In this document: piece by piece, positions 1-64,000 of the stretch | Layout: each line of letters begins with the position of its first letter | Numbering within the stretch: position 1 is the stretch's first letter | Origin: Parvibaculum sedimenti | GTDB taxonomy: Bacteria > Pseudomonadota > Alphaproteobacteria > Parvibaculales > Parvibaculaceae | Length of the DNA: 64,000 nucleotides | Assembly: GCF_009184905.1 (NCBI RefSeq) | Contig: NZ_WESC01000002.1 | Span: 186,001 to 250,000, forward strand | Reading direction: 5' to 3' | The notes under the pieces: generated by a model | The model's input: the letters and a program-made list of their open reading frames with translations, nothing else | Told to the model about the DNA's origin: nothing | Databases searched by the model: none | Translations under genes and position numbers: made by a program

Positions 1-432
1 CTTTCTCTCAACAAGAGCGACGCGCCGCTCCGCGATACGCTGCGCGTCATCGGCAAGGGCCGGAAGGAACGCATGGTTCCCGTGCTCGCTGTCGCGCGCG
101 AAGCCGTCGACGATTATCTGCGCCTATGCCCCTTCGGCCTCATGCCCGACGATCCATTGTTCGTCGGTGCGCGCGGTAAGCGCGTCGATCAGCGCATCGT
201 GCGCGAGGTGGTTATTCAGCTCCGCCGCAGGCTCGGCCTCGCAGATACGGTGACGCCGCACGCGCTGCGCCACAGCTTCGCGACGCACCTCCTCGCGGGC
301 GGCGGCGATCTTCGGACCATTCAGGAATTGCTGGGCCATGCCAGCCTGTCGACCACGCAGATGTATACCGAAGTCGACAGTCAGCGGCTTCTCGACGTCT
401 ACGACAAGGCGCATCCGAGAGCCGGGCACTGA
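1..432 (+). CDS. xerC: Tyrosine recombinase XerC, 3' part only
   Basis: C-terminal catalytic part of a Xer-type tyrosine recombinase, which resolves chromosome dimers at dif with XerD. The reading frame is open from base 1, so the gene begins before the window; about 143 residues are visible. Seen: the beta-hairpin lysine motif GKGRKER, the HALRHSFATHLL box carrying the catalytic His and Arg, LGHASLSTTQMY with the second catalytic His and the nucleophilic Tyr, and the tail LLDVYDKAHPRA. That ending fits alphaproteobacterial XerC better than XerD. The first catalytic Arg lies upstream, outside the window. The gene converges on lpd with a 15-base gap. The XerC/XerD assignment rests on the C-terminus only. 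Confidence 0.88.
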   Translation, partial: LSLNKSDAPLRDTLRVIGKGRKERMVPVLAVAREAVDDYLRLCPFGLMPDDPLFVGARGKRVDQRIVREVVIQLRRRLGLADTVTPHALRHSFATHLLAGGGDLRTIQELLGHASLSTTQMYTEVDSQRLLDVYDKAHPRAGH

Positions 433-447
433 GGCCCCGCGCGCCGA

Positions 448-1839
448 TCACATATGGATCGGCACACCCGTCACCGCCAGCGCAGCTTCCTTCACCGCTT
501 CCGACAGCGTCGGATGAGCGAAGCACATGCGCGCGATGTCCTCGGAGCTGCCCGAGAACTCCATCGCCACGACGGCCTCCTGGATGAGCTCGCCCGCATT
601 GGCGCCGATGATGTGAACACCGAGGATACGGTCGGTCGCCTTGTCCGCGAGGATCTTTACAAAGCCTTCGGTCGTCTTGTTCGCCTTGGCGCGGCCATTG
701 GCCGTGAAGGGAAACTTGCCGGCATTATATTCGACGCCGTCGGCCTTGAGCTGCTCTTCGGTCTTGCCGACCGAGGCGACTTCCGGCGCGGTATAGACGA
801 CGCCCGGGATGACGTCGTAATTCACATGGCCCCAATGGCCGGCGAGCTGCTCGGCGAGCGCAACGCCTTCTTCCATGGCCTTGTGAGCAAGCATGGGGCC
901 CACGATCACATCGCCAATGGCATAGATGCCATCGACATTCGTCTTGAAATGCTGATCGACCTCGACGCGGCCGCGCTTGTCCGTCGTCACGCCGACATTC
1001 TCAAGGCCGAGCCCGCCCGTATAGGCGACACGTCCGATCGCAACCAGCACAACATCGGCTTCGAGAATCTGCGTCTCGCCGCCCGCCGCGGGCTCCACCG
1101 AAACCTTGAGGCCGGACTTCGTCTTCTCGACCTTCGTCACCTTCGAGCCGAGCTTGAACTCGAAGCCCTGCTTCTTGAGGATGCGCGTGAAATTCTTGAC
1201 GACCTCGCCATCCATGCCCGGCAGGATATCGGGGAGGAATTCGACCACCGTCACCTTGGCGCCGAGACGGCCCCAGACGGAACCGAGCTCAAGCCCGATG
1301 ACGCCGCCGCCGACGACCAGCAGCCGGCCCGGCACCTTGTCGAGCTTCAGGGCACCGGTCGAGGAAACGACCGTCTTCTCGTCGATCTCGATACCCGGAA
1401 GCCGCGCAACGTCGGAGCCCGTGGCGATGACGATGTTCTTTGTCTCAAGCAAGCGGTCGCCGACCTGAACCTTGCCCGGCGCCTTGATGACGCCCTCGCC
1501 CTTCACCCATTCGATCTTGTTCTTCTTGAAGAGGAACTCGATGCCCTTGGTGTTGCCGTCGACAGCCTCGTCCTTGAAGGCGATGAGCTTCTTCACATCG
1601 ATCTTCGGCGTTCCGACGTCGATGCCCATGCCCGGAAAGGCGTGTTGCGCCTCGGCGAAAAGCTCAGAGGCATGAAGAAGCGCCTTGGACGGGATGCAGC
1701 CGACATTGAGGCAGGTGCCGCCCAGAGCGTCGCGCTTCTCGACGCAGGCGACCTTGAGGCCGAGCTGCGCCGCCTTGATCGCGCATTCATATCCGCCGGG
1801 TCCCGCACCGATGACAACGAGATCGAAACTGTCAGCCAT
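448..1839 (-). CDS. lpd: Dihydrolipoyl dehydrogenase (E3)
   Basis: FAD flavoprotein that reoxidises dihydrolipoyl groups with NAD+, here presumably as E3 of 2-oxoglutarate dehydrogenase. The 463 residues match the family length. Seen: N-terminal FAD Rossmann motif [10 protein letters not shown] (11-20), redox-active disulfide in [13 protein letters not shown] (Cys43, Cys48), a second Rossmann motif [10 protein letters not shown] for NAD, and the C-terminal base pair in AHPTLSE (His442, Glu447). It lies 36 bases downstream of sucB on the same strand and ends the mdh-sucCDAB-lpd series. Other E3-using complexes (pyruvate, glycine, branched chain) could share it, since no other E3 is visible here. 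Confidence 0.96.
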
Positions 1840-1875
1840 GGCAGGAACCTTTCATACCGGACGTGAAACGGACAA

Positions 1876-3114
1876 TCAGAGATCGAGGAGAAGGCGCTGC
1901 GGATCTTCGAGCGCTTCCTTGACACGCACGAGGAAGGTCACCGCTTCCTTGCCATCGACGATGCGGTGATCGTAGGAGAGCGCCAGATACATCATCGGAC
2001 GAATTTCGACCTTGCCGCCGATGGCGACGGGGCGCTCCTGAATCTTGTGCATGCCAAGCACGCCGGACTGCGGCGCGTTGAGGATCGGCGTCGACATCAG
2101 CGAGCCATAGACGCCGCCATTCGAGATCGTGAACGTGCCGCCCTGCAGCTCTTCGAGCTTCAGGTGTCCGTCGCGGGCGCGCTTGCCGTATTCGTTGATC
2201 GTCTTTTCGATATCGGCGAAGCCGAGATCCTGCGCCTCGCGCACCACCGGCACGACAAGACCGCGATCGGTGCCGACCGCCACGCCGATATTGTAGTAGT
2301 TCTTGTAGATGAGGTCGTCGCCATCGATCTCGGCATTCACCGCCGGAATTTCCTTCAGCGCCGCGATGCAGGCCTTGACGAAGAAGCCCATGAAGCCGAG
2401 GCGAACACCGTGCTTCTTCTCGAAGACATCCTTGTACTGATTGCGAAGCGCCATGATCGCCGTCATGTCCACCTCGTTGAAGGTGGTGAGCATGGCCGCC
2501 GTGTTCTGCGCTTCCTTGAGGCGCGTCGCGATCGTCTTGCGCAGGCGCGTCATGCGGACGCGTTCCTCGCGCGCCGACTGATCGGCGGATGTGGGCACAC
2601 GCAGCTGAACGGGTGCGGCCGGGGCTGCCGCGGGCTTCGCCGCCGCTTCCAGCGCGTCGCCCTTCGTGATGCGGCCGTCCTTGCCTGTGCCTTCGATCTT
2701 CGAGGTGTCGAGAGCGTTCTCCTCGGCGATGCGGCGCACGGAAGGCGCGAGACCCTCGGCAACCGCAGGCTTCGCCGCAACAGGTGCGGGCTTCGGAGCG
2801 GGCGCGGCGGCGGGTTTCGGCGCGGCGGCCTTCGGCTCTTCCTTCTTCGCGGCGGGCTTCGCCGAGACCTTGCCGGCGCCTTCGCCGATCGCGCCGAGAA
2901 TGGCGCCGATCGCAACCGTCTCGCCGACCTTGACCGAAATTTCCGACAGCACGCCCGAAGCCGGCGACGGCACTTCCACCGTCACCTTGTCGGTTTCGAG
3001 CTCGACCAGCGGCTCATCCACCGAAACGGCGTCGCCGGGTTGCTTGAACCACTGCGCGACCGTCGCCTCCGTCACCGATTCGCCGAGTGCCGGCACCTTG
3101 ATTTCCGTGGCCAT
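1876..3114 (-). CDS. sucB: 2-oxoglutarate dehydrogenase E2, dihydrolipoyllysine succinyltransferase
   Basis: Core acyltransferase of the 2-oxoglutarate dehydrogenase complex; 412 residues. Domain order: one lipoyl domain (about 1-78, lipoyl Lys43 in ETDKVTVE), a flexible Ala/Pro/Lys linker (about 80-120), a peripheral-subunit-binding domain (about 121-155, [10 protein letters not shown]), a second Ala/Pro linker, then the catalytic domain ending in [12 protein letters not shown] (His383, Asp387). The start at 3114 is chosen because [13 protein letters not shown] is the canonical E2 beginning and AAGGCGGAAAGAGA precedes it; the open frame further upstream lies inside sucA. It starts 26 bases after the sucA stop, so the two are co-transcribed. 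Confidence 0.96.
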
Positions 3115-3140
3115 TCTCTTTCCGCCTTTCAGAGGAAGTC

Positions 3141-6080
3141 TCAGTCGATCTGCAACGCGTCCGACAGAAGCTGATTCAGTTGCTGGAGATGCTTGCTCGC
3201 AAGGCCGACCGCCGTTGCCGCGGAGGCGGGTCTGCCCGTGTAGCGCGGACGGCGGTAACGCGCGCCGACCTGCCCCAGCACCCATTCGATATTGGGCTCC
3301 ATGAAGGTCCATGCGCCCATGTTCTTCGGCTCTTCCTGGCACCAGACGATTTCCGCCTGGGGGAAGCGCGCCAGTTCCGTCATCAGCGACTTCGCCGGGA
3401 ACGGATAGAGCTGTTCGACGCGCATGAGGTAGACATCGTTGATGTCGCGCTTCTCGCGCTCCTCGTAGAGGTCGTAATAGACCTTGCCCGTGCACATGAC
3501 GACGCGCTTGATCTTGTCGTCGCTGACGAGCTTGATCTTCTCGTTCTTGAGAAGCTGCGCATCGTCCCAAAGTACACGGTGGAAGGTCGAGTCGGGTCCG
3601 AATTCCTCAAGCTTCGACACGACGCGCTTGTGCCGCAGCAGCGACTTCGGCGTCATGATGATGAGCGGCTTGCGGAACTTCCGATGCATCTGACGGCGCA
3701 GAATGTGGAAGTAGTTCATCGGCGTCGTGCAGTTCGCGACCTGCATGTTGTCTTCGGCGCACATCTGCAGATAGCGTTCGAGACGAGCCGAGGAATGCTC
3801 GGGGCCCGCGCCTTCATAGCCATGCGGCAGAAGCATCACGAGACCCGACATGCGCAGCCACTTGCGCTCGCCAGACGAGATGAACTGGTCGATCACCACC
3901 TGGGCGCCATTGGCGAAGTCGCCATACTGCGCTTCCCAGAGCACCAGCGCGTTCGGCTCGGCAAGGCTGTAGCCATATTCGAAGCCGAGCACCGCATTTT
4001 CCGAAAGCATCGAGTTGATGACTTCGTAGGGCGCCTGATTCTCCGCCACATGGTTGAGCGGAATGTACTTGTCTTCGTTCTCCTGATCGTTGAGCACCGA
4101 GTGACGCTGCACGAAAGTGCCGCGCTCGGAGTCCTGACCGGAGAGACGAACCTTGAAGCCTTCCCTGCAGAGCGTGCCGAAGGCAAGCGCCTCTGCCATG
4201 CCCCAATCGAAGCCTTCTCCGGTCTCGATCATCTTGCGGCGATTGTCGAGGAAGCGCTGGATGGTCTTGTGGACGTTGAAGTCGTCGGGCACCTCGGTGA
4301 GGCGCTTGCCGACGTCGCGCAGAATGTCGAGGTCGACACCTGTCTCGCCGCGCTGCGCCTCGCCTTCGGCCCGGCCGAGGCCCGACCAGCGGCCGTCGAG
4401 CCAGTCCGCCTTGTTCGGGCGGAAGCTGTTCGAGGCTTCGAGCTCTTTGTCGAGTTCGGCCCGGAAGGCATCCTGTCGCCGGTCGAATTCTTCCTTTGTG
4501 ATGAGGCCCTGACTGATGAGCCGCTCGGAATAGATTTCGAGTGTCGTCGGGTGGCTCCTGATCTTCTGGTACATCAGGGGCTGCGTGAAGCTCGGCTCGT
4601 CGCTTTCATTGTGGCCGAAGCGGCGATAGCAGAACATATCGACGACGACAGGCTTGTTGAAGCGCTGGCGGAACTCCGTCGCGATCTTCGTCGCATGGAC
4701 GACCGCTTCCGGATCGTCGCCGTTCACATGGAAGATCGGCGCCTGCACCATCTTCGCGACGTCAGAGGGATATGGCGACGAGCGCGAGAAGATCGGGCTC
4801 GTGGTGAAGCCGATCTGGTTGTTGATGATGAAGTGGATCGAGCCGCCCGTGCGGTGCCCCTTGAGGCCCGAAAGACCCAGGCACTCGGCAACCACACCCT
4901 GGCCCGCGAAGGCCGCGTCGCCATGGATGAGCAGCGGAATGACCGAGCCGCGCTGCGTGTCGTGAAGCTGATCCTGCTTCGCGCGCGCCTTGCCGAGCAC
5001 AACAGGATCGACGATTTCGAGATGCGAGGGATTTGCCGTCAGCGACAGATGCACCTTGTTGCCGTCGAACTCGCGGTCTGACGAGGCGCCGAGGTGGTAC
5101 TTCACGTCGCCCGAACCGTCGACATCTTCCGGGTTGGCAGAGCCGCCCTTGAACTCGTGGAAGATCGCGCGATAGGACTTCGACATCACATTGACGAGCA
5201 CGTTCAGACGCCCGCGATGCGCCATGCCGAGCACGATTTCCTTGGCGCCGAGATTACCGCCGCGCTTGATGATCTGTTCGAGCGCCGGGATCATCGCTTC
5301 CGCGCCATCGAGGCCGAAGCGCTTGGTGCCGATATATTTGATGCCCGCGAAACGCTCGAAGCCTTCCGCCTGAATGAGCTTGTCGAGAATGGCGAGTCGG
5401 CCCATCTCGGTGAAGGTGACTTCCTTGTCCGGGCCTTCGATGCGCTCCTGGATCCAGGCCTTCTCTTCCGGATCGCCGATATGCATGAACTCGACGCCGA
5501 TCGTGCCGCAATAGGTGCGGCGCAGAATGTCGAGCATCTGGCGCACGGTCGCAGTTTCGAGGCCGAGCACATTGTCGATGAAGATCGGACGGTCGAGATC
5601 GTCAGGACCGAAGCCGTAGCTTTCCGGCTGAAGCTCGGGATGCTCCGACTTCGGACGAAGCTGCAGCGGATCGACATCGGCGTCGAGATGGCCGCGAATG
5701 CGATAGGCGCGGATCATCATGAGCGCGCGCACCGAATCGAGCGTCGCGGCGCGGATCTCCGCCTCGCTCGCTCCACCCTTACGCTCGCTGATCTTCTGCT
5801 TGATCGGGCCCTCGGTCGTGGCCCAGTTGCCGTCGAAGGCCGAAATGAGGTCGCCCGTGGCAGCGACGGGCCAATCCGCCCGCTTCCAGGAGGCGCCCCT
5901 GGCCTCCTTCAGCACATCTTCGGGCGCATCGCCGAGACCGTCGAAGAAGGTGCGCCACTCCGCATCGACCGACGAGGGGTCCTGCTGGTAGCGGGCATAT
6001 AGCTCTTCGACGAAAGCTGCGTTGGTTCCGTAGAGGAAGGACGTCCGCTCGAAGCGCTCATTCGCGCCGTCATTGCTCAT
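3141..6080 (-). CDS. sucA: 2-oxoglutarate dehydrogenase E1
   Basis: Thiamine-diphosphate E1 that decarboxylates 2-oxoglutarate and succinylates the lipoyl arm of SucB. The 979 residues are the normal size for the long homodimeric E1. Seen: the N-terminal segment [16 protein letters not shown], which in this family contacts E2/E3; the region [14 protein letters not shown]; the diphosphate-binding loop [14 protein letters not shown]; and the C-terminal transketolase-type pyrimidine domain with EFGYSLAEP-like residues ([14 protein letters not shown]). It precedes sucB and follows sucCD in the same direction, with a 134-base spacer after sucD that could carry an internal promoter. Confidence 0.97.
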
Positions 6081-6214
6081 TCGGTGTCCGGTGCGAGGAG
6101 CCCTCGCACCCCCTTATTGAGAGAGGCTGTTGCCCGGACCAGATCCGGACAGTTTCAACACGCTCGACAACTATATGCGGGATCGCCGGCCGGGGCCGCG
6201 ATCCCGCAATCTCT

Positions 6215-7093
<879 letters not shown>

Positions 7094-8263
7094 TTACGCA
7101 GCCTCCTTCACGGCCTTGACGATCTTCTCGGCCGCGTCGGCGAGATTGTCGGCGGAAATAATGGGCAGGCCCGATTCGGCCATGATCTTCTTGCCGAGTT
7201 CGACGTTCGTGCCTTCGAGGCGCACGACCAGCGGAACCTTCAGGCTCACTTCCTTCGCGGCGGCGATGACGCCTTCCGCGATGATGTCGCAGCGCATGAT
7301 GCCGCCGAAGATGTTGACGAGGATGCCTTCGACATTCTTGTCGGATAGAATGATCTTGAAGGCCGCCGTGACTTTTTCCTTCGTCGCGCCGCCGCCCACA
7401 TCGAGGAAGTTGGCGGGCTCGGAGCCGTAATATTTGATGATGTCCATCGTCGCCATGGCGAGGCCGGCGCCGTTGACCATGCAACCGATCTTGCCGTCGA
7501 GCTTGACGTAGTTGAGGTCGTACTTCGACGCCTCGACTTCCGCCGGATCTTCTTCCGTGATGTCGCGGAGTTCGACGATGTCCTTGTGACGGTAGAGCGC
7601 GTTGTCGTCGAAGCCGACCTTGGCATCGAGGCAGACGAGCTTGTTGTCGCCCGTGACGACCAGCGGATTGATCTCGAGCTGTGCCATGTCTTCGGCGACG
7701 AAGGCCTTGTAGAGCTTGTCGACCAGCGCCACGGCCTGGGCGTTGAGATCGCCTTCGAGACCGAGTGCGAAGGCCACCTTGCGGCCATGGAAGCTCGAAA
7801 CGCCGGAGGCCGGATCGATCGAGAAGGTCAGGATCTTTTCCGGCGTCGAATGCGCCACTTCCTCGATGTCCATGCCGCCTTCGGTGGACACGATGAAAGC
7901 GATGCGCGAGGTCGCGCGATCGACGAGCACCGAGAGATAAAGCTCGCGGGCAATTGAGGAGCCTTCCTCGATATAGAGGCGGTTGACCTGCTTGCCGGCC
8001 GGGCCCGTCTGGTGCGTCACCAGCGTGGAGCCGAGGAGCCGCGTCGCTTCGCTCTTCACATCATCGAGCGACTTCACGACCTTGACGCCGCCGGCCTTGC
8101 CGCGCCCACCCGCATGGATCTGGGCCTTTACGACATAGACGGGGCCGCCGAGCTTCTTGGCGGCTTCCACCGCTTCGTCCGGCGTAAAGGCGGGAAAGCC
8201 CTTGGGCACCGCGACGCCATATTTCGCGAGCACGGCCTTGGCCTGGTATTCATGGATATTCAT
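7094..8263 (-). CDS. sucC: Succinyl-CoA synthetase beta subunit
   Basis: ATP-grasp beta subunit of succinyl-CoA synthetase; 389 residues. Seen: the canonical N-terminus [17 protein letters not shown], the ATP-grasp glycine loop [10 protein letters not shown], and the C-terminal ligase-CoA domain with [10 protein letters not shown] and [10 protein letters not shown]. The frame stays open 34 codons further upstream, but 8263 gives the family-standard start. It is the first gene of the sucCDAB-lpd run; the 373 bases upstream are non-coding and separate it from a divergent membrane enzyme, so an operon promoter should lie there. Confidence 0.96.
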
Positions 8264-8636
8264 GCGATCCGTCCGGCATGAGGGGCGGCGGAAGGTCGCA
8301 GGCCCCGATGGGAAATCGTATTTGCGGGGAGTTATAGCACCCGCGAGGCCAGGCGCAACAGCCAAATGCTGAATCCGGATTCACTGTATCTCACCCGCTA
8401 ACCTACAGAATTCTCAGTACAAATTTTTGGGCGCCGACGTTAGGGCAGGCTGCCCAAGCTTTGTGCAATGGCAGATCTGTGACCTCGGCGGCGGCGGCGA
8501 AATTCATTTAATCCCTGTGCCCAAGATAGAAATGTTAGATTTAAAAACTTGCCGATCCCCATATTCTGGCGAGCTCTCCCGTTAGAAACGGTCCCCGGCC
8601 TGCGCGGCTCACCAAGAAAAATCGGTCATCAAGATT
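8264..8636. other. Divergent intergenic region between sucC and the LtaS-like gene
   Basis: A 373-base spacer between two divergent starts. It must hold the promoter of sucCDAB-lpd (minus) and that of the membrane sulfatase-fold gene (plus). The plus-strand part from about 8505 to 8560 is AT-rich compared with its surroundings, consistent with a promoter. A short self-complementary stretch GGGCAGgctGCCC lies near 8442-8454. I see no convincing ORF, riboswitch or terminator in it. Confidence 0.5.
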
Positions 8637-10667
8637 ATGTCAGCTCCTCAAGGCCGCCTGCAGCAGTGGCTGCACTCAATCTCTCCGCGCGTGAAATTCG
8701 CCGCCCTTATGGGTTGCGCCTCCCTCATCGCCTTCACGCTGCTGCGCCTGGTCTTGACCACGCTCCTCGCGACACCCGTCGCGGAGCGGCCGCTTGCCGA
8801 CATCGCCGCCGCTTTCGGCCTGGGTGCGCTCAGGGACATGGCCGTCGCCGCCCTGTTCGGCCTCTCATTTCTTGCATTCCTCAATATGCGGGCACGGTGG
8901 AAGTCGCGCTTCGGACGCGCACTGCCCCTCACTTTACTCACGCTCGCTCTTTTCCTGATCGTCTTCAGCGCCGTCGCCGAAGTGTTCTTCTGGAACGAGT
9001 TCGACAGTCGCCTCAACGGCATCGCGCTCTACTACCTCATGTTCCCGCGCGAGGTGATCGGTAACCTGCAGGAATCCTTCAACGTCGCGCTCTACATGCC
9101 GATGGTCGCCGCTGCCGCGATCGGCATCGCGCTTGCGCTGCGCATGCGTCTTCGCCGCGCGGTGGATGCTGTGCCTGCAAAGAGGCTGCGCCTGCGGGAA
9201 TATGCGGGCGCCGCCGCACTTGCCATCGCTTCGGTATTTACGCTTCACACAGCGAGTGGCGACGTCAGCGCCAATCGTGAAATCAACCAGCTTGCGGAGA
9301 ACGGCTGGTCGACCTTCGTCGCCGCCGGCCTCTCGAACGATCAGGAATATGACGGCATCTACCCGACCATGAACGAGAAGGAGGCGATCGAAATCGCACG
9401 CTCGCTCGTCGCTCAGGACAACACGACCTTCATCGATCAGACGGATGCACGCAGCCTGCGCCGCTGGGTGGAGAACGGCCAGAACCCGAAGAAACTCAAC
9501 ATTGTCATCGTGACGAATGAATCCTTCGGCTCGAAATTCGTCGGGGCACTCGACAGCAGCAAGCGCCCGAGCCTCACGCCCGCGCTCGACAAGCTTTCGG
9601 GCGAAGGCCTCTTCCTCACCAACATCTATGCCTCTGGCGACCGCACCGTGCGCGGTCTCGAAGCGACCGAAACCGCCTTCGCGCCGATTCCCGGCATTTC
9701 GACGGCGCGGCGGCCGGAGTCCGAAGGCATGTATTCGCTTCCCTTCCTGCTGAAGAGCTTTGGCTATCGCGCTGCCGTTCTCTACGGTGGCCGCGCCGTT
9801 TTCGACAACATGGGCAATTACTGGAAGGGCATCGGCTTCGATCCGGTCTGGGATCAGGCGGATATTCGCCATGAGAGCTTCACCACCGCATGGGGCGTTT
9901 CGGACGAGGACCTCTACACCGAAGCTCTCTCGCGCATGGACGAGATGTCAGCGGAACAGAAGCCCTTCCTTCTGACCATGATGACGGTGTCAAACCACCG
10001 CCCCTATCGCTTTCCGCAGACGCATGTGAAGTGGAGCGACGATCTCAAGGCGCGCGAAAACTCGGCGCATTACGCGGACTGGGCCTATGGCGATTTCATC
10101 GAGCGCGCGCGCAAGCACGCCTGGTTCGATGACACGGTCTTCGTCTTTGTCGCCGATCATAGCGAGAAGATCAACGGCGCGGCGCAGGTGCCGCTGCAGG
10201 ACATGCGCATTCCGGTCATCATTTACGCGCCCAGGCATATCGCGCCGAAGCGCATCGACACGCTCGGCGCACAGATCGACCTCATCCCGACGCTGTTGGG
10301 CGAACTTGGCTTCTCATACGTCAATCCGTTCTTCGGCAAGGACCTTCGCCGCATACCGCCGGATGGCGGATGGATTTCCGCCGCGCATAATTTCTCGATC
10401 GCCTTCGGGCGGCCGGGGCATGTCGCGGTGCTGGAGCCCGACGCACCGAGCAAGGGATACAGCTTCGAGGCTGGCCTGACGCCGCTTGTGCCAGAGACGG
10501 CAAATGCCGAAACGCTGAAGCAGGCGATCGCACTGACGCAAACCGCACATCACATGTTCTACGCCCATCAATACCACATGGCGCAGAACGATGAATGGCC
10601 GGCCTATATACCGAACCAGAACACGCCGGCTCAGAAGCCCGCGCTCGACCAGATCACGCGCCCCTGA
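8637..10667 (+). CDS. LtaS/MdoB-like membrane phosphoglycerol transferase-type protein
   Basis: Membrane enzyme of the alkaline-phosphatase/sulfatase superfamily resembling lipoteichoic acid synthase and MdoB-type phosphoglycerol transferases; 676 residues. Four or five hydrophobic helices occupy about residues 15-205, followed by a large predicted periplasmic catalytic domain. Seen: VTNESFGS with Glu295, a likely metal ligand; Thr337 in DRTVRGLEA, at the position of the nucleophilic threonine; and ADHSEK with Asp507 and His508. Gram-negative relatives modify periplasmic glucans or envelope lipids; the substrate here is unknown. The Shine-Dalgarno sequence is weak (AAGATT). The gene splits mdh from sucCD and has no partner in its direction. 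Confidence 0.8.
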   Translation: MSAPQGRLQQWLHSISPRVKFAALMGCASLIAFTLLRLVLTTLLATPVAERPLADIAAAFGLGALRDMAVAALFGLSFLAFLNMRARWKSRFGRALPLTLLTLALFLIVFSAVAEVFFWNEFDSRLNGIALYYLMFPREVIGNLQESFNVALYMPMVAAAAIGIALALRMRLRRAVDAVPAKRLRLREYAGAAALAIASVFTLHTASGDVSANREINQLAENGWSTFVAAGLSNDQEYDGIYPTMNEKEAIEIARSLVAQDNTTFIDQTDARSLRRWVENGQNPKKLNIVIVTNESFGSKFVGALDSSKRPSLTPALDKLSGEGLFLTNIYASGDRTVRGLEATETAFAPIPGISTARRPESEGMYSLPFLLKSFGYRAAVLYGGRAVFDNMGNYWKGIGFDPVWDQADIRHESFTTAWGVSDEDLYTEALSRMDEMSAEQKPFLLTMMTVSNHRPYRFPQTHVKWSDDLKARENSAHYADWAYGDFIERARKHAWFDDTVFVFVADHSEKINGAAQVPLQDMRIPVIIYAPRHIAPKRIDTLGAQIDLIPTLLGELGFSYVNPFFGKDLRRIPPDGGWISAAHNFSIAFGRPGHVAVLEPDAPSKGYSFEAGLTPLVPETANAETLKQAIALTQTAHHMFYAHQYHMAQNDEWPAYIPNQNTPAQKPALDQITRP

Positions 10668-10688
10668 GACATCCGTACAGAAATCAAA

Positions 10689-11843
10689 TCACAGAAGATC
10701 CGAAATAGAGATCTCCTGCGACCCCGTCGGCAGCGTGATCATCATGCCGTCATAGCCGAGCCGTGTATCGCCCGCGCCCCGCGCTTCGTCGACGCCGCGA
10801 AGGAATATGTGCCGCATCAAGGCATTGGGAAGCGGCGGCACGACATGCGAATAGACAAGAAGCTTCACATGAGCCTCGTTGGCGATCTCCGCCGCCTCGA
10901 CCGGCGAGGTGTGATAATTGATCGTGTCGCGCGCCATTTTGGCGAGACGGTGAATGCCTGCGTTATCGAGCCCCGCCGCAATATTGCGCACCATCTCGAC
11001 ATTGAGCGCCTCATGCACCAGAAGATCGGCATCCTTCGAAAATACCGCGACATTATCGAACTTCTTCGTGTCGCCGGAGACGACGGCGACGCGGCCCAGA
11101 TATTCGATCCGGTAGCCGATGGCCGGCTCGACCGGATGATGATTGACGAGAAAGGCCGAAATCTTGAGCCCATCCTTGTCGAAGACGGTAACGGACTGGC
11201 CGAGATCCGGCTTCGGGATTTCATGCGCTATGATGCGCGCCCCTTCGGGCGCGAGATAATCCGTCCCGTGATGGACGATGCGAAAGCCGGAGTCCGAATC
11301 ATAGGCCATCGCGAACCCCCGCACGACATCCGCCGTACCGCTGACGCCATAGGCGTCGCCCTCGATATCGAGCGGCGCCTTGATCTCCTGCGGCCTCCCG
11401 GGGCCGAAAACCTCGAGAGGCACCTTGCGTCCAGCAATCCAGCTCTGGACCGCAAACTCCCCGAGCGCGCCGATATGGTCGGAATGGAGGTGCGTCAGCA
11501 GCACGGTGTCGATGGCTGAGGCAGGCAACCGCGTCTGCGCGAACTTCGCCCAGGAGCCTGGACCTGTATCGATGATGACGATGTGTCCGCCCGCAACGAC
11601 TGCTGTGCAGGCATTGGCCCGCGACGGATCCGGCATGGGCGACCCCGTGCCGCACAGCACGATGTGGAGCCCCTTGTCCGTCAGCAAGGCACCGCGGTCG
11701 TTCGCGGCGAGCCTACCTGCAATGACGCGCCTCGTAATGCCGTCCTGCAATGACGGCACTGTCCAAACGGCCGCAAAGACCGCCAATCCCAGCGCCACCA
11801 CGACCGCCGCGAGCACTGCAGCAAACCTTGCCTTGCGTCCCAT
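10689..11843 (-). CDS. Membrane-anchored metallo-beta-lactamase-fold hydrolase
   Basis: Metallo-beta-lactamase-fold protein of the RNase Z/arylsulfatase-like group; 384 residues. An N-terminal hydrophobic segment (about 7-27) is a signal anchor, so the enzyme is probably periplasmic. Seen: the metal site THLHSDHIGAL (His118, His120, Asp122, His123), GTGSPMPDPSRA, which marks the family's first loop, IDTGPGSW, and later GDTKKFDN and YHTSPVEAAE as further metal-binding loops. The start at 11843 is preceded by GGGGAGAGGG; an in-frame ATG at 11873 is possible but lies inside a palindrome. It converges on the LtaS-like gene with a 21-base gap. Substrate unknown. Confidence 0.82.
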   Translation of the reverse strand: MGRKARFAAVLAAVVVALGLAVFAAVWTVPSLQDGITRRVIAGRLAANDRGALLTDKGLHIVLCGTGSPMPDPSRANACTAVVAGGHIVIIDTGPGSWAKFAQTRLPASAIDTVLLTHLHSDHIGALGEFAVQSWIAGRKVPLEVFGPGRPQEIKAPLDIEGDAYGVSGTADVVRGFAMAYDSDSGFRIVHHGTDYLAPEGARIIAHEIPKPDLGQSVTVFDKDGLKISAFLVNHHPVEPAIGYRIEYLGRVAVVSGDTKKFDNVAVFSKDADLLVHEALNVEMVRNIAAGLDNAGIHRLAKMARDTINYHTSPVEAAEIANEAHVKLLVYSHVVPPLPNALMRHIFLRGVDEARGAGDTRLGYDGMMITLPTGSQEISISDLL

Positions 11844-11856
11844 GACCCTCTCCCCT

Positions 11857-11879
11857 AAATTAATGGTAAACATTAATTT
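11857..11879. promoter_or_regulatory. Perfect 9-base inverted repeat upstream of the MBL-fold gene
   Basis: AAATTAATG (11857-11865), a 5-base spacer, then CATTAATTT (11871-11879). The palindrome ends 14 bases before the chosen start codon of the hydrolase gene. AT-rich, perfectly symmetric sequence in a GC-rich region is typical of a repressor operator overlapping a promoter. No regulator gene is adjacent, so the protein that would bind it is unknown. Confidence 0.45.
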
Positions 11880-11917
11880 GTTTTCACCTGCCGATCAAGC
11901 CCGTATCCAAACGAAAG

Positions 11918-11941
11918 CGGGCGGACATTTCTGTCCGCCCG
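11918..11941 (-). terminator. Intrinsic terminator after the crystallin gene
   Basis: Perfect 10-base stem CGGGCGGACA with a 4-base loop (GAAA in the minus-strand RNA), followed on the minus strand by GCTTTCGTTT. It lies 34 bases beyond the stop codon of the beta/gamma-crystallin gene. The same 24-base hairpin recurs at 12691-12714 behind mdh. Confidence 0.8.
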
Positions 11942-11975
11942 CATGATGCACCCTGCTCTGGAAGCGGGGATAAGC

Positions 11976-12605
11976 TCAACGAAGCCGCCTGATCGATGAA
12001 ATCTTGTCGTTGAAACCCATCCGGTCGAGATTGGCGATGCGCCCGTCGACGGTAACGCAGCGCCCGCGATAGCGGATATGCTCACAAACCTCCCAGACGC
12101 CATCACTGACATCGATGCTCGAGATTCGGTCGTTGATTCCATACCGCCCCAGATCCGGCACGTCGCCGCTGAAGCTCATGGATCCGCCCGAGAAGCGGAA
12201 ATCCTGAAAGACCGTGATGCCGCCGGCGCGATCCCGCGGCCCCGGAGAAGGATAGCCGCCACCATAGCCACCGCGATCGTCGACCCGCCTGATCGACGAT
12301 ACCTTGTCGTTGAGGCCGATCTCCCGGAAGTCGGCGACATCGCCGTCGACCACGATGCAGCGTCCGCGATAATGGACGTGCTCGCAAATCTCCCAGGCGC
12401 CGCCCCGTACCGAAATGCTCGATGCAGCATCATTGATGCCGAGTTCACCGAGGTCCGGGACGTCGCGGTCGATCCTGACGGCGCCGCCGCCGAACCTCTC
12501 ATGCTGATAAAGCACGGCAGCGCCCCGTGCCTCGGCGAGGCCGGGAAGCACCATGACCATCACGACAACTGCCGCAAGGGCCTTCGCACCGATCTTCAAT
12601 TTCAT
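11976..12605 (-). CDS. Secreted beta/gamma-crystallin family protein, two double-motif domains
   Basis: Predicted exported beta/gamma-crystallin-like protein; 209 residues. A signal peptide covers about 1-26 (hydrophobic core, then AEA-R). Two crystallin halves follow (about 28-107 and 129-209), joined by a Gly/Pro-rich linker (111-127). Each half holds two copies of the calcium-binding signature N/D-N/D-X-X-S/T-S: Asn58-Asp59..Ser63, Asn99-Asp100..Ser104, Asn158-Asp159..Ser163, Asn199-Asp200..Ser204. Cysteine pairs in EICEHVHYRGRC and EVCEHIRYRGRC probably form disulfides. Bacterial relatives bind Ca2+ and are linked to stress or envelope stability; the role here is unknown. Start 12605 was preferred over the in-frame 12623 because it gives the cleaner signal peptide. 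Confidence 0.85.
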   Translation of the reverse strand: MKLKIGAKALAAVVVMVMVLPGLAEARGAAVLYQHERFGGGAVRIDRDVPDLGELGINDAASSISVRGGAWEICEHVHYRGRCIVVDGDVADFREIGLNDKVSSIRRVDDRGGYGGGYPSPGPRDRAGGITVFQDFRFSGGSMSFSGDVPDLGRYGINDRISSIDVSDGVWEVCEHIRYRGRCVTVDGRIANLDRMGFNDKISSIRRLR

Positions 12606-12690
12606 GGATTCCCCGTCCCTCATGTCCTGTGAGCCAGCTTAACGCGCCGACATCGCTCCGCAAAGTCGCGCCCGCTTTCCGGAAACAAAA

Positions 12691-12714
12691 CGGGCGGACA
12701 TTTCTGTCCGCCCG
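12691..12714 (-). terminator. Intrinsic terminator after mdh
   Basis: Perfect 10-base stem CGGGCGGACA with a 4-base loop, followed on the minus strand by TTTTGTTT. It lies 30 bases past the mdh stop. It separates mdh transcription from the crystallin gene and the rest of the TCA genes downstream. The stem-loop is base-for-base identical to the one at 11918-11941. Confidence 0.85.
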
Positions 12715-12744
12715 TTCGGCAAGCGAAGCTCGAAAGCTTCGGGA

Positions 12745-14084
<1,340 letters not shown>

Positions 14085-14090
<6 letters not shown>

Positions 14091-14146
14091 TCGATGTGTT
14101 TCGATATATCTTTTCATCGATAGTAAGATATATCTAAATACATCGA
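14085..14146 (+). promoter_or_regulatory. Nested dyad operator and promoter of the PadR gene
   Basis: Two concentric perfect inverted repeats share one axis. The inner arms are GATATATCTT (14103-14112) and AAGATATATC (14125-14134), 12 bases apart; the outer arms are TCGATGT (14091-14097) and ACATCGA (14140-14146), each separated from the inner arm by exactly 5 bases. A -35-like TTGACT at 14085-14090 sits just upstream, and TATCTT at 14107-14112 is a possible -10, so the dyad would cover the promoter. The outer right arm runs into the ribosome site (GAGGT) of the regulator. This arrangement predicts autorepression. Confidence 0.7.
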
Positions 14147-14153
14147 GGTAAAA

Positions 14154-14714
14154 ATGTTCAGACATTTCATGAGAGGCCACAGGCATGAGCACGGCCGTGG
14201 CGGTTGGGGCCAGCGGGATCGCTACGGTTTTGGCGAGCGTCGCGGCGGCCGTCGTGTTCGCGCCTTCGAGCAGGGTGACCTGCGTTTCGTCATCCTGAAG
14301 CTGATCGCGGACGAGCCACGCCACGGCTACGACATCATCAAGGCGATAGAGGAAACCTTCGGCGGCAATTATTCCCCGAGCCCGGGCGTCGTCTATCCGA
14401 CGCTGACAATGCTCGAGGATCAGGGCTTCGCGACCGTGACACCCGGCGAGGGGTCGAAGAAGCTCTACACGCTTACAGCCGAGGGCCGCGCCTTTCTCGA
14501 CGACAACAAGGCAACCGTCGATGCGATCTTCAAACGCATGGATGAGGTAAGCCGCCGCTTCCGTGGCGGACCAGCGCCTGAAATCATCCGCGCTGTCGAG
14601 AACTTCCACACCGCGCTGAGGTTGCGCTTCGACCGGGGAACGCTCGCGCAGGAAGAGGTCGCGGCCATCGCCGAGGTCATCGATGTCGCCGCGGCGAAAA
14701 TCGAACGTAGTTGA
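14154..14714 (+). CDS. PadR-family regulator, YqjI-like, with His/Gly-rich N-terminal extension
   Basis: Winged-helix repressor of the PadR family; 186 residues. The first 33 residues are rich in His, Gly and Arg (His4, His9, His11, His13), an extension like the metal-sensing one of E. coli YqjI. The wHTH follows (about 38-112) with FVILKLI, HGYDIIKAIEE, NYSPSPGVVYPTL and a basic wing, and then a C-terminal helical dimerisation region. It resembles YqjI along the whole domain, including SPGVVYPTL and the ending IDVAA. It probably senses a transition metal (inference). The start is set by GAGGT eight bases upstream. It probably represses itself through the nested dyad and lies 14 bases ahead of an O-methyltransferase gene. 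Confidence 0.85.
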   Translation: MFRHFMRGHRHEHGRGGWGQRDRYGFGERRGGRRVRAFEQGDLRFVILKLIADEPRHGYDIIKAIEETFGGNYSPSPGVVYPTLTMLEDQGFATVTPGEGSKKLYTLTAEGRAFLDDNKATVDAIFKRMDEVSRRFRGGPAPEIIRAVENFHTALRLRFDRGTLAQEEVAAIAEVIDVAAAKIERS

Positions 14715-14728
14715 AGAAGGACGAACCA

Positions 14729-15385
14729 ATGTCTCGCTCCCTCGTTCCCGATGCCGTTGCCGGCTATGTCACCTCCCTCATCGCCGCCGAAACCGATGCA
14801 CAGAGGCGGCTGCGTGCGGAAACCGCCAGACTGCCGATGGCGATGATGCAGATCGGCGCCGATCAGGGAGCGTTTCTCACCTTCCTTGTCGGTGCCATTG
14901 GCGCGCAGCGCGCGATCGAGATCGGCACCTTCACCGGCTACAGCGCCATCGCGATTGCTCGCGCGCTGCCGAAAAGCGGCCAGCTTCTGTGCTGCGACGT
15001 CAACGAGCAATGGACCGCCATTGCACAGCGTTACTGGAACGAGGCGGGCCTCGACAAACGCATCGAGCTGAAGCTCGCCCCCGCGCTCGATACGCTCGAA
15101 GCGCTGATCGGCAAGGGCAAGGAAGGAAGTTTCGACTTCGCCTTCATCGATGCCGACAAGACAGGCTACGATGCCTATTACGAGGCCTGCCTGAAGCTTC
15201 TGCGACCCGGCGGCGTGATCGCCCTGGACAACATGCTCTGGGGCGGCGCGGTGACCGACCTGAAGATCAATGACAAGGACACGGTCGCGATCCGCGCTCT
15301 CAACGAGAAGATCGCGAACGACGCCCGCGTCGACGCCTCGCTCGTCACCATTGGCGACGGCGTCATGCTTGCCCGCAAGAAATAG
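14729..15385 (+). CDS. Class I SAM-dependent O-methyltransferase
   Basis: Cation-dependent O-methyltransferase of the catechol/caffeoyl-CoA type (Methyltransf_3 family); 218 residues. Seen: SAM-binding glycine motif EIGTFTGYSA (64-73), FIDADK with Asp141 and Asp143, and DNMLWGG with Asp167 and Asn168 as the likely divalent-metal ligands. The ATG at 14729 is preceded by GAAGAAGGA; a TTG at 14711 is in frame but overlaps the padR stop. It is probably co-transcribed with the PadR regulator and so perhaps metal-controlled. Substrate unknown. Confidence 0.85.
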   Translation: MSRSLVPDAVAGYVTSLIAAETDAQRRLRAETARLPMAMMQIGADQGAFLTFLVGAIGAQRAIEIGTFTGYSAIAIARALPKSGQLLCCDVNEQWTAIAQRYWNEAGLDKRIELKLAPALDTLEALIGKGKEGSFDFAFIDADKTGYDAYYEACLKLLRPGGVIALDNMLWGGAVTDLKINDKDTVAIRALNEKIANDARVDASLVTIGDGVMLARKK

Positions 15386-15388
15386 GGA

Positions 15389-16516
15389 TTAGTCCGCCGC
15401 GCGCAGGCTCAGATAGTCGGCGCTCTGCATTTCCATGAGCCGCGACACCGTGCGCTCGAAGGCGAAAGCGCCATCGCCCTTGGGATAAAGCGCCGAGGGC
15501 TCGGCAGCCGCCGAGATGATGAGCTTGGTCTTGGCCTCGTAAAGAGCATCGACCAGCGTTACGAAACGCTTGGCCTCGTTGCGGCGCTCCGGACTCATCG
15601 CAGGAACATCGTCGACAAGAACGGCGTGGAATGACTGCGCGATCTTGATGTAGTCGGCGGCACCAAGCGGCTTCGCGCAGAGATCGTTGAAGGAAAACCG
15701 TGCGACGCCATGCGCCGCTTCCGGCACTTCGACGGCGCGTCCCTTGAGCGCCAGCGTCGTCGGATGACCGTGTGGCACATCCGCAAGCTTCTGGAAGGCG
15801 CGGTTCATGGCCGCGCGCGATTGCGGTCCGAGCGGCGAGTAATAGACCGGGAGGCCCATCATGCGATCGAGGCGATAATCGGTGTCGCTGTCGAGATGGA
15901 CGACATCCATGCGTTCCTTCACGAGATCGATGAAGGGGAGGAAGCGCTGGCGGTTAAGTCCGCCCGCATAAAGATCGTCCGGCGCAATATTCGACGTCGC
16001 AACCACGACGACACCGAGATCGAAAAGCTGCGTGAAGAGCCGGCCCAGAATCGAAGCATCGGCAATATCCTGCACCTGGAATTCGTCGAAGCAGAGCAAC
16101 GCCGCTTCCCTGGCGACCTCTTCTGCGACGGGCGGAATGGGATCGCCGCCCTTCACCACGCCCGCCTTTTCGCGCTGACGCCACTGAAAGATGCGCTCAT
16201 GCGTTTCGAGCATGAAGGCATGAAAGTGGACGCGGCGCTTGTGGCGCACACGCACATGCTCGAAGAAGAGATCCATGAGCATCGATTTGCCGCGCCCGAC
16301 GCCGCCCCAGATGTAAATGCCTTCCGGCGGCGTCACGGGCTTGCTGAAGCCGAGACGGGCAAGCGGACCGACCTTCTTGCCGGGCTGCCAATGCGCGAGC
16401 TCATCGGCCAGATGCTGCAAGCGTTCCGCCGCGCGCGCCTGCGCGGCATCGGCGGCAATTTCGCCGTGCTCCACCCTCTGACGATAGACGATGAGCGGCC
16501 CCTTCATGATGCCCAC
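15389..16516 (-). CDS. zapE: Cell division protein ZapE (AFG1-like ATPase)
   Basis: AAA-type ATPase of the AFG1/LACE1 family, called ZapE for its link to FtsZ-ring stability; 375 residues. Seen: Walker A GGVGRGKS (71-78), the family segment VHFHAFMLETHERI, Walker B LLCFDEFQV (Asp144, Glu145) and the sensor segment VVATSNIAPDDLY. The first codon at 16516 is GTG; an ATG three codons later (16507) is an alternative. In rhizobia zapE lies just before mdh; here the padR-methyltransferase pair separates them. It converges on the methyltransferase gene with a 3-base gap. Confidence 0.92.
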   Translation of the reverse strand: MGIMKGPLIVYRQRVEHGEIAADAAQARAAERLQHLADELAHWQPGKKVGPLARLGFSKPVTPPEGIYIWGGVGRGKSMLMDLFFEHVRVRHKRRVHFHAFMLETHERIFQWRQREKAGVVKGGDPIPPVAEEVAREAALLCFDEFQVQDIADASILGRLFTQLFDLGVVVVATSNIAPDDLYAGGLNRQRFLPFIDLVKERMDVVHLDSDTDYRLDRMMGLPVYYSPLGPQSRAAMNRAFQKLADVPHGHPTTLALKGRAVEVPEAAHGVARFSFNDLCAKPLGAADYIKIAQSFHAVLVDDVPAMSPERRNEAKRFVTLVDALYEAKTKLIISAAAEPSALYPKGDGAFAFERTVSRLMEMQSADYLSLRAAD

Positions 16517-16912
16517 GATCCGCGCCTCTGCGTTGCCCGATCGGAAGGAACGCGTTTGTCGTGTGCGTTAGCCGTCATGATCCATTCACTCGATCGCCCG
16601 CGGGAAAACGCCCGCCGATCCCGCGCCTTCAACTCGCCCTACTTACCCTGCAAGACGCGCGCCGGGCAAGGCAGGCGGCCGCCAATCCACTGACTCCGTT
16701 CCTTTTTTCGACAAAAACATGTGCTTCTTGTGGCGTTGCAGAAAATAAATGGCATTCCATAAGTCGTTTCGCAGTAGCGCTTGGCAGCCATTCGACTAGC
16801 ATTCGCTTGGATCAGCCGGGGATTCGTCCCGGGCGATCTGGCGGGAACCGGCGTTTTTGTCCGGACCGCTTTGCCAATCCGACCGAAGAAAACAGGTCAG
16901 AGGAATTTTCGA
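16517..16912. other. Divergent intergenic region, zapE to small anchored protein
   Basis: 396 bases between divergent genes. The stretch from about 16700 to 16765 is AT-rich and may carry the plus-strand promoter. A short hairpin CCGGGgattcgtCCCGG lies near 16820-16837. No coding signal is convincing; the frame open from 16781 only gains family-like content after the ATG at 16913. Confidence 0.45.
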
Positions 16913-17173
16913 ATGTCCAACACCGTGAAAGTCATCATTGCAGTTATCGTCATCGCCCTGGTGGTGATCGTCGGCTTCAGGCTCACGAACAAGCCCGCCC
17001 CGACGGAGACGACGGCCCCCGCGACCACCGAAACGGCTCCGGCCGAGACGCCCGCGCCGGCCGAATCCTCGGCTCCGGCTGAGTCCACGGCTCCCGCCGC
17101 TCCGGCTGAGTCGACCGCTCCGGCCGCGCCGGCCGAACAGGCTCCGGCGACCCCGGCCGCTCCGGCCCAGTAA
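16913..17173 (+). CDS. Small membrane-anchored Ala/Pro-rich protein
   Basis: An 86-residue protein I do not recognise. One transmembrane helix (about 5-25: VIIAVIVIALVVIVGF) is followed by a short basic turn and about 55 residues of Pro, Ala, Thr, Glu and Ser, including imperfect repeats of the APAESTAPA type. The lack of other residues suggests a disordered, probably periplasmic stalk or wall-spanning segment. AGAGGAA sits seven bases before the ATG, and an intrinsic terminator follows, so it is a single-gene unit. Function unknown. Confidence 0.7.
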   Translation: MSNTVKVIIAVIVIALVVIVGFRLTNKPAPTETTAPATTETAPAETPAPAESSAPAESTAPAAPAESTAPAAPAEQAPATPAAPAQ

Positions 17174-17197
17174 GAACGACGGCCTCTGGCCAGTCGC

Positions 17198-17230
17198 AAC
17201 CCGCGCGCCGCAAGGTGCGCGGGTTTCTTT
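17198..17230 (+). terminator. Intrinsic terminator after the Ala/Pro-rich protein gene
   Basis: Stem AACCCGCGC / GCGCGGGTT (17198-17206 and 17217-17225) with a 10-base loop, followed by TCTTT. It lies 24 bases after the stop codon and also backs onto the 3' end of the arsenite transporter gene. Confidence 0.8.
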
Positions 17231-18281
17231 ATGCTGAAAAACTCCTGCGCCAGCGGAGCGCCACACGCACGAGCAGGATCAGCACCGGAACTTCGACCAA
17301 CGGTCCGATAACGGTGGCAAAGGCGACCGGCGAAGCGATACCGAAAGTCGCGATGGCAACCGCGATTGCCAGTTCGAAATTGTTACTGGCTGCCGTGAAG
17401 GAGAGCGATGTCGTGCGCTCGTAATCCGCGCCGAGCATCTTGCTCATCGCGAAGCTGATGCAGAACATGATGACAAAATAAAGCGATAGCGGCACGGCGA
17501 TGCGGAGCGCATCAAGCGGCAGCGCGAGCACGGCATCGCCCTTCAGCGCAAACATCACGAGAATGGTGAAGAGCAGCGCGACAAGCGTAACCGGCGCGAC
17601 GCGCGGCACGAAAACCTCGTCATACCAATCCGCGCCAAAACGCGGGCGGAGAATACGCCGCGTCACAAATCCCGCCGCGAATGGCAGTCCAAGATAGACG
17701 AGCACCGCACCCGCGATCAGCCAGAAGGACACCGCGATCACCTGCCCCTCGAGACCGAAGAGCGGCGGCAGCACATTCAGGAAAAACCACGCATAGAGAC
17801 TGAAGAAGAGGAGCTGGAAAATGCTGTTGAAGGCTACCAGAGCCGCCACATATTCCGCGCTTCCCCTTGCCAGCTGATTCCAGACGATAACCATGGCGAT
17901 GCAGCGCGCAAGACCAATGAGAATGAGGCCGGTCATATAGGCAGGCTCGTCGCGCAGAAAGATAACGGCCAGCGCAAACATCAGCGCCGGACCGATAAGC
18001 CAGTTCTGTATGAGCGACAACGCGAGAACCTTGCGATCCTCAAAGATGCGCGGAAGCTCCTCATATTTCACCCGCGCCAGCGGCGGATACATCATCAGCA
18101 CGAGACCGATGGCGATGGGAATATTCGTCGAGCCTATGGAAAGCCTGTCGAGCATCGCCGGAACGCCCGTGAAGAACGTTCCCACGGCGATACCCGCCGC
18201 CATGGCGGCGAAGATCCAGAAGGTCAGATAACGATCGAGAAAGCCGAGACGCGACGGCGCCTTTTCCTGAGGAAACGCCAT
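17229..18281 (-). CDS. acr3: ACR3-family arsenite efflux transporter
   Basis: Arsenite-extruding permease of the ACR3 (BART superfamily) type; 350 residues with about ten hydrophobic helices. Seen: N-terminal [30 protein letters not shown], and the functional-cysteine segment [16 protein letters not shown]; a later helix carries the ACR3-like [18 protein letters not shown]. It is the last gene of arsR-arsI-arsC-acr3 and its ATG overlaps the arsC stop by one base. It would export the As(III) made by ArsC and released by ArsI. Confidence 0.94.
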
Positions 18282-18793
18282 CAGTCCGCACCGGCTGGAC
18301 TGTTTCCGCCGAGTTCGTCGAGCTTGCGCTTCAGCGCCATCCCCTCAAGGCTGCGGAGCGGCAAGCTCGTGAAGAGATCAATGCGGCGACGAATCTGCAT
18401 GAAAACGTCGACGAATTTGCGCCTGATCGCATCTTCCGACCCGGTCATCGCCGCCGGATCCTCGAAAGGCCAATGCGCGCTTGTCGGATGGCCGGGCCAT
18501 ATGGGGCATACTTCACCCGCCGCGTTGTCGCAAACAGTAATGATGAAATCCATCTGTGGCGCGCCGGGAACGGCGAACTCGTCCCATGATTTTGAGCGCA
18601 GGCCCTCTACCGGAAGGCCCGCCGAGCGCAGCACTTCGATGGCATAGGGGTTCACCCTGCCGTTCGGATGGCTTCCCGCGCTGAAAGCACGGAAGCGCCC
18701 CGCGCCATGCGCGTTGAGATAAGTCTCGGCAAGGACGCTACGCGCGGAATTGCCCGTGCAAAGAAAGAGCACATTGTAAATCTGATCCGACAT
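18281..18793 (-). CDS. arsC: Arsenate reductase, low-molecular-weight phosphatase type
   Basis: Reduces arsenate to arsenite; 170 residues. Seen: P-loop CTGNSAR (Cys12-Arg18) of the LMW protein tyrosine phosphatase fold, and the redox cysteines Cys88 and Cys96 in [17 protein letters not shown], which mark the thioredoxin-coupled class. The C-terminal 30 residues (after about 140) extend past the usual family end. Start 18793 ([12 protein letters not shown]) lies 5 bases after the arsI stop; longer readings run through arsI and are not credible. It is translationally coupled to acr3. Confidence 0.93.
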
Positions 18794-18798
18794 GAAAC

Positions 18799-19287
18799 TC
18801 ACCCACAGCAGGAAGGCGTTGGCTTCGCCGCGGCAACTATCTCCGCCTTCGGCGCGGAGCAGCCGCAGACCGATGCGTCGTCGCCCATGTCGAGCTTCTC
18901 GAGCAGCGGGCCAGTGCCGAACTCCTCCATCACATGATGCGTATAGAAGGCTTCCCAGCGGACGCCGTCGGGATCGGCGGTCCAGCTCTTCTCGGACTTC
19001 GCATAGCAGCAGGTCGTCATGCCTTCCGGCAGATAGGGCGCTTCGGCCTCTTTCAGCCGCTCGAAAATCGGATCGAGCTCGGACGCGCTCTCGACCTGAA
19101 TGCCGGCATGGCCAAAGCCCTTGTCGCCGGAAAGCGTCTCGACGACGAAATTGACGCGCGGATCTTCGAGCATCCACTTCGCATAGCCTGGACGGCGCAC
19201 CGTCGGCTCCTCGCCGAACAGCGTCGAATAGAATGCGACTGATTTTTCAAGATCGGCGACGCCGAAGCTCACATGCAATCTCTTCAT
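18799..19287 (-). CDS. arsI: ArsI/CadI-family VOC protein, putative organoarsenical C-As lyase
   Basis: Vicinal-oxygen-chelate dioxygenase-like protein; 162 residues. Seen: a likely metal triad His5, His60 (GFGHAGIQVE) and Glu112 (RWEAFY), and the vicinal cysteines TTCCYAK (Cys93-Cys94), which in ArsI bind trivalent methyl- or aromatic arsenicals. Four more cysteines lie in the C-terminal tail (141, 143, 160, 161). ArsI cleaves the carbon-arsenic bond, giving inorganic As(III). The closely related cadmium-induced CadI cannot be excluded by sequence alone, but the ars context favours ArsI. The start codon overlaps the arsR stop by one base, with AAGGAG upstream. Confidence 0.85.
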   Translation of the reverse strand: MKRLHVSFGVADLEKSVAFYSTLFGEEPTVRRPGYAKWMLEDPRVNFVVETLSGDKGFGHAGIQVESASELDPIFERLKEAEAPYLPEGMTTCCYAKSEKSWTADPDGVRWEAFYTHHVMEEFGTGPLLEKLDMGDDASVCGCSAPKAEIVAAAKPTPSCCG

Positions 19288-19646
19288 CACGCACACTCCT
19301 TTTTGCGTTGACCTGCCCGGTTGCCAACCGTGCCACAGGCACCCTGACAGCAATCTTCGAGCAGGAATTCGGTGAGGCCGCGCATGGCCGAAAGATCGGC
19401 CTTGTAGACGATCGAGCGCCCGTCGCGCCGCGAGGTCACGAGCCCAGCATGGGCGAGTTCTTTCAGATGAAAGGAAAGCGTCGCGGGCGGAACGTCGAGC
19501 GCCTCGGCGATGTCGCCCGCCGCAAGCCCGCCCTCCCCCTCCTTCGGGGAATGGGCACGAACGAGCGCGCGGTAGATCGCGAGGCGGGTTTCCTGGGCGA
19601 GCGCCGACAGGGCGGCTATGGCGGCTATGGCGGCTTCTGATTTCAT
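19287..19646 (-). CDS. arsR: ArsR-family arsenic-responsive repressor
   Basis: SmtB/ArsR winged-helix repressor; 119 residues. Seen: the wHTH LAAGDIAEALDVPPATLSFHLKEL (about 41-64) with its RRDGRSIVY wing, and cysteines at the C-terminal end (Cys99, Cys100, Cys104, Cys118; LEDCCQGACG), as in repressors that bind As(III) with C-terminal cysteines. The ATG lies inside the operator palindrome and no Shine-Dalgarno sequence is visible, so the mRNA may be leaderless. First gene of arsR-arsI-arsC-acr3. Confidence 0.92.
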   Translation of the reverse strand: MKSEAAIAAIAALSALAQETRLAIYRALVRAHSPKEGEGGLAAGDIAEALDVPPATLSFHLKELAHAGLVTSRRDGRSIVYKADLSAMRGLTEFLLEDCCQGACGTVGNRAGQRKKECA

Positions 19647-19681
19647 ATTTCCAATATTGTGGAAATATGAAATAGAGTCAA
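19640..19681 (-). promoter_or_regulatory. ars operon promoter and operator
   Basis: A perfect 13-base inverted repeat (ATTTCATATTTCC at 19640-19652 and its complement at 19661-19673, spacer 8) overlaps the arsR start codon (19644-19646). Reading the minus strand, -35 TTGACT (19681-19676), a 17-base spacer and AATATT (19658-19653) form a plausible sigma-70 promoter, with the -10 in the dyad centre. The expected transcription start is at or next to the A of the arsR ATG. Confidence 0.75.
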
Positions 19682-19807
19682 GGCCCTCCCGTTCACCGGC
19701 GGTTCAGCTTTGCCGTGCAATCCTTCAATCGTCGGCATTGACGTTGACACCTCGGCTGAGCCCCGGCTGCGCTTGTCGCCCCGGCCCATCTCCAGCCACA
19801 GAATGTG

Positions 19808-19840
19808 CGGCCCGCGTCTCCCCCCCTTAGGCGCGGGCCG
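19808..19840. repeat. Isolated 9-base hairpin between arsR and the lipoprotein gene
   Basis: CGGCCCGCG (19808-19816) and its complement CGCGGGCCG (19832-19840) enclose a C-rich 15-base loop; TTTC follows on the plus strand. It lies in the 271-base divergent spacer, where no upstream gene would need a terminator, so its role is unclear. Confidence 0.4.
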
Positions 19841-19917
19841 TTTCATGTCTGCCCGCCGCCTTTGCGTAAAGCGCCGTCCGGGTGCAGCATGGAACCGAAC
19901 ATTCGGGAGGATTTCAC

Positions 19918-20448
19918 ATGCTCCGCCTTGCCACCGCCCTGGCTACCTGCCTGCTGCTCACCGCCTGCTTCATCAGCAAGGCGCCCCTCTTCGGCCCCGC
20001 CGAGGCCGACTACCCGATTGCGGCCGGCAGCCGCTTCGCTGTCTACAAGCTCGACGAAAACGGCAAGCGCATCGGCGACGCGCCACGCCATGTCACCATC
20101 ACGCGCAAAGGCGCGGACTATCTCTATACGGTCGATGGCGAGGACCCGGTGGCCGGGTTGATGGACGATATCGGCAATGGTGACTTCATCGCGCTTGGCC
20201 GCGGCGAGAAGCCCGACGATGCGGTGATGTATGGGCTCTTCCGCAGAAAGGGCGACGGCTGGCTGCGCTACTCGCCCAATTGCAGCGACTTCGCCCGTGT
20301 TGCCGCGAAACACGGCCAGAGCCGCGAGACGTTCAACATCACACCGAGCGGCAATGACTGCGCCTTCTCGACCTATGCCGACCTCAAACGCGCCATGGCG
20401 GCGCTGGTCGAATATTCCGCGCCGGACAATGAGTATGTGAAGGAGTGA
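19918..20448 (+). CDS. Predicted lipoprotein of unknown function
   Basis: A 176-residue protein I do not assign to a named family. The N-terminus is a lipoprotein signal: MLRLATALATCLLLTAC, with lipobox LLTAC placing the modified cysteine at residue 17. The mature part is soluble and mixed in composition, with short segments such as RFAVYKLDENGKRIGDAPRH that look like beta strands; Cys95 and Cys118 could pair. CGGGAGGA lies seven bases before the ATG. It is probably attached to the inner leaflet of the outer membrane or the outer face of the inner membrane. Stands alone. Confidence 0.75.
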   Translation: MLRLATALATCLLLTACFISKAPLFGPAEADYPIAAGSRFAVYKLDENGKRIGDAPRHVTITRKGADYLYTVDGEDPVAGLMDDIGNGDFIALGRGEKPDDAVMYGLFRRKGDGWLRYSPNCSDFARVAAKHGQSRETFNITPSGNDCAFSTYADLKRAMAALVEYSAPDNEYVKE

Positions 20449-20451
20449 GCG

Positions 20452-20847
20452 CTAGTCCTTGCTCAGATGCGCGAGCGAGGCGCCGTTCGCTTCCCAGTTC
20501 CCGCCGTCGAAAGGACGGATTTCGACATGGCCGAACTCCGCGCGGTCGAGGCAGCGGAAATTGACGCTCCAGCCATCCGGATTGGAGCGCGGCACATAAA
20601 AGGGTTTGACGCCGCAGACAGAGCAGAAGAGGTGCTTCGCCGTACCCGTGTTGAAGGTGTAGGCGGTGAGCTTGTCCTCGCCCGACAAAATGCGGAAGCG
20701 CGAGGCCGACACGATGAGATGCAGGAAACCCGTCTTCGCACAGATCGAGCAATTGCAATCGTCGATCACGACGTCGTCCGGTGCCTCGACCTCGAATGTG
20801 ACGGCGCCGCAGTGGCAGGCGCCCTTATGCCAGTGTCTTTCGCTCAT
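20452..20847 (-). CDS. GFA-family (CENP-V/GFA) zinc protein
   Basis: Small zinc protein of the glutathione-dependent formaldehyde-activating (GFA/CENP-V) fold; 131 residues. Zinc ligands are visible as CHCGAV (Cys11, Cys13), CNCSIC (Cys31, Cys33, Cys36) and CSVCG (Cys75, Cys78). Many members bind glutathione adducts without a proven reaction, so formaldehyde activation is not certain. Start 20847 gives the standard MSERHWHKGACHCG; the frame upstream is longer but lacks support. Converges on the lipoprotein gene with a 3-base gap. Confidence 0.87.
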   Translation of the reverse strand: MSERHWHKGACHCGAVTFEVEAPDDVVIDDCNCSICAKTGFLHLIVSASRFRILSGEDKLTAYTFNTGTAKHLFCSVCGVKPFYVPRSNPDGWSVNFRCLDRAEFGHVEIRPFDGGNWEANGASLAHLSKD

Positions 20848-20900
20848 GCGTGGATTATGCGCGTCGAATGATTGTCGACAAGCCCATCTCACAAACAGGT

Positions 20901-20929
20901 GTCATCCGGGCCTCGTGCCGGGATCACAG
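20901..20929. repeat. Diverged single REP-like unit
   Basis: A palindromic stretch beginning GTCATCCGGG and continuing to GCCGGGATCACAG resembles one half of the paired elements at 30341-30423 and 31053-31136, but with several mismatches. It lies between the GFA gene and the sdh terminator. Confidence 0.4.
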
Positions 20930-20955
20930 CAGAGACGCCGGTCGCGGTCACAAAC

Positions 20956-20983
20956 AAAAAGGCCGCTCGATGAGCGGCCTTTT
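20956..20983 (-). terminator. Intrinsic terminator of the sdhCDAB operon
   Basis: Stem GGCCGCTC (20961-20968) / GAGCGGCC (20972-20979) with a 3-base loop, flanked by A-rich and T-rich runs. On the minus strand it ends in TTTTTGTTTG, 20 bases after the sdhB stop. Confidence 0.88.
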
Positions 20984-21003
20984 CAACTTCGATATCCGAA
21001 CGA

Positions 21004-21777
21004 TCAGGCGCGATCGACCATCATCTGCTTGATCTCGGCAATCGCCTTCGCCGGGTTCAGACCCTTCGGGCAGGCCTTGGCGCAATTCATGATGGTGTGG
21101 CAGCGATAGAGCTTGAACGGGTCCTCAAGGCGGTCGAGGCGTTCATTCGTCTGCTGGTCACGGCTGTCCGCAAGCCAGCGATAGGCCTGAAGCAGCGCGG
21201 CCGGACCGAGATAGCGGTCGCCGTTCCACCAGTAGGACGGGCAGGACGTCGAGCAGCAGGCGCAAAGAATGCACTCGTAAAGGCCGTCGAGCTTTTCGCG
21301 GTCTGCGGGCGACTGCGTCCATTCCTTCTTCGGCTCTTCGCCCTTGGTCTGCAGCCAGGGCTGCACATAGGCGTGCTGCGCGTAGAAGTTGGTGAGATCG
21401 GGGACGAGGTCCTTCACCACCGGCATGTGCGGCAGCGGGTAGATCTTCACGTCGCCGCCAATCTCGTCGATGCCCTTTGTGCAGGCCAGCGTGTTCGCGC
21501 CGTCGATGTTCATCGCGCAGGAACCGCAGATGCCTTCGCGGCAGGAGCGACGGAACGTCAGCGTCTGGTCGATCTCGTTCTTGATCTTGATCAGCGCGTC
21601 GAGAACCATCGGCCCGCACTTGTCGAGATCGACCTCATAGGTGTCGATGCGCGGGTTCTGGCTGTCGTCGGGCGACCAGCGATAGATGCGGAAACGCTTT
21701 ACGCGCTTGGCACCCTCCGCCTTGAAGGTCTTGCCTTCGGTGGGAACGGAATTTTTCGGCAGTGACAATTGGACCAT
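21004..21777 (-). CDS. sdhB: Succinate dehydrogenase iron-sulfur subunit
   Basis: Electron-transfer subunit of respiratory complex II; 257 residues. Three cluster motifs are visible: the [2Fe-2S] ligands Cys79, Cys84, Cys87 and Cys99 ([14 protein letters not shown] to LAC); the first ferredoxin-type group Cys169, Cys172, Cys175 with Cys179 ([12 protein letters not shown]); and the second group Cys226, Cys232, Cys236 ([14 protein letters not shown]). These give [4Fe-4S] and [3Fe-4S] centres. Last gene of sdhCDAB, 18 bases after sdhA. Confidence 0.97.
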
Positions 21778-21795
21778 GATCGAACCCTTCGCGCG

Positions 21796-23583
21796 TCAGT
21801 ACACACGCGCCTTCGGCTTGATGTACTCGATTTCATCCGAGAGCGTGTAGGCGTGGACGGGGCGATAGTCGACGGAAGGAGCGCCCGTCTTGGTGTCAAC
21901 CCAGCACAGCGTATGCTTCATCCATTTCTCGTCGTCGCGGTTCGGGAAATCCTCGCGGGCATGCGCGCCGCGGCTTTCCTCGCGGCCGACAGCGCCCTCG
22001 ACGGTCGCGATCGCCTGAACGATGAGATTGTCGAACTCCAGCGTCTCGATGAGATCTGAGTTCCAGATGAGCGAACGGTCGGAGACGCGAATATCCGGAA
22101 TCTCCGAGAACACGTCGGCGATGCGCTGCTTGCCCTGACGAAGCGTTTCGCCGGTGCGGAACACGGCGACGTCTTCCTGCATTGCGCGCTGCATCTTGAG
22201 GCGGAGCGCGGCGGTCGGGGTGTTGCCCTTGGCATTACGGAAATGGTCGAGGCGCGCGATCGAGTTCTCGCCCGCGTCCTTCGGCAGTTCGGGCTTCGCC
22301 TTGTCCTTCAGAAGCTCGGCGGCGCGGATGCCGGCGGCGCGTCCGAAGACGACGAGGTCGATGAGCGAGTTGGAGCCCAAGCGGTTCGCGCCGTGGACCG
22401 ACACGCAGGCCGCTTCGCCGATCGCCATCAGGCCCGGCACGACCGTGTCCGGATTACCGTCCTTCAGCGTCAGCACTTCGCCGTGATAATTCGTCGGAAT
22501 ACCGCCCATGTTGTAGTGGACGGTCGGCAGAACCGGGATCGGCTCCTTCGTGACGTCGACGCCCGCGAAGATGCGCGCCGATTCCGAAATGCCGGGCAGG
22601 CGCTCATGCAGGATCTTCGGATCGAGATGATCGAGGTGAAGGTAGATGTGGTCCTTGTTCGGGCCCACGCCGCGGCCTTCGCGGATTTCGATCGTCATCG
22701 CGCGGGAAACGACGTCGCGCGAGGCGAGGTCCTTCGCCGACGGCGCATAACGCTCCATGAAGCGCTCGCCAGCCGAGTTGACGACATAGCCGCCTTCGCC
22801 GCGCGCGCCCTCGGTGATGAGGCAGCCCGCGCCGTAAATGCCGGTCGGGTGGAACTGCACGAACTCCATGTCCTGGAGCGGCAGGCCGGCGCGCAGCACC
22901 ATCGCATTGCCGTCGCCCGTGCAGGTATGGGCCGAGGTCGCCGAGAAGAAGGCGCGGCCATAACCACCAGTGGCGAGAATGACGATGCTGGAACGGAAGC
23001 GGTGAAGCTCGCCGGTCGCCATGTCGAGGGCAACGACGCCAACGCACTTGCCATTGTCCATGATCAGGTCGATGGCGAAATACTCGATGAAGAATTCCGC
23101 ATTGTGCCGGACCGACTGGCCATAAAGCGTATGCAGCATCGCATGGCCGGTACGGTCGGCGGCGGCGCAGGTGCGCTGCGCGATGCCTTCACCGAAATTC
23201 GTCGTCATGCCGCCGAAGGGACGCTGATAGATCTTGCCGTCTTCGGTGCGGCTGAAGGGCACGCCGAAATGCTCGAGCTCATAAACGGCGTCAGGCGCAT
23301 GGCGGCAGAGATATTCGATCGCATCCTGGTCGCCGAGCCAGTCGGAGCCCTTGACCGTGTCGTACATGTGCCAGCGCCAGTCGTCCGGCCCCATATTGCC
23401 GAGCGAGGCGGCCACGCCGCCCTGCGCCGCGACCGTGTGGCTGCGCGTCGGGAACACCTTCGTGATGTTCGCGGTCTTCAGACCGCGCTCGACGCAACCG
23501 AGCGTCGCACGGAGGCCGGCGCCACCGGCGCCCACCACCACCACGTCGAAGGTGTGATCGTTGAAGCTGTAACTCGCCGTCAT
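21796..23583 (-). CDS. sdhA: Succinate dehydrogenase flavoprotein subunit
   Basis: Catalytic subunit oxidising succinate to fumarate; 595 residues, normal length. Seen: FAD Rossmann motif [12 protein letters not shown] (15-26), the covalent FAD attachment site [10 protein letters not shown] (His49), the active-site region HPTGIYGAG, and the ANRLGSNSL segment. It sits between sdhD (22 bases upstream) and sdhB (18 bases downstream) on the minus strand. Confidence 0.98.
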
Positions 23584-23605
23584 GGGACTTGCTTTCGAGA
23601 CGTGT

Positions 23606-23968
23606 TCAGAAGCCGATGAGAATTTTCAGCGCCGCATAGATGCTGCCGAGACCGACGGCGACGCAGAAAAGGATGTTGACCGTCTTGGCCAGCACATGGA
23701 GGAAGCTGCCATGCACGTAATCTTCGATGACCTCGTTCATGCCGATGCGCATGTGAGCGACGGTCGCGAGGATCGTGACAATGACAAGAAGCGAAACGAT
23801 CGGATTGCCGAGATAGTGGCGCGCCGTTTCATAGTCGGTGCCCGAAAGCGCGAGGATCAGCGCGATCAGGAAAAGAGCGAGCGGGATGAGCGCCAGCGCG
23901 GACTTGCGCTGAATGCTGAAGGCGCGCGTCGCGGCCTTCACAGGGCTGTTGGAAGCAGAGGCGGCCAT
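23606..23968 (-). CDS. sdhD: Succinate dehydrogenase membrane anchor subunit
   Basis: Hydrophobic anchor of complex II; 120 residues with three predicted transmembrane helices after a 30-residue polar N-terminus. Seen: the segment [18 protein letters not shown], in which the His is the likely haem b ligand and Asp-Tyr lies at the quinone site. The start codon overlaps the sdhC stop by one base. Confidence 0.93.
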
Positions 23969-24372
23969 CAGAGCACCCCACGGAGTTTGAAGGCGACAAT
24001 CCAGACGATGATCGTGGCGGCGAAGCCGAGAACCGCGGCGCCCCAGCTGATGAAATCAGCCTGGCGAAGCTCGAAGGCGCGGATGTTGTCCCACATCAGG
24101 TAGCGGATGCCGCTGAACAGATGGTGGAGAAGCGCCCAGGTGAAGCCGAAGAGGATGAGCTGGCCGAGCCAGGAGCCCGCGACCGACTGGAAGGTCGCGT
24201 AGGCGTCGGGGCCCATCGCCACGGAGAGAAGCCACGCCGCGAGCAGCAGCGTGCCTGCGTAAAGGCCGACACCGGTGATGCGATGGATGATCGACATCGC
24301 CATGGTGATGGTGAAGCGGTAAATCTGAAGGTGCGGCGAAAGCGGCCGCGCGGCCTGTCGCGTCTCTGCCAT
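23968..24372 (-). CDS. sdhC: Succinate dehydrogenase cytochrome b556 subunit
   Basis: Large membrane anchor of complex II; 134 residues, three predicted helices. Seen: RPLSPHLQIYRF, the quinone-site segment SIIHRITGVGLY, and LLHHLFSGIRYLMWD with the haem-ligand His. First gene of the sdhCDAB operon; the promoter should lie in the 236 bases between it and the PAS-protein gene, where I see no strong consensus. Confidence 0.94.
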   Translation of the reverse strand: MAETRQAARPLSPHLQIYRFTITMAMSIIHRITGVGLYAGTLLLAAWLLSVAMGPDAYATFQSVAGSWLGQLILFGFTWALLHHLFSGIRYLMWDNIRAFELRQADFISWGAAVLGFAATIIVWIVAFKLRGVL

Positions 24373-24608
24373 TCGAAGGTCCCCGAAATGGGTCAGCGGG
24401 TGGGGTTGTTGTCTGTTGTTTATCCCCTGCGCCCCCTGAACGCAAATGCCGATGCGGGTGCGGAATGACGATTTTCCAACGATTAATCCGTGAGAATCGC
24501 TCGCAATTCCTCCGGCGCAATCGAGGTGCGGAGAACGCTGCGTAATGATCCGCTGCCCCGGTGTGACCGTTCGCTAGCGCAATATTTCAGAGTGACAATC
24601 GAGGGGGT

Positions 24609-25196
24609 TCAAGCTGGGCTGAGACCGAAAGAGCCGGTCGGAACGCCGAAACCGATATCCAGCCAGTGCCAGAGGGTCGAATGCTCCACGCGGTCCACAT
24701 GGGGCCGGGGCGCCAGCGTGCGCATCTCGAAATTCACATAGATGACGATGTGATCGGCTTGCGGGCGACCCCGGGAGATCGGCAGGATCGTATATTCGTA
24801 GGGCATGGTCGCGCCATCGGCGATCTGCGCCGGCGTGACCTGCCACAATCCGCAAGGCTGCGCGAGGCAAGCCATCACGCTGTCATAGGCGAGCGTCTTT
24901 ATCGCCGGATCGACCAGCGCGAGATAGTCGAGCCCGGTCAGATCGGTCTTGAAGAAATCGAAAAATCCAGAGCCGACCAGCCGAAAAGGCAGAGACGCCT
25001 TGTTCGGGTCGGGCTCGATAATGGCGAACCAGCGGGCGAATTTCGCGAAACGCTTGAGATCGATGGCGCTGCGGTCGGGAAAGGCCTCATCGCCCTTCGC
25101 AACCCTCCAGGCCTCCTCAAAGGCAAGACTCTGCGCCGACCGTGCCATCGGCACTTGCGCAGAGGTTGAGCTTTCATCGGAATGTGAAGAGAACAT
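24609..25196 (-). CDS. PAS-domain protein (PAS_5/DUF1330-unrelated, alphaproteobacterial type)
   Basis: A 195-residue single-domain protein of the PAS_5 group common in alphaproteobacteria. Seen: the PAS-like core FRLVGSGFFDFFKTDLTG (about 72-89), DYLALVDP, and the later strands YEYTILPISRG and HIVIYVNFEM. No output domain is attached, so it may be a ligand sensor working with another protein. Start uncertain: the ATG at 25196 lies two bases after a strong hairpin and has no Shine-Dalgarno sequence; an internal ATG at 25148 is the alternative and would leave the domain intact. Confidence 0.7.
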   Translation of the reverse strand: MFSSHSDESSTSAQVPMARSAQSLAFEEAWRVAKGDEAFPDRSAIDLKRFAKFARWFAIIEPDPNKASLPFRLVGSGFFDFFKTDLTGLDYLALVDPAIKTLAYDSVMACLAQPCGLWQVTPAQIADGATMPYEYTILPISRGRPQADHIVIYVNFEMRTLAPRPHVDRVEHSTLWHWLDIGFGVPTGSFGLSPA

Positions 25197-25197
25197 C

Positions 25198-25238
25198 GGG
25201 CCGCCCGTCTAAATCACCATCAACTTAACGGGCGGCCC
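25198..25238 (-). promoter_or_regulatory. Strong hairpin immediately before the PAS-protein start codon
   Basis: Perfect 11-base stem GGGCCGCCCGT (25198-25208) / ACGGGCGGCCC (25228-25238) with an AT-rich 19-base loop. In the minus-strand transcript it ends one base before the ATG at 25196. It could block ribosome loading, act as an attenuator, or be a terminator for the upstream hydratase gene; the missing T-run argues against the last. Confidence 0.5.
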
Positions 25239-25270
25239 TGAATGAATGTTAAAGGCCCCTCCCGAACGCC

Positions 25271-26320
25271 TTATCGGCGCGGCATCAGCACCCAGTAGTC
25301 TAGATCGAGAATGACCCCTTCGGCATAGCCCTTTTCGAGCGGACCGGGGAAAGCGCCACAGGGCAGGTCCTTCGTCGCGATGGTCCGCAGCCGGAGGGCG
25401 CCAAGATCATCGCGTCCCTCAAGCGGCGCCTTGGCCAGAACTTCCGACCACGCAAAGACCGTATTGCCTGCAAAGCAGGGAGCAACATGGCGCCCGCCAT
25501 TGATTGCAGCGACGAGCACGGCGTTGCCGAGCCCGTTGAAGCTGAGCGCACGGGCGAGAGAAATCACATGGCCGCCATAGATGAGGCGGCGGCCGAAGCG
25601 GCCCTGCCCCTCGGTGAACTGGTTGAAGTGCACCTTCGCCGTGTTCTGATAGAGACGCGTCGCCATCATGTGCTCGGCCTCTTCGATGGTGACACCATCG
25701 ACATGGTCGATCTTCTCACCGGCCTCGTAATCATCCCAGAGATGGGGCGAGCCGGAGGCTTCCACGTCGAAGCCCCTGAAGCTCGTGCCCTGCGGCACGA
25801 AGAGGCTCGACGCATCGACGGCGGAGGCGAGCGCCGGCACTTTCGCCTCGGGCGCGGGCGATGCCTTGTCGCGCTTCCTGACCATCACCCAGCGCACATA
25901 GTCGATGACGACTTCGTCCCGCTGGTTGCGGCCGGTGGACCGCACATAGACGACGCCGGTCGCACCGTCGGAATTCTCCTTCAGGCCGATCACCTCGGAG
26001 ACGGTCGAAAGCGTGTCGCCCGGAAAGACGGGGCGGTGAAAGCGGCACTCGGCATAGCCGAGATTGGCAACCGCATTGAGCGAGATGTCCGGCACCGTCT
26101 TGCCGAAGACGACATGGAAGGCCAGAAGATCGTCGATTGGCGACTGCTTGTAGCCGGCTTTTCGCGCCACCTCGTCGGAGGATTGGAGCGAGAAGCGCGA
26201 ACCGAAAAGCGCCTGATAAAGTGCGCGGTCACCCTCGGTCAGCGTGCGCGGCGTCGCGTGGCGCAGAACCTGGCCGATCCTGAAATCCTCGAAGAAATTT
26301 CCCGCATTGGTCTTGGTCAT
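25271..26320 (-). CDS. mch: Mesaconyl-CoA hydratase
   Basis: Double hot-dog (MaoC-like) hydratase of about 349 residues, matching mesaconyl-CoA hydratase of the ethylmalonyl-CoA pathway, which interconverts mesaconyl-CoA and beta-methylmalyl-CoA. Seen: N-terminal GNFFEDFRIGQVLRHATPRT, SPIDDLLAFHVVFGKTVPDI, YVRWVMVRKRD, LWDDYEAGEKIDHVDG, and the second-domain segment FGRRLIYGGHVISLARALS. These stretches are diagnostic rather than generic MaoC. The ATG overlaps the stop of the upstream CoA-ester lyase by four bases, so the two enzymes are made together and probably act on successive intermediates. Confidence 0.87.
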   Translation of the reverse strand: MTKTNAGNFFEDFRIGQVLRHATPRTLTEGDRALYQALFGSRFSLQSSDEVARKAGYKQSPIDDLLAFHVVFGKTVPDISLNAVANLGYAECRFHRPVFPGDTLSTVSEVIGLKENSDGATGVVYVRSTGRNQRDEVVIDYVRWVMVRKRDKASPAPEAKVPALASAVDASSLFVPQGTSFRGFDVEASGSPHLWDDYEAGEKIDHVDGVTIEEAEHMMATRLYQNTAKVHFNQFTEGQGRFGRRLIYGGHVISLARALSFNGLGNAVLVAAINGGRHVAPCFAGNTVFAWSEVLAKAPLEGRDDLGALRLRTIATKDLPCGAFPGPLEKGYAEGVILDLDYWVLMPRR

Positions 26321-27207
26321 GCTTCAAGCTCCGCAATGGCGTCGGCGATGGCGACTGTGCGCTTGGCGATTTCGGCATGGAGGATCTCCACCATGCGGCC
26401 ATCGACCTTGAGCACGCCCTTGCCCTTGTTCTCGGGCAGTTCGAAAGCCTCGATGGTCTTGCGCGCGAAGGCGACCGTCTCCGGATCGGGCGAGAAGATG
26501 GTGTTGCAGGGCGCGACCTGCGAGGGATGGATCAGCGTCTTGCCGTCGAAGCCCATGTCGCGGCCCTGTTCGCAAATCGCGGCGAAACCTTCCTCGTTCT
26601 TGATGTCGTTATAGACGCCGTCGAGCGCAACGATGCTATAGGCGCGCGCCGCGATGATCGACAGGCCGAGCGACGTGAGCATGGGCACACGGTCCTGCGT
26701 ATGCGCTGCGCGCAGCTCCTTGGCGATATCGTTGGTCCCCATGACCCAGGCCGTCATGCGCGAGCGCGGCTCGGCGGCCTTGGCGGCGATGGACTGGATG
26801 TTGAGGATCGCGAGCGGCGTCTCGATCATGCACCAGAGTTGCAGCCCCTCATGGGCGCCTGCCTGGGTCAGCGCCGTCTCGGCGCGGGCGACATCCTCGG
26901 CCGAATTGACCTTCGGCACCAGAATGGCGTCGGGCCTTGCGGCGACGGCAGCCTTGATGTCCTCAATGCCCCAGGGTGTGTCGAGGCCGTTCACGCGAAT
27001 GACGATCTCGCGCTTGCCATAACCGCCCTGTTTGACGGCGGCCACCACCTGCGCGCGCGCCTCTTCCTTCGCGTCGGGCGCCACGGCGTCCTCAAGGTCG
27101 AGGATCAGCGCATCGGCGGGAAGCTCGCGCGCCTTCTCCATCGCACGGGCGTTGGAACCCGGCATATAGAGGACACTGCGGCGGGGGCGGGCGGTCACAT
27201 CGGCCAT
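26317..27207 (-). CDS. CitE/HpcH-family CoA-ester lyase (malyl-/methylmalyl-CoA lyase or thioesterase)
   Basis: TIM-barrel enzyme of the HpcH/HpaI/citrate-lyase-beta family; 296 residues. Seen: RRSVLYMPGSNARAMEKA, LILDLEDAVAPDAKEEAR with the Mg2+-ligand acids, VIRVNGLDTPWG with the substrate Arg, MIETPLAILN, and GKTLIHPSQV. The shape is closer to (3S)-malyl-CoA thioesterase/CitE-like members than to the long Mcl1 lyase, so the exact reaction (cleavage of beta-methylmalyl-CoA or hydrolysis of malyl-CoA) is open. Start 27207 gives the family-standard length. Operon with mesaconyl-CoA hydratase. Confidence 0.83.
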   Translation of the reverse strand: MADVTARPRRSVLYMPGSNARAMEKARELPADALILDLEDAVAPDAKEEARAQVVAAVKQGGYGKREIVIRVNGLDTPWGIEDIKAAVAARPDAILVPKVNSAEDVARAETALTQAGAHEGLQLWCMIETPLAILNIQSIAAKAAEPRSRMTAWVMGTNDIAKELRAAHTQDRVPMLTSLGLSIIAARAYSIVALDGVYNDIKNEEGFAAICEQGRDMGFDGKTLIHPSQVAPCNTIFSPDPETVAFARKTIEAFELPENKGKGVLKVDGRMVEILHAEIAKRTVAIADAIAELEA

Positions 27208-27313
27208 ATGATTTCTCCAAAGTCGGCGCTTTTCTCGCAAGAGCGAAGCGGACACTATAAACCTTGGGCGGCACTGTGAAGCGGTTTCCGGGGTGGGGCC
27301 ATGAGGAGCAGGA

Positions 27314-28159
27314 ATGGCGACGATCCTTTCCATCTCGAGCCAGGTCGTCTATGGGGCGGTCGGGAACACGGCCTCTGCCTTCGCCATGGAGCGCCTCGGC
27401 CATGAGGTCTGGGAAGTGCCCACCACCCTCCTCGCCCACCATCCCGGCTATGGCAAACCGGAAGGCGTGAAGCTCGCCCCCGACCTGATCGTGGGCCTCA
27501 TCCGCTCGCTGGACGAGCGCGGTTGGCTCACTCGCTGTGATGCGGTCTTTTCGGGTTACCTCGCCGAAGCCGATCAGGCCGATGCCGTGGCCGAAGCGGT
27601 CGATCGGGTGAAGGCCGCCAATCCCGACGCGCTCTACCTCTGCGACCCCATCGTCGGCGACGGCACCGAACCCTATGTGAGCCGCGAGGTCGAGACGGCA
27701 CAGGCCGTGCTTGCGAGAAGCGCGGACATCGTCACGCCGAACTGGTTCGAATTCTGCCGTCTTGCTGGCGAGACGCCCGCCGACATACGCGCCGCGATCC
27801 CGCTCGCGCGCAAGCTTGGCCCGAAACTCGTCGTCATCACCTCCGCGCCCGCGCCGGAAGGCCGCGTTTCCAGCGTCGCCGTCGAAGCCAAGCGCGCTTA
27901 TCGCGCCGAGACAGCCTTCCATGGAGAAGCGAATGGCAAGGCCATGCCCAAAGGAACTGGCGACCTCTTCGCCGCTGTCTTCCTTGCAAGGCTTCTCAAC
28001 GGCATCAACACGCCGCAAGCGCTTGCCCGCGCCGCGGCTTCCACCGCCGCTCTCGTCAAGTCGAGTGTCGAGGCAGGTCGCGCTGAACTCGCGCTTGCGC
28101 ACGACCAGGCCATGCTTTCCGAGCCGGGACTATTGCCGAATATCGAGATAATCGGCTGA
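27314..28159 (+). CDS. pdxY: Pyridoxal kinase
   Basis: Ribokinase-superfamily kinase phosphorylating pyridoxal to PLP in the salvage pathway; 281 residues. Seen: N-terminal ISSQVVYGAVGNTAS, which lines the substrate pocket, TTLLAHHPGYG, the segment YLCDPIVGDG, TPNWFEFCRLAG, and the anion hole with the catalytic Asp in KGTGDLFAA. AGGAGCAGGA precedes the ATG. It diverges from the CoA-ester lyase gene (106-base spacer) and converges on asd with a 13-base gap. Confidence 0.93.
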   Translation: MATILSISSQVVYGAVGNTASAFAMERLGHEVWEVPTTLLAHHPGYGKPEGVKLAPDLIVGLIRSLDERGWLTRCDAVFSGYLAEADQADAVAEAVDRVKAANPDALYLCDPIVGDGTEPYVSREVETAQAVLARSADIVTPNWFEFCRLAGETPADIRAAIPLARKLGPKLVVITSAPAPEGRVSSVAVEAKRAYRAETAFHGEANGKAMPKGTGDLFAAVFLARLLNGINTPQALARAAASTAALVKSSVEAGRAELALAHDQAMLSEPGLLPNIEIIG

Positions 28160-28172
28160 TCGGCTCTACGGA

Positions 28173-29195
28173 TCAGGCCGCCTTCTTCAGGAAACGCGAG
28201 CCGAGGATTTCCGCGATCTGCACGGCGTTGAGCGCCGCACCCTTGCGCAGATTGTCAGAGACGACCCAGATCGCGAGGCCGTTGTCGACAGTCGGGTCCG
28301 TGCGGATGCGGCTGATATAGGTGGCGTAATCGCCGACGCATTCGAGCGGCGTCACATATCCGCCGTCCTCGCGCTTGTCGACGACGAGGCAGCCCGGCGC
28401 CTCGCGAAGGATTTCACGCGCCTCCTCATCCGAGATCGGGTTTTCGAATTCGATGTTGATCGCTTCCGAATGGCCGACGAAAACCGGCACACGCACGCAA
28501 GTCGCGGTCAGCTTGATCTTGGGATCGAGAATCTTCTTCGTCTCGACCACCATCTTCCACTCTTCCTTCGTGTAGCCATCCTCCATGAAGACATCGATAT
28601 GAGGGATGACGTTGAAGGCGATCTGCTTCGTGAACTTATGCTTCTCGACCGGATCGTTGACATAGATCGCGCGGGTCTGCTCGAAGAGCTCGTCCATGCC
28701 ATCCTTGCCCGCGCCGCTGGTCGACTGATAGGTCGAAACGACGACGCGCTTGATCTTCGCCGCATCATGAAGCGGCTTCAGCGCGACGACCATCTGCGCC
28801 GTCGAGCAGTTGGGGTTCGCGATGATCATCTTCTTCTTGTAGCCGGCAATCGCGTCGGCATTCACTTCCGGCACGATGAGCGGCACGTCGGGATCCATGC
28901 GGAACTTCGACGAATTGTCGATCATGACGCAGCCGGCGGCGCCGATGCGCGGCGCCCATTCGGCGGCAACCGTCGAGCCCGCCGACATGAGGCAGATGTC
29001 GGTGCCCGCGAAGTCGTAATTCTCGAGCGCCTTCACCTTCAGGATCTTGTCGCCATAGGAAACTTCCGTTCCCTGGCTGCGGCGCGAGGCAAGCGCGACC
29101 ACCTCATCCGCCGGGAATTCCCGTTCGGCGAGGATGTTCAGCATCTCGCGGCCCACATTGCCCGTGGCGCCGACAACAGCGACTTTGTAACCCAT
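28173..29195 (-). CDS. asd: Aspartate-semialdehyde dehydrogenase
   Basis: Reduces aspartyl phosphate to aspartate semialdehyde for lysine, methionine, threonine and cell-wall diaminopimelate synthesis; 340 residues. Seen: NADP fold GATGNVGREML (9-19), the catalytic cysteine NPNCSTAQMV (Cys130), YQSTSGAGKDGM, and RVPVFVGHSEA with the acid-base His. It follows leuB by 20 bases on the minus strand, the usual rhizobial order. Confidence 0.96.
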   Translation of the reverse strand: MGYKVAVVGATGNVGREMLNILAEREFPADEVVALASRRSQGTEVSYGDKILKVKALENYDFAGTDICLMSAGSTVAAEWAPRIGAAGCVMIDNSSKFRMDPDVPLIVPEVNADAIAGYKKKMIIANPNCSTAQMVVALKPLHDAAKIKRVVVSTYQSTSGAGKDGMDELFEQTRAIYVNDPVEKHKFTKQIAFNVIPHIDVFMEDGYTKEEWKMVVETKKILDPKIKLTATCVRVPVFVGHSEAINIEFENPISDEEAREILREAPGCLVVDKREDGGYVTPLECVGDYATYISRIRTDPTVDNGLAIWVVSDNLRKGAALNAVQIAEILGSRFLKKAA

Positions 29196-29215
29196 GGTCG
29201 TTCTCCTGACGGCTC

Positions 29216-30322
29216 TTACGCGTTCAGCCGGTCGAGTTCCTTGAGGATCGCATCGCCCATGGCGACCGTTCCAACCTTTGTCATGCCCGGCTGCATGATG
29301 TCGCCGGTGCGAAGACCGTTGGCCAGCACCGCATCGACCGCCTTTTCGAGCAGGTCGGCGCAGGCGCCGCGATCGAAGGTGTAACGCAGCGCCATGGCGA
29401 GAGAAAGGATCGAGGCGATCGGATTGGCCGCGCCCGTGCCCGCGATGTCAGGCGCCGAGCCATGCACCGGCTCGTACATGGCGTTCGCCTTGCCATTCGC
29501 ATCCTTCGCGCCGAGCGAGGCCGAAGGCAGCATGCCGAGCGAGCCCGTCAGCATCGAGGCGATGTCGGACAGCACGTCGCCGAAGAGATTGTCGGTGACG
29601 ATGACGTCGAACTGCTTCGGATTGCGCACGAGCTGCATCGCGCAATTGTCGGCCAGCATGTTGTCGAGCTTCACGTCGGCGAACTTCTCCGCGTGGAGCT
29701 TCGCGACTTCCTCATACCAGAGCACACCCGTCTTCATGACGTTGCGCTTTTCGACCGACATGACGCGGTTGCCGCGCTTGCGGGCGAGATCGAAGGCCAC
29801 TTCGGCGATGCGGCGGATTTCATGCGTCGTATAGACCTGCGTATCGACGCCGCGGCGTTCGCCATTGCCGAGATCGGTGATCTCTTTCGGCTCACCGAAA
29901 TAGACGCCGCCGGTCAGCTCGCGCACGATCATGATGTCGAGGCCCTCGACGATCTCGCGCTTCAGCGACGAGGCATCGGCCAGCGCGGCAAAGCAGAGCG
30001 CGGGACGCAGATTGGCGAAGAGTTCGAGATCCTTGCGCAGACGCAGCAGGCCCGCTTCCGGGCGGCCTTCATAAGGCACGTTATCCCACTTGGGTCCGCC
30101 CACCGCGCCAAGGAAAACGGCGTCCGCCGCCTTCGCCTTCTCGATGGTCGCATCCGTCACCGCGACACCATGCTTGTCGTAGCAGCAGCCGCCGACAAGC
30201 TCATGCTCGACAGTGACATCGAAGCCGCGCTTCTGCTTGTACCAGCCAAGCACACGCTCGGCTTCGCCCATGACTTCCGGGCCAATGCCGTCGCCGGCCA
30301 CGATCAAAATCTTCTTCGTCAT
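29216..30322 (-). CDS. leuB: 3-isopropylmalate dehydrogenase
   Basis: NAD-dependent oxidative decarboxylase of leucine synthesis; 368 residues. Seen: [12 protein letters not shown] near residue 10, [17 protein letters not shown] with the substrate arginines, ELTGGVYFG, the metal-site segment [12 protein letters not shown], and [16 protein letters not shown]. The 109-base gap from leuD is almost wholly filled by a paired palindromic element, and leuB is followed by asd. Confidence 0.97.
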
Positions 30323-30340
30323 TTCGCTTTCTTTCTCATC

Positions 30341-30423
30341 GTCATTGCCGGGCTTGACCCGGCAATCCAGACACTTGTGCCGTGCGTGCCGCGCTGGATG
30401 CCCGGGTCAAGCCCGGGCATGAC
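30341..30423. repeat. REP/BIME-like paired palindromic element, copy 1
   Basis: Two 30-base palindromic units face each other: one from 30341 to 30370 (GTCATTGCCGGG...), the other from 30394 to 30423 (...CCCGGGCATGAC), 23 bases apart. Each unit folds on itself, and the two are near-complements of each other. It fills the leuD-leuB spacer. Copy 2 is at 31053-31136. This motif type is common in alphaproteobacterial intergenic regions. Confidence 0.85.
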
Positions 30424-30431
30424 AAAAAGGG

Positions 30432-31037
30432 TTACAACCAGGGCTGCTCCGCCGCGTGGCGCTTCTCATAACTCGCGATGGTATCGACCTTCTTCAGCGT
30501 GAGGCCCACGCCATCGAGGCCTTCGAGCATGCAATGCTTGCGGAAGGGATCGATATCGAACTTGATCACGCCGCCGTCCGGTCCGCGAATCTCCTGTGCT
30601 TCGAGATCGACGGTGACGACCGCGTTGGAGCCGCGCTCCGCATCATCCATCAGCTTGTCGACATCGGACTGCGGCAGAACGATCGGCAGAATGCCGTTCT
30701 GGAAGCAGTTGTTATAGAAAATGTCGGCGAAGCTCGGTGCAATAACGCAGCGGATGCCGAAATCGACCAGCGCCCAGGGCGCATGTTCGCGCGACGAACC
30801 GCAGCCGAAATTCTCGCCGGTAACGAGAATTTGCGCGTTGCGATAGGCGGGCTTGTTCAGCACGAAGTCCGGCTTCTCGTTGCCCTTCTCGTCATAGCGC
30901 ATTTCGTCGAAGAGGTTCTTGCCGAGACCGGTGCGCTTGATGGTCTTCAGGAACTGCTTCGGGATGATCATATCGGTGTCGATATTGATCAGCGGCATCG
31001 GCGCCGCGACGCCCGTGAGCTTGTTGAACTTGTCCAT
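30432..31037 (-). CDS. leuD: 3-isopropylmalate dehydratase small subunit
   Basis: Swivel subunit of isopropylmalate isomerase; 201 residues. Seen: [19 protein letters not shown] near the N-terminus, the substrate loop [17 protein letters not shown], and [16 protein letters not shown]. The start at 31037 ([13 protein letters not shown]) is the family start; the open frame upstream runs through the repeat element. Lies between leuC and leuB with repeat-filled spacers of 108 and 109 bases. Confidence 0.95.
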
Positions 31038-31052
31038 TGTTCTTCCTTTCTC

Positions 31053-31136
31053 GTCATTGCCGGGCTTGACCCGGCAATCCAGAGCCGCGTGCTCCATGCC
31101 GGTCGCCTGGATGCCCGGGTCAAGCCCGGGCATGAC
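31053..31136. repeat. REP/BIME-like paired palindromic element, copy 2
   Basis: Same architecture as copy 1: unit one from 31053 to 31082 and the inverted unit two from 31107 to 31136, 24 bases apart. The 30-base units are identical to those of copy 1; the central spacer differs. It fills the leuC-leuD spacer, so transcripts of leuCDB would carry two of these paired hairpins. Confidence 0.85.
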
Positions 31137-31145
31137 GGTCAAAAA

Positions 31146-32552
31146 TTAATCGAACGTCCTCACATCGACGAAGTGTCCCGCGATCGCCGCCGCCGCCGCC
31201 ATGGCGGGGGAGACGAGATGCGTGCGTCCGCCGCGGCCCTGACGGCCTTCGAAATTGCGGTTGGACGTCGAGGCGCAACGCTCGCCCGGCTGAAGCTTGT
31301 CGGCATTCATCGCAAGACACATGGAGCAACCCGGTTCGCGCCACTCGAAGCCGGCCTCGATGAAGATCTTGTCGAGGCCTTCGGCTTCCGCCTGCTCCTT
31401 CACGAGGCCGGAGCCCGGAACGACCATGGCGTTGACGGTCGGCGCGACATGGCGACCCTTGGCGATAGCAGCGGCGGCGCGCAGATCCTCGATGCGGCCA
31501 TTGGTGCAGGAGCCGATGAAGACGCGGTCGATCTTGACCTCGATGATCGGCGTGCCGGCCGTGAGGCCCATATATTCGAGCGCGCGCTCCATCGCGTGAC
31601 GCTTGCCCTCGTCGGCGGCCTTCGCCGGATCGGGGATGCGATCCGTGATCCTGATCACGTTTTCAGGGCTCGTGCCCCAGGTGATCATCGGCGGCAGGTT
31701 CGCGATGTCGATATTGATCTCGGTGTCGAAATGCGCGCCTTCGTCGGACGGCAGCGTCTTCCAATAAGCGACCGCCTTCTCCCAGTTCTCGCCCTTCGGC
31801 GCCATGGGACGGCCCTTGAAATATTCAAAGGTCTTTTCGTCCGGCGCGATCATGCCGGCGCGCGCGCCCGCTTCGATCGTCAGGTTGCAGACGGTCATGC
31901 GGCCTTCCACCGAAAGATCGCGGATCGCCTCGCCCGCATATTCGACGACATAGCCGGTGCCGCCCGCCGTGCCGATATGGCCGATGATGGCGAGCGCGAT
32001 GTCCTTCGCCGTGAAGCCCGCGGGCGCCTTGCCGATGACATTGATGCGCATGTTCTTGGCCTTGGCCTGGATGAGCGTCTGGGTCGCGAGCACATGCTCG
32101 ACTTCCGAGGTGCCGATACCATGCGCCAGCGCGCCGAAGGCGCCATGCGTCGAGGTGTGGCTGTCGCCGCAAACGATGGTCGTGCCCGGCAGCGTGAAGC
32201 CCTGCTCAGGCCCGACGATGTGGACGATGCCCTGACGCTTGTCGCTCATCTCGAGATACTGGACGCCGAAATCCTTGGCGTTGTGCTCGAGCGTCTCGAC
32301 CTGGATGCGGCTCTCCTCGTCGACGATGCCTTTCGAGCGGTCGGTCGTCGGCACGTTGTGGTCGGCGACGGCGAGCGTCTTGCCCGCCGCGTGAACCTTG
32401 CGGCCCGACATGCGCAGTCCTTCGAAAGCCTGCGGGCTCGTCACTTCATGCACGAGGTGGCGGTCGATATAGAGGAGGCCGGTGCCATCCTCCTGCATGT
32501 CCACCAGATGGGCATCCCAGATCTTGTCGTACATGGTGCGGGGTGCAGCCAT
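31146..32552 (-). CDS. leuC: 3-isopropylmalate dehydratase large subunit
   Basis: Aconitase-family [4Fe-4S] subunit of isopropylmalate isomerase; 468 residues. Seen: [53 protein letters not shown], and the cluster cysteines in [11 protein letters not shown] and [12 protein letters not shown]. The start at 32552 is preceded by GGAGAAAGAAA. First gene of the leuC-leuD-leuB-asd run; the promoter should lie in the 153 bases between rplS and leuC. Confidence 0.96.
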
Positions 32553-32636
32553 TTTCTTTCTCCTTTTACGGGCGCTTCGGATTGCGGTCGCGCGCACCGT
32601 TCAACGTCAAATCAGATAAGAGAGGCGGCCAAAAAC

Positions 32637-32676
32637 GAAAAGCGGGCGTGGGGCCCGAGGCCCCAGCCCGCTTTTT
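32637..32676 (-). terminator. Intrinsic terminator after rplS
   Basis: Long GC stem (AAAGCGGGC...GCCCGCTTT with an inner GGGGC/GCCCC pairing and one bulge), flanked by A5 and T5 runs so that it could work in both directions. On the minus strand it lies 30 bases after the rplS stop and separates the ribosomal/SRP genes from leuC. Confidence 0.88.
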
Positions 32677-32705
32677 GCGTCTCGTCCAATCGTCTACCGA
32701 CGAAA

Positions 32706-33101
32706 TCAGGCGGCGCCGTTCTCTTGCGAGCGGGCTTTGTTGTCCTGCTTCTTCTCGGTAATTCGAGCCGACTTCCCGCGACGGCCACGCAGGTAGTAGA
32801 GCTTCGCGCGACGAACGCGGCCCCGGCGCACGACCTTGATCGAGTCGACCAGCGGGCTGTAGAGCGGGAATACACGCTCGACGCCTTCGCCGTAGGAAAT
32901 CTTGCGAACCGTGAAGTTCTCGTTGATCCCGCCGCCCGACCGCGCGATGCACACGCCTTCATAGGCCTGCACGCGCGAACGCTCGCCTTCAACGACCTTC
33001 ACACTGACGATCACTGTATCGCCGGGCGCGAAATCGGGAATCTCCTTACCGCCGGAGAGGCTTCCCATCTGCTCCTGCTCGATCAGCTCAATGATATTCA
33101 T
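32706..33101 (-). CDS. rplS: 50S ribosomal protein L19
   Basis: Ribosomal protein L19 at the 30S-50S interface; 131 residues. Seen: [20 protein letters not shown], the family core [32 protein letters not shown], and [18 protein letters not shown]. The last 15 residues ([15 protein letters not shown]) are a polar tail. Start 33101 ([11 protein letters not shown]) is standard. End of the ffh-rpsP-rimM-trmD-rplS series, followed by a strong terminator. Confidence 0.96.
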
Positions 33102-33203
33102 CGGTTTAAACCTCAGGTATTGAAGGCGCCGGAGCCGGGCCCTTTCGGGGCTCTTTACGGGGAAACCCCGTCCGGAAGCGCGCTTCACTATCACACTTCA
33201 ATG

Positions 33204-33929
33204 TCACTGGCGACTGTCTTTGGACCGACTCGCGAGAAATTTCTCCCAGAGGTCGGGTCGCCGCTCCTTCGTCAAAGCCTCGGCCATGGCCCGTCGCCAG
33301 GCCTTGACCTTCGCATGATCCCCGGAAGTCAGAACCGCCGGGATCTCGCGCCCCTCGAATAACTGGGGGCGCGTGTATTGCGGGTATTCAAGCAACCCGC
33401 TCTCGAAACTCTCCTCCTCGCCCGAGGCTTCCTTGCCCATGACGCCGGGCAGGAGCCGGACCACCGCGTCCAGAAGCGCCAGAGCCGCAGGCTCGCCGCC
33501 CGAAAGGACGAAATCGCCAAGGCTTACCTCTTCCAGCCCGCGGGCCTCGATCACCCGCTCGTCGAGCCCCTCGAAACGCCCGCAAAGAAGCGTCACACCG
33601 GGTCCCGCCGCCAGTTCCCGGACCCGCTCCTGATCGAGCGGCTTGCCCCGGGGACTCAAATAAATCAACGGCTTGGCCGATCCGGTCCCATGCACCGCAT
33701 CGATCGCCGCCGCAACCACATCGGCCCGCATCACCATGCCGGGCCCGCCGCCCGAAGGCGTGTCATCGACCGAACGGTGCCTGTCCGTCGCAAAGCTCCG
33801 GATATCCACCGCATCAAGGGCCCAGGTCCCCGCTTCGAGCGCCCGTCCCGCCAGCGAGATGCCAAGCGGCCCCGGAAACATTTCCGGGAAGAGCGTCAGA
33901 ACCGTTGCCTTCCAGGGGTCAGCCATCAT
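33204..33929 (-). CDS. trmD: tRNA (guanine-N1)-methyltransferase TrmD
   Basis: SPOUT-class enzyme methylating G37 of tRNAs; 241 residues. Seen: [56 protein letters not shown] and the knot segment [15 protein letters not shown]. Two adjacent ATG codons (33929, 33926) follow GGGGAGGGCC; both overlap the rimM 3' end by about ten bases, so translation is coupled to rimM. Confidence 0.96.
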
Positions 33930-34494
33930 GGCCCTCCCCGGCTTCGGCCTCCGGGCCCCCATCGAAGAGACCCGCATCGAAAATCCCGTGCGGCGGATCG
34001 ATCACGATCCGCCCCGCCTCGATCCCGACCTCCGGCACATTCTCCTCCGTGAAGGGGAGAAAGACCGTCGGGCCACCTTCGGGGCGCTTGATCTCAAGGA
34101 GATCGCCCGCGCCGAAATTCTCGACCCCGACGACCTGCCCGTAGACCCGTCCGTCTGCGCCCACAGCTTCGAGCCCGATGAGGTCGGTGTGATACCAGCC
34201 CTCATCCTCATCGGTTTCGGGCAGGCGCGCCCGGTCGACATAGAGCTCGGTCCCACGCATGGCTTCCGCCTTGTCGCGGTCGCCAACGCCTTCGAGGCGG
34301 CAGATCACGACGCCCTTGGCCCTGCCCATCGCTTCGATCCTGAAGCGGCGGTGTCCATCCTTCGTCTCGACCGGGCCGTAGGCGGCAACCGCCTCCGGCT
34401 CTTCCGTGAAGGGCTTCACCTTGACGAGACCGCGCACGCCATGCGCGCCCACAACGACGCCGAGACAGACTCTCTTCTGCTGGCTGTCAGCCAT
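33919..34494 (-). CDS. rimM: Ribosome maturation factor RimM
   Basis: 30S assembly factor that binds ribosomal protein S19; 191 residues. An N-terminal RimM domain (about 8-90: [39 protein letters not shown]) is followed by a PRC-barrel (about 95-170: [21 protein letters not shown]). The acidic and Gly-rich ending beyond 175 is outside the known domains. Lies between rpsP (15 bases upstream) and trmD (overlapping). Confidence 0.95.
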
Positions 34495-34509
34495 GGTGCC
34501 GGCGAGAGC

Positions 34510-34896
34510 TTACGCCTCGGCCGGGGCCTCGGCGGCAGCTTCGGCAGCGGCCTTCGCCTCCTCAGCGGCAGCGGCAGCAGCGGCCAGACGCTCCTGCGCC
34601 TTCGCCTTGGGCTTCGCCTTGACCGGGTTCGCCTTCGCCGGGCGCTTCAGCAGGCCGGCGGCATCGAGGAAACGCTCGACGCGGTCGGTCGGCAGCGCTC
34701 CAACGGAGAGCCAATGCTTCGCACGCTCGAGGTCGAGAACCATGCGTTCCTTGTGGTCCTTCGGCAGGAGCGGATTGAACGTGCCGATCTTCTCGATGAA
34801 GCGGCCGTCACGGGGCGAGCGCGTGTCCGCGATCACGATGCGGTAGAAGGGACGCTTCTTGGCGCCGCCACGGGCGAGCCTGATCTTGAGAGCCAT
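34510..34896 (-). CDS. rpsP: 30S ribosomal protein S16 with long Ala/Lys tail
   Basis: Ribosomal protein S16; 128 residues against about 80-90 in the core family. The core (1-85) begins [20 protein letters not shown] and contains [12 protein letters not shown] and [16 protein letters not shown]. Residues after about 88 form a Lys-rich then Ala/Glu-rich tail ([19 protein letters not shown], then [13 protein letters not shown]), likely helical. Such tails occur in alphaproteobacterial S16. Lies between ffh and rimM. Confidence 0.95.
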
Positions 34897-34992
34897 GTTT
34901 TTGCCTTTCAGTGAAACTCGAAACTTCTAAATCCATGCGCGGCGAGAGCCGTGCAAAACTCCTGAACCCATGCGCCAGACCCGGCGCAAAAC

Positions 34993-36546
34993 TCACTTCT
35001 TCTTTTTGCCGCCCGGCAGGCCCGGAAGGCCGCCACCGGGAAAACCGCCACGCCCGGGAAGTCCCGGAAGACCGGGAAGCTTCGGCCGGCCACCAGCGCC
35101 GAGACCGGGAAACCCGCCGGGCATTCCGCCCGGCATGCCACCTGGAGGCAGCATGTCCTTCAGCGCGTCAGGATTATTCGCAAGCTCCGGCGGCATTTCG
35201 GGCATGCCTCCGCCGAAGAGCTTGCCGAGAAGGCCGCCGCCCTTCTGCCGCGCCATCATCTTCATCATGTCGGCCATCTGACGATGAAGCTTCAGGAGAC
35301 GGTTGATCTCCTGCACCTCGGTGCCGGAGCCCGCCGCGACGCGACGCTTGCGGCTCGCATTGAGAAGCGCGGGATTGCGGCGCTCGGCCTTCGTCATCGA
35401 AGAGATGATCGCGGTCTGACGCTTCAACACGCCGTCGTCCATATGCGCATTCGCCATCTGCGCCTGCGCTTTCGCGACGCCGGGCAACATGCCGAGAACG
35501 CCCTTCATGCCGCCCATGCGCTTCATCTGCGCAAGCTGCTCGGCCAGATCGTCGAGATCGAACTGACCCTTCTTCATCTTGGCGGCGATCTTCTGCGCCT
35601 TTTCGGCGTCGATCGTTTCCGCCGCCTTCTCGACGAGGCTGACGACGTCGCCCATGCCGAGGATGCGACCCGCGACGCGGTCCGCCTTGAAGTCTTCAAG
35701 CGCGTCGAGCTTTTCGCCCGTGCCGAGGAGCTTGATCGGAACGCCGGTGACCGCGCGCATGGAAAGCGCCGCGCCGCCGCGCCCGTCGCCATCCGTCCGT
35801 GTCAGGACGATACCGGTAACGCCGATGCGATCCTTGAACTGCTGCGCCACATTGACGGCGTCCTGACCGGTCAGGCTGTCGGCGACCAGAAGCGTTTCAT
35901 GCGGTTGCGCGACGTCGCGCACTTCCGCGACTTCCTGCATCAGCGCTTCGTCAATATGGATGCGGCCCGCCGTGTCGAGCATGACGATGTCATAACCGCC
36001 GAGCCTCGCGGCCTCGATGGCGCGCCGCGCGATCTGCACCGGCTGCTGGCCGGCAATGATCGGCAGCGTCGCGACGCCCGTTTGCTCGCCGAGGATCTTC
36101 AGCTGCTCCTGCGCAGCCGGACGGCGCGTGTCGAGCGAGGCCATGAGAACGCGGCGCTTGTCGCGGCTCTCGAAGCGCTTGGCGATCTTGGCGGTCGATG
36201 TGGTTTTGCCTGAGCCCTGAAGGCCGACCATCATGATGGCGACGGGGGCCGCGGCGTGGAGCGAGATCGACGTGTCGACCGCCCCGCCCAGCATCTCGAC
36301 CAGTTCGTCATGAACGATCTTGATGACCTGCTGGCCCGGCGTGATCGACTTCAGCACCTCGACGCCGACGGCGCGGGCCTTCACCTTGTCGATGAAATCC
36401 TTGACGACGGGCAGCGCCACGTCCGCCTCGAGCAGCGCCCGGCGGACTTCGCGCATGGCTTCGTCGACGTCCTTCTCCGAGAGCGCACCGCGCCCTCTGA
36501 GCTTCGTAAAGACGTCGCCGAGGCGACCTGTCAGGCTTTCGAACAT
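34993..36546 (-). CDS. ffh: Signal recognition particle protein Ffh
   Basis: SRP54-type GTPase that binds 4.5S RNA and signal sequences; 517 residues. N and G domains occupy about 1-295, with G1 GLQGSGKTTSTAKIA, DTAGRIHID and TRTDGDGRGGAAL; the M domain follows (about 325-440; MRQ-type helices, Met-rich KLHRQMADMMKMMARQ). The final 65 residues are an unusual low-complexity run of Gly, Pro, Met and Leu ending in four lysines. First gene of the ffh-rpsP-rimM-trmD-rplS series. The region before its start carries three 17-base tandem repeats. Confidence 0.96.
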   Translation of the reverse strand: MFESLTGRLGDVFTKLRGRGALSEKDVDEAMREVRRALLEADVALPVVKDFIDKVKARAVGVEVLKSITPGQQVIKIVHDELVEMLGGAVDTSISLHAAAPVAIMMVGLQGSGKTTSTAKIAKRFESRDKRRVLMASLDTRRPAAQEQLKILGEQTGVATLPIIAGQQPVQIARRAIEAARLGGYDIVMLDTAGRIHIDEALMQEVAEVRDVAQPHETLLVADSLTGQDAVNVAQQFKDRIGVTGIVLTRTDGDGRGGAALSMRAVTGVPIKLLGTGEKLDALEDFKADRVAGRILGMGDVVSLVEKAAETIDAEKAQKIAAKMKKGQFDLDDLAEQLAQMKRMGGMKGVLGMLPGVAKAQAQMANAHMDDGVLKRQTAIISSMTKAERRNPALLNASRKRRVAAGSGTEVQEINRLLKLHRQMADMMKMMARQKGGGLLGKLFGGGMPEMPPELANNPDALKDMLPPGGMPGGMPGGFPGLGAGGRPKLPGLPGLPGRGGFPGGGLPGLPGGKKKK

Positions 36547-36561
36547 GAGGCTCTCGCCATA

Positions 36562-36612
36562 CCGTTCAGATAAATGGGCCGTTCAGATAAACGGGCCGTT
36601 CAGACAAAGCAG
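36562..36612. repeat. Three tandem 17-base repeats upstream of ffh
   Basis: Units at 36562-36578, 36579-36595 and 36596-36612 each begin CCGTTCAGA. The first two differ at one base (AAATGGG against AAACGGG); the third diverges after CCGTTCAGA. The array starts 16 bases upstream of the ffh ATG, in the probable 5' leader or promoter. Confidence 0.75.
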
Positions 36613-36848
36613 AAACGCACCCGCGAGCGAATATCGCCGGCGGATGTTGACCCGGGCTCAATGCCTCGGGCGGATCGGGGCGCAACAATGTCCCGAAAGT
36701 TGGGGCGGAAACTAGGGCCGCGGGCCCAAAGAGTCAATCCGGGGGGGTAGCCAGACGAGGCCATACCCCCGGAGAAACTCATCGTATCGTAACGAAGTAA
36801 GGCGGCGATGGACCATCGCCCATGGTCGCTGCCGTCAACGGACCCGGG
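36613..36848. other. Remainder of the ffh upstream region
   Basis: With the tandem repeats, about 302 non-coding bases separate ffh from the next minus-strand gene. A 17-base odd palindrome, GGCGATGG-a-CCATCGCC (36804-36820), lies 29 bases beyond the stop of the small 36849-37043 gene, but lacks a T-run. Otherwise I see no coding or RNA signal. Confidence 0.4.
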
Positions 36849-37043
36849 TTACTTCGGCCTCTTGCCCGGCTTCGCCGGTTTGCCATCCTCTTTTTCTTCG
36901 TGCGTGATGGTCGCCATCGACTCCACCCAGCGCGGCACCCCGGGATCTGCTTCCTGCTTGAATTGTGAAATCTTCTGGCCGAGCTGCTTCAGCTCATCAG
37001 ATTTCGGCGCATCGGAATCGAGGGGTTTTTTTGTTTCGGCCAT
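36849..37043 (-). CDS. Small hydrophilic protein of unknown function
   Basis: A 64-residue protein with no family I can name. It is very polar: N-terminal AETKKPLDSDAPKSDELK, a short amphipathic stretch LGQKISQFKQEAD, then PRWVESMATITHEEKED and a basic ending with KPAKPGKRPK. GGGAGA lies six bases before the ATG, which supports translation. There is no signal peptide or membrane helix. It stands alone between cinA and ffh; 246 bases of non-coding DNA lie upstream. Confidence 0.6.
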   Translation of the reverse strand: MAETKKPLDSDAPKSDELKQLGQKISQFKQEADPGVPRWVESMATITHEEKEDGKPAKPGKRPK

Positions 37044-37289
37044 TTAAATCTCCCTGTTCGGGACGCCCTCATCCATGAACCGGATTTCTCCGCGGCAAGG
37101 CGCGACGGGACAATTCTGGGCAGCGTCACATGGCGGGGATCCGAAGCCGGAACGATGCGCTCTGCTGGACATGCCCTGACAGAAGCCTACGGGAAAAATG
37201 CCGCCAGCGACAAATTGATCTGGTTCATTGACTTGAATTAACGAAGCGTCCACTCGAACAAAGGGCCTAAATCCCACAACCTCTTGATT

Positions 37290-37778
37290 CTACTCAAGAT
37301 TTCGGAGAAGAAGCTCCAGCCCGGCCTTGGCGAAGGCGCGCATGTTCGCGACCCGATCATCCACCCCGGTCCTGACGGTCATATTCTGCTCGGCAGGACC
37401 GGCAAGGGCGAGACAGGCTGTTCCGGCCGGATCGCCATAACGGCTGCCCGCAGGCCCCGTAGCGCCGATCTCGGCCAGCGCCCAGGTCGAACCAAACTGG
37501 GTGCGAAGCGTATGGCCAAGCAGGGCAACAAAAGCTTCGCTTAGCGGCTTTTCGGCCTTCGCCTCAATGATCGTCTCGGCAGGAAGGTCGATCAGAACCT
37601 CCCTCGCCTTCTTCGTGTAGACGACCGCGCCACCCAGATAATAAGCCGAGGCTCCCGGCACCGACAGAAGCGCCGCCGACATAAGCCCTCCGGTCGAGGA
37701 CTCCGATATGGCGATGGTCTCGCCGCGCGATTTCAAAAGCGCGCCGATCCGCTCGGCAATTGGAAGAAGATCCTGCAT
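37290..37778 (-). CDS. CinA C-terminal-domain protein (nicotinamide-nucleotide amidase type)
   Basis: Stand-alone CinA C-terminal domain, which in PncC-type members deamidates nicotinamide mononucleotide; 162 residues. Seen: ISESSTGGLMSAALLSVPGAS (about 24-44) with the nucleophilic Ser region, YLGGAVVYTKKAREVLI, and the conserved IGATGPAGSRYGDPAGT. The N-terminal MoCF/CinA domain is absent, so the protein is a single-domain version. It lies 4 bases downstream of the PIG-L deacetylase stop, suggesting one transcript. Confidence 0.88.
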   Translation of the reverse strand: MQDLLPIAERIGALLKSRGETIAISESSTGGLMSAALLSVPGASAYYLGGAVVYTKKAREVLIDLPAETIIEAKAEKPLSEAFVALLGHTLRTQFGSTWALAEIGATGPAGSRYGDPAGTACLALAGPAEQNMTVRTGVDDRVANMRAFAKAGLELLLRNLE

Positions 37779-37782
37779 GTGT

Positions 37783-38631
37783 CTAACGCCGCTCCTTGAG
37801 TTCGGTCACCTTATAGAATTCATCGCCCCAGAGAAGGTAATAGAGACGTGCCGACAGGCGATAGGTCGTTGGTATCGAATATTCCTGCGAGGCGTGGATT
37901 TCCCAGCCCCGCAGGCGGGTCGAGAGCTTCGCCTTCATTGCGAGGTCGGGCGCGGGCTCATTGGCGGCGACGAAGGCCCCCGCCTCCCCGCCAATGGCGC
38001 GAATGCCCCTGCGCGGCGCGACCACATAGGCGATCCATTTCGCTCCCCTATAGCCATCGACAGCGGGCATCTCGCTCAGTCGGTGCGCCGCCGCCTGTGC
38101 GGCCAGGCCGATCCGCATATGGTCAGGATGACCGGATTCGCCGCTCGCGGGCCAGAAAGTGACGATGAGATCCGGCTTGTATCGCTCCATCGCCTCCTCG
38201 ACGCGGGCAGTGAGCCTCTCGAAATCGACCCCCGCGAGCCCGGAATCCGGGAAATCCCAGACCTCCTGCTCGTCGATGCCCAGCGCATAGCCGCTTTTGA
38301 GAACCTCGGCGGTCCGCACCTGTGCAAGATCGCGCTGCCGGGCAACCTTGGGCACCTGCGACCCCTTCTCACCCCGCGTCGCGGTAACAAGCGCGGTAAA
38401 GGCATGGTCGCGAGCCTTTGCGGCCTCGAGAAGACCCGCCACCCGTAATTCATCGTCGGGATGAGCGAAGACGGCCAGAACCCGGGTCGCGCCGAGCTCG
38501 CCTGCAACCGAAGGAACCTCCCGCGCGGAGGGTTCGGAAAAAAGGCTGCTCGCCCAGACGAAAAGCCCCGCGCACAAGAAGCCCGCGGCGAGCGCGAGCC
38601 CCGCCAATATGCTCAACGCCTTTTTTCGCAT
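37783..38631 (-). CDS. PIG-L/LmbE-family deacetylase, membrane-anchored
   Basis: Zinc-dependent N-acetylglucosaminyl deacetylase-like enzyme; 282 residues. An N-terminal hydrophobic segment (about 6-31) is a signal anchor, placing the enzyme on the periplasmic side. Seen: zinc motif AHPDDE (His57, Asp59, Asp60) and a second metal segment SGHPDHMRIG. PIG-L enzymes deacetylate amino sugars or thiol precursors; the substrate here is unknown. GGGGGAGGAC precedes the ATG. Probable operon with the cinA-domain gene. Confidence 0.87.
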   Translation of the reverse strand: MRKKALSILAGLALAAGFLCAGLFVWASSLFSEPSAREVPSVAGELGATRVLAVFAHPDDELRVAGLLEAAKARDHAFTALVTATRGEKGSQVPKVARQRDLAQVRTAEVLKSGYALGIDEQEVWDFPDSGLAGVDFERLTARVEEAMERYKPDLIVTFWPASGESGHPDHMRIGLAAQAAAHRLSEMPAVDGYRGAKWIAYVVAPRRGIRAIGGEAGAFVAANEPAPDLAMKAKLSTRLRGWEIHASQEYSIPTTYRLSARLYYLLWGDEFYKVTELKERR

Positions 38632-38753
38632 GTCCTCCCCCGGGCAAGGTGCTCATACTAGCAGCTTCAGCGAAGCGGTGCGCAAAGGGGCAAGGACCGG
38701 CGCGGCGCAAACGACTGGTATTTCGACCCGAAAAGCGCCATATACGGGCCATC

Positions 38754-39626
38754 ATGATAACCTCGGGTGTGCATTTCCGGAAGATGAACGGGCTCGGCAA
38801 CGACTTCGTCGTGCTGGATGTCCGCTCGCATCCGCTTGCCCTTTCAGATGACGCCACCCGCGCCATTGCCGACCGCGACAAGGGCATCGGCTGCGACCAG
38901 CTCATCACCATCGAAAATCCCCGCGCCGGTGGCGACGCCTATATGGGCATCCGCAATGCCGACGGCTCGACGGTCGGCGCCTGCGGCAATGCAAGCCGCT
39001 GCATCGGACGCCTGATCCTCGACGAGACGGGCAAGAGCGAAGTGCGCCTCGAAACCCCCTCCGGCATCATCGTCTGCTCCGACGCGGGCGATGGCCGCAT
39101 CACCGTCGACATGGGCGAGCCGCGCCTGAAGTGGGACGAGATCCCGCTTTCGGAAGAATTCGCCGATACGCGCCAGATCGAGCTTGAGGTCGGGCCGCTC
39201 GGCAATCCGGTCATGCATTCGCCTGCCGTGGTCAGCATGGGCAATCCGCATGCGATCTTCTTCGTGAAGGACGCAGACGCGATCGACCTCGGCAAGATCG
39301 GCCCCATGCTCGAGTATCACCCGCTCTTTCCCGAGCGCGCCAATATCTCGGTCGCGCAGGTGCTGTCGCCGACGCATATCAAGCTCAAGGTCTGGGAGCG
39401 CGGTACGGGCCTGACGCGCGCCTGCGGCACTGCCGCCTGCGCCACGGGCGTCGCCGCCGTGCGTCGCCACCTCGCCGAGCGCAAGGTGACGATCACGCTG
39501 CCGGGCGGCGATCTCGATATCGAATGGCGCGAGGCGGACAACCATGTCTACATGACCGGCCCGATCGAATTCGAATTCGACGGCGACCTCGATCCGCGCC
39601 TTCTCGCCGGAGGCGTCGTCGCATGA
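38754..39626 (+). CDS. dapF: Diaminopimelate epimerase
   Basis: PLP-independent epimerase converting LL- to meso-diaminopimelate for lysine and peptidoglycan; 290 residues. Seen: FRKMNGLGNDFVVLD, the first catalytic cysteine in GACGNASRC and the second in TRACGTAACATG, the thiol pair expected of DapF. Start 38754 matches the family; the frame upstream lies opposite the deacetylase gene. Its stop overlaps the mtaB ATG (ATGA), starting the dapF-mtaB-ftsY-yciB operon. Confidence 0.96.
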   Translation: MITSGVHFRKMNGLGNDFVVLDVRSHPLALSDDATRAIADRDKGIGCDQLITIENPRAGGDAYMGIRNADGSTVGACGNASRCIGRLILDETGKSEVRLETPSGIIVCSDAGDGRITVDMGEPRLKWDEIPLSEEFADTRQIELEVGPLGNPVMHSPAVVSMGNPHAIFFVKDADAIDLGKIGPMLEYHPLFPERANISVAQVLSPTHIKLKVWERGTGLTRACGTAACATGVAAVRRHLAERKVTITLPGGDLDIEWREADNHVYMTGPIEFEFDGDLDPRLLAGGVVA

Positions 39627-40903
39627 CCCGCACACCGGACAAGAAGACCCCTGAGATCGTCACCTTCGGCTGCCGCCTCAACACCTATGAGTCCGAGGTG
39701 ATGAAAGGCCATGCGGAAAAGGCGGGCCTCGAAGGCGCGATCATCTTCAATACCTGCGCGGTAACGAACGAAGCCGTGCGCCAGGCCCGGCAGGCGATCC
39801 GCAAGGCGCGGCGCGAAAGCCCCGATGCCCGCATCATCGTCACCGGTTGCGCGGCGCAGGTGAACCCGCATGAATTCGCCGCCATGGCGGAAGTCGATCT
39901 CGTTCTCGGCAATGACGAGAAGATGCAGGCCGAAAGCTGGCAACCCGCCCGCGCGCTACACGCCAATGAGCGTGTGCGCGTCAACGACATCATGTCGGTG
40001 AAGGAAACGGCCGGCCATCTCGTGCAGGGCTTCGAGGGCCGCGCCCGCGCCTTCGTGCAGGTACAGAACGGTTGCGACCATCGCTGCACCTTCTGCATCA
40101 TCCCTTATGGCCGCGGAAATTCGCGCAGCGTGCCTGCCGGCGAAGTCGTGGCGCAGGTTCGCGCACTGGTCGAAAGCGGTTACCGCGAAGTCGTGCTCAC
40201 CGGCGTCGACATCACCTCTTATGGCGCGGACCTTCCGGGCAGCCCGAGCCTCGGCAATCTTGCGCGGCGCATCCTGAAGCTCGTGCCGGAACTCGAACGC
40301 CTGCGCCTTTCCTCCATCGATTCGATTGAAGCCGATGACGAGCTCATGCGCCTCATCGCCGAGGAAGAACGGCTGATGCCGCATCTCCATCTCTCGCTTC
40401 AGGCGGGCGACGACATGATCCTGAAGCGCATGAAGCGCCGCCATCTTCGCGCGGATTCGATCCGCTTTTGCGAGGAAGCGCGCCGCCTGCGTCCCGATAT
40501 CGTGTTCGGCGCGGACTTCATCGCTGGCTTCCCGACCGAAACGGACGAAATGTTCGAGAACACGCTGCGCCTCGTCGACGAATGCGGCCTCACCTGGCTT
40601 CATGTCTTCCCCTTCTCTCCGCGTCCCGGCACACCCGCCGCACGCATGCCGCAGCTCGACCGCGGCCTCATCAAGGCGCGCGCCGAACGGCTGCGTCTCA
40701 AGGGCACCGAGCGCGTTCGCCTGCACCTCGAAGCGGGCCTCGGCCTGACGCGCCCCGTTCTGATGGAAAGCGAGACACTCGGCCGTACACATCAATTCAC
40801 GCCCGTGCGACTGACCGACGCCAGCGTCCGCCCCGGCGAAATTCTCGACGTCCGCCTCGCCTCCCATGACGGCGCCTCCTTCCAGGGTCTCAGGGCGGCA
40901 TGA
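39623..40903 (+). CDS. mtaB: tRNA t6A37 methylthiotransferase MtaB
   Basis: Radical-SAM enzyme adding a methylthio group to t6A37 of tRNA; 426 residues. An N-terminal UPF0004 domain (about 10-105) carries Cys in TFGCRLNTYE, NTCAVTN and VTGCAAQ; the radical-SAM core begins at QNGCDHRCTFCIIPYGRG with the CxxxCxxC cluster; and a C-terminal TRAM-like region ends near HDGASFQGL. ATGA overlaps at both ends couple it to dapF and ftsY. Confidence 0.94.
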   Translation: MTRTPDKKTPEIVTFGCRLNTYESEVMKGHAEKAGLEGAIIFNTCAVTNEAVRQARQAIRKARRESPDARIIVTGCAAQVNPHEFAAMAEVDLVLGNDEKMQAESWQPARALHANERVRVNDIMSVKETAGHLVQGFEGRARAFVQVQNGCDHRCTFCIIPYGRGNSRSVPAGEVVAQVRALVESGYREVVLTGVDITSYGADLPGSPSLGNLARRILKLVPELERLRLSSIDSIEADDELMRLIAEEERLMPHLHLSLQAGDDMILKRMKRRHLRADSIRFCEEARRLRPDIVFGADFIAGFPTETDEMFENTLRLVDECGLTWLHVFPFSPRPGTPAARMPQLDRGLIKARAERLRLKGTERVRLHLEAGLGLTRPVLMESETLGRTHQFTPVRLTDASVRPGEILDVRLASHDGASFQGLRAA

Positions 40904-41853
40904 GCGAGACCGGTACACCAGAGGAACAGCAGAAAAAGAAGTCCTTCTTCCAACGGATGAAGGACGGGCTTTCGCGCTCGACCCGCACCATCTCCGACGG
41001 TATCACCGGCATCTTCATCAGGAAGAAGCTCGACCGGGCGACGCTCGACGAACTGGAAGAGCTTCTGATCGCTGCCGATCTCGGCATCGACACGGCGGCC
41101 AGCGTGGCGGATGCCGTCGGCAAGGACCGCTACGACAAGGAAGTGACGCCGGAGGAAATCCGCGGCATCGTTGCCAGCGAAATCTCCAAGGTGCTCGCGC
41201 CCGTCGCCAAACCATTTGCCATCGACGCGGAGAAGAAGCCCTTCGTCGTGCTGATGGTCGGCGTCAACGGCGCCGGCAAGACGACGACGGCGGCAAAGAT
41301 CGCGGCCAAGGCCAAGCGCGACGGCAAGAGCGTGATGCTGGCGGCGGGCGATACGTTCCGCGCAGCAGCGGTCGAGCAGCTCAAGGTCTGGGGCGAACGC
41401 ATCGGCGTGCCTGTGGTGACCACGAAAGTCGGCGGCGACGCGGCAGGCCTTGCCTATGAGGCGCTCGCTCGCGCGAAGGAGGAAAAAACCGACCTCCTCC
41501 TGATCGATACGGCGGGCCGCCTTCAGAACAAGGCCGACCTCATGGCCGAGCTTGAGAAGATCGTGCGCGTGTTGAAGAAGCTCGATCCGGAAGCACCCCA
41601 CGCGACGCTTCTGGTGCTCGACGCGACGACCGGTCAGAACGCCGTCAATCAGGTCGAAATCTTCGGCAAGATCGCCAATGTGACCGGCCTTGTGATGACC
41701 AAGCTCGATGGTACGGCGAGAGGCGGCATTCTCGTCGCCATCGCCCAGCGCTTCGGCATGCCGGTGCATCTCATCGGCATCGGCGAGGGTATCGACGATC
41801 TGCAACCCTTCGACGCGGACACATTCGCCCGCGCGATCACGGGAGCGAATTGA
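40900..41853 (+). CDS. ftsY: Signal recognition particle receptor FtsY
   Basis: SRP receptor GTPase at the inner membrane; 317 residues. The acidic A domain is minimal (about 20 residues before the N domain). Seen: GVNGAGKTT (121-129) as G1, DTFRAAAVEQLK, DTAGRLQNK and TKLDGTARGG. It overlaps the mtaB stop by four bases and is followed by yciB after 2 bases. Partner of Ffh encoded at 34993-36546. Confidence 0.96.
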   Translation: MSETGTPEEQQKKKSFFQRMKDGLSRSTRTISDGITGIFIRKKLDRATLDELEELLIAADLGIDTAASVADAVGKDRYDKEVTPEEIRGIVASEISKVLAPVAKPFAIDAEKKPFVVLMVGVNGAGKTTTAAKIAAKAKRDGKSVMLAAGDTFRAAAVEQLKVWGERIGVPVVTTKVGGDAAGLAYEALARAKEEKTDLLLIDTAGRLQNKADLMAELEKIVRVLKKLDPEAPHATLLVLDATTGQNAVNQVEIFGKIANVTGLVMTKLDGTARGGILVAIAQRFGMPVHLIGIGEGIDDLQPFDADTFARAITGAN

Positions 41854-41855
41854 AT

Positions 41856-42482
41856 ATGAGCGAGGCACAAGAAAGCCAAGGCCCCACTGCAGCACAATGG
41901 CTTCGCATGGGGCTCGAGCTCGGACCGCTCGTCGTCTTCTTTCTGGTGAACGCGAAGGGCCACCTCATCTTCGGCGGCGAGCCCAGTCACAATATTTTCT
42001 ATGCGACCGGCGTCTTCATGGTCGTCACGGTGATCTCGCTCGCCGTGTCCTACTGGAAATTCCGCCGGGTGCCGACCATGCCGCTCGTCACGGGCGTTTT
42101 CGTCGTCGTCTTCGGCACGCTGACGCTGGTGCTTCAGAACGATGTCTTCATCAAACTGAAGCCGACGCTGGTGAACTCGCTCTTTGCGGCGGCCCTTCTC
42201 GGCGCGGCTGCCACGGGCCGCCCGTTGATGAAGCAGCTTTTCGACGCCGCCTTCGACCTGACCGACGAAGGCTGGATGATCCTGACCCGGCGCTGGGGCT
42301 GGTTCTTCCTCTTCCTCGCGCTCGTCAACGAAGCGGTGTGGCGAAGCTTCAGCACCGATTTCTGGGTCAGCTTCAAGCTCTTCGGCATCATGCCACTGAC
42401 CATCGTCTTCGGCATGGCGCAGATGCCCGTGCTGACGAAATACGCCACCAAAGAAGCGTCGGACGCTCCCAGCGCCGACTAA
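41856..42482 (+). CDS. yciB: Inner-membrane septation protein A (YciB/IspZ)
   Basis: Polytopic inner-membrane protein of the YciB/IspZ family, linked to cell-envelope synthesis and septation; 208 residues with five or six hydrophobic helices. Seen: LELGPLVVFFLVNAK, IFYATGVFMVVTVISLAVSY, RVPTMPLVTGVFVVVFGTLT, and the family stretch FIKLKPTLVNSLFA with WMILTRRWGWFFLF. The ATG at 41856 lies just past the ftsY stop; an in-frame TTG two codons earlier is unlikely. Last gene of its operon. Confidence 0.92.
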   Translation: MSEAQESQGPTAAQWLRMGLELGPLVVFFLVNAKGHLIFGGEPSHNIFYATGVFMVVTVISLAVSYWKFRRVPTMPLVTGVFVVVFGTLTLVLQNDVFIKLKPTLVNSLFAAALLGAAATGRPLMKQLFDAAFDLTDEGWMILTRRWGWFFLFLALVNEAVWRSFSTDFWVSFKLFGIMPLTIVFGMAQMPVLTKYATKEASDAPSAD

Positions 42483-42485
42483 GCC

Positions 42486-44150
42486 TCAAGCTCCGTGATG
42501 AATCTCGCGGTCCTTCGTTTCCGGCAGGAACAACACGCCGACGACGAAGCAGACACCGGCGATGACGATCGGATACCAGAGCCCGCTATAGATATTGCCG
42601 GTCGCCGCGATCATCGCGAAGGCGACGGGCGGCATGAAACCGCCAAACCAGCCATTGCCGATGTGATAGGGCAGCGAGAGCGACGAATAGCGGATGCGGG
42701 CCGGGAAAAGCTCGACCAGCATCGCCGCGATAGGCCCATAGGTCAGCGCCGCGAAGATGACGAGCACACCGATCAGCAGCACGACCATCGGCGCGTTGAT
42801 CTCCAGCGGATCGGCCTTGTCGGGATAGCGCGCCTGGGAGAGCGCCGCCGTCAGCGCCGCTTCGAATGCGATAGCCTTTTCCTTCGCGCCCGCCACCTTC
42901 GCATCATAAGAGGCGACCAGAGCGCCGCCGACATGAATCCGGGCAGTGGAGCCTGCCGGCAGGCTCAAATTCGAATAGGGCACGCCGCGCTTCACCAGCG
43001 CACTTTTCGCTACGTCGCATGACGAAGTGAAGGCCGATGTTCCGACCGGATTGAACTGGAGCGAGCATTCCGCCGGATCGGCGCTGACCGTCACCGGAGC
43101 CGTCTCCTGAGCGCGTTCGAGCGCCGGATTGGCGAAATGCGTGATGCCGTGGAAGATCGGCATATATGTCAAGGCGGCGAGCAGACAACCCGCCATGATG
43201 ATCGGCTTGCGGCCGATCCTGTCCGAGAACCAGCCGTAAATGACGAAGAAGGGTGTGCCTATCACGAGGCCGCCCGCAACGAGCAGGTTCGCCGTTTGCG
43301 GCTCGACCTTCAGAACCTGCGTGAGAAAGATGAGCGCATAGAACTGGCCAGTGTACCAGACCACGGCCTCACCCATCGAAAGCCCGAAAAGCGCCAGCAA
43401 CACGATCTTGAGGTTCGACCATTTGGCGAAGCTTTCGCGCAGCGGCGTCTTTGACCCCTTGCCCTCCTCCTGCATGCGCTTGAAGACCGGCGACTCGTCA
43501 AGCTGCAAGCGGATCCAGACCGACACGCCGAGCAGCAGAGATGAGAGCAGGAAAGGCAAACGCCAGCCCCAGGTTTCGAAAGCCTCGGTCGACATCAGCG
43601 AACGGCAGGCCAGAATGACGAGCAGCGAAAGGAAAAGCCCCGCCGTGGCCGTCATCTGGATCCATGACGTATAGGCGCCGCGACGCTTCGCTGGGACATG
43701 TTCGGCAACATAGGTTGCCGCGCCGCCATATTCGCCACCAATCGCGAGACCCTGAAGCATGCGCAGGAGGACGAGGAGCAGCGGCGCGAGGAGGCCGACC
43801 GAGGAATAGGTGGGGAGCAGGCCAACCAGGAAGGTCGCCGCACCCATGACGAGGATCGTGACGAGAAATGTGTGCTTGCGGCCGACAATGTCGCCCAGCC
43901 GCCCGAAAACGAGCGCACCGAAAGGACGCACCGCAAAACCCGCCGCAAAAACGAGCAGCGCAAAGATGAACGCAGCCGTCTCGTTGACGCCCGCAAAAAA
44001 CTGCTTCGAGAAAATGGCGGCAAGAGCGCCATAAACGAAGAAGTCGTACCACTCGAACATCGTGCCGAGCGACGAGGCGAAGATCACCTTGCGCTCTTCC
44101 GTCGTCATGCCCTGCGCACGCGGGCGGCGCACCTTTACATTCGTTGCCAC
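42486..44150 (-). CDS. MFS transporter, metabolite:H+ symporter (MHS) family
   Basis: Twelve-helix major-facilitator permease; 554 residues. Seen: FEWYDFFVYGALAAIF in helix 1, GRLGDIVGRKHTF as the MFS signature loop, GEYGGAATYVAEHVP, and the second signature SDRIGRKPII. A polar insertion of about 95 residues (roughly 335-430) lies between helices 8 and 9, probably outside the cell, with two cysteines that could pair. Substrate is likely a carboxylate or betaine-like compound (inference). GTG start: GGAGGGGGG precedes 44150; an upstream TTG at 44168 is in frame. Confidence 0.87.
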   Translation of the reverse strand: MATNVKVRRPRAQGMTTEERKVIFASSLGTMFEWYDFFVYGALAAIFSKQFFAGVNETAAFIFALLVFAAGFAVRPFGALVFGRLGDIVGRKHTFLVTILVMGAATFLVGLLPTYSSVGLLAPLLLVLLRMLQGLAIGGEYGGAATYVAEHVPAKRRGAYTSWIQMTATAGLFLSLLVILACRSLMSTEAFETWGWRLPFLLSSLLLGVSVWIRLQLDESPVFKRMQEEGKGSKTPLRESFAKWSNLKIVLLALFGLSMGEAVVWYTGQFYALIFLTQVLKVEPQTANLLVAGGLVIGTPFFVIYGWFSDRIGRKPIIMAGCLLAALTYMPIFHGITHFANPALERAQETAPVTVSADPAECSLQFNPVGTSAFTSSCDVAKSALVKRGVPYSNLSLPAGSTARIHVGGALVASYDAKVAGAKEKAIAFEAALTAALSQARYPDKADPLEINAPMVVLLIGVLVIFAALTYGPIAAMLVELFPARIRYSSLSLPYHIGNGWFGGFMPPVAFAMIAATGNIYSGLWYPIVIAGVCFVVGVLFLPETKDREIHHGA

Positions 44151-44270
44151 TATTCTCCCCCCCTCCAATGCCCGTCGCGGCGGGCACGGTCTTCATCAGG
44201 CCTCCAACCTCCCCGGAGAATGCCGCGAGCGGAGCAATTTCACCAGAGGCAAAGGCCGCCGCTTCCGCAT

Positions 44271-44897
44271 TCAGCGGAACGGAAATGAATTAGCCAGCTC
44301 GCCCTCCGGATTTGAAAAAGGCGCGATGACCACCTGATCCATCACGGACCGGAACTGCTTCAGCGCCCAATAGGCGCTCGGAAAGGCAAGTTGATCCCAG
44401 GGAATCTCGTCCCAGGAGAAGAGCGCGACCTCAAGGCTCTCCGGCCCGGCGGAAAATTCGGGGCTGGCAAGCTCGGCCCGGTACATCATCTGCACCTGCG
44501 CAATACGGGGAATATTGTAGATCGCCAGAAGGTCGCGAATGCGTATTTCAGCGTTCGCCTCTTCCCTCGCCTCACGCCGCGCGCCCTCATCGGTCGTTTC
44601 GCCGTGTTCCATGAAACCGGCAGGCAGCGTCCAATAGCCTTTGCGCGGTTCTATCGCGCGGCGGCACAGCAGAAACCTGTCGCCATGGGTGACGACCGCG
44701 CCCACGACTATTTTGGGATTGTCGTAGTGGATGAACCCGCAGCGATCGCAAATGTCGCGCGGCATGCTGTCCCCGGTCGGGACTCGGTTCGTGAAAAGAA
44801 GATCATGTTCCGACCCCGGCTCTCTATGCTTCATCGCACCAGGTCTTTGAGGCCTCGGTCTGTCCATCGAACCACTGTTATTTTCAGAATTACTCAT
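44271..44897 (-). CDS. Nudix hydrolase with half zinc-ribbon
   Basis: Nudix-fold pyrophosphohydrolase; 208 residues. The Nudix box runs from about 94 to 116 (GFMEHGETTDEGARREAREE), with all key acids. Before it, CDRCGFIHYDNPKIVVGAVV carries one CxxC pair (Cys50, Cys53) of the zinc ribbon seen in NudC-like relatives; the first pair expected upstream is absent. The first 44 residues are polar and poorly conserved-looking, so a start at 44867 or 44834, or at Met45 (44765), is possible. Substrate unknown (nucleoside diphosphate derivatives are usual). Confidence 0.85.
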   Translation of the reverse strand: MSNSENNSGSMDRPRPQRPGAMKHREPGSEHDLLFTNRVPTGDSMPRDICDRCGFIHYDNPKIVVGAVVTHGDRFLLCRRAIEPRKGYWTLPAGFMEHGETTDEGARREAREEANAEIRIRDLLAIYNIPRIAQVQMMYRAELASPEFSAGPESLEVALFSWDEIPWDQLAFPSAYWALKQFRSVMDQVVIAPFSNPEGELANSFPFR

Positions 44898-45218
44898 TTC
44901 ATCATCTCGTTGATCCGCTCACGGAGGTAGGCCGTATGAATGGTCGAAATCACTGTTATAGACATGCGTTATGCGGAAATTACCAATTCGCGCACTTATT
45001 CCGCCGCCTGACGGCACACTGGCGATTTCTTGCTGCTTGAATCCCTTGCACAGCAGGACCGTCAGGTGCATATGAAGATATTCCGCGTCCGTGATCGAGC
45101 GAAACTCGCTCGCTCCCGTTAGACTTCTACAGTAGCGAAAAGCGGCGTGGTCACTCTAATTGCGACTGGAACCCAGTACAGTAATCGGTTGCAGCGCAAA
45201 AATTCGGAGGTTCTAGAA
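44898..45218. other. Divergent intergenic region, Nudix gene to marR
   Basis: 321 non-coding bases. A palindrome CGAGCGA-aac-TCGCTCG (45096-45112) lies about 107 bases before the marR start and could be an operator or a small hairpin. The 45150-45200 stretch is AT-richer and probably holds the marR promoter. No ORF or RNA gene is convincing. Confidence 0.45.
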
Positions 45219-45767
45219 ATGGCAGCCAGAAAGTCGGCGGGGGGATACGATCTCGAAAACTCCCTTAGTCATCTGTTGCGGCGTGCTCAGCAATTCGCGT
45301 ACGACCAGTTCGTTCAGCAGATGGGTAATGGCTCCATTACGCCGCGCCAGTTCATCGTGCTCTTTGCGGTCAACGAGGAAGAAGGTCTGAGCCAGACCGA
45401 TCTCGTCAATCGCACGGGTATCGATCGGTCGACTCTGGCGGACATGATCAGCCGCATGATCAAAAACGGCCTTCTCGCCCGCAAGCGCACGGCGGAAGAT
45501 GCCCGCGCCAATGCTGTCCGCCTCACTGCCGCCGGCCGCCGCGCGCTCACGACCGCGCTGCCCCGCGCGCTCGCCGCGGAAAAGGCACTGCTCGACCTTC
45601 TGCCGAAGACCGTGCAGGCCGAGCTGCTGAAGGGCCTTGGCCATCTCGCCAGCGCCGTCACGGAAATGAAGTCTGCCGAGCCCGAGCGCGTGAAAGCGCC
45701 GCGCCGCGCAGCCGCAGCCAAGCGACCGGCCGCCAAGCGCGCGCCTGCGAAGCGCAAGGCATCCTGA
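45219..45767 (+). CDS. MarR-family regulator with Lys/Arg/Ala tail
   Basis: Winged-helix regulator of the MarR family; 182 residues. Seen: the first helices GYDLENSLSHLLRRAQQFAYDQ, the wHTH (about 55-100) with GLSQTDLVNRTGIDRSTLADMI, and the wing RKRTAEDARANAVRLTAAG. After about residue 150 comes a 30-residue basic tail (PRRAAAAKRPAAKRAPAKRK) that would strengthen nonspecific DNA binding. CGGAGG precedes the ATG by nine bases. Converges on ccmG; effector unknown. Confidence 0.86.
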   Translation: MAARKSAGGYDLENSLSHLLRRAQQFAYDQFVQQMGNGSITPRQFIVLFAVNEEEGLSQTDLVNRTGIDRSTLADMISRMIKNGLLARKRTAEDARANAVRLTAAGRRALTTALPRALAAEKALLDLLPKTVQAELLKGLGHLASAVTEMKSAEPERVKAPRRAAAAKRPAAKRAPAKRKAS

Positions 45768-45796
45768 ACTCTCTCCGGCGCTCGGGGATGACGCTG

Positions 45797-46330
45797 TTAT
45801 TCGGCGGCCCTGAGCGCCGGGAGAATTCTCTCCTCGACGATTTCAGGTGTGAGCGGACCAACCTGCTTATAGGCAATGCGTCCTTTGCCATCGACAATGT
45901 ATGTCTCCGGCACGCCATAAACGCCCCAGTCAATCGACACACGGCCCGCAGTATCCGCACCGACGCGATCGAAGGGGTCTCCCAATTCGCGCAGGAAACG
46001 CCGGGCGGGCTCGGCACCATCCTTGTAATTGATCCCATAAATGGGAACGCCCGCCCGCGCCTTCAGGGCGACGATCACAGGATGCTCCTCGCGGCAGGGC
46101 ACGCACCATGACGCGAAGACGTTGACGATGACGGGCTTGCCAAGCCCGAAATCCGCTGTGGCGATGCCTGGCCTGTCGAGACCATCGACGGGCTGAAGCG
46201 AGAACTCAGGCACGGCGCGTCCGATCAGCGCCGACGGCAGGCGCGAGGGATCGCCGCGAAAGATGGCCATCAGGAAAAAGCCAGCCAGTACGACGAAGAT
46301 GCCCGCCGGGATCAGCGCGGTGAGCTTCAT
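45797..46330 (-). CDS. ccmG: Cytochrome c biogenesis thiol-disulfide protein CcmG/DsbE
   Basis: Membrane-anchored periplasmic thioredoxin-like reductant of apocytochrome c; 177 residues. An N-terminal helix (about 5-23) is followed by the thioredoxin fold with WCVPC (Cys76, Cys79), NVFASWCVPCREEHP, and the cis-Pro region GVYGVPETYIVDGKG typical of DsbE. Last gene of ccmABCDG; 13 bases after ccmD. Confidence 0.95.
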   Translation of the reverse strand: MKLTALIPAGIFVVLAGFFLMAIFRGDPSRLPSALIGRAVPEFSLQPVDGLDRPGIATADFGLGKPVIVNVFASWCVPCREEHPVIVALKARAGVPIYGINYKDGAEPARRFLRELGDPFDRVGADTAGRVSIDWGVYGVPETYIVDGKGRIAYKQVGPLTPEIVEERILPALRAAE

Positions 46331-46343
46331 GCTTCCACTCTCT

Positions 46344-46541
46344 TCATACTTCAGGGTTCGCATTGCGTGCGGGCGCGCGCGGACGCGCAGCCTTTCCCGC
46401 CTCGAGTTCACGCGCAAGTTTTCGCTGTGTGCGGAAGTCGGCAACGCTCTGTAGCGCAAGTCCGATCATGACGATGGCGGCAAGCCCATAGGCTGGCCAG
46501 ATGAATGCGGCATAGCCGCCCATGTCGAAAAATGCGGCCAT
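46344..46541 (-). CDS. ccmD: Haem exporter protein CcmD
   Basis: Small membrane protein of the CcmABCD haem-handling complex; 65 residues. One transmembrane helix (AAFIWPAYGLAAIVMIGL, about 11-28) is followed by a cytoplasmic basic region RTQRKLARELE, the family pattern. Starts 2 bases after the ccmC stop. Short and easily missed, but its position between ccmC and ccmG is decisive. Confidence 0.88.
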   Translation of the reverse strand: MAAFFDMGGYAAFIWPAYGLAAIVMIGLALQSVADFRTQRKLARELEAGKAARPRAPARNANPEV

Positions 46542-46543
46542 GC

Positions 46544-47299
46544 TCAACGCCCCGTCCGCGCGAGGCGCAACACGCGTACGCGGCGGCGGAGAATTTCCGT
46601 ACGCATACGCAGCAAAAGCAGCGTCACGAAAAAGAGGGTGAAGCCCAGCGCCATGATGAGAAGCGGCATGAGCATCGAAGTCGCGATGGCCGGACCGCCG
46701 ATGCGGAATACGCTCGCAGGCTGATGCAGCGTGTTCCACCACACCACCGAGTAATGGATGATCGGCACGTTGATCGAACCGACAAGCGCCAGCACGGCGG
46801 CGGCGCGGCCTGCGCGAACGGGCTCTTCAATCGTCGCCCAGAGCGCCATGTAGCCCAGATAGAGGAAGAAGAGGATCAGCATCGAGGTGAGTCGCGCGTC
46901 CCAGACCCACCATGTTCCCCACATCGGACGGCCCCAGAGCGAGCCTGTGACCAGCGCAAGAAAGGTGAAGGCCGCGCCGATGGGCGCCGCCGACTTCGCC
47001 GCGATGTCAGCCAATGGATGGCGGAAAACAAGCGCCACGGCGGACGACCCCGCCATCACCATGTAGCCGAACATGGCAAGCCACGCCGACGGCACATGGA
47101 TGTACATGATCCGCACCGTCTCGCCCTGCTGATAGTCGGCGGGCGAGTCAAAGAGCGAAAGATAAAGCCCGGCGGCGAGCAGCAGCGCCGTCACGACGAC
47201 ACAAAAGGGCAAAAGCCGGTCCGACAGCGCCATGAAGCGCGCCGGATTGGCGAAAGCCTGAAATCTCTGGGATGCGGTCAGTTCTGACATGCCCGCCAT
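46544..47299 (-). CDS. ccmC: Haem transporter subunit CcmC
   Basis: Six-helix inner-membrane protein that loads haem onto CcmE; 251 residues. Seen: the tryptophan-rich WWD motif GTWWVWDARLTS in a periplasmic loop, and flanking haem-ligand histidines in YIHVPSAW and IIHYSVVWWNTLHQP. The ATG at 47299 follows AGGACAG. Lies 71 bases after ccmB and 2 bases before ccmD. Confidence 0.95.
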   Translation of the reverse strand: MAGMSELTASQRFQAFANPARFMALSDRLLPFCVVVTALLLAAGLYLSLFDSPADYQQGETVRIMYIHVPSAWLAMFGYMVMAGSSAVALVFRHPLADIAAKSAAPIGAAFTFLALVTGSLWGRPMWGTWWVWDARLTSMLILFFLYLGYMALWATIEEPVRAGRAAAVLALVGSINVPIIHYSVVWWNTLHQPASVFRIGGPAIATSMLMPLLIMALGFTLFFVTLLLLRMRTEILRRRVRVLRLARTGR

Positions 47300-47370
47300 T
47301 TAGCTGTCCTCCGGCCTGAAGGGCAAGGGAGAGAGCGGGTCATTTTGCCACGCCTTTTCCATGAACGCCC

Positions 47371-48048
47371 TCACCTCAGATTGGCGCGGAGCGCCGCCGC
47401 AGCAGCCACCGGCCCGAGCACCAGGCTCACCAGCGCCACCGCTCCCAGCAGCAACAGACTTTGCCCGCCCGCCCCCGGAACCGCCGAAACCCCGCCGCCG
47501 CCCGCCGCCCCGACACCGAAAATCAGGACCGGAATATAGAACGGGATCACCAGAAGCGAAGCGAGAAGCCCGCCCCGGCGAACGCTGACCGTCAACGCCG
47601 CACCAATGGCTCCGAGAAAGCTCAGGGCAGGCGTGCCGATCAGCATGGCCAGCACAAGCGGCCCGAAGGCCGCCGTATCGAGATTGAGCAGAAGGCCGAG
47701 AAGCGGCGCAGCGACCACCAGGGGAAGCCCGGTGGTGAGCCAATGGCTCAATGCCTTGGCCGCCGCCACAAGTTCCAGCGGCATCGCGCCCGTCATCAAC
47801 AAGTCGAGCGAACCATCCTCGAAATCGGCCTGAAAGAGCCGGTCGAGCGTCAACAGCGCCGACAGAAGAAGCGCCACCCAGAGCATGCCGGGCGCGATGT
47901 TGCCGAGAAGCTTCAGGTTCGGACCGATACCGAGCGGCACGATGGCCGTGACGGTGAGAAAGAAGAAGACCGCCATACCCGCCCCGCCGCCGACGCGGAT
48001 CGCGAGCTTCGTATCGCGGAAAACGAGCGTCTTGAAGGCGCGGATCAT
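47371..48048 (-). CDS. ccmB: Haem exporter permease CcmB
   Basis: Permease of the CcmAB ABC transporter that frees CcmE from CcmC; 225 residues, six helices. Seen: FRDTKLAIRVGGGAGMAVFFFLTV, WVALLLSALLTLDRLFQADFEDG, a family hallmark, and LLVIPFYIPVLIFG. The start overlaps the ccmA stop by four bases. Confidence 0.94.
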   Translation of the reverse strand: MIRAFKTLVFRDTKLAIRVGGGAGMAVFFFLTVTAIVPLGIGPNLKLLGNIAPGMLWVALLLSALLTLDRLFQADFEDGSLDLLMTGAMPLELVAAAKALSHWLTTGLPLVVAAPLLGLLLNLDTAAFGPLVLAMLIGTPALSFLGAIGAALTVSVRRGGLLASLLVIPFYIPVLIFGVGAAGGGGVSAVPGAGGQSLLLLGAVALVSLVLGPVAAAAALRANLR

Positions 48049-48683
48049 GCGGGCACCTCCTCGTCCGCAGCCTGCGGCGCGCCGAGCACCAGCGAACGCG
48101 CGGTGCCGAGCCCCATATCCTGATGCGTCGCTGCGACGATGATGCCGCCCCCCGCCAGATGCGCCTCCATCAGCCCGACGAGCCGCGCAATGCTTGCCCT
48201 GTCGAGCGCGACAGTCGGTTCGTCGAGAAGCCAGACTGGACGCGGCGCAAGCAGCAGCCGCGATAGCGCGAGGCGACGCTTCTGCCCCGCCGACAGATAG
48301 GCGACAGGCAACTCGACGAGATCGTCGAGATCGAGCTGCGCCAAAGCCTCGTCAATCCCCGCGCCGCCGAGATAACTTGCCCAGAACTCAGCGGTCTCGC
48401 GCACGCTCATCGCCGGCTTCAACGCGTCGAGATGGCCGACATAATGTGTCTGTTCCGGCAATGTGCGCTCCGGATCGCCACCATCGAGCGCGATCCGCCC
48501 GCCCGCGATGTCAACGAGACCGGCAATCTGCCGCAGCAAGCTCGATTTGCCCGCGCCGTTGCGGCCGGTGACGATCAGCGCCTCGCCGCCGCCAACCTCG
48601 AAATCGAGGCCGCCGAAGACGACGCGGCCCCCGCGCTCGCAGGCGAGGCCGGAAGCGCTGAGGCGAAGAGATTCAGATTTCAT
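48045..48683 (-). CDS. ccmA: Haem exporter ATP-binding protein CcmA
   Basis: ATPase of the CcmAB complex; 212 residues. Seen: Walker A GRNGAGKSSLLRQIAG (about 39-54), the signature YLSAGQKRRLALSRLLL, and Walker B VWLLDEPTVALD. Overlaps ccmB by four bases downstream and the crotonase gene by eleven bases upstream, so all six genes form one transcription unit. Confidence 0.95.
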   Translation of the reverse strand: MKSESLRLSASGLACERGGRVVFGGLDFEVGGGEALIVTGRNGAGKSSLLRQIAGLVDIAGGRIALDGGDPERTLPEQTHYVGHLDALKPAMSVRETAEFWASYLGGAGIDEALAQLDLDDLVELPVAYLSAGQKRRLALSRLLLAPRPVWLLDEPTVALDRASIARLVGLMEAHLAGGGIIVAATHQDMGLGTARSLVLGAPQAADEEVPA

Positions 48684-49506
48684 CGAAACGTCCGCCGCGC
48701 CCCTTGCCAGCCGCGAAGCGGGCGGCTCCCTTCACCGTCTCACCGGTCGCCATCACCTTGCGGCCATGTTCAAATTCATTGGCGATGGCCTGATCATAGG
48801 CAAGATCCCATTGCTCATAGGCCGACATGCGGTCATGCCGGAGGCAGGTCTGCGGAAAGCGCGCAATTTCCGCGGCAAGCCGTTCGGCCTCGGCGCGTCC
48901 CTCGCCCTTCCGCACGACACGGTTTGCAAGGCCCATCGACAACGCCTCATCGGCATGGACCGGACGGCCTGTCAGGATCAGATCCATCGCCCGCGAATGA
49001 CCGATGAGACGCGGCAGCCGCACCGTTCCGCCGTCGATCAGCGGCACGCCCCAGCGGCGGCAGAATACGCCCATCACGGCGTCTTCCTCGACGACGCGCA
49101 TGTCGCACCAGAGCGCGAGTTCGAGCCCGCCTGCCACGGCGAAGCCGGAAATCGCTCCAATGACAGGCTTTGAAAGCACCATGCGCGACGGACCCATGGG
49201 CCCATCACCCGCCATTCGGTCGAAATCGAGCCCGGTCGCAGGCGGTGTCGTGCGGTTGCTGCGCGGCAATGAGCCGCCCGGCGTATAGGCGGGGCCCTCC
49301 GAAACGGCCTTGAGATCGGCCCCGGCGCAGAATGTTCCATGATCGCCGACGAACACACCGACCAGCGCCTCCTCGTCGCGCTCAAAGGCAAGAAAGGCCT
49401 CCGCCAGCGCAGAGGCGGTCGGCCTGTCGACGGCGTTCTTCACCTGCGGCCGGTTCAAAATCACCGTTGTCACAGGCCCATTTTTCTCGACGTGAACGGC
49501 ATTCAT
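48673..49506 (-). CDS. Crotonase-family protein (enoyl-CoA hydratase-like)
   Basis: Crotonase-fold acyl-CoA enzyme; 277 residues. Seen: oxyanion-hole segments GTFCAGADLKA and AISGFAVAGGLELALWCD. Glu129 matches the first catalytic Glu of true hydratases, but the second is replaced by Cys149 in GVFCRRWGVPLIDGG, so simple hydration is doubtful; this subtype is common and poorly characterised. Start 49506 follows GGGGAAG. It overlaps ccmA by eleven bases and leads the ccm operon, an association without an obvious biochemical reason. Confidence 0.85.
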   Translation of the reverse strand: MNAVHVEKNGPVTTVILNRPQVKNAVDRPTASALAEAFLAFERDEEALVGVFVGDHGTFCAGADLKAVSEGPAYTPGGSLPRSNRTTPPATGLDFDRMAGDGPMGPSRMVLSKPVIGAISGFAVAGGLELALWCDMRVVEEDAVMGVFCRRWGVPLIDGGTVRLPRLIGHSRAMDLILTGRPVHADEALSMGLANRVVRKGEGRAEAERLAAEIARFPQTCLRHDRMSAYEQWDLAYDQAIANEFEHGRKVMATGETVKGAARFAAGKGRGGRFDEI

Positions 49507-49743
49507 GACGCTTCCCCGATTTTTCTCTCGCCCTTCAATATCATCCCTGTACGGGCAGGGCGAAGCATAGCCTTCACGAACGAAAGACATTATAGTCGCG
49601 CGCGTTAAGCAGATAGGCCCATAGGCGGGAAGCGGCGGCGATCATGTCGGGGCCCCAGCGCGTTTTCACCGCGCGGGAGGCACGCACAACGCCACCTCGT
49701 TTCCCCCTCCCCGTCCGGGCCGGCAGCATCAAGGAACGATCGA

Positions 49744-52962
<3,219 letters not shown>

Positions 52963-52984
52963 CGCATCGGCCCACTGAATGCGG

Positions 52985-53015
52985 AAAGGGCGCTCCCGAG
53001 GGAGCGCCCTTTTTG
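52985..53015 (+). terminator. Intrinsic terminator after acnA
   Basis: Stem GGGCGCTCCC (52988-52997) / GGGAGCGCCC (53000-53009), effectively a tetraloop hairpin, followed by five T and TTTGTTTG-like sequence. It lies 26 bases after the acnA stop. Confidence 0.9.
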
Positions 53016-53066
53016 TTTGTCTTTATGAACCGGAAATCCAAACAGGCGCAGCGATGAGCAAGCCTC

Positions 53067-54173
53067 TTACTGCTGGCCGCCCGCATCATGCGTCAGCAGA
53101 TCCATGGACTGCGTGAGCTGGTTGCCTGCCTGCTGCGGCAGCTTGTACGCCCAGGGGCCGAGCCGCTCATTGAGCATCTTGGCCCGGACCTCAACCGGCT
53201 TCATGTCGGCGCCGGGAACCGCAATTGCCGGATCGGCCGTAGCGGTAATCTTTGCCCAGAGCGCACCACCGCCGCCTGTCATGGTCAGCGAAACGCGCAG
53301 GCCATCGAAGGTTTCAATCACGGCGCTCGGCGAGGTGGCGGGGAATTGCAACGAGCCCACAGGCGCCGCGTCGTCGAACATGAGATCGACGACACTCGTC
53401 GCCGTTCCATTGACGACAGGTGCGCCACGCGTGACGCGGCCTGCCGGAATATTCTCCAGTGCGAAATCTTCCACGTCCTTCGAGGGACGGCTCATCACCA
53501 CCGGGTGATCCGTGCCCGCCCAAAGGGTGACGCGCTTTATCTCGTCACGCTTGATGTCAATGAAGCTCGTATCGAGCCAGTCCTGCGCCGTCTGGAACAG
53601 CGGGAAGCGACCGCGCGCAAGCCAGCTCTGGTTCTCGCCATCGCGGCGGAGATAGATCATGCCCTTTCCGCGCGCATCGGCGGTCTGGTCGGGAACCTTG
53701 CCTGCGAGAAAGGCGACCATGCGTTTGCCCGACTTGTCGAAAAGCTCGATGCGCGTCGCCGTGCCGAGATCGTCCGGCGAAAGAAGGCCGAGATTGCGAT
53801 GCCATTCGGGACGCGCGGTGCGCGGCTCATAAAGCACCAGCTCGGAAATGCCGATCAGCGCCTTCTGAACGAGATCCTGCTTCGCCGGATAGTTCTGGCG
53901 TTCGGCCACCGTCCAGCGCCCGTCCGCCCCACGATTGAGCGTGATCTTTTCAACGCCGCGCAAACCACGGCCCAGCGTGTAGGTGATCCGACCCACCTGA
54001 TCGAGCTTCGTCTCGAGGCCCTGGTAAAGCGGCTCCGGCTTGAACTTGACGCGGACGCCGCGTTCCTGCGTCACCACCGCGACAGTTGCCGCGACGACGG
54101 CGACGGCGGTGGCAAGCGCGAGGATCGCGAGATTGCGAAGCGGCTTGTTGGTCTTGAGTGCTGCGAGGTTCAT
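53067..54173 (-). CDS. DUF4340 protein of a Gld-type ABC cluster
   Basis: A 368-residue protein with one N-terminal transmembrane helix (about 14-35) and a large extracytoplasmic part matching the DUF4340 type: VEKITLNRGADGRWTVAERQNYPA, LGLLSPDDLGTATRIELFDKSG and YLRRDGENQSWLARG. Such proteins travel with GldG-like ABC auxiliaries and are thought to work with the transporter on the periplasmic side; the molecular role is not known. It starts one base after the GldG-like stop, the last gene of the cluster. Confidence 0.85.
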   Translation of the reverse strand: MNLAALKTNKPLRNLAILALATAVAVVAATVAVVTQERGVRVKFKPEPLYQGLETKLDQVGRITYTLGRGLRGVEKITLNRGADGRWTVAERQNYPAKQDLVQKALIGISELVLYEPRTARPEWHRNLGLLSPDDLGTATRIELFDKSGKRMVAFLAGKVPDQTADARGKGMIYLRRDGENQSWLARGRFPLFQTAQDWLDTSFIDIKRDEIKRVTLWAGTDHPVVMSRPSKDVEDFALENIPAGRVTRGAPVVNGTATSVVDLMFDDAAPVGSLQFPATSPSAVIETFDGLRVSLTMTGGGGALWAKITATADPAIAVPGADMKPVEVRAKMLNERLGPWAYKLPQQAGNQLTQSMDLLTHDAGGQQ

Positions 54174-54174
54174 T

Positions 54175-56124
54175 TCATGCCCCCTTGATCGCGCGCGCCT
54201 TGCGGCGGCGATGGCGGAGGATCGCGATGACGAGCGCGATGATGGCGACGAGGATCGGCATAAGCGCGACGTTTACGAAGCGAATTTCGGTCGCGAGCCT
54301 GTCGATGTCGCGGCGCAGGTTGCGCTGCACATCGCGCAATGCCTTGCGGCTCTGCAGGAGTTCGGTGCGGAACTTCGCAACTTCCTCCTGCTCATGCGGA
54401 TCGGCCGCCTGACCGCTTTGCGCTTCGGCCGCGCCATTCGTCTGAAGAGCGGCGAGATGCTGCTCCGTTTCCGTGATCTTCGCCTTCAAAGTCTCCTGCT
54501 CGGCGAGGAACTTGCGTTCGGCCTCGCGTCGCAGATTGTCGACCACCACGAAGGGACGGTCGGCGCGTTCACGTGCGCGCAGGGAGATGAGGTCGTCGGA
54601 GCCCATCAGATTGTCAATGGCGGAGAGAATGAACTTCGCATTGTCCGCAACTGGTTCGAGCGTGCGGTCATTGCCATAGCCCGAACTCTGCACCCAGAAG
54701 CGATCATCGAGGAGATCGCTATCCGCCACGACGATGATGTTCGCGTCGGCCTTGGTCTGCCCCATATAGTCGAGCGGCTTTTCCATTGCGTCCGAACGCT
54801 TGGTCTCGTCTTCCGCCGACGGCGGCGGCGCGGCGGTGAAAGCGCTCTTCAGCGGGCCCGAAACGCGCGCAGCAATCACATAGCGCTCGCCAGTCGGCTT
54901 GAAGCCGCTCAGCAACTCGTCCGGCGTATGTCCCGCTTTCACATAGTCGATATCATAGGTTTCGGCATCCTTGGAGGACCAGAAGAGCGGCGTGAACTTC
55001 GTCGTCGCGCCAGGCTCCTGCTTCAGGAAACCGACCGTGCCCATATTGATCTGGTCGATGGTCGCCGTGACGATGTCGTTATGGTCGAAATTCGTCTTCG
55101 GCACGCCGAGCCAGAGCACATAGTCGCTCGTCTGCCGCCGCGCATCGAGGTTCGTCTGCACACGCATGGCGAGATCGCGGTCGCCGATAACGCGCCTCGG
55201 ATCGTACTCGACACCCCAGCTCTTGAGGAGCGTTGGAAGGTCGGAGGCTTCGGTATAGCCCTGCACAGGCTGACCATTCGGCCCGGCGGTGAGGCTGACC
55301 TCCGAATGCGGATCGACGAAGGCCAGCACACGGCCGCCACGCATCACGAACTGGTCGATGGCGTAAAGCGTCTGCTGGTCGAGCTGCTTGGGATGCGCAA
55401 TCATCAGCACATCAACGTTTTCCGGCACCTTGACGAATTTCTGCTCGATGAAATTGATCTCGAAGCGGTTCTGCAATTCCTGATAGATCGCGAAGGGCTG
55501 CGACTGGCCGCGCATCGCCGCGACGAGGCCTCCCGCGCCCGTATCCATCGGAATGTTGGTGACAATACCAAGCACCGGCTTCTTCGGACGGCTCAGATTC
55601 TGGATCAGCCGCGTCACGTCATATTCGAGATATTGCTGACGCTCGTCGGTGAAATAGGGAACCGCTTCGATGCCATCGACCATATTGGTGCCGACGAGCC
55701 CGAAATAGATGACTTCGCCTTCCGTCGTCCGCGCGCCCTTGAGGCCGAGCGACATGGCAAGGTCTTCCTGCTCGGAGAAGGGCTCTGGATCGATTACTTC
55801 AAGAATGATCTTGCCATGCGAACGGTCGCGGATTTCCTCCAGAAGATCGCGCACGCGATTGGCATAGGCGCGGACCTGCGGGAAGTCGGTCGCTAGCGAT
55901 TCCGAATAGAAGAACTTCAGCGTGATCGGCTCGTCGATCTTGGCAAGGACATTTTCAGTGCCCTTCGACAGCGTGAAGAGCCGCGCCTGCGTCAGATCCA
56001 CCTGCGCCGAGCGGAAGACGATGTTCGAAAAGAGATTAACGGCGAGGAACAGCACGGCAAGAAGCACGAGCGTCGCAATGCCATAGGCTGAGCGGCTTAC
56101 ATTTTGGTGCATGGGCTTCTGCAT
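54175..56124 (-). CDS. GldG-like ABC-transporter auxiliary protein
   Basis: Membrane-anchored ABC auxiliary of the GldG (ABC_transp_aux) family; 649 residues. One N-terminal helix (about 14-36), then the extracytoplasmic domain with RLFTLSKGTENVLAKIDEP, RVRDLLEEIRDRS, and the central ABC_transp_aux core (KKPVLGIVTNIPMD, VDVLMIAHPKQLD, RGGRVLAFVDPHSE). A coiled-coil (about 560-615, Glu/Lys/Arg-rich) precedes a C-terminal transmembrane helix and a basic tail. GldFG are known from Bacteroidetes gliding; proteobacterial homologues have no proven cargo. Start 56124 or 56112. Confidence 0.87.
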   Translation of the reverse strand: MQKPMHQNVSRSAYGIATLVLLAVLFLAVNLFSNIVFRSAQVDLTQARLFTLSKGTENVLAKIDEPITLKFFYSESLATDFPQVRAYANRVRDLLEEIRDRSHGKIILEVIDPEPFSEQEDLAMSLGLKGARTTEGEVIYFGLVGTNMVDGIEAVPYFTDERQQYLEYDVTRLIQNLSRPKKPVLGIVTNIPMDTGAGGLVAAMRGQSQPFAIYQELQNRFEINFIEQKFVKVPENVDVLMIAHPKQLDQQTLYAIDQFVMRGGRVLAFVDPHSEVSLTAGPNGQPVQGYTEASDLPTLLKSWGVEYDPRRVIGDRDLAMRVQTNLDARRQTSDYVLWLGVPKTNFDHNDIVTATIDQINMGTVGFLKQEPGATTKFTPLFWSSKDAETYDIDYVKAGHTPDELLSGFKPTGERYVIAARVSGPLKSAFTAAPPPSAEDETKRSDAMEKPLDYMGQTKADANIIVVADSDLLDDRFWVQSSGYGNDRTLEPVADNAKFILSAIDNLMGSDDLISLRARERADRPFVVVDNLRREAERKFLAEQETLKAKITETEQHLAALQTNGAAEAQSGQAADPHEQEEVAKFRTELLQSRKALRDVQRNLRRDIDRLATEIRFVNVALMPILVAIIALVIAILRHRRRKARAIKGA

Positions 56125-56128
56125 CGAC

Positions 56129-56863
56129 CTAACCCGCCTTCTTCATGTCGACGACGATGCCGCAGGCGATGAGCCAGCTCGCGATCAGCGTGAAGAAATA
56201 GATGATGTCGCGAATGTCGATGACGCCCTGCGTGATCGCCGTGAAATGCGTAAGGAAGGAGAAGGACGCAATCGTATTCAACACCTGCTGCGGCGCCCAT
56301 GAGGCGAAGAAGTCCGTCACCAGCGGCAGGCCCGACACGGTGAAGAGGAAACAGACGACGACGCTGACGACGAAGGCGATGACCTGATTGCGCGTCGTGG
56401 CCGAAAGGCACGACCCGATGGCGAGATAGCCGCCCGCCATGAAGAAGCTGCCGATATAGCCGGCCAGGATCACGCCATTGTCGGGATGGCCGAGATAATT
56501 GACCGTGATCCACATTGGGAAGGTGAGCGCGAGCGCAATGCCCGAGAACACCCAAGCCGCAAGGAACTTGCCCAGTACTGCCGCCCAGAGGGGGATCGGC
56601 AGCGACAGCAGCAATTCAATCGAACCCGTGCGGCGCTCCTCCGCCCAGAGGCGCATGGAGATCGCCGGAATGAGGAACAGATAAAGCCACGGGTGAAAAT
56701 TGAAGAAGATCTGGAGATCGGCCTGACCGCTCTCGAAATAGCCACCCATGTAGAATGTGAAGGCGCCCATCGTGAAGAGGAAGATCACGATGAAGATGAA
56801 GGCGAGCGGCGTCGCGAAATAGCCACCGAGCTCGCGGCGGAAAACGGCAAGAAGCTCTCTCAT
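56129..56863 (-). CDS. ABC-2 type permease, GldF-like
   Basis: Six-helix ABC-2 permease; 244 residues. Seen: FRRELGGYFATPLAFIFIVIFLF, FFNFHPWLYLFLIPAISMRLWAEERRTGSIELLLSLP split over helix 2-3, the family's most typical stretch, and FLTHFTAITQGVIDIRD. Overlaps the ATPase stop by four bases and is followed by the GldG-like gene after 4 bases, so the ATPase-permease-auxiliary-DUF4340 order is one operon. Confidence 0.9.
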   Translation of the reverse strand: MRELLAVFRRELGGYFATPLAFIFIVIFLFTMGAFTFYMGGYFESGQADLQIFFNFHPWLYLFLIPAISMRLWAEERRTGSIELLLSLPIPLWAAVLGKFLAAWVFSGIALALTFPMWITVNYLGHPDNGVILAGYIGSFFMAGGYLAIGSCLSATTRNQVIAFVVSVVVCFLFTVSGLPLVTDFFASWAPQQVLNTIASFSFLTHFTAITQGVIDIRDIIYFFTLIASWLIACGIVVDMKKAG

Positions 56864-57882
56864 GCTGCGTTCTTTCCCGGGGTGTCCGCCGTGTCGGAGC
56901 GCGTGAGTTTGCGGAAAACCTCGTCGAGACGGCCCGGCTCGCCGTAAAGCGCGCGCACGGTCCAGTCCTTTTCGCGGGCGAGATCGGCGACTGCGTCGAT
57001 GAGCTTCACTTCCGCCGAGATTGCGTTCTGCTGCATGGGGAAGAGCGTGAAGGTCGTTTCAGTGCCGCGTGGATTGATCTCGATGGAAGCGATGCCCGGC
57101 AGCGCCTTCAGCGCTTCGGCGGCCGCTATGGTCACCTGTCCGCCAACCGTCAGCGAGACGGCATTGTGATAGCGCGAGCGCGCGATGAGTTCGGCGGGCG
57201 TGCCGTCGGCGACGACGCGGCCACGATCGATGATCAGCGCGCGGGTGCAGATCGCATCCACCTCTTCGAGAATATGCGTCGAGATGATGATCGCCTTGTC
57301 GGCCGCCATGCGGGCGATGAGCTTGCGCACCTCGTGCTTCTGGTTCGGGTCGAGTCCGTCGGTCGGCTCGTCCATGATGAGCACGGGCGGATTGTGCAGG
57401 ATCGCCTGGGCGAGGCCCACGCGGCGGCGGAAGCCCTTGGAAAGCGTATCGATGGGCTGTTCGAGCACGCCCTGAAGCTCGGTCGCGGCGACCGCATTCG
57501 CAATCGCGCTGTCGGCGGCGGCGCCCTTCAGCGCGCGCACGCGGGCGATGAATTTGAGAAAGGCGAGAGGCGTCATGTCGCCATAAGCGGGCGCACCTTC
57601 CGGCAGATAGCCGAGCATGCGCTGCGCCGCGAGCTGATCGGTAACGACATCATGCCCGCAAACCGAGGCCCGCCCTGCGCTTGGCGAGAGGAAGCCCGTG
57701 ATCATCTTCATGGTCGTCGATTTGCCCGCGCCATTGGGCCCGAGGAAACCCAGCACCTCGCCGCGCGAGACGCTGAAGCTGATACCGTCGACCGCCGTGA
57801 AGGGCCCAAAACGCTTGGTGAGCCCTTCGATCGCGATCATGGCGTCGCCCGCGGCCGGGTTGTTGCCGTTCGCCGTTTGCAT
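56860..57882 (-). CDS. ABC-transporter ATP-binding protein, GldA-like
   Basis: ATPase of the Gld-type exporter; 340 residues. Seen: Walker A LGPNGAGKSTTMKM (about 47-60), the signature LSKGFRRRVGLAQAI, Walker B VLIMDEPTDGLDPNQ and switch His in STHILEEV. The C-terminal 100 residues form the accessory domain common in export ATPases. Start uncertain: 57882 (ATG) or 57840 (MIAIEGLTKRFG); neither has a strong ribosome site. Confidence 0.88.
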   Translation of the reverse strand: MQTANGNNPAAGDAMIAIEGLTKRFGPFTAVDGISFSVSRGEVLGFLGPNGAGKSTTMKMITGFLSPSAGRASVCGHDVVTDQLAAQRMLGYLPEGAPAYGDMTPLAFLKFIARVRALKGAAADSAIANAVAATELQGVLEQPIDTLSKGFRRRVGLAQAILHNPPVLIMDEPTDGLDPNQKHEVRKLIARMAADKAIIISTHILEEVDAICTRALIIDRGRVVADGTPAELIARSRYHNAVSLTVGGQVTIAAAEALKALPGIASIEINPRGTETTFTLFPMQQNAISAEVKLIDAVADLAREKDWTVRALYGEPGRLDEVFRKLTRSDTADTPGKNAA

Positions 57883-58384
57883 ACTCGCTCGCGTGATGAC
57901 GTGAACTCCCACAAGATCCGGACGGGCTCTATTGTTTTGCCTCGTTTCCCCCAGGACCGGTCTGAATGTGTAGACAAAGCCCCCCTCCCCCTCAAGTGAA
58001 GAATGAGACATCGTAAATGCGGGGGAATTGGCAAGAAGGGAAAAGGCATCCGGACAAAGAAAAACGCGCCGGCGAGGGGGGCTTTCGCGGCGCGTCTTGT
58101 CTCTTGGTGTTGCCCCTTTGAAAGGGGTGGCCCGGTCCCCCAATTCATCCCGGTGGGGCTGGGGGGCTGATGAAACCGGAACTTCAAGAGAACCGGGCCA
58201 GTGAGGCAACGATGCTAGACTGACGGTCCAGTGTGTCCCTGCAAGGGCTGAAAAAAGGCAAGATTGTGATTCTGGATTAACTTCCCGAAAGCTAGCAGAA
58301 TGAAGACCTTAGCCGGTTCGACCGGCAGGCGGGCCGCCGCTTCAGGGCCCGTGTGAAAGCCCGGTTGTAAAGGGAGGTGACGGC
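57883..58384. other. Highly structured divergent intergenic region
   Basis: 502 bases between the GldA-like ATPase and the DUF2794 gene. It contains a cluster of hairpins read as a minus-strand RNA (see the ncRNA entry, about 58056-58205). Towards the plus-strand gene lie GCCGGT-tcg-ACCGGC (58312-58326) and GGGCC/GGCCC (58331-58350), small leader hairpins, and then a strong ribosome site AAGGGAGGTGA. No ORF with family-like content is present. Confidence 0.55.
58056..58205 (-). ncRNA. Candidate small RNA with C-rich loops and intrinsic terminator
   Basis: Read on the minus strand: a first hairpin GGCCCGGT (58199-58192) / ACCGGGCC (58136-58129) contains an inner stem TTCATC/GATGAA whose loop is very C-rich (AGCCCCCCAGCCCC). 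A second hairpin is CCCCTTT/AAAGGGG (58127-58113). A third, ACGCGCC+TCGC stem (58095-58064), has loop AAGCCCCCC and is followed by TTTTCTTT, a textbook terminator that no protein gene needs. Start point and promoter are not defined; a -35-like TTGCAG lies at 58244-58239. It does not match the 4.5S, 6S or tmRNA patterns I know. Confidence 0.45.
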
Positions 58385-58789
58385 ATGGCGGATAGCTTCG
58401 AGGGATCGGAAAGCGCGTCGCGGGCCCAGGGCTCGCTCAGCCTCGTTATCTCGTCGAATGCCACGCCACCAAAATCCCTTCAGGAACCGGATGTCTTTTT
58501 CAACCGCGCCGAGCTCGAGGCAATCCTCTCCGTCTATGGGCGCATGGTGGTCGAAGGCGAATGGCGCGACTACGCCATCGGCTCGACAAGGGAGGTGGCG
58601 GTCTTCGCCGTCCACCGCCGAACCAGCGAAATGCCGCTCTACCGCATCGAAAAGCGCCCGAAACTGACCCGCCGCCAGGGCGCCTATAGCGTCGTCGCCG
58701 CCACCGGCCTCGTGCTGAAGCGCGGCCACGACCTGAAACAGGTTCTCAAAGTCTTCGAAAAGCGCAAGCTGCGCGTCATCGGCGCGTGA
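58385..58789 (+). CDS. DUF2794 family protein
   Basis: A 134-residue protein of the alphaproteobacterial DUF2794 family, function unknown. Seen: the family core VFFNRAELEAILSVYGRMV, GEWRDYAIGSTREVAVFAVHRR, EMPLYRIEKRPKLTRRQGAYSVV and LVLKRGHDLKQVLKVFEKRK; the first 35 residues are polar and variable. AAGGGAGGTGA is seven bases from the ATG. Soluble and basic at its C-terminus. It converges on the Bax-inhibitor gene across a shared terminator. Confidence 0.88.
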   Translation: MADSFEGSESASRAQGSLSLVISSNATPPKSLQEPDVFFNRAELEAILSVYGRMVVEGEWRDYAIGSTREVAVFAVHRRTSEMPLYRIEKRPKLTRRQGAYSVVAATGLVLKRGHDLKQVLKVFEKRKLRVIGA

Positions 58790-58802
58790 GGCTTGCCAAA
58801 TG

Positions 58803-58838
58803 AAAAGCCCCGGTGTTTCCACCGGGGCTTCGTCTTTT
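58803..58838. terminator. Bidirectional terminator between DUF2794 and the Bax-inhibitor gene
   Basis: Perfect 11-base stem AAGCCCCGGTG (58805-58815) / CACCGGGGCTT (58820-58830) with loop TTTC. On the plus strand CGTCTTTTC follows; on the minus strand TTTTCATTT follows. It serves both convergent genes. Confidence 0.87.
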
Positions 58839-58855
58839 CTCGTCCTGCGCTTCGA

Positions 58856-59605
58856 TCAGCGGCGATTGCCGAGGAACTGCAGCAGGAACATGAACATGTT
58901 GATGAAGTCGAGATAGAGCGACAGCGCGCCCATGATCGCCTTCTTGCCGGCGACGACTTCGCCGTCACCCTCGTAATACATCGACTTGATCGTCTGCGTG
59001 TCATAGGCGGTGAGGCCCGCGAAGATGAGCACGCCGATGACCGACACGGCGAATTGCAGGGCAGAGCTCTGCAGGAAGAGGTTCACCAGCGAGGCAACGA
59101 TGATCCCGATCAGGCCCATGAAGAGAAACGAGCCCATCGCCGAGAGGTCGCGCTTCGTCACATAGCCGTAAAGGCTGAGCGATCCGAAGGCGATCGCCGT
59201 GACGAAGAAGGTCTGGGTGATGCTCGCGCCGGTATAGACGAGGAAAACGCTCGAAAGCGACAGGCCCATGAGGCCGGCGAAAATCCAGAACGTGGTCTGG
59301 GCCGCCGAAACGCTCATGCTGTGGATGCGCGCGCTGAGAAAGAAAACAAGCCCGAGCGGCGCGAAAATGACGAGCCACTTCAGCGGGCTGGTGAAGAGCG
59401 CCACGCCGAAGGGCGAAAGCGCGAGACCGGCGCCCGTGTTCTGAACGGCCGCCTGGAAGGCAAGCCAGGCAACGACGCCGGTGATGGCGAGACCCGCCGC
59501 CATATAATTGTAGACGCGAAGCATATAGCTGCGCAGACCCTGGTCGATTGCCGGGCTCTCTACGCCAACGCTGCTCCGCAGTCTGTCTTGGTCAAAATTG
59601 GCCAT
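58856..59605 (-). CDS. Bax inhibitor-1/YccA family membrane protein
   Basis: Seven-helix inner-membrane protein of the BI-1/TMBIM family; 249 residues. Seen: RSYMLRVYNYMAAGLAITGVVAW, SLYGYVTKRDLSAMGSFLFMGLIG, and the C-terminal GALSLYLDFINMFMFLLQFLG, the family signature. Members act as Ca2+/H+ leak channels or interact with FtsH; its role here is not shown. CAGGAGGG lies before the ATG. Single gene, sharing a terminator with DUF2794. Confidence 0.92.
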   Translation of the reverse strand: MANFDQDRLRSSVGVESPAIDQGLRSYMLRVYNYMAAGLAITGVVAWLAFQAAVQNTGAGLALSPFGVALFTSPLKWLVIFAPLGLVFFLSARIHSMSVSAAQTTFWIFAGLMGLSLSSVFLVYTGASITQTFFVTAIAFGSLSLYGYVTKRDLSAMGSFLFMGLIGIIVASLVNLFLQSSALQFAVSVIGVLIFAGLTAYDTQTIKSMYYEGDGEVVAGKKAIMGALSLYLDFINMFMFLLQFLGNRR

Positions 59606-59730
59606 ATCTCTGCACCCTCCTGGCAGTGCGTATCTAATATTGGCGGTTCACCCCTCGAATTCAAGGGAAATGGACCATGCCAGCATGGCGATGCGGTGAA
59701 TATTGCGTAACCGTTTCAGGACCTTAGCTC

Positions 59731-62274
59731 TCACTCGGCCCGCAAGGTGCCGGCAGCCGGCACCGAGAGCACCCGCCATGTGCCGAGAAGGCCGAGCCCG
59801 ACGGTCGCCGCCGTCGCGCCGAGAATGGTCAGCGCGAGCGTTCCCCAGAGCGGCACCCAGGGCATTTCCATGACGAGTGAAACCACTGCCCAGGCGGCCA
59901 CGCTGCCGGAAAGCGCGGCGACAAGCGCCGTCGAGAACCCCAATGCCGCATATTCCCGCATATAGATGCCGAGCACCCGGGCCCGCGTCGCACCCAGCAC
60001 CTTGAGGATGACGGCATCCCGGGCCCGGCCACGGAAACCCGCCGCCATGGCGCCGGCAAGAACGAGAATGCCCGCCGCAAGCGTCACCAGCCCCGTGACG
60101 CGCACCGCGAGCGAGAACTGGCCGAGCAGCGTGTTCACCGCGTCGAGCGCCTCTTTCACCCGCACAGAGGTCACATTCGGGAACCGCGCCACCACATCGC
60201 GCTCCAGCGCCGCCTCGCCCGCCTCGTCCATGGTGACGGTCGCAAGCTCGGTGTGGGGTGCGGCTTCGAGCGGCCCCGGCGAGAAGATCATGACGAAATT
60301 GATGCCGAGGCTCTGCCAGTCCACCTCGCGCGTATTGGCGAGCGTCGCCTCGATCTCGCGGCCAAGTACATTGACGGTGATCTTGTCGCCGAGCTTGAGG
60401 CCGAGACCCTTGGCGAGTTCGTCGGCGAAGGAAACGAGGAGCGGCCCCTTGTAATCGGCGGGCCACCACTTGCCACTGATGAGCTTGCCGTTCGCGGGCG
60501 GCGTGCCGGAGTAGGTGATACCGCGGTCGCCCTTGAGAGCCCATTCGGCATTCGATGCGGGCTTTATCTTGTCGGCGACGATGCCATTCAACGCTACGAT
60601 ACGTCCGCGGAGCATTGGCGCGCTGTCGAATTTCGTGACGCCCGGCGTTCCGCGCACGAAGCTCTCGAAGGCGTCTGTCTGATCGGGCTGAATATCGACG
60701 AAGAAGAAGGACGGCGCGCGGCCCGGAATGTCCTTCATGATCTCGCTCGACAGATTGCCGTTGATGAGCGAGACGGTGACGAGAAGCGTCAAGCCAAGCC
60801 CGAGCGAAAGCATGACGGCAGGCGTCGGCGAACCGGGCCGCGTGAGGTTCGCAAGCGCAAGCCGCATTTCGGGCGAGCGCCCGTGAAGCCGCGCGGCAAG
60901 CCCCATGACGCCGGCGGCCGCGAGACGCAGCAAGGCGAAGACGCCAGCCGCGCCAAGAATGAACCAGAGCGCGAAAAGCGGCTGCTCGGCAGTGACGACG
61001 GCGAGGACGCCGAGCGCGAGAAGCGTCGCCGCCGTCACAGCGATGTAGAGCGGCTTGGGCAATTGCCGCTCTGGCGCGACGATCGCGCGGAAGAGGCTTG
61101 CCGCAGGCACTTCCCGCGCGCGGGCGAGCGGCCAGATTGCGAAAGCGAGCGCCGTCAGAAGCCCGTAAGCCGCCGCAAGCAGAAGCGGCCCCGGATAAAG
61201 ACCAAGCGCGGCAGGCACGGGAATGAGATCGCCCACCACGCGATCGGTCACGAATGGAACGGCGGCGCCTATCGCGAGTCCGACCGCGATGCCCGCAAGC
61301 GCAAGCGCCATGACCTGAACGAGATAGATCGCGAAGATCAGGCTGCCCGGCGCGCCTAGGCATTTGAAGGTCGCGATCACCTCGCGCTTGCCGTCGAGAT
61401 AGGACTTCACCGCATTGGCAATGCCAACGCCGCCCACGGTAAGCGCCGTCAACCCGACGAAAGTAAGAAAGAGCGCAACGCGCTCGACGAAGCGGCGCAT
61501 GGAAGGCGCGCTGTCGGTCCGGTCCTGCACGCGCCAGCCTGCATCTGGAAAGGCCGCGTCGAGCGACTTCACCCATGCCTTGATCGACGGCACGTCGCGC
61601 ATGGCTTCGGGAAGCCGCAGGCGATAGTGATAATTGACGAGGCTTCCCGGCTGAACGAGTTCCGTAGCGGGCAACGCCGCTTCGGCAATCATCACGCGCG
61701 GACCAAGCGCGAAGCCGTCGCCAACCCGGTCGGGCTCATGACGAATTTCCGCTCGAAGCTCGAAGAGATTTTCGCCCACACGCAGCGTATCGCCCGGCTT
61801 CAATCCAAGCCGCGAAACGAGATTGGGTTCGGCAACGAGCCCATAGCGTCCATCGCGCAAAGCCAGCGCACGGCCAAGCGACATGTCGGGCGCGAGCTTC
61901 ATCGCGCCGTAAAGCGGATAGAGCCCGTCAACCGCCTTCAACTCGACAAGGCTTTGCTTGTCGTTGGAGACGGTTCGCGCCATCGCGCGCAACTCCGCCG
62001 AACGCGAAACCACATTGCCCTTCGAAAGGAAGGCAAGTTCCGCCGCGTTCGCCTCGCGATGGATAAGCCGCACATCAACGTCGCCGCCGAGAATTTCCTG
62101 ACCGCGTTCCGCGAGCCCGCGCGTCAGCGCCGTTGAGACGGAACCGACGCCGGCAATGGCTGCAACGCCGAGCGCAAGGCAGGCAAGAAAAATGCGGAAG
62201 CCCGCAAACCCTTGCGCGAGATTGGCGCGAAGTTCGCGCCGCGCCAGACGGAATGCGAGCGCGAGCGTGTTCAT
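59731..62274 (-). CDS. ybbP: FtsX-like ABC permease, YbbP family
   Basis: Large ABC permease with two FtsX domains; 847 residues and about ten helices. Seen: RRELRANLAQGFAGFRIFLACLALGVAA near the N-terminus, a periplasmic segment around residues 45-270, VERVALFLTFVGLTALTVGGVG at the start of the first FtsX domain, MRLALANLTRPGSPTPAVML in the middle, and a last domain with YMREYAALGFSTALVAAL. It lies directly behind ybbA (four-base overlap). YbbAP probably moves a hydrophobic compound or a lipoprotein across the envelope; the substrate is unproven. Confidence 0.9.
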   Translation of the reverse strand: MNTLALAFRLARRELRANLAQGFAGFRIFLACLALGVAAIAGVGSVSTALTRGLAERGQEILGGDVDVRLIHREANAAELAFLSKGNVVSRSAELRAMARTVSNDKQSLVELKAVDGLYPLYGAMKLAPDMSLGRALALRDGRYGLVAEPNLVSRLGLKPGDTLRVGENLFELRAEIRHEPDRVGDGFALGPRVMIAEAALPATELVQPGSLVNYHYRLRLPEAMRDVPSIKAWVKSLDAAFPDAGWRVQDRTDSAPSMRRFVERVALFLTFVGLTALTVGGVGIANAVKSYLDGKREVIATFKCLGAPGSLIFAIYLVQVMALALAGIAVGLAIGAAVPFVTDRVVGDLIPVPAALGLYPGPLLLAAAYGLLTALAFAIWPLARAREVPAASLFRAIVAPERQLPKPLYIAVTAATLLALGVLAVVTAEQPLFALWFILGAAGVFALLRLAAAGVMGLAARLHGRSPEMRLALANLTRPGSPTPAVMLSLGLGLTLLVTVSLINGNLSSEIMKDIPGRAPSFFFVDIQPDQTDAFESFVRGTPGVTKFDSAPMLRGRIVALNGIVADKIKPASNAEWALKGDRGITYSGTPPANGKLISGKWWPADYKGPLLVSFADELAKGLGLKLGDKITVNVLGREIEATLANTREVDWQSLGINFVMIFSPGPLEAAPHTELATVTMDEAGEAALERDVVARFPNVTSVRVKEALDAVNTLLGQFSLAVRVTGLVTLAAGILVLAGAMAAGFRGRARDAVILKVLGATRARVLGIYMREYAALGFSTALVAALSGSVAAWAVVSLVMEMPWVPLWGTLALTILGATAATVGLGLLGTWRVLSVPAAGTLRAE

Positions 62275-62963
62275 CGTGAGCCACCCGCCTCGATTTTTTC
62301 GATGAGCCCGTCGCGGAGCCGGATCACCTTCTCACAACGCCCGGCCAGCACCTCGTCATGCGTGATCAGAACGAGCGTCGTTCCCTTTTTCGCATGAAGC
62401 TCGAACATGAGTTCTATGATCTCCGCGCCCGTCGCCTGGTCGAGATTTCCGGTCGGCTCATCGGCGAGCAGAATTTCAGGATCGCCGACCACCGCACGGG
62501 CGAGCGCCACGCGCTGCTGCTCGCCACCCGAAAGCTGGCCCGGATAATGCGCGAGGCGCGAGCCGAGACCCACGGCGCGAAGTTCCGCCTCCGCCCGCGC
62601 GAAGGCATCGGCCCGGCCTGCGAATTCCAGCGGCACGGCGACATTTTCAAGCGCGGTCATGGTGGGGATGAGGTGGAAAGACTGGAAGACTATGCCTATA
62701 TGCTCTCGGCGGAACCGTGCGAGCCCGTCCTCGTTCTGCCGCGAAAGATCTTCGTCCGCCACCGTCACACGGCCCGCGCTCGGCCGCTCGAGACCCGCCA
62801 TCACCATGAGAAGCGTCGACTTGCCAGACCCTGAAGGACCGACGAGACCTGCCGTGCTGCCCCGCGCGACCTTGAGGTCGATCCCGCGCAATATGTTGAC
62901 CAATCCGGCTGCGCTCGGCAGGCTCAGCTTCAAATCTTCAAGCTCGATGATGGTATCGCTCAA
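62271..62963 (-). CDS. ybbA: ABC-transporter ATP-binding protein, YbbA/LolD-like
   Basis: ATPase of the YbbAP exporter; 230 residues. Seen: Walker [13 protein letters not shown] (41-52), Q-loop [17 protein letters not shown], the signature [16 protein letters not shown], and [15 protein letters not shown] is the best start (62963), because the family begins [11 protein letters not shown] here and no ATG is available before the P-loop region. The stop overlaps the ybbP ATG. Divergent from tesA with almost no gap, as in E. coli. Confidence 0.91.
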
Positions 62964-63017
62964 TTGACCGCCCGCTTTTCCCTGCCGAACCTTGCCCGCG
63001 CCTTCGGGCGATATGGC

Positions 63018-63704
63018 ATGTTTGCAGCGATTTACAAGCAAGCGCCAGCGGCGATGCTCTGCCTCCTGCTCGCATTTCCGGCGTTGGCCGCGGAGAAGCC
63101 GCTGACCCTCGTCGCGCTCGGCGACAGCCTGACGGCCGGCTATCTGCTCGGGCCGGACGATGGCTTCGTGCCGCAGCTCGAAAAGGCGCTGAAGGCCAGG
63201 GGCTATCACAATCTCGTTATCGTGAATGGCGGCGTTTCGGGCGATACGAGCTCTGGCGGGCTTTCGCGGCTTGACTGGACGGTGGTGCCCGATGCCGATG
63301 CCGTGATCGTGGAACTCGGCGCGAACGACGCGCTGCGGGGTATAGATCCGAAGCTCACGCGGCAAAATCTGGAAGAAATCCTGACACGCCTCCAAGCGCG
63401 GCATCTGCCCGTTCTGCTCGCGGGCATGATCGCGCCGCCCAATATGGGCGCTGACTACGGCAAGGCCTTCAATGCGATCTATCCGGAGCTTGCCGCCGCC
63501 AATGGGCTCGTGTTCTATCCGTTCTTTCTCGACGGCGTGGCGGGCGAGCTGAGCGGCAAACCCGCCGCCGCCGACCTCACCCTTGCCGACGGCATACATC
63601 CGAATTCGAGGGGCGTGGCGATCATGGTCGCGCGCATCCTGCCGAAAGTTGAGACGCTTATCGCTGAAGCGCAGAAAGCGCGCGAGAAGCGTGCACAGAA
63701 ATAA
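63018..63704 (+). CDS. tesA: Arylesterase / acyl-CoA thioesterase I-like (TesA)
   Basis: Periplasmic SGNH-fold lipolytic enzyme; 228 residues including a signal peptide (about 1-25, core MLCLLLAFPALAA). Seen: block I GDSLTAGY (Ser37), block II NGGVSGDTSSGG, block III GANDALRG, and block V DGIHPNSRG with the catalytic Asp-His. ATG 63018 gives a complete signal peptide; a TTG at 62964 is in frame but abuts the ybbA start. Hydrolyses esters or acyl thioesters; substrate range unknown. tesA divergent from ybbAP is the conserved proteobacterial order. Confidence 0.91.
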   Translation: MFAAIYKQAPAAMLCLLLAFPALAAEKPLTLVALGDSLTAGYLLGPDDGFVPQLEKALKARGYHNLVIVNGGVSGDTSSGGLSRLDWTVVPDADAVIVELGANDALRGIDPKLTRQNLEEILTRLQARHLPVLLAGMIAPPNMGADYGKAFNAIYPELAAANGLVFYPFFLDGVAGELSGKPAAADLTLADGIHPNSRGVAIMVARILPKVETLIAEAQKAREKRAQK

Positions 63705-63724
63705 TCATCGAAATGGGGGATCTC

Positions 63725-64000
63725 ATGGAATATCGCGAACTCGGCCGAACGGGGATCAAGGTCAGCTCGATCTGCCTCGGCACCATGACCTGGGGCCAGC
63801 AGAACACCGAGGCCGAAGGTCACGAGCAGATGGATTACGCGGTGGACCAGGGCATAAATTTCTTCGACACGGCGGAAATGTATTCCGTGCCGCCGAAGGC
63901 CGAGACGCAGGGATCGACCGAGAAGATCGTCGGCTCATGGTTCAAGGCCCGCGGCAAGCGCGACAAGGTGATCCTCGCGACCAAGATCGCCGGTCGCGGC
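63725..64000 (+). CDS. Aldo/keto reductase, 5' part only
   Basis: The start of an NADPH-dependent aldo/keto reductase of the Tas/YajO-like group; the window ends after 92 codons. Seen: the N-terminal MEYRELGRTGIKVSSICLGT, TWGQQNTEAEGHEQMDYAVDQG and FFDTAEMYSVPP, with the catalytic Asp and Tyr of the family. GGGGGA lies six bases before the ATG. Follows tesA by 20 bases on the same strand. Confidence 0.85.
   Translation, partial: MEYRELGRTGIKVSSICLGTMTWGQQNTEAEGHEQMDYAVDQGINFFDTAEMYSVPPKAETQGSTEKIVGSWFKARGKRDKVILATKIAGRG

Follow-up and report, generated by a model that had tools for sequence, protein, structure and literature searches.

An RNA encoded on the minus strand from about position 58210 to 58056 is a real sequence feature of the window, by which we mean the whole stretch of 64,000 nucleotides of Parvibaculum sedimenti DNA that was analysed. 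The reading that we prefer, with a probability of about 0.7, is that it is a free-standing, Rho-independently terminated, trans-acting small RNA (sRNA) of ~155 nt, the counterpart of BjrC174 of Bradyrhizobiaceae, and that its C-rich loops pair with G-rich sites in mRNAs. An earlier note on this DNA, made from the sequence alone, had interpreted the spacer as the site of a minus-strand sRNA with C-rich loops, and this interpretation is supported by the analysis reported here.

The three consecutive minus-strand hairpins described in that note are all present: a long hairpin (P2, 58200–58128), a small hairpin (P3, 58127–58113) and the hairpin and U tract of a Rho-independent terminator (58104–58056), which end in UUUUUCUUU. 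The two C-rich loops are present as well. The apical loop of P2 (UCAGCCCCCCAGCCCC, 58170–58155) is the proposed mRNA-binding site, and a run of CCCCCC in the terminator loop (58081–58076) is a candidate second site. The extent first given, 58056–58205, covers these hairpins but misses a predicted closing stem around P2 (P1), formed by GUUGCC (58210–58205) and GGCAAC (58114–58109), together with about five bases at the 5' end. Because of this stem, the RNA probably starts some five bases further upstream, near 58210. The 5' end of the whole RNA (58210–58056) is thus inferred from P1 and a -10-like region, and its 3' end from the terminator, which is supported both by the fold and by the terminators of relatives. 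P3 is likewise predicted by folding and partly competes with P1. Among 34 family loci, TTGC was found ahead of P2 in all and GCAAC no more than 75 nt after P2 in 27, the P1 3' arm being missing by this simple test in the other seven.

Folding of the minus strand between 58056 and 58205 (150 nt) gave a minimum free energy of -70.2 kcal/mol, compared with a mean of -50.6 for shuffled sequences (z = -4.78), and none of 200 shuffles was as good. For the identical bases read on the plus strand, z was -1.72 and 14 of 200 shuffles were as good. A 158-nt version of the RNA, extended to 58213 on the minus strand, gave a z of -4.27. The spacer stretch occurs as a single copy in its own genome. A simple scan for terminators and promoters listed no terminator here, as its rule takes loops of 3–8 bases and this loop has nine, and it listed no sigma-70-like promoter at the locus. 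The -10/-35 region may be sigma-32-like or fit other promoter readings, which were considered by eye.

To assess conservation, the spacer was searched in 61 genomes and matched in 35. These comprise all 27 genomes of the genus (its own included) and eight of ten other genomes of the family, the two misses being assemblies that are 68% and 70% complete; none of 24 genomes from the rest of the class gave a match. The loop string AGCCCCCCAGCCCC is identical in all 35 genomes that have the spacer. A run of at least five Cs just before the terminator T run was found in 27/27 genus loci, with widely different terminator stems, and the loop was not C-rich in six terminators read from the family genera g3 and g4. 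In one further case (G203, L033/L046), an RNA of like architecture, with C-rich P2 and terminator loops, is located on a contig other than that of DUF2794, the gene next to the RNA in the window.

Absence of compensatory changes in relatives had been set beforehand as the outcome that would count against the proposed RNA, and P2 passes this test, with such changes seen across Parvibaculales and Rhizobiales. For a joint alignment, 112 hairpins were read from 115 loci; after removal of near-identical hairpins and of one that lacked a 3' match, 34 distinct sequences remained. In the outer P2 helix of ten pairs, 98.5% of the cells are paired and six of the ten pairs have changed on both sides. The covariation score was reached by none of 500 shuffles, a count which is not a probability since related sequences are not independent. 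Helices slid by 1–3 columns were worse than the outer P2 helix on every measure.

The genomic context of the RNA was also analysed. The next gene upstream, DUF2794 (58385–58789, plus strand; Pfam PF10984, E = 6.6e-39), is transcribed divergently, and a Bax1-I gene (58856–59605) lies beyond it on the strand of the RNA. The statement in the earlier note that no upstream protein gene needs this terminator holds in the sense that DUF2794, the next gene, is divergent. DUF2794 is a conserved neighbor by synteny. A scan of named genomes with the loop pattern gave at least 119 stretches, 80 of which were listed as loci, and the named loci among the matches listed belong mostly to Bradyrhizobium, Afipia and other Xanthobacteraceae or Hyphomicrobiales. 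Nine of the 80 had less than 750 bases of flank, so 71 were testable for DUF2794. Among these listed loci, the gene was found in divergent orientation at 217–437 nt in 68, three of which (L103, L109, and L120) come from the family to which the window belongs, and was absent in three, namely an archaeal MAG (L081), Granulicella (L152) and Methylocystis (L098). A Bax1-I gene was present beyond, on the strand of the RNA, in 37 of 39 listed loci with more than 3.5 kb of flank. Among the open-access papers that our search covered, one names DUF2794 (as an entry of a gene list, where no sRNA is mentioned) and one names BjrC174.

Upstream of the RNA, 36–61 bases before P1, we found a box with the pattern AATCAYAAT-N3-GCC-N3-TTTC-N-GCC (58271–58246, minus strand). 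Upstream regions were aligned within each group (33 distinct family sequences, and 70 distinct named sequences among the matches listed), and comparison of the two consensus lines by eye revealed that the box is common to the Parvibaculales and Rhizobiales loci. A related 20-base pattern of the box core has one other site in the genome (three mismatches), and its control has none. Judging from these alignments, the box is a probable promoter or regulator site, and the divergent DUF2794 gene may make use of it as well.

To investigate the range of the RNA in Alphaproteobacteria, we took 80 DUF2794 genes of 79 genomes and read the region upstream of each on the divergent strand. These genes were among the best-scoring ones in a class sample of 289 genomes, 155 of which have DUF2794; a few genes were skipped, including those of family members in which the RNA had already been found, and one region is no longer than 81 bases. 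A regular expression describing the loop matched 13 of the 80 regions, 12 of them outside the Parvibaculum family and distributed across nine other families. It had no match on the other strand and none as a reversed pattern, and simulated sequences gave a mean of 0.06 matches with a maximum of one. Since the expression was designed with the first 40 regions in view (11 matches), the last 40, with two matches (L243 and L249), provide the cleaner test. In the folds printed for these regions, the motif occupies the apex of a long hairpin or a position close to it. The box, with up to three mismatches, was found in six of the 80 regions, five of which have a loop RNA 96–106 nt downstream (raw counts). 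The 67 regions without a match show that not every such region has the RNA or that the loop is variable. No loop of the CCCC-A-CCCC type was matched in the regions of Methylobacterium, Sphingomonas and Ruegeria. Matches of CCCCCC in three loci of family f42 (L220, L229, and L232) were set aside as serC leaders near DUF2794.

The hairpin opposite DUF2794 carries CCCCAGCCCC in two Sinorhizobium records, Shinella and Rhizobium, all of them large replicons labelled as plasmids, and the loop expression would miss it. BjrC174 matches below the cutoff were obtained at these spots in Shinella (35.5 bits), S. meliloti (33.0 bits) and Sinorhizobium K101 (29.7 bits), and the Rhizobium hairpin gave no BjrC174 match. 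In Rhodobacterales, the order of G188, DUF2794 is present in 243 of 244 genomes; GCCCCCACCC occurs at a comparable distance opposite the gene in eight of 30 loci read (L287, L289, L295, L297, L298, L309, L311, and L312), a string too short to be called homologous. It lies in a short terminator-like hairpin in the two cases printed (L287 and L289).

Some other elements were noted in these records. A SAM_alpha riboswitch is located near DUF2794 in Shinella (L315, 6065–6142, plus strand) and a ybhL leader by the Bax1-I gene of Rhizobium (L317, 4708–4777, minus strand). DUF2794 was also found on three replicons labelled as plasmids (CP090106.1, NZ_CP069303.1, and NZ_CP104131.1), which are 3.5–4.6 Mb in size and chromosome-like, the first of them carrying acnA.

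Other explanations of the locus have to be weighed against this record. The RNA might be an attenuator, a 5' leader of the ABC-transporter operon that lies downstream, whose terminator would control read-through. The ABC transporter ATPase gene (57882–56860, minus strand; Pfam ABC_tran) lies outside the RNA unit but on the same strand, and among the 30 family loci in which it was located, 26 have its start 273–366 nt past the loop. In addition, its leader in the window holds GAGGGGGGCUUU (57974–57991), a perfect 12-base complement to the terminator-loop region (58073–58087), and 25 of the 26 near leaders have a run of at least four Gs, at other places in relatives. However, the distance varies between relatives, reaching 1038–1132 nt in four of the 30 loci (L027, L028, L030, and L034), and in Rhizobiaceae records the ABC gene is replaced by a thioredoxin-family gene pointing at the RNA. 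The constant partner is the divergent DUF2794 instead, and the 12-base complement is shorter or different in other leaders. An attenuator was therefore rejected on synteny and is very improbable; the G runs and the complement would make the ABC mRNA at most a target. A small protein-coding gene has a next to negligible chance. Open frames do run through the region in the window, where the longest ATG frame starting in the RNA has 103 amino acids, but the longest such frame has 0–1 amino acids in 20 of 34 family loci (GTG and TTG starts left out), which led us to reject it, and sequence changes follow the stems. With the leader and the coding gene falling away, the reading as a trans-acting sRNA is favored.

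Two further possibilities concern what the conserved elements do. DUF2794 remains the neighbor of the RNA even in distant relatives, with the box located in between, as would be expected if the locus were a unit that controls DUF2794 in cis, by divergent transcription or through the box, and whose RNA product matters little. Selection on promoter DNA, on the other hand, is not expected to give compensatory stems and an invariant loop, and in G203 the same type of RNA is on a contig other than that of DUF2794, so we regard such a unit as improbable. It is also conceivable, if unlikely, that the RNA is real but that its C-rich loops bind a protein or titrate another RNA, the invariant loop being a protein recognition site; we know of no protein with such a C-rich-loop-binding role. 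The loop, which is kept in 35/35 family genomes, is conserved more strictly than the pairing seeds of many-target RNAs need, and no target stands out among the sites complementary to it. Against this, the loops of GsrN and PmaR pair with mRNA, according to the available parts of the reports on them (PMC5869019, PMC6234868).

A reasonable course of events for the trans-acting sRNA is as follows. The RNA would be transcribed from about 58210 and act in trans, perhaps together with Hfq, the gene of which is present in the genome. The exposed apical loop of P2, and in this genus also the apex of the terminator, may then pair with G-rich stretches of several mRNAs. Such pairing, in mRNA leaders or coding parts, might change how these mRNAs are translated or how stable they are, an effect established experimentally for GsrN and PmaR. 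The genome contains 41 sites complementary to the loop with up to three mismatches (one of them the locus itself) and 16 for the reversed pattern, an excess which names no target and proves nothing. The earlier suggestion of a C-rich-loop trans-acting RNA fits both GsrN and PmaR, but its proposed targets, G-rich ribosome-binding sites, are too narrow, since the predicted sites of PmaR are mostly not near ribosome-binding sites, as stated in the available part of that paper (PMC6234868).

BjrC174 was reportedly first described by Madhugiri and others in 2012. The covariance-model search that the earlier note had called for returned a match to this family over its full length (RF02355, model positions 1–201 of 201; 35.9 bits, E = 5.9e-5) but below the curated cutoff of 45 bits, and at its cutoff Rfam found nothing at the locus. 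The only match above cutoff in the window is an ffh sRNA (RF01793, 36610–36661, minus strand; 47 bits, cutoff 35). A resemblance to suhB/MmgR and ar7 was dismissed, the scores being at chance level. Among nine family loci analysed by cmscan, four match BjrC174 at E ≤ 0.1 (best 42.0 bits) and five do not. None of the first 40 DUF2794 regions matches it at E 0.1; these include that of a family member (L222), which indicates that the model is insensitive to distant relatives. Over the 289 class genomes RF02355 matches two, neither above cutoff, and says little on absence, as the RNA carriers G028 and G032 were missed. The exact loop pattern matches five of these genomes, three family members and two others (G062 and G096) for which no DUF2794 match was listed.

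Comparison of the two RNAs revealed a shared closing stem, a long hairpin with a CAGCC(C)CCCAGCCCC loop, a terminator and a similar upstream box, and in both cases a divergent DUF2794 followed by a Bax1-I gene. The long hairpin with the C-rich loop CAGCCCCCAGCCCC, as in BjrC174, is found in the window RNA with one extra C. The Parvibaculum RNA also differs in its 5' end (GUUGCCUCA instead of UGCGUUG), and it adds the small hairpin P3 and a C-rich terminator loop. By the Rfam cutoff it falls outside the BjrC174 family, whereas by place, loop and structure it is homologous, a divergent counterpart of BjrC174 at the ancestral locus. In the part of the published study available to us, BjrC174 is an abundant Bradyrhizobium sRNA with a mapped start and an active promoter, and its start had the highest promoter activity among the tested starts without a mapped promoter (PMC4842269).

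PmaR (formerly C10) of Agrobacterium tumefaciens is described, in the available part of its report, as a spoon-like RNA with a C-rich loop and nine reported targets, mostly regulated positively; changing CCCA at positions 58–61 abolished target regulation, and the authors considered the RNA restricted to Agrobacterium and one Rhizobium strain (PMC6234868). The same description places it between two ORFs of unknown function and gives it a long stem with a C-rich apical loop in which an accessible G follows CCCA; the window loop holds CCCAG. The Rhizobiaceae RNAs opposite DUF2794 fit this anatomy. By hand count, the loop-closing G and the G that follows CCCA are 15 nt apart in S. meliloti, against 16 nt for Shinella and 13 nt for Rhizobium. 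The corresponding step in PmaR as described (G47 to G62) is 15 nt, equal to that of S. meliloti, although the Sinorhizobium loop has a further G. A kinship of these RNAs with PmaR, with which they were compared by description, is thus a lead.

Considering all these RNAs together, we lean towards the hypothesis of one ancient core riboregulator of Alphaproteobacteria, inherited vertically at a single place opposite DUF2794. It would comprise BjrC174, the Parvibaculum RNA, the RNAs that Rhizobiaceae carry beside DUF2794 (PmaR probably among them) and those of nine further sampled alphaproteobacterial families. Its stems would have turned over almost fully while a CCCC-AG-CCCC-type loop and the upstream control box were kept, and sequence searches would have split it into clade-specific orphans. 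Rfam names BjrC174, an abundant but little-studied RNA, for Bradyrhizobiaceae, and one conserved place would tie it and PmaR together. If they are joined, this sRNA has retained its loop ever since at least two orders diverged, and the known targets of PmaR could guide tests of BjrC174 and of free-living relatives. A simple search rule, to look opposite DUF2794, would then serve where sequence search fails.

GsrN of Caulobacter offers another comparison, also made by description. In the available part of its report, GsrN uses its C-rich loop to pair with the G-rich leader of katG, and KatG is raised (PMC5869019). The likeness lies in this 5' loop, in which GsrN has six Cs for pairing with G-rich leaders of mRNAs. 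According to the same source, GsrN differs in having a general-stress sigma-factor promoter (sigma-T/EcfG) and in being processed to a stable 5' piece, and its homologs usually lie close to the stress-response locus. On inspection by eye, our aligned upstream regions showed no obvious EcfG-type promoter, and the window RNA sits beside DUF2794 instead of a stress-response locus.
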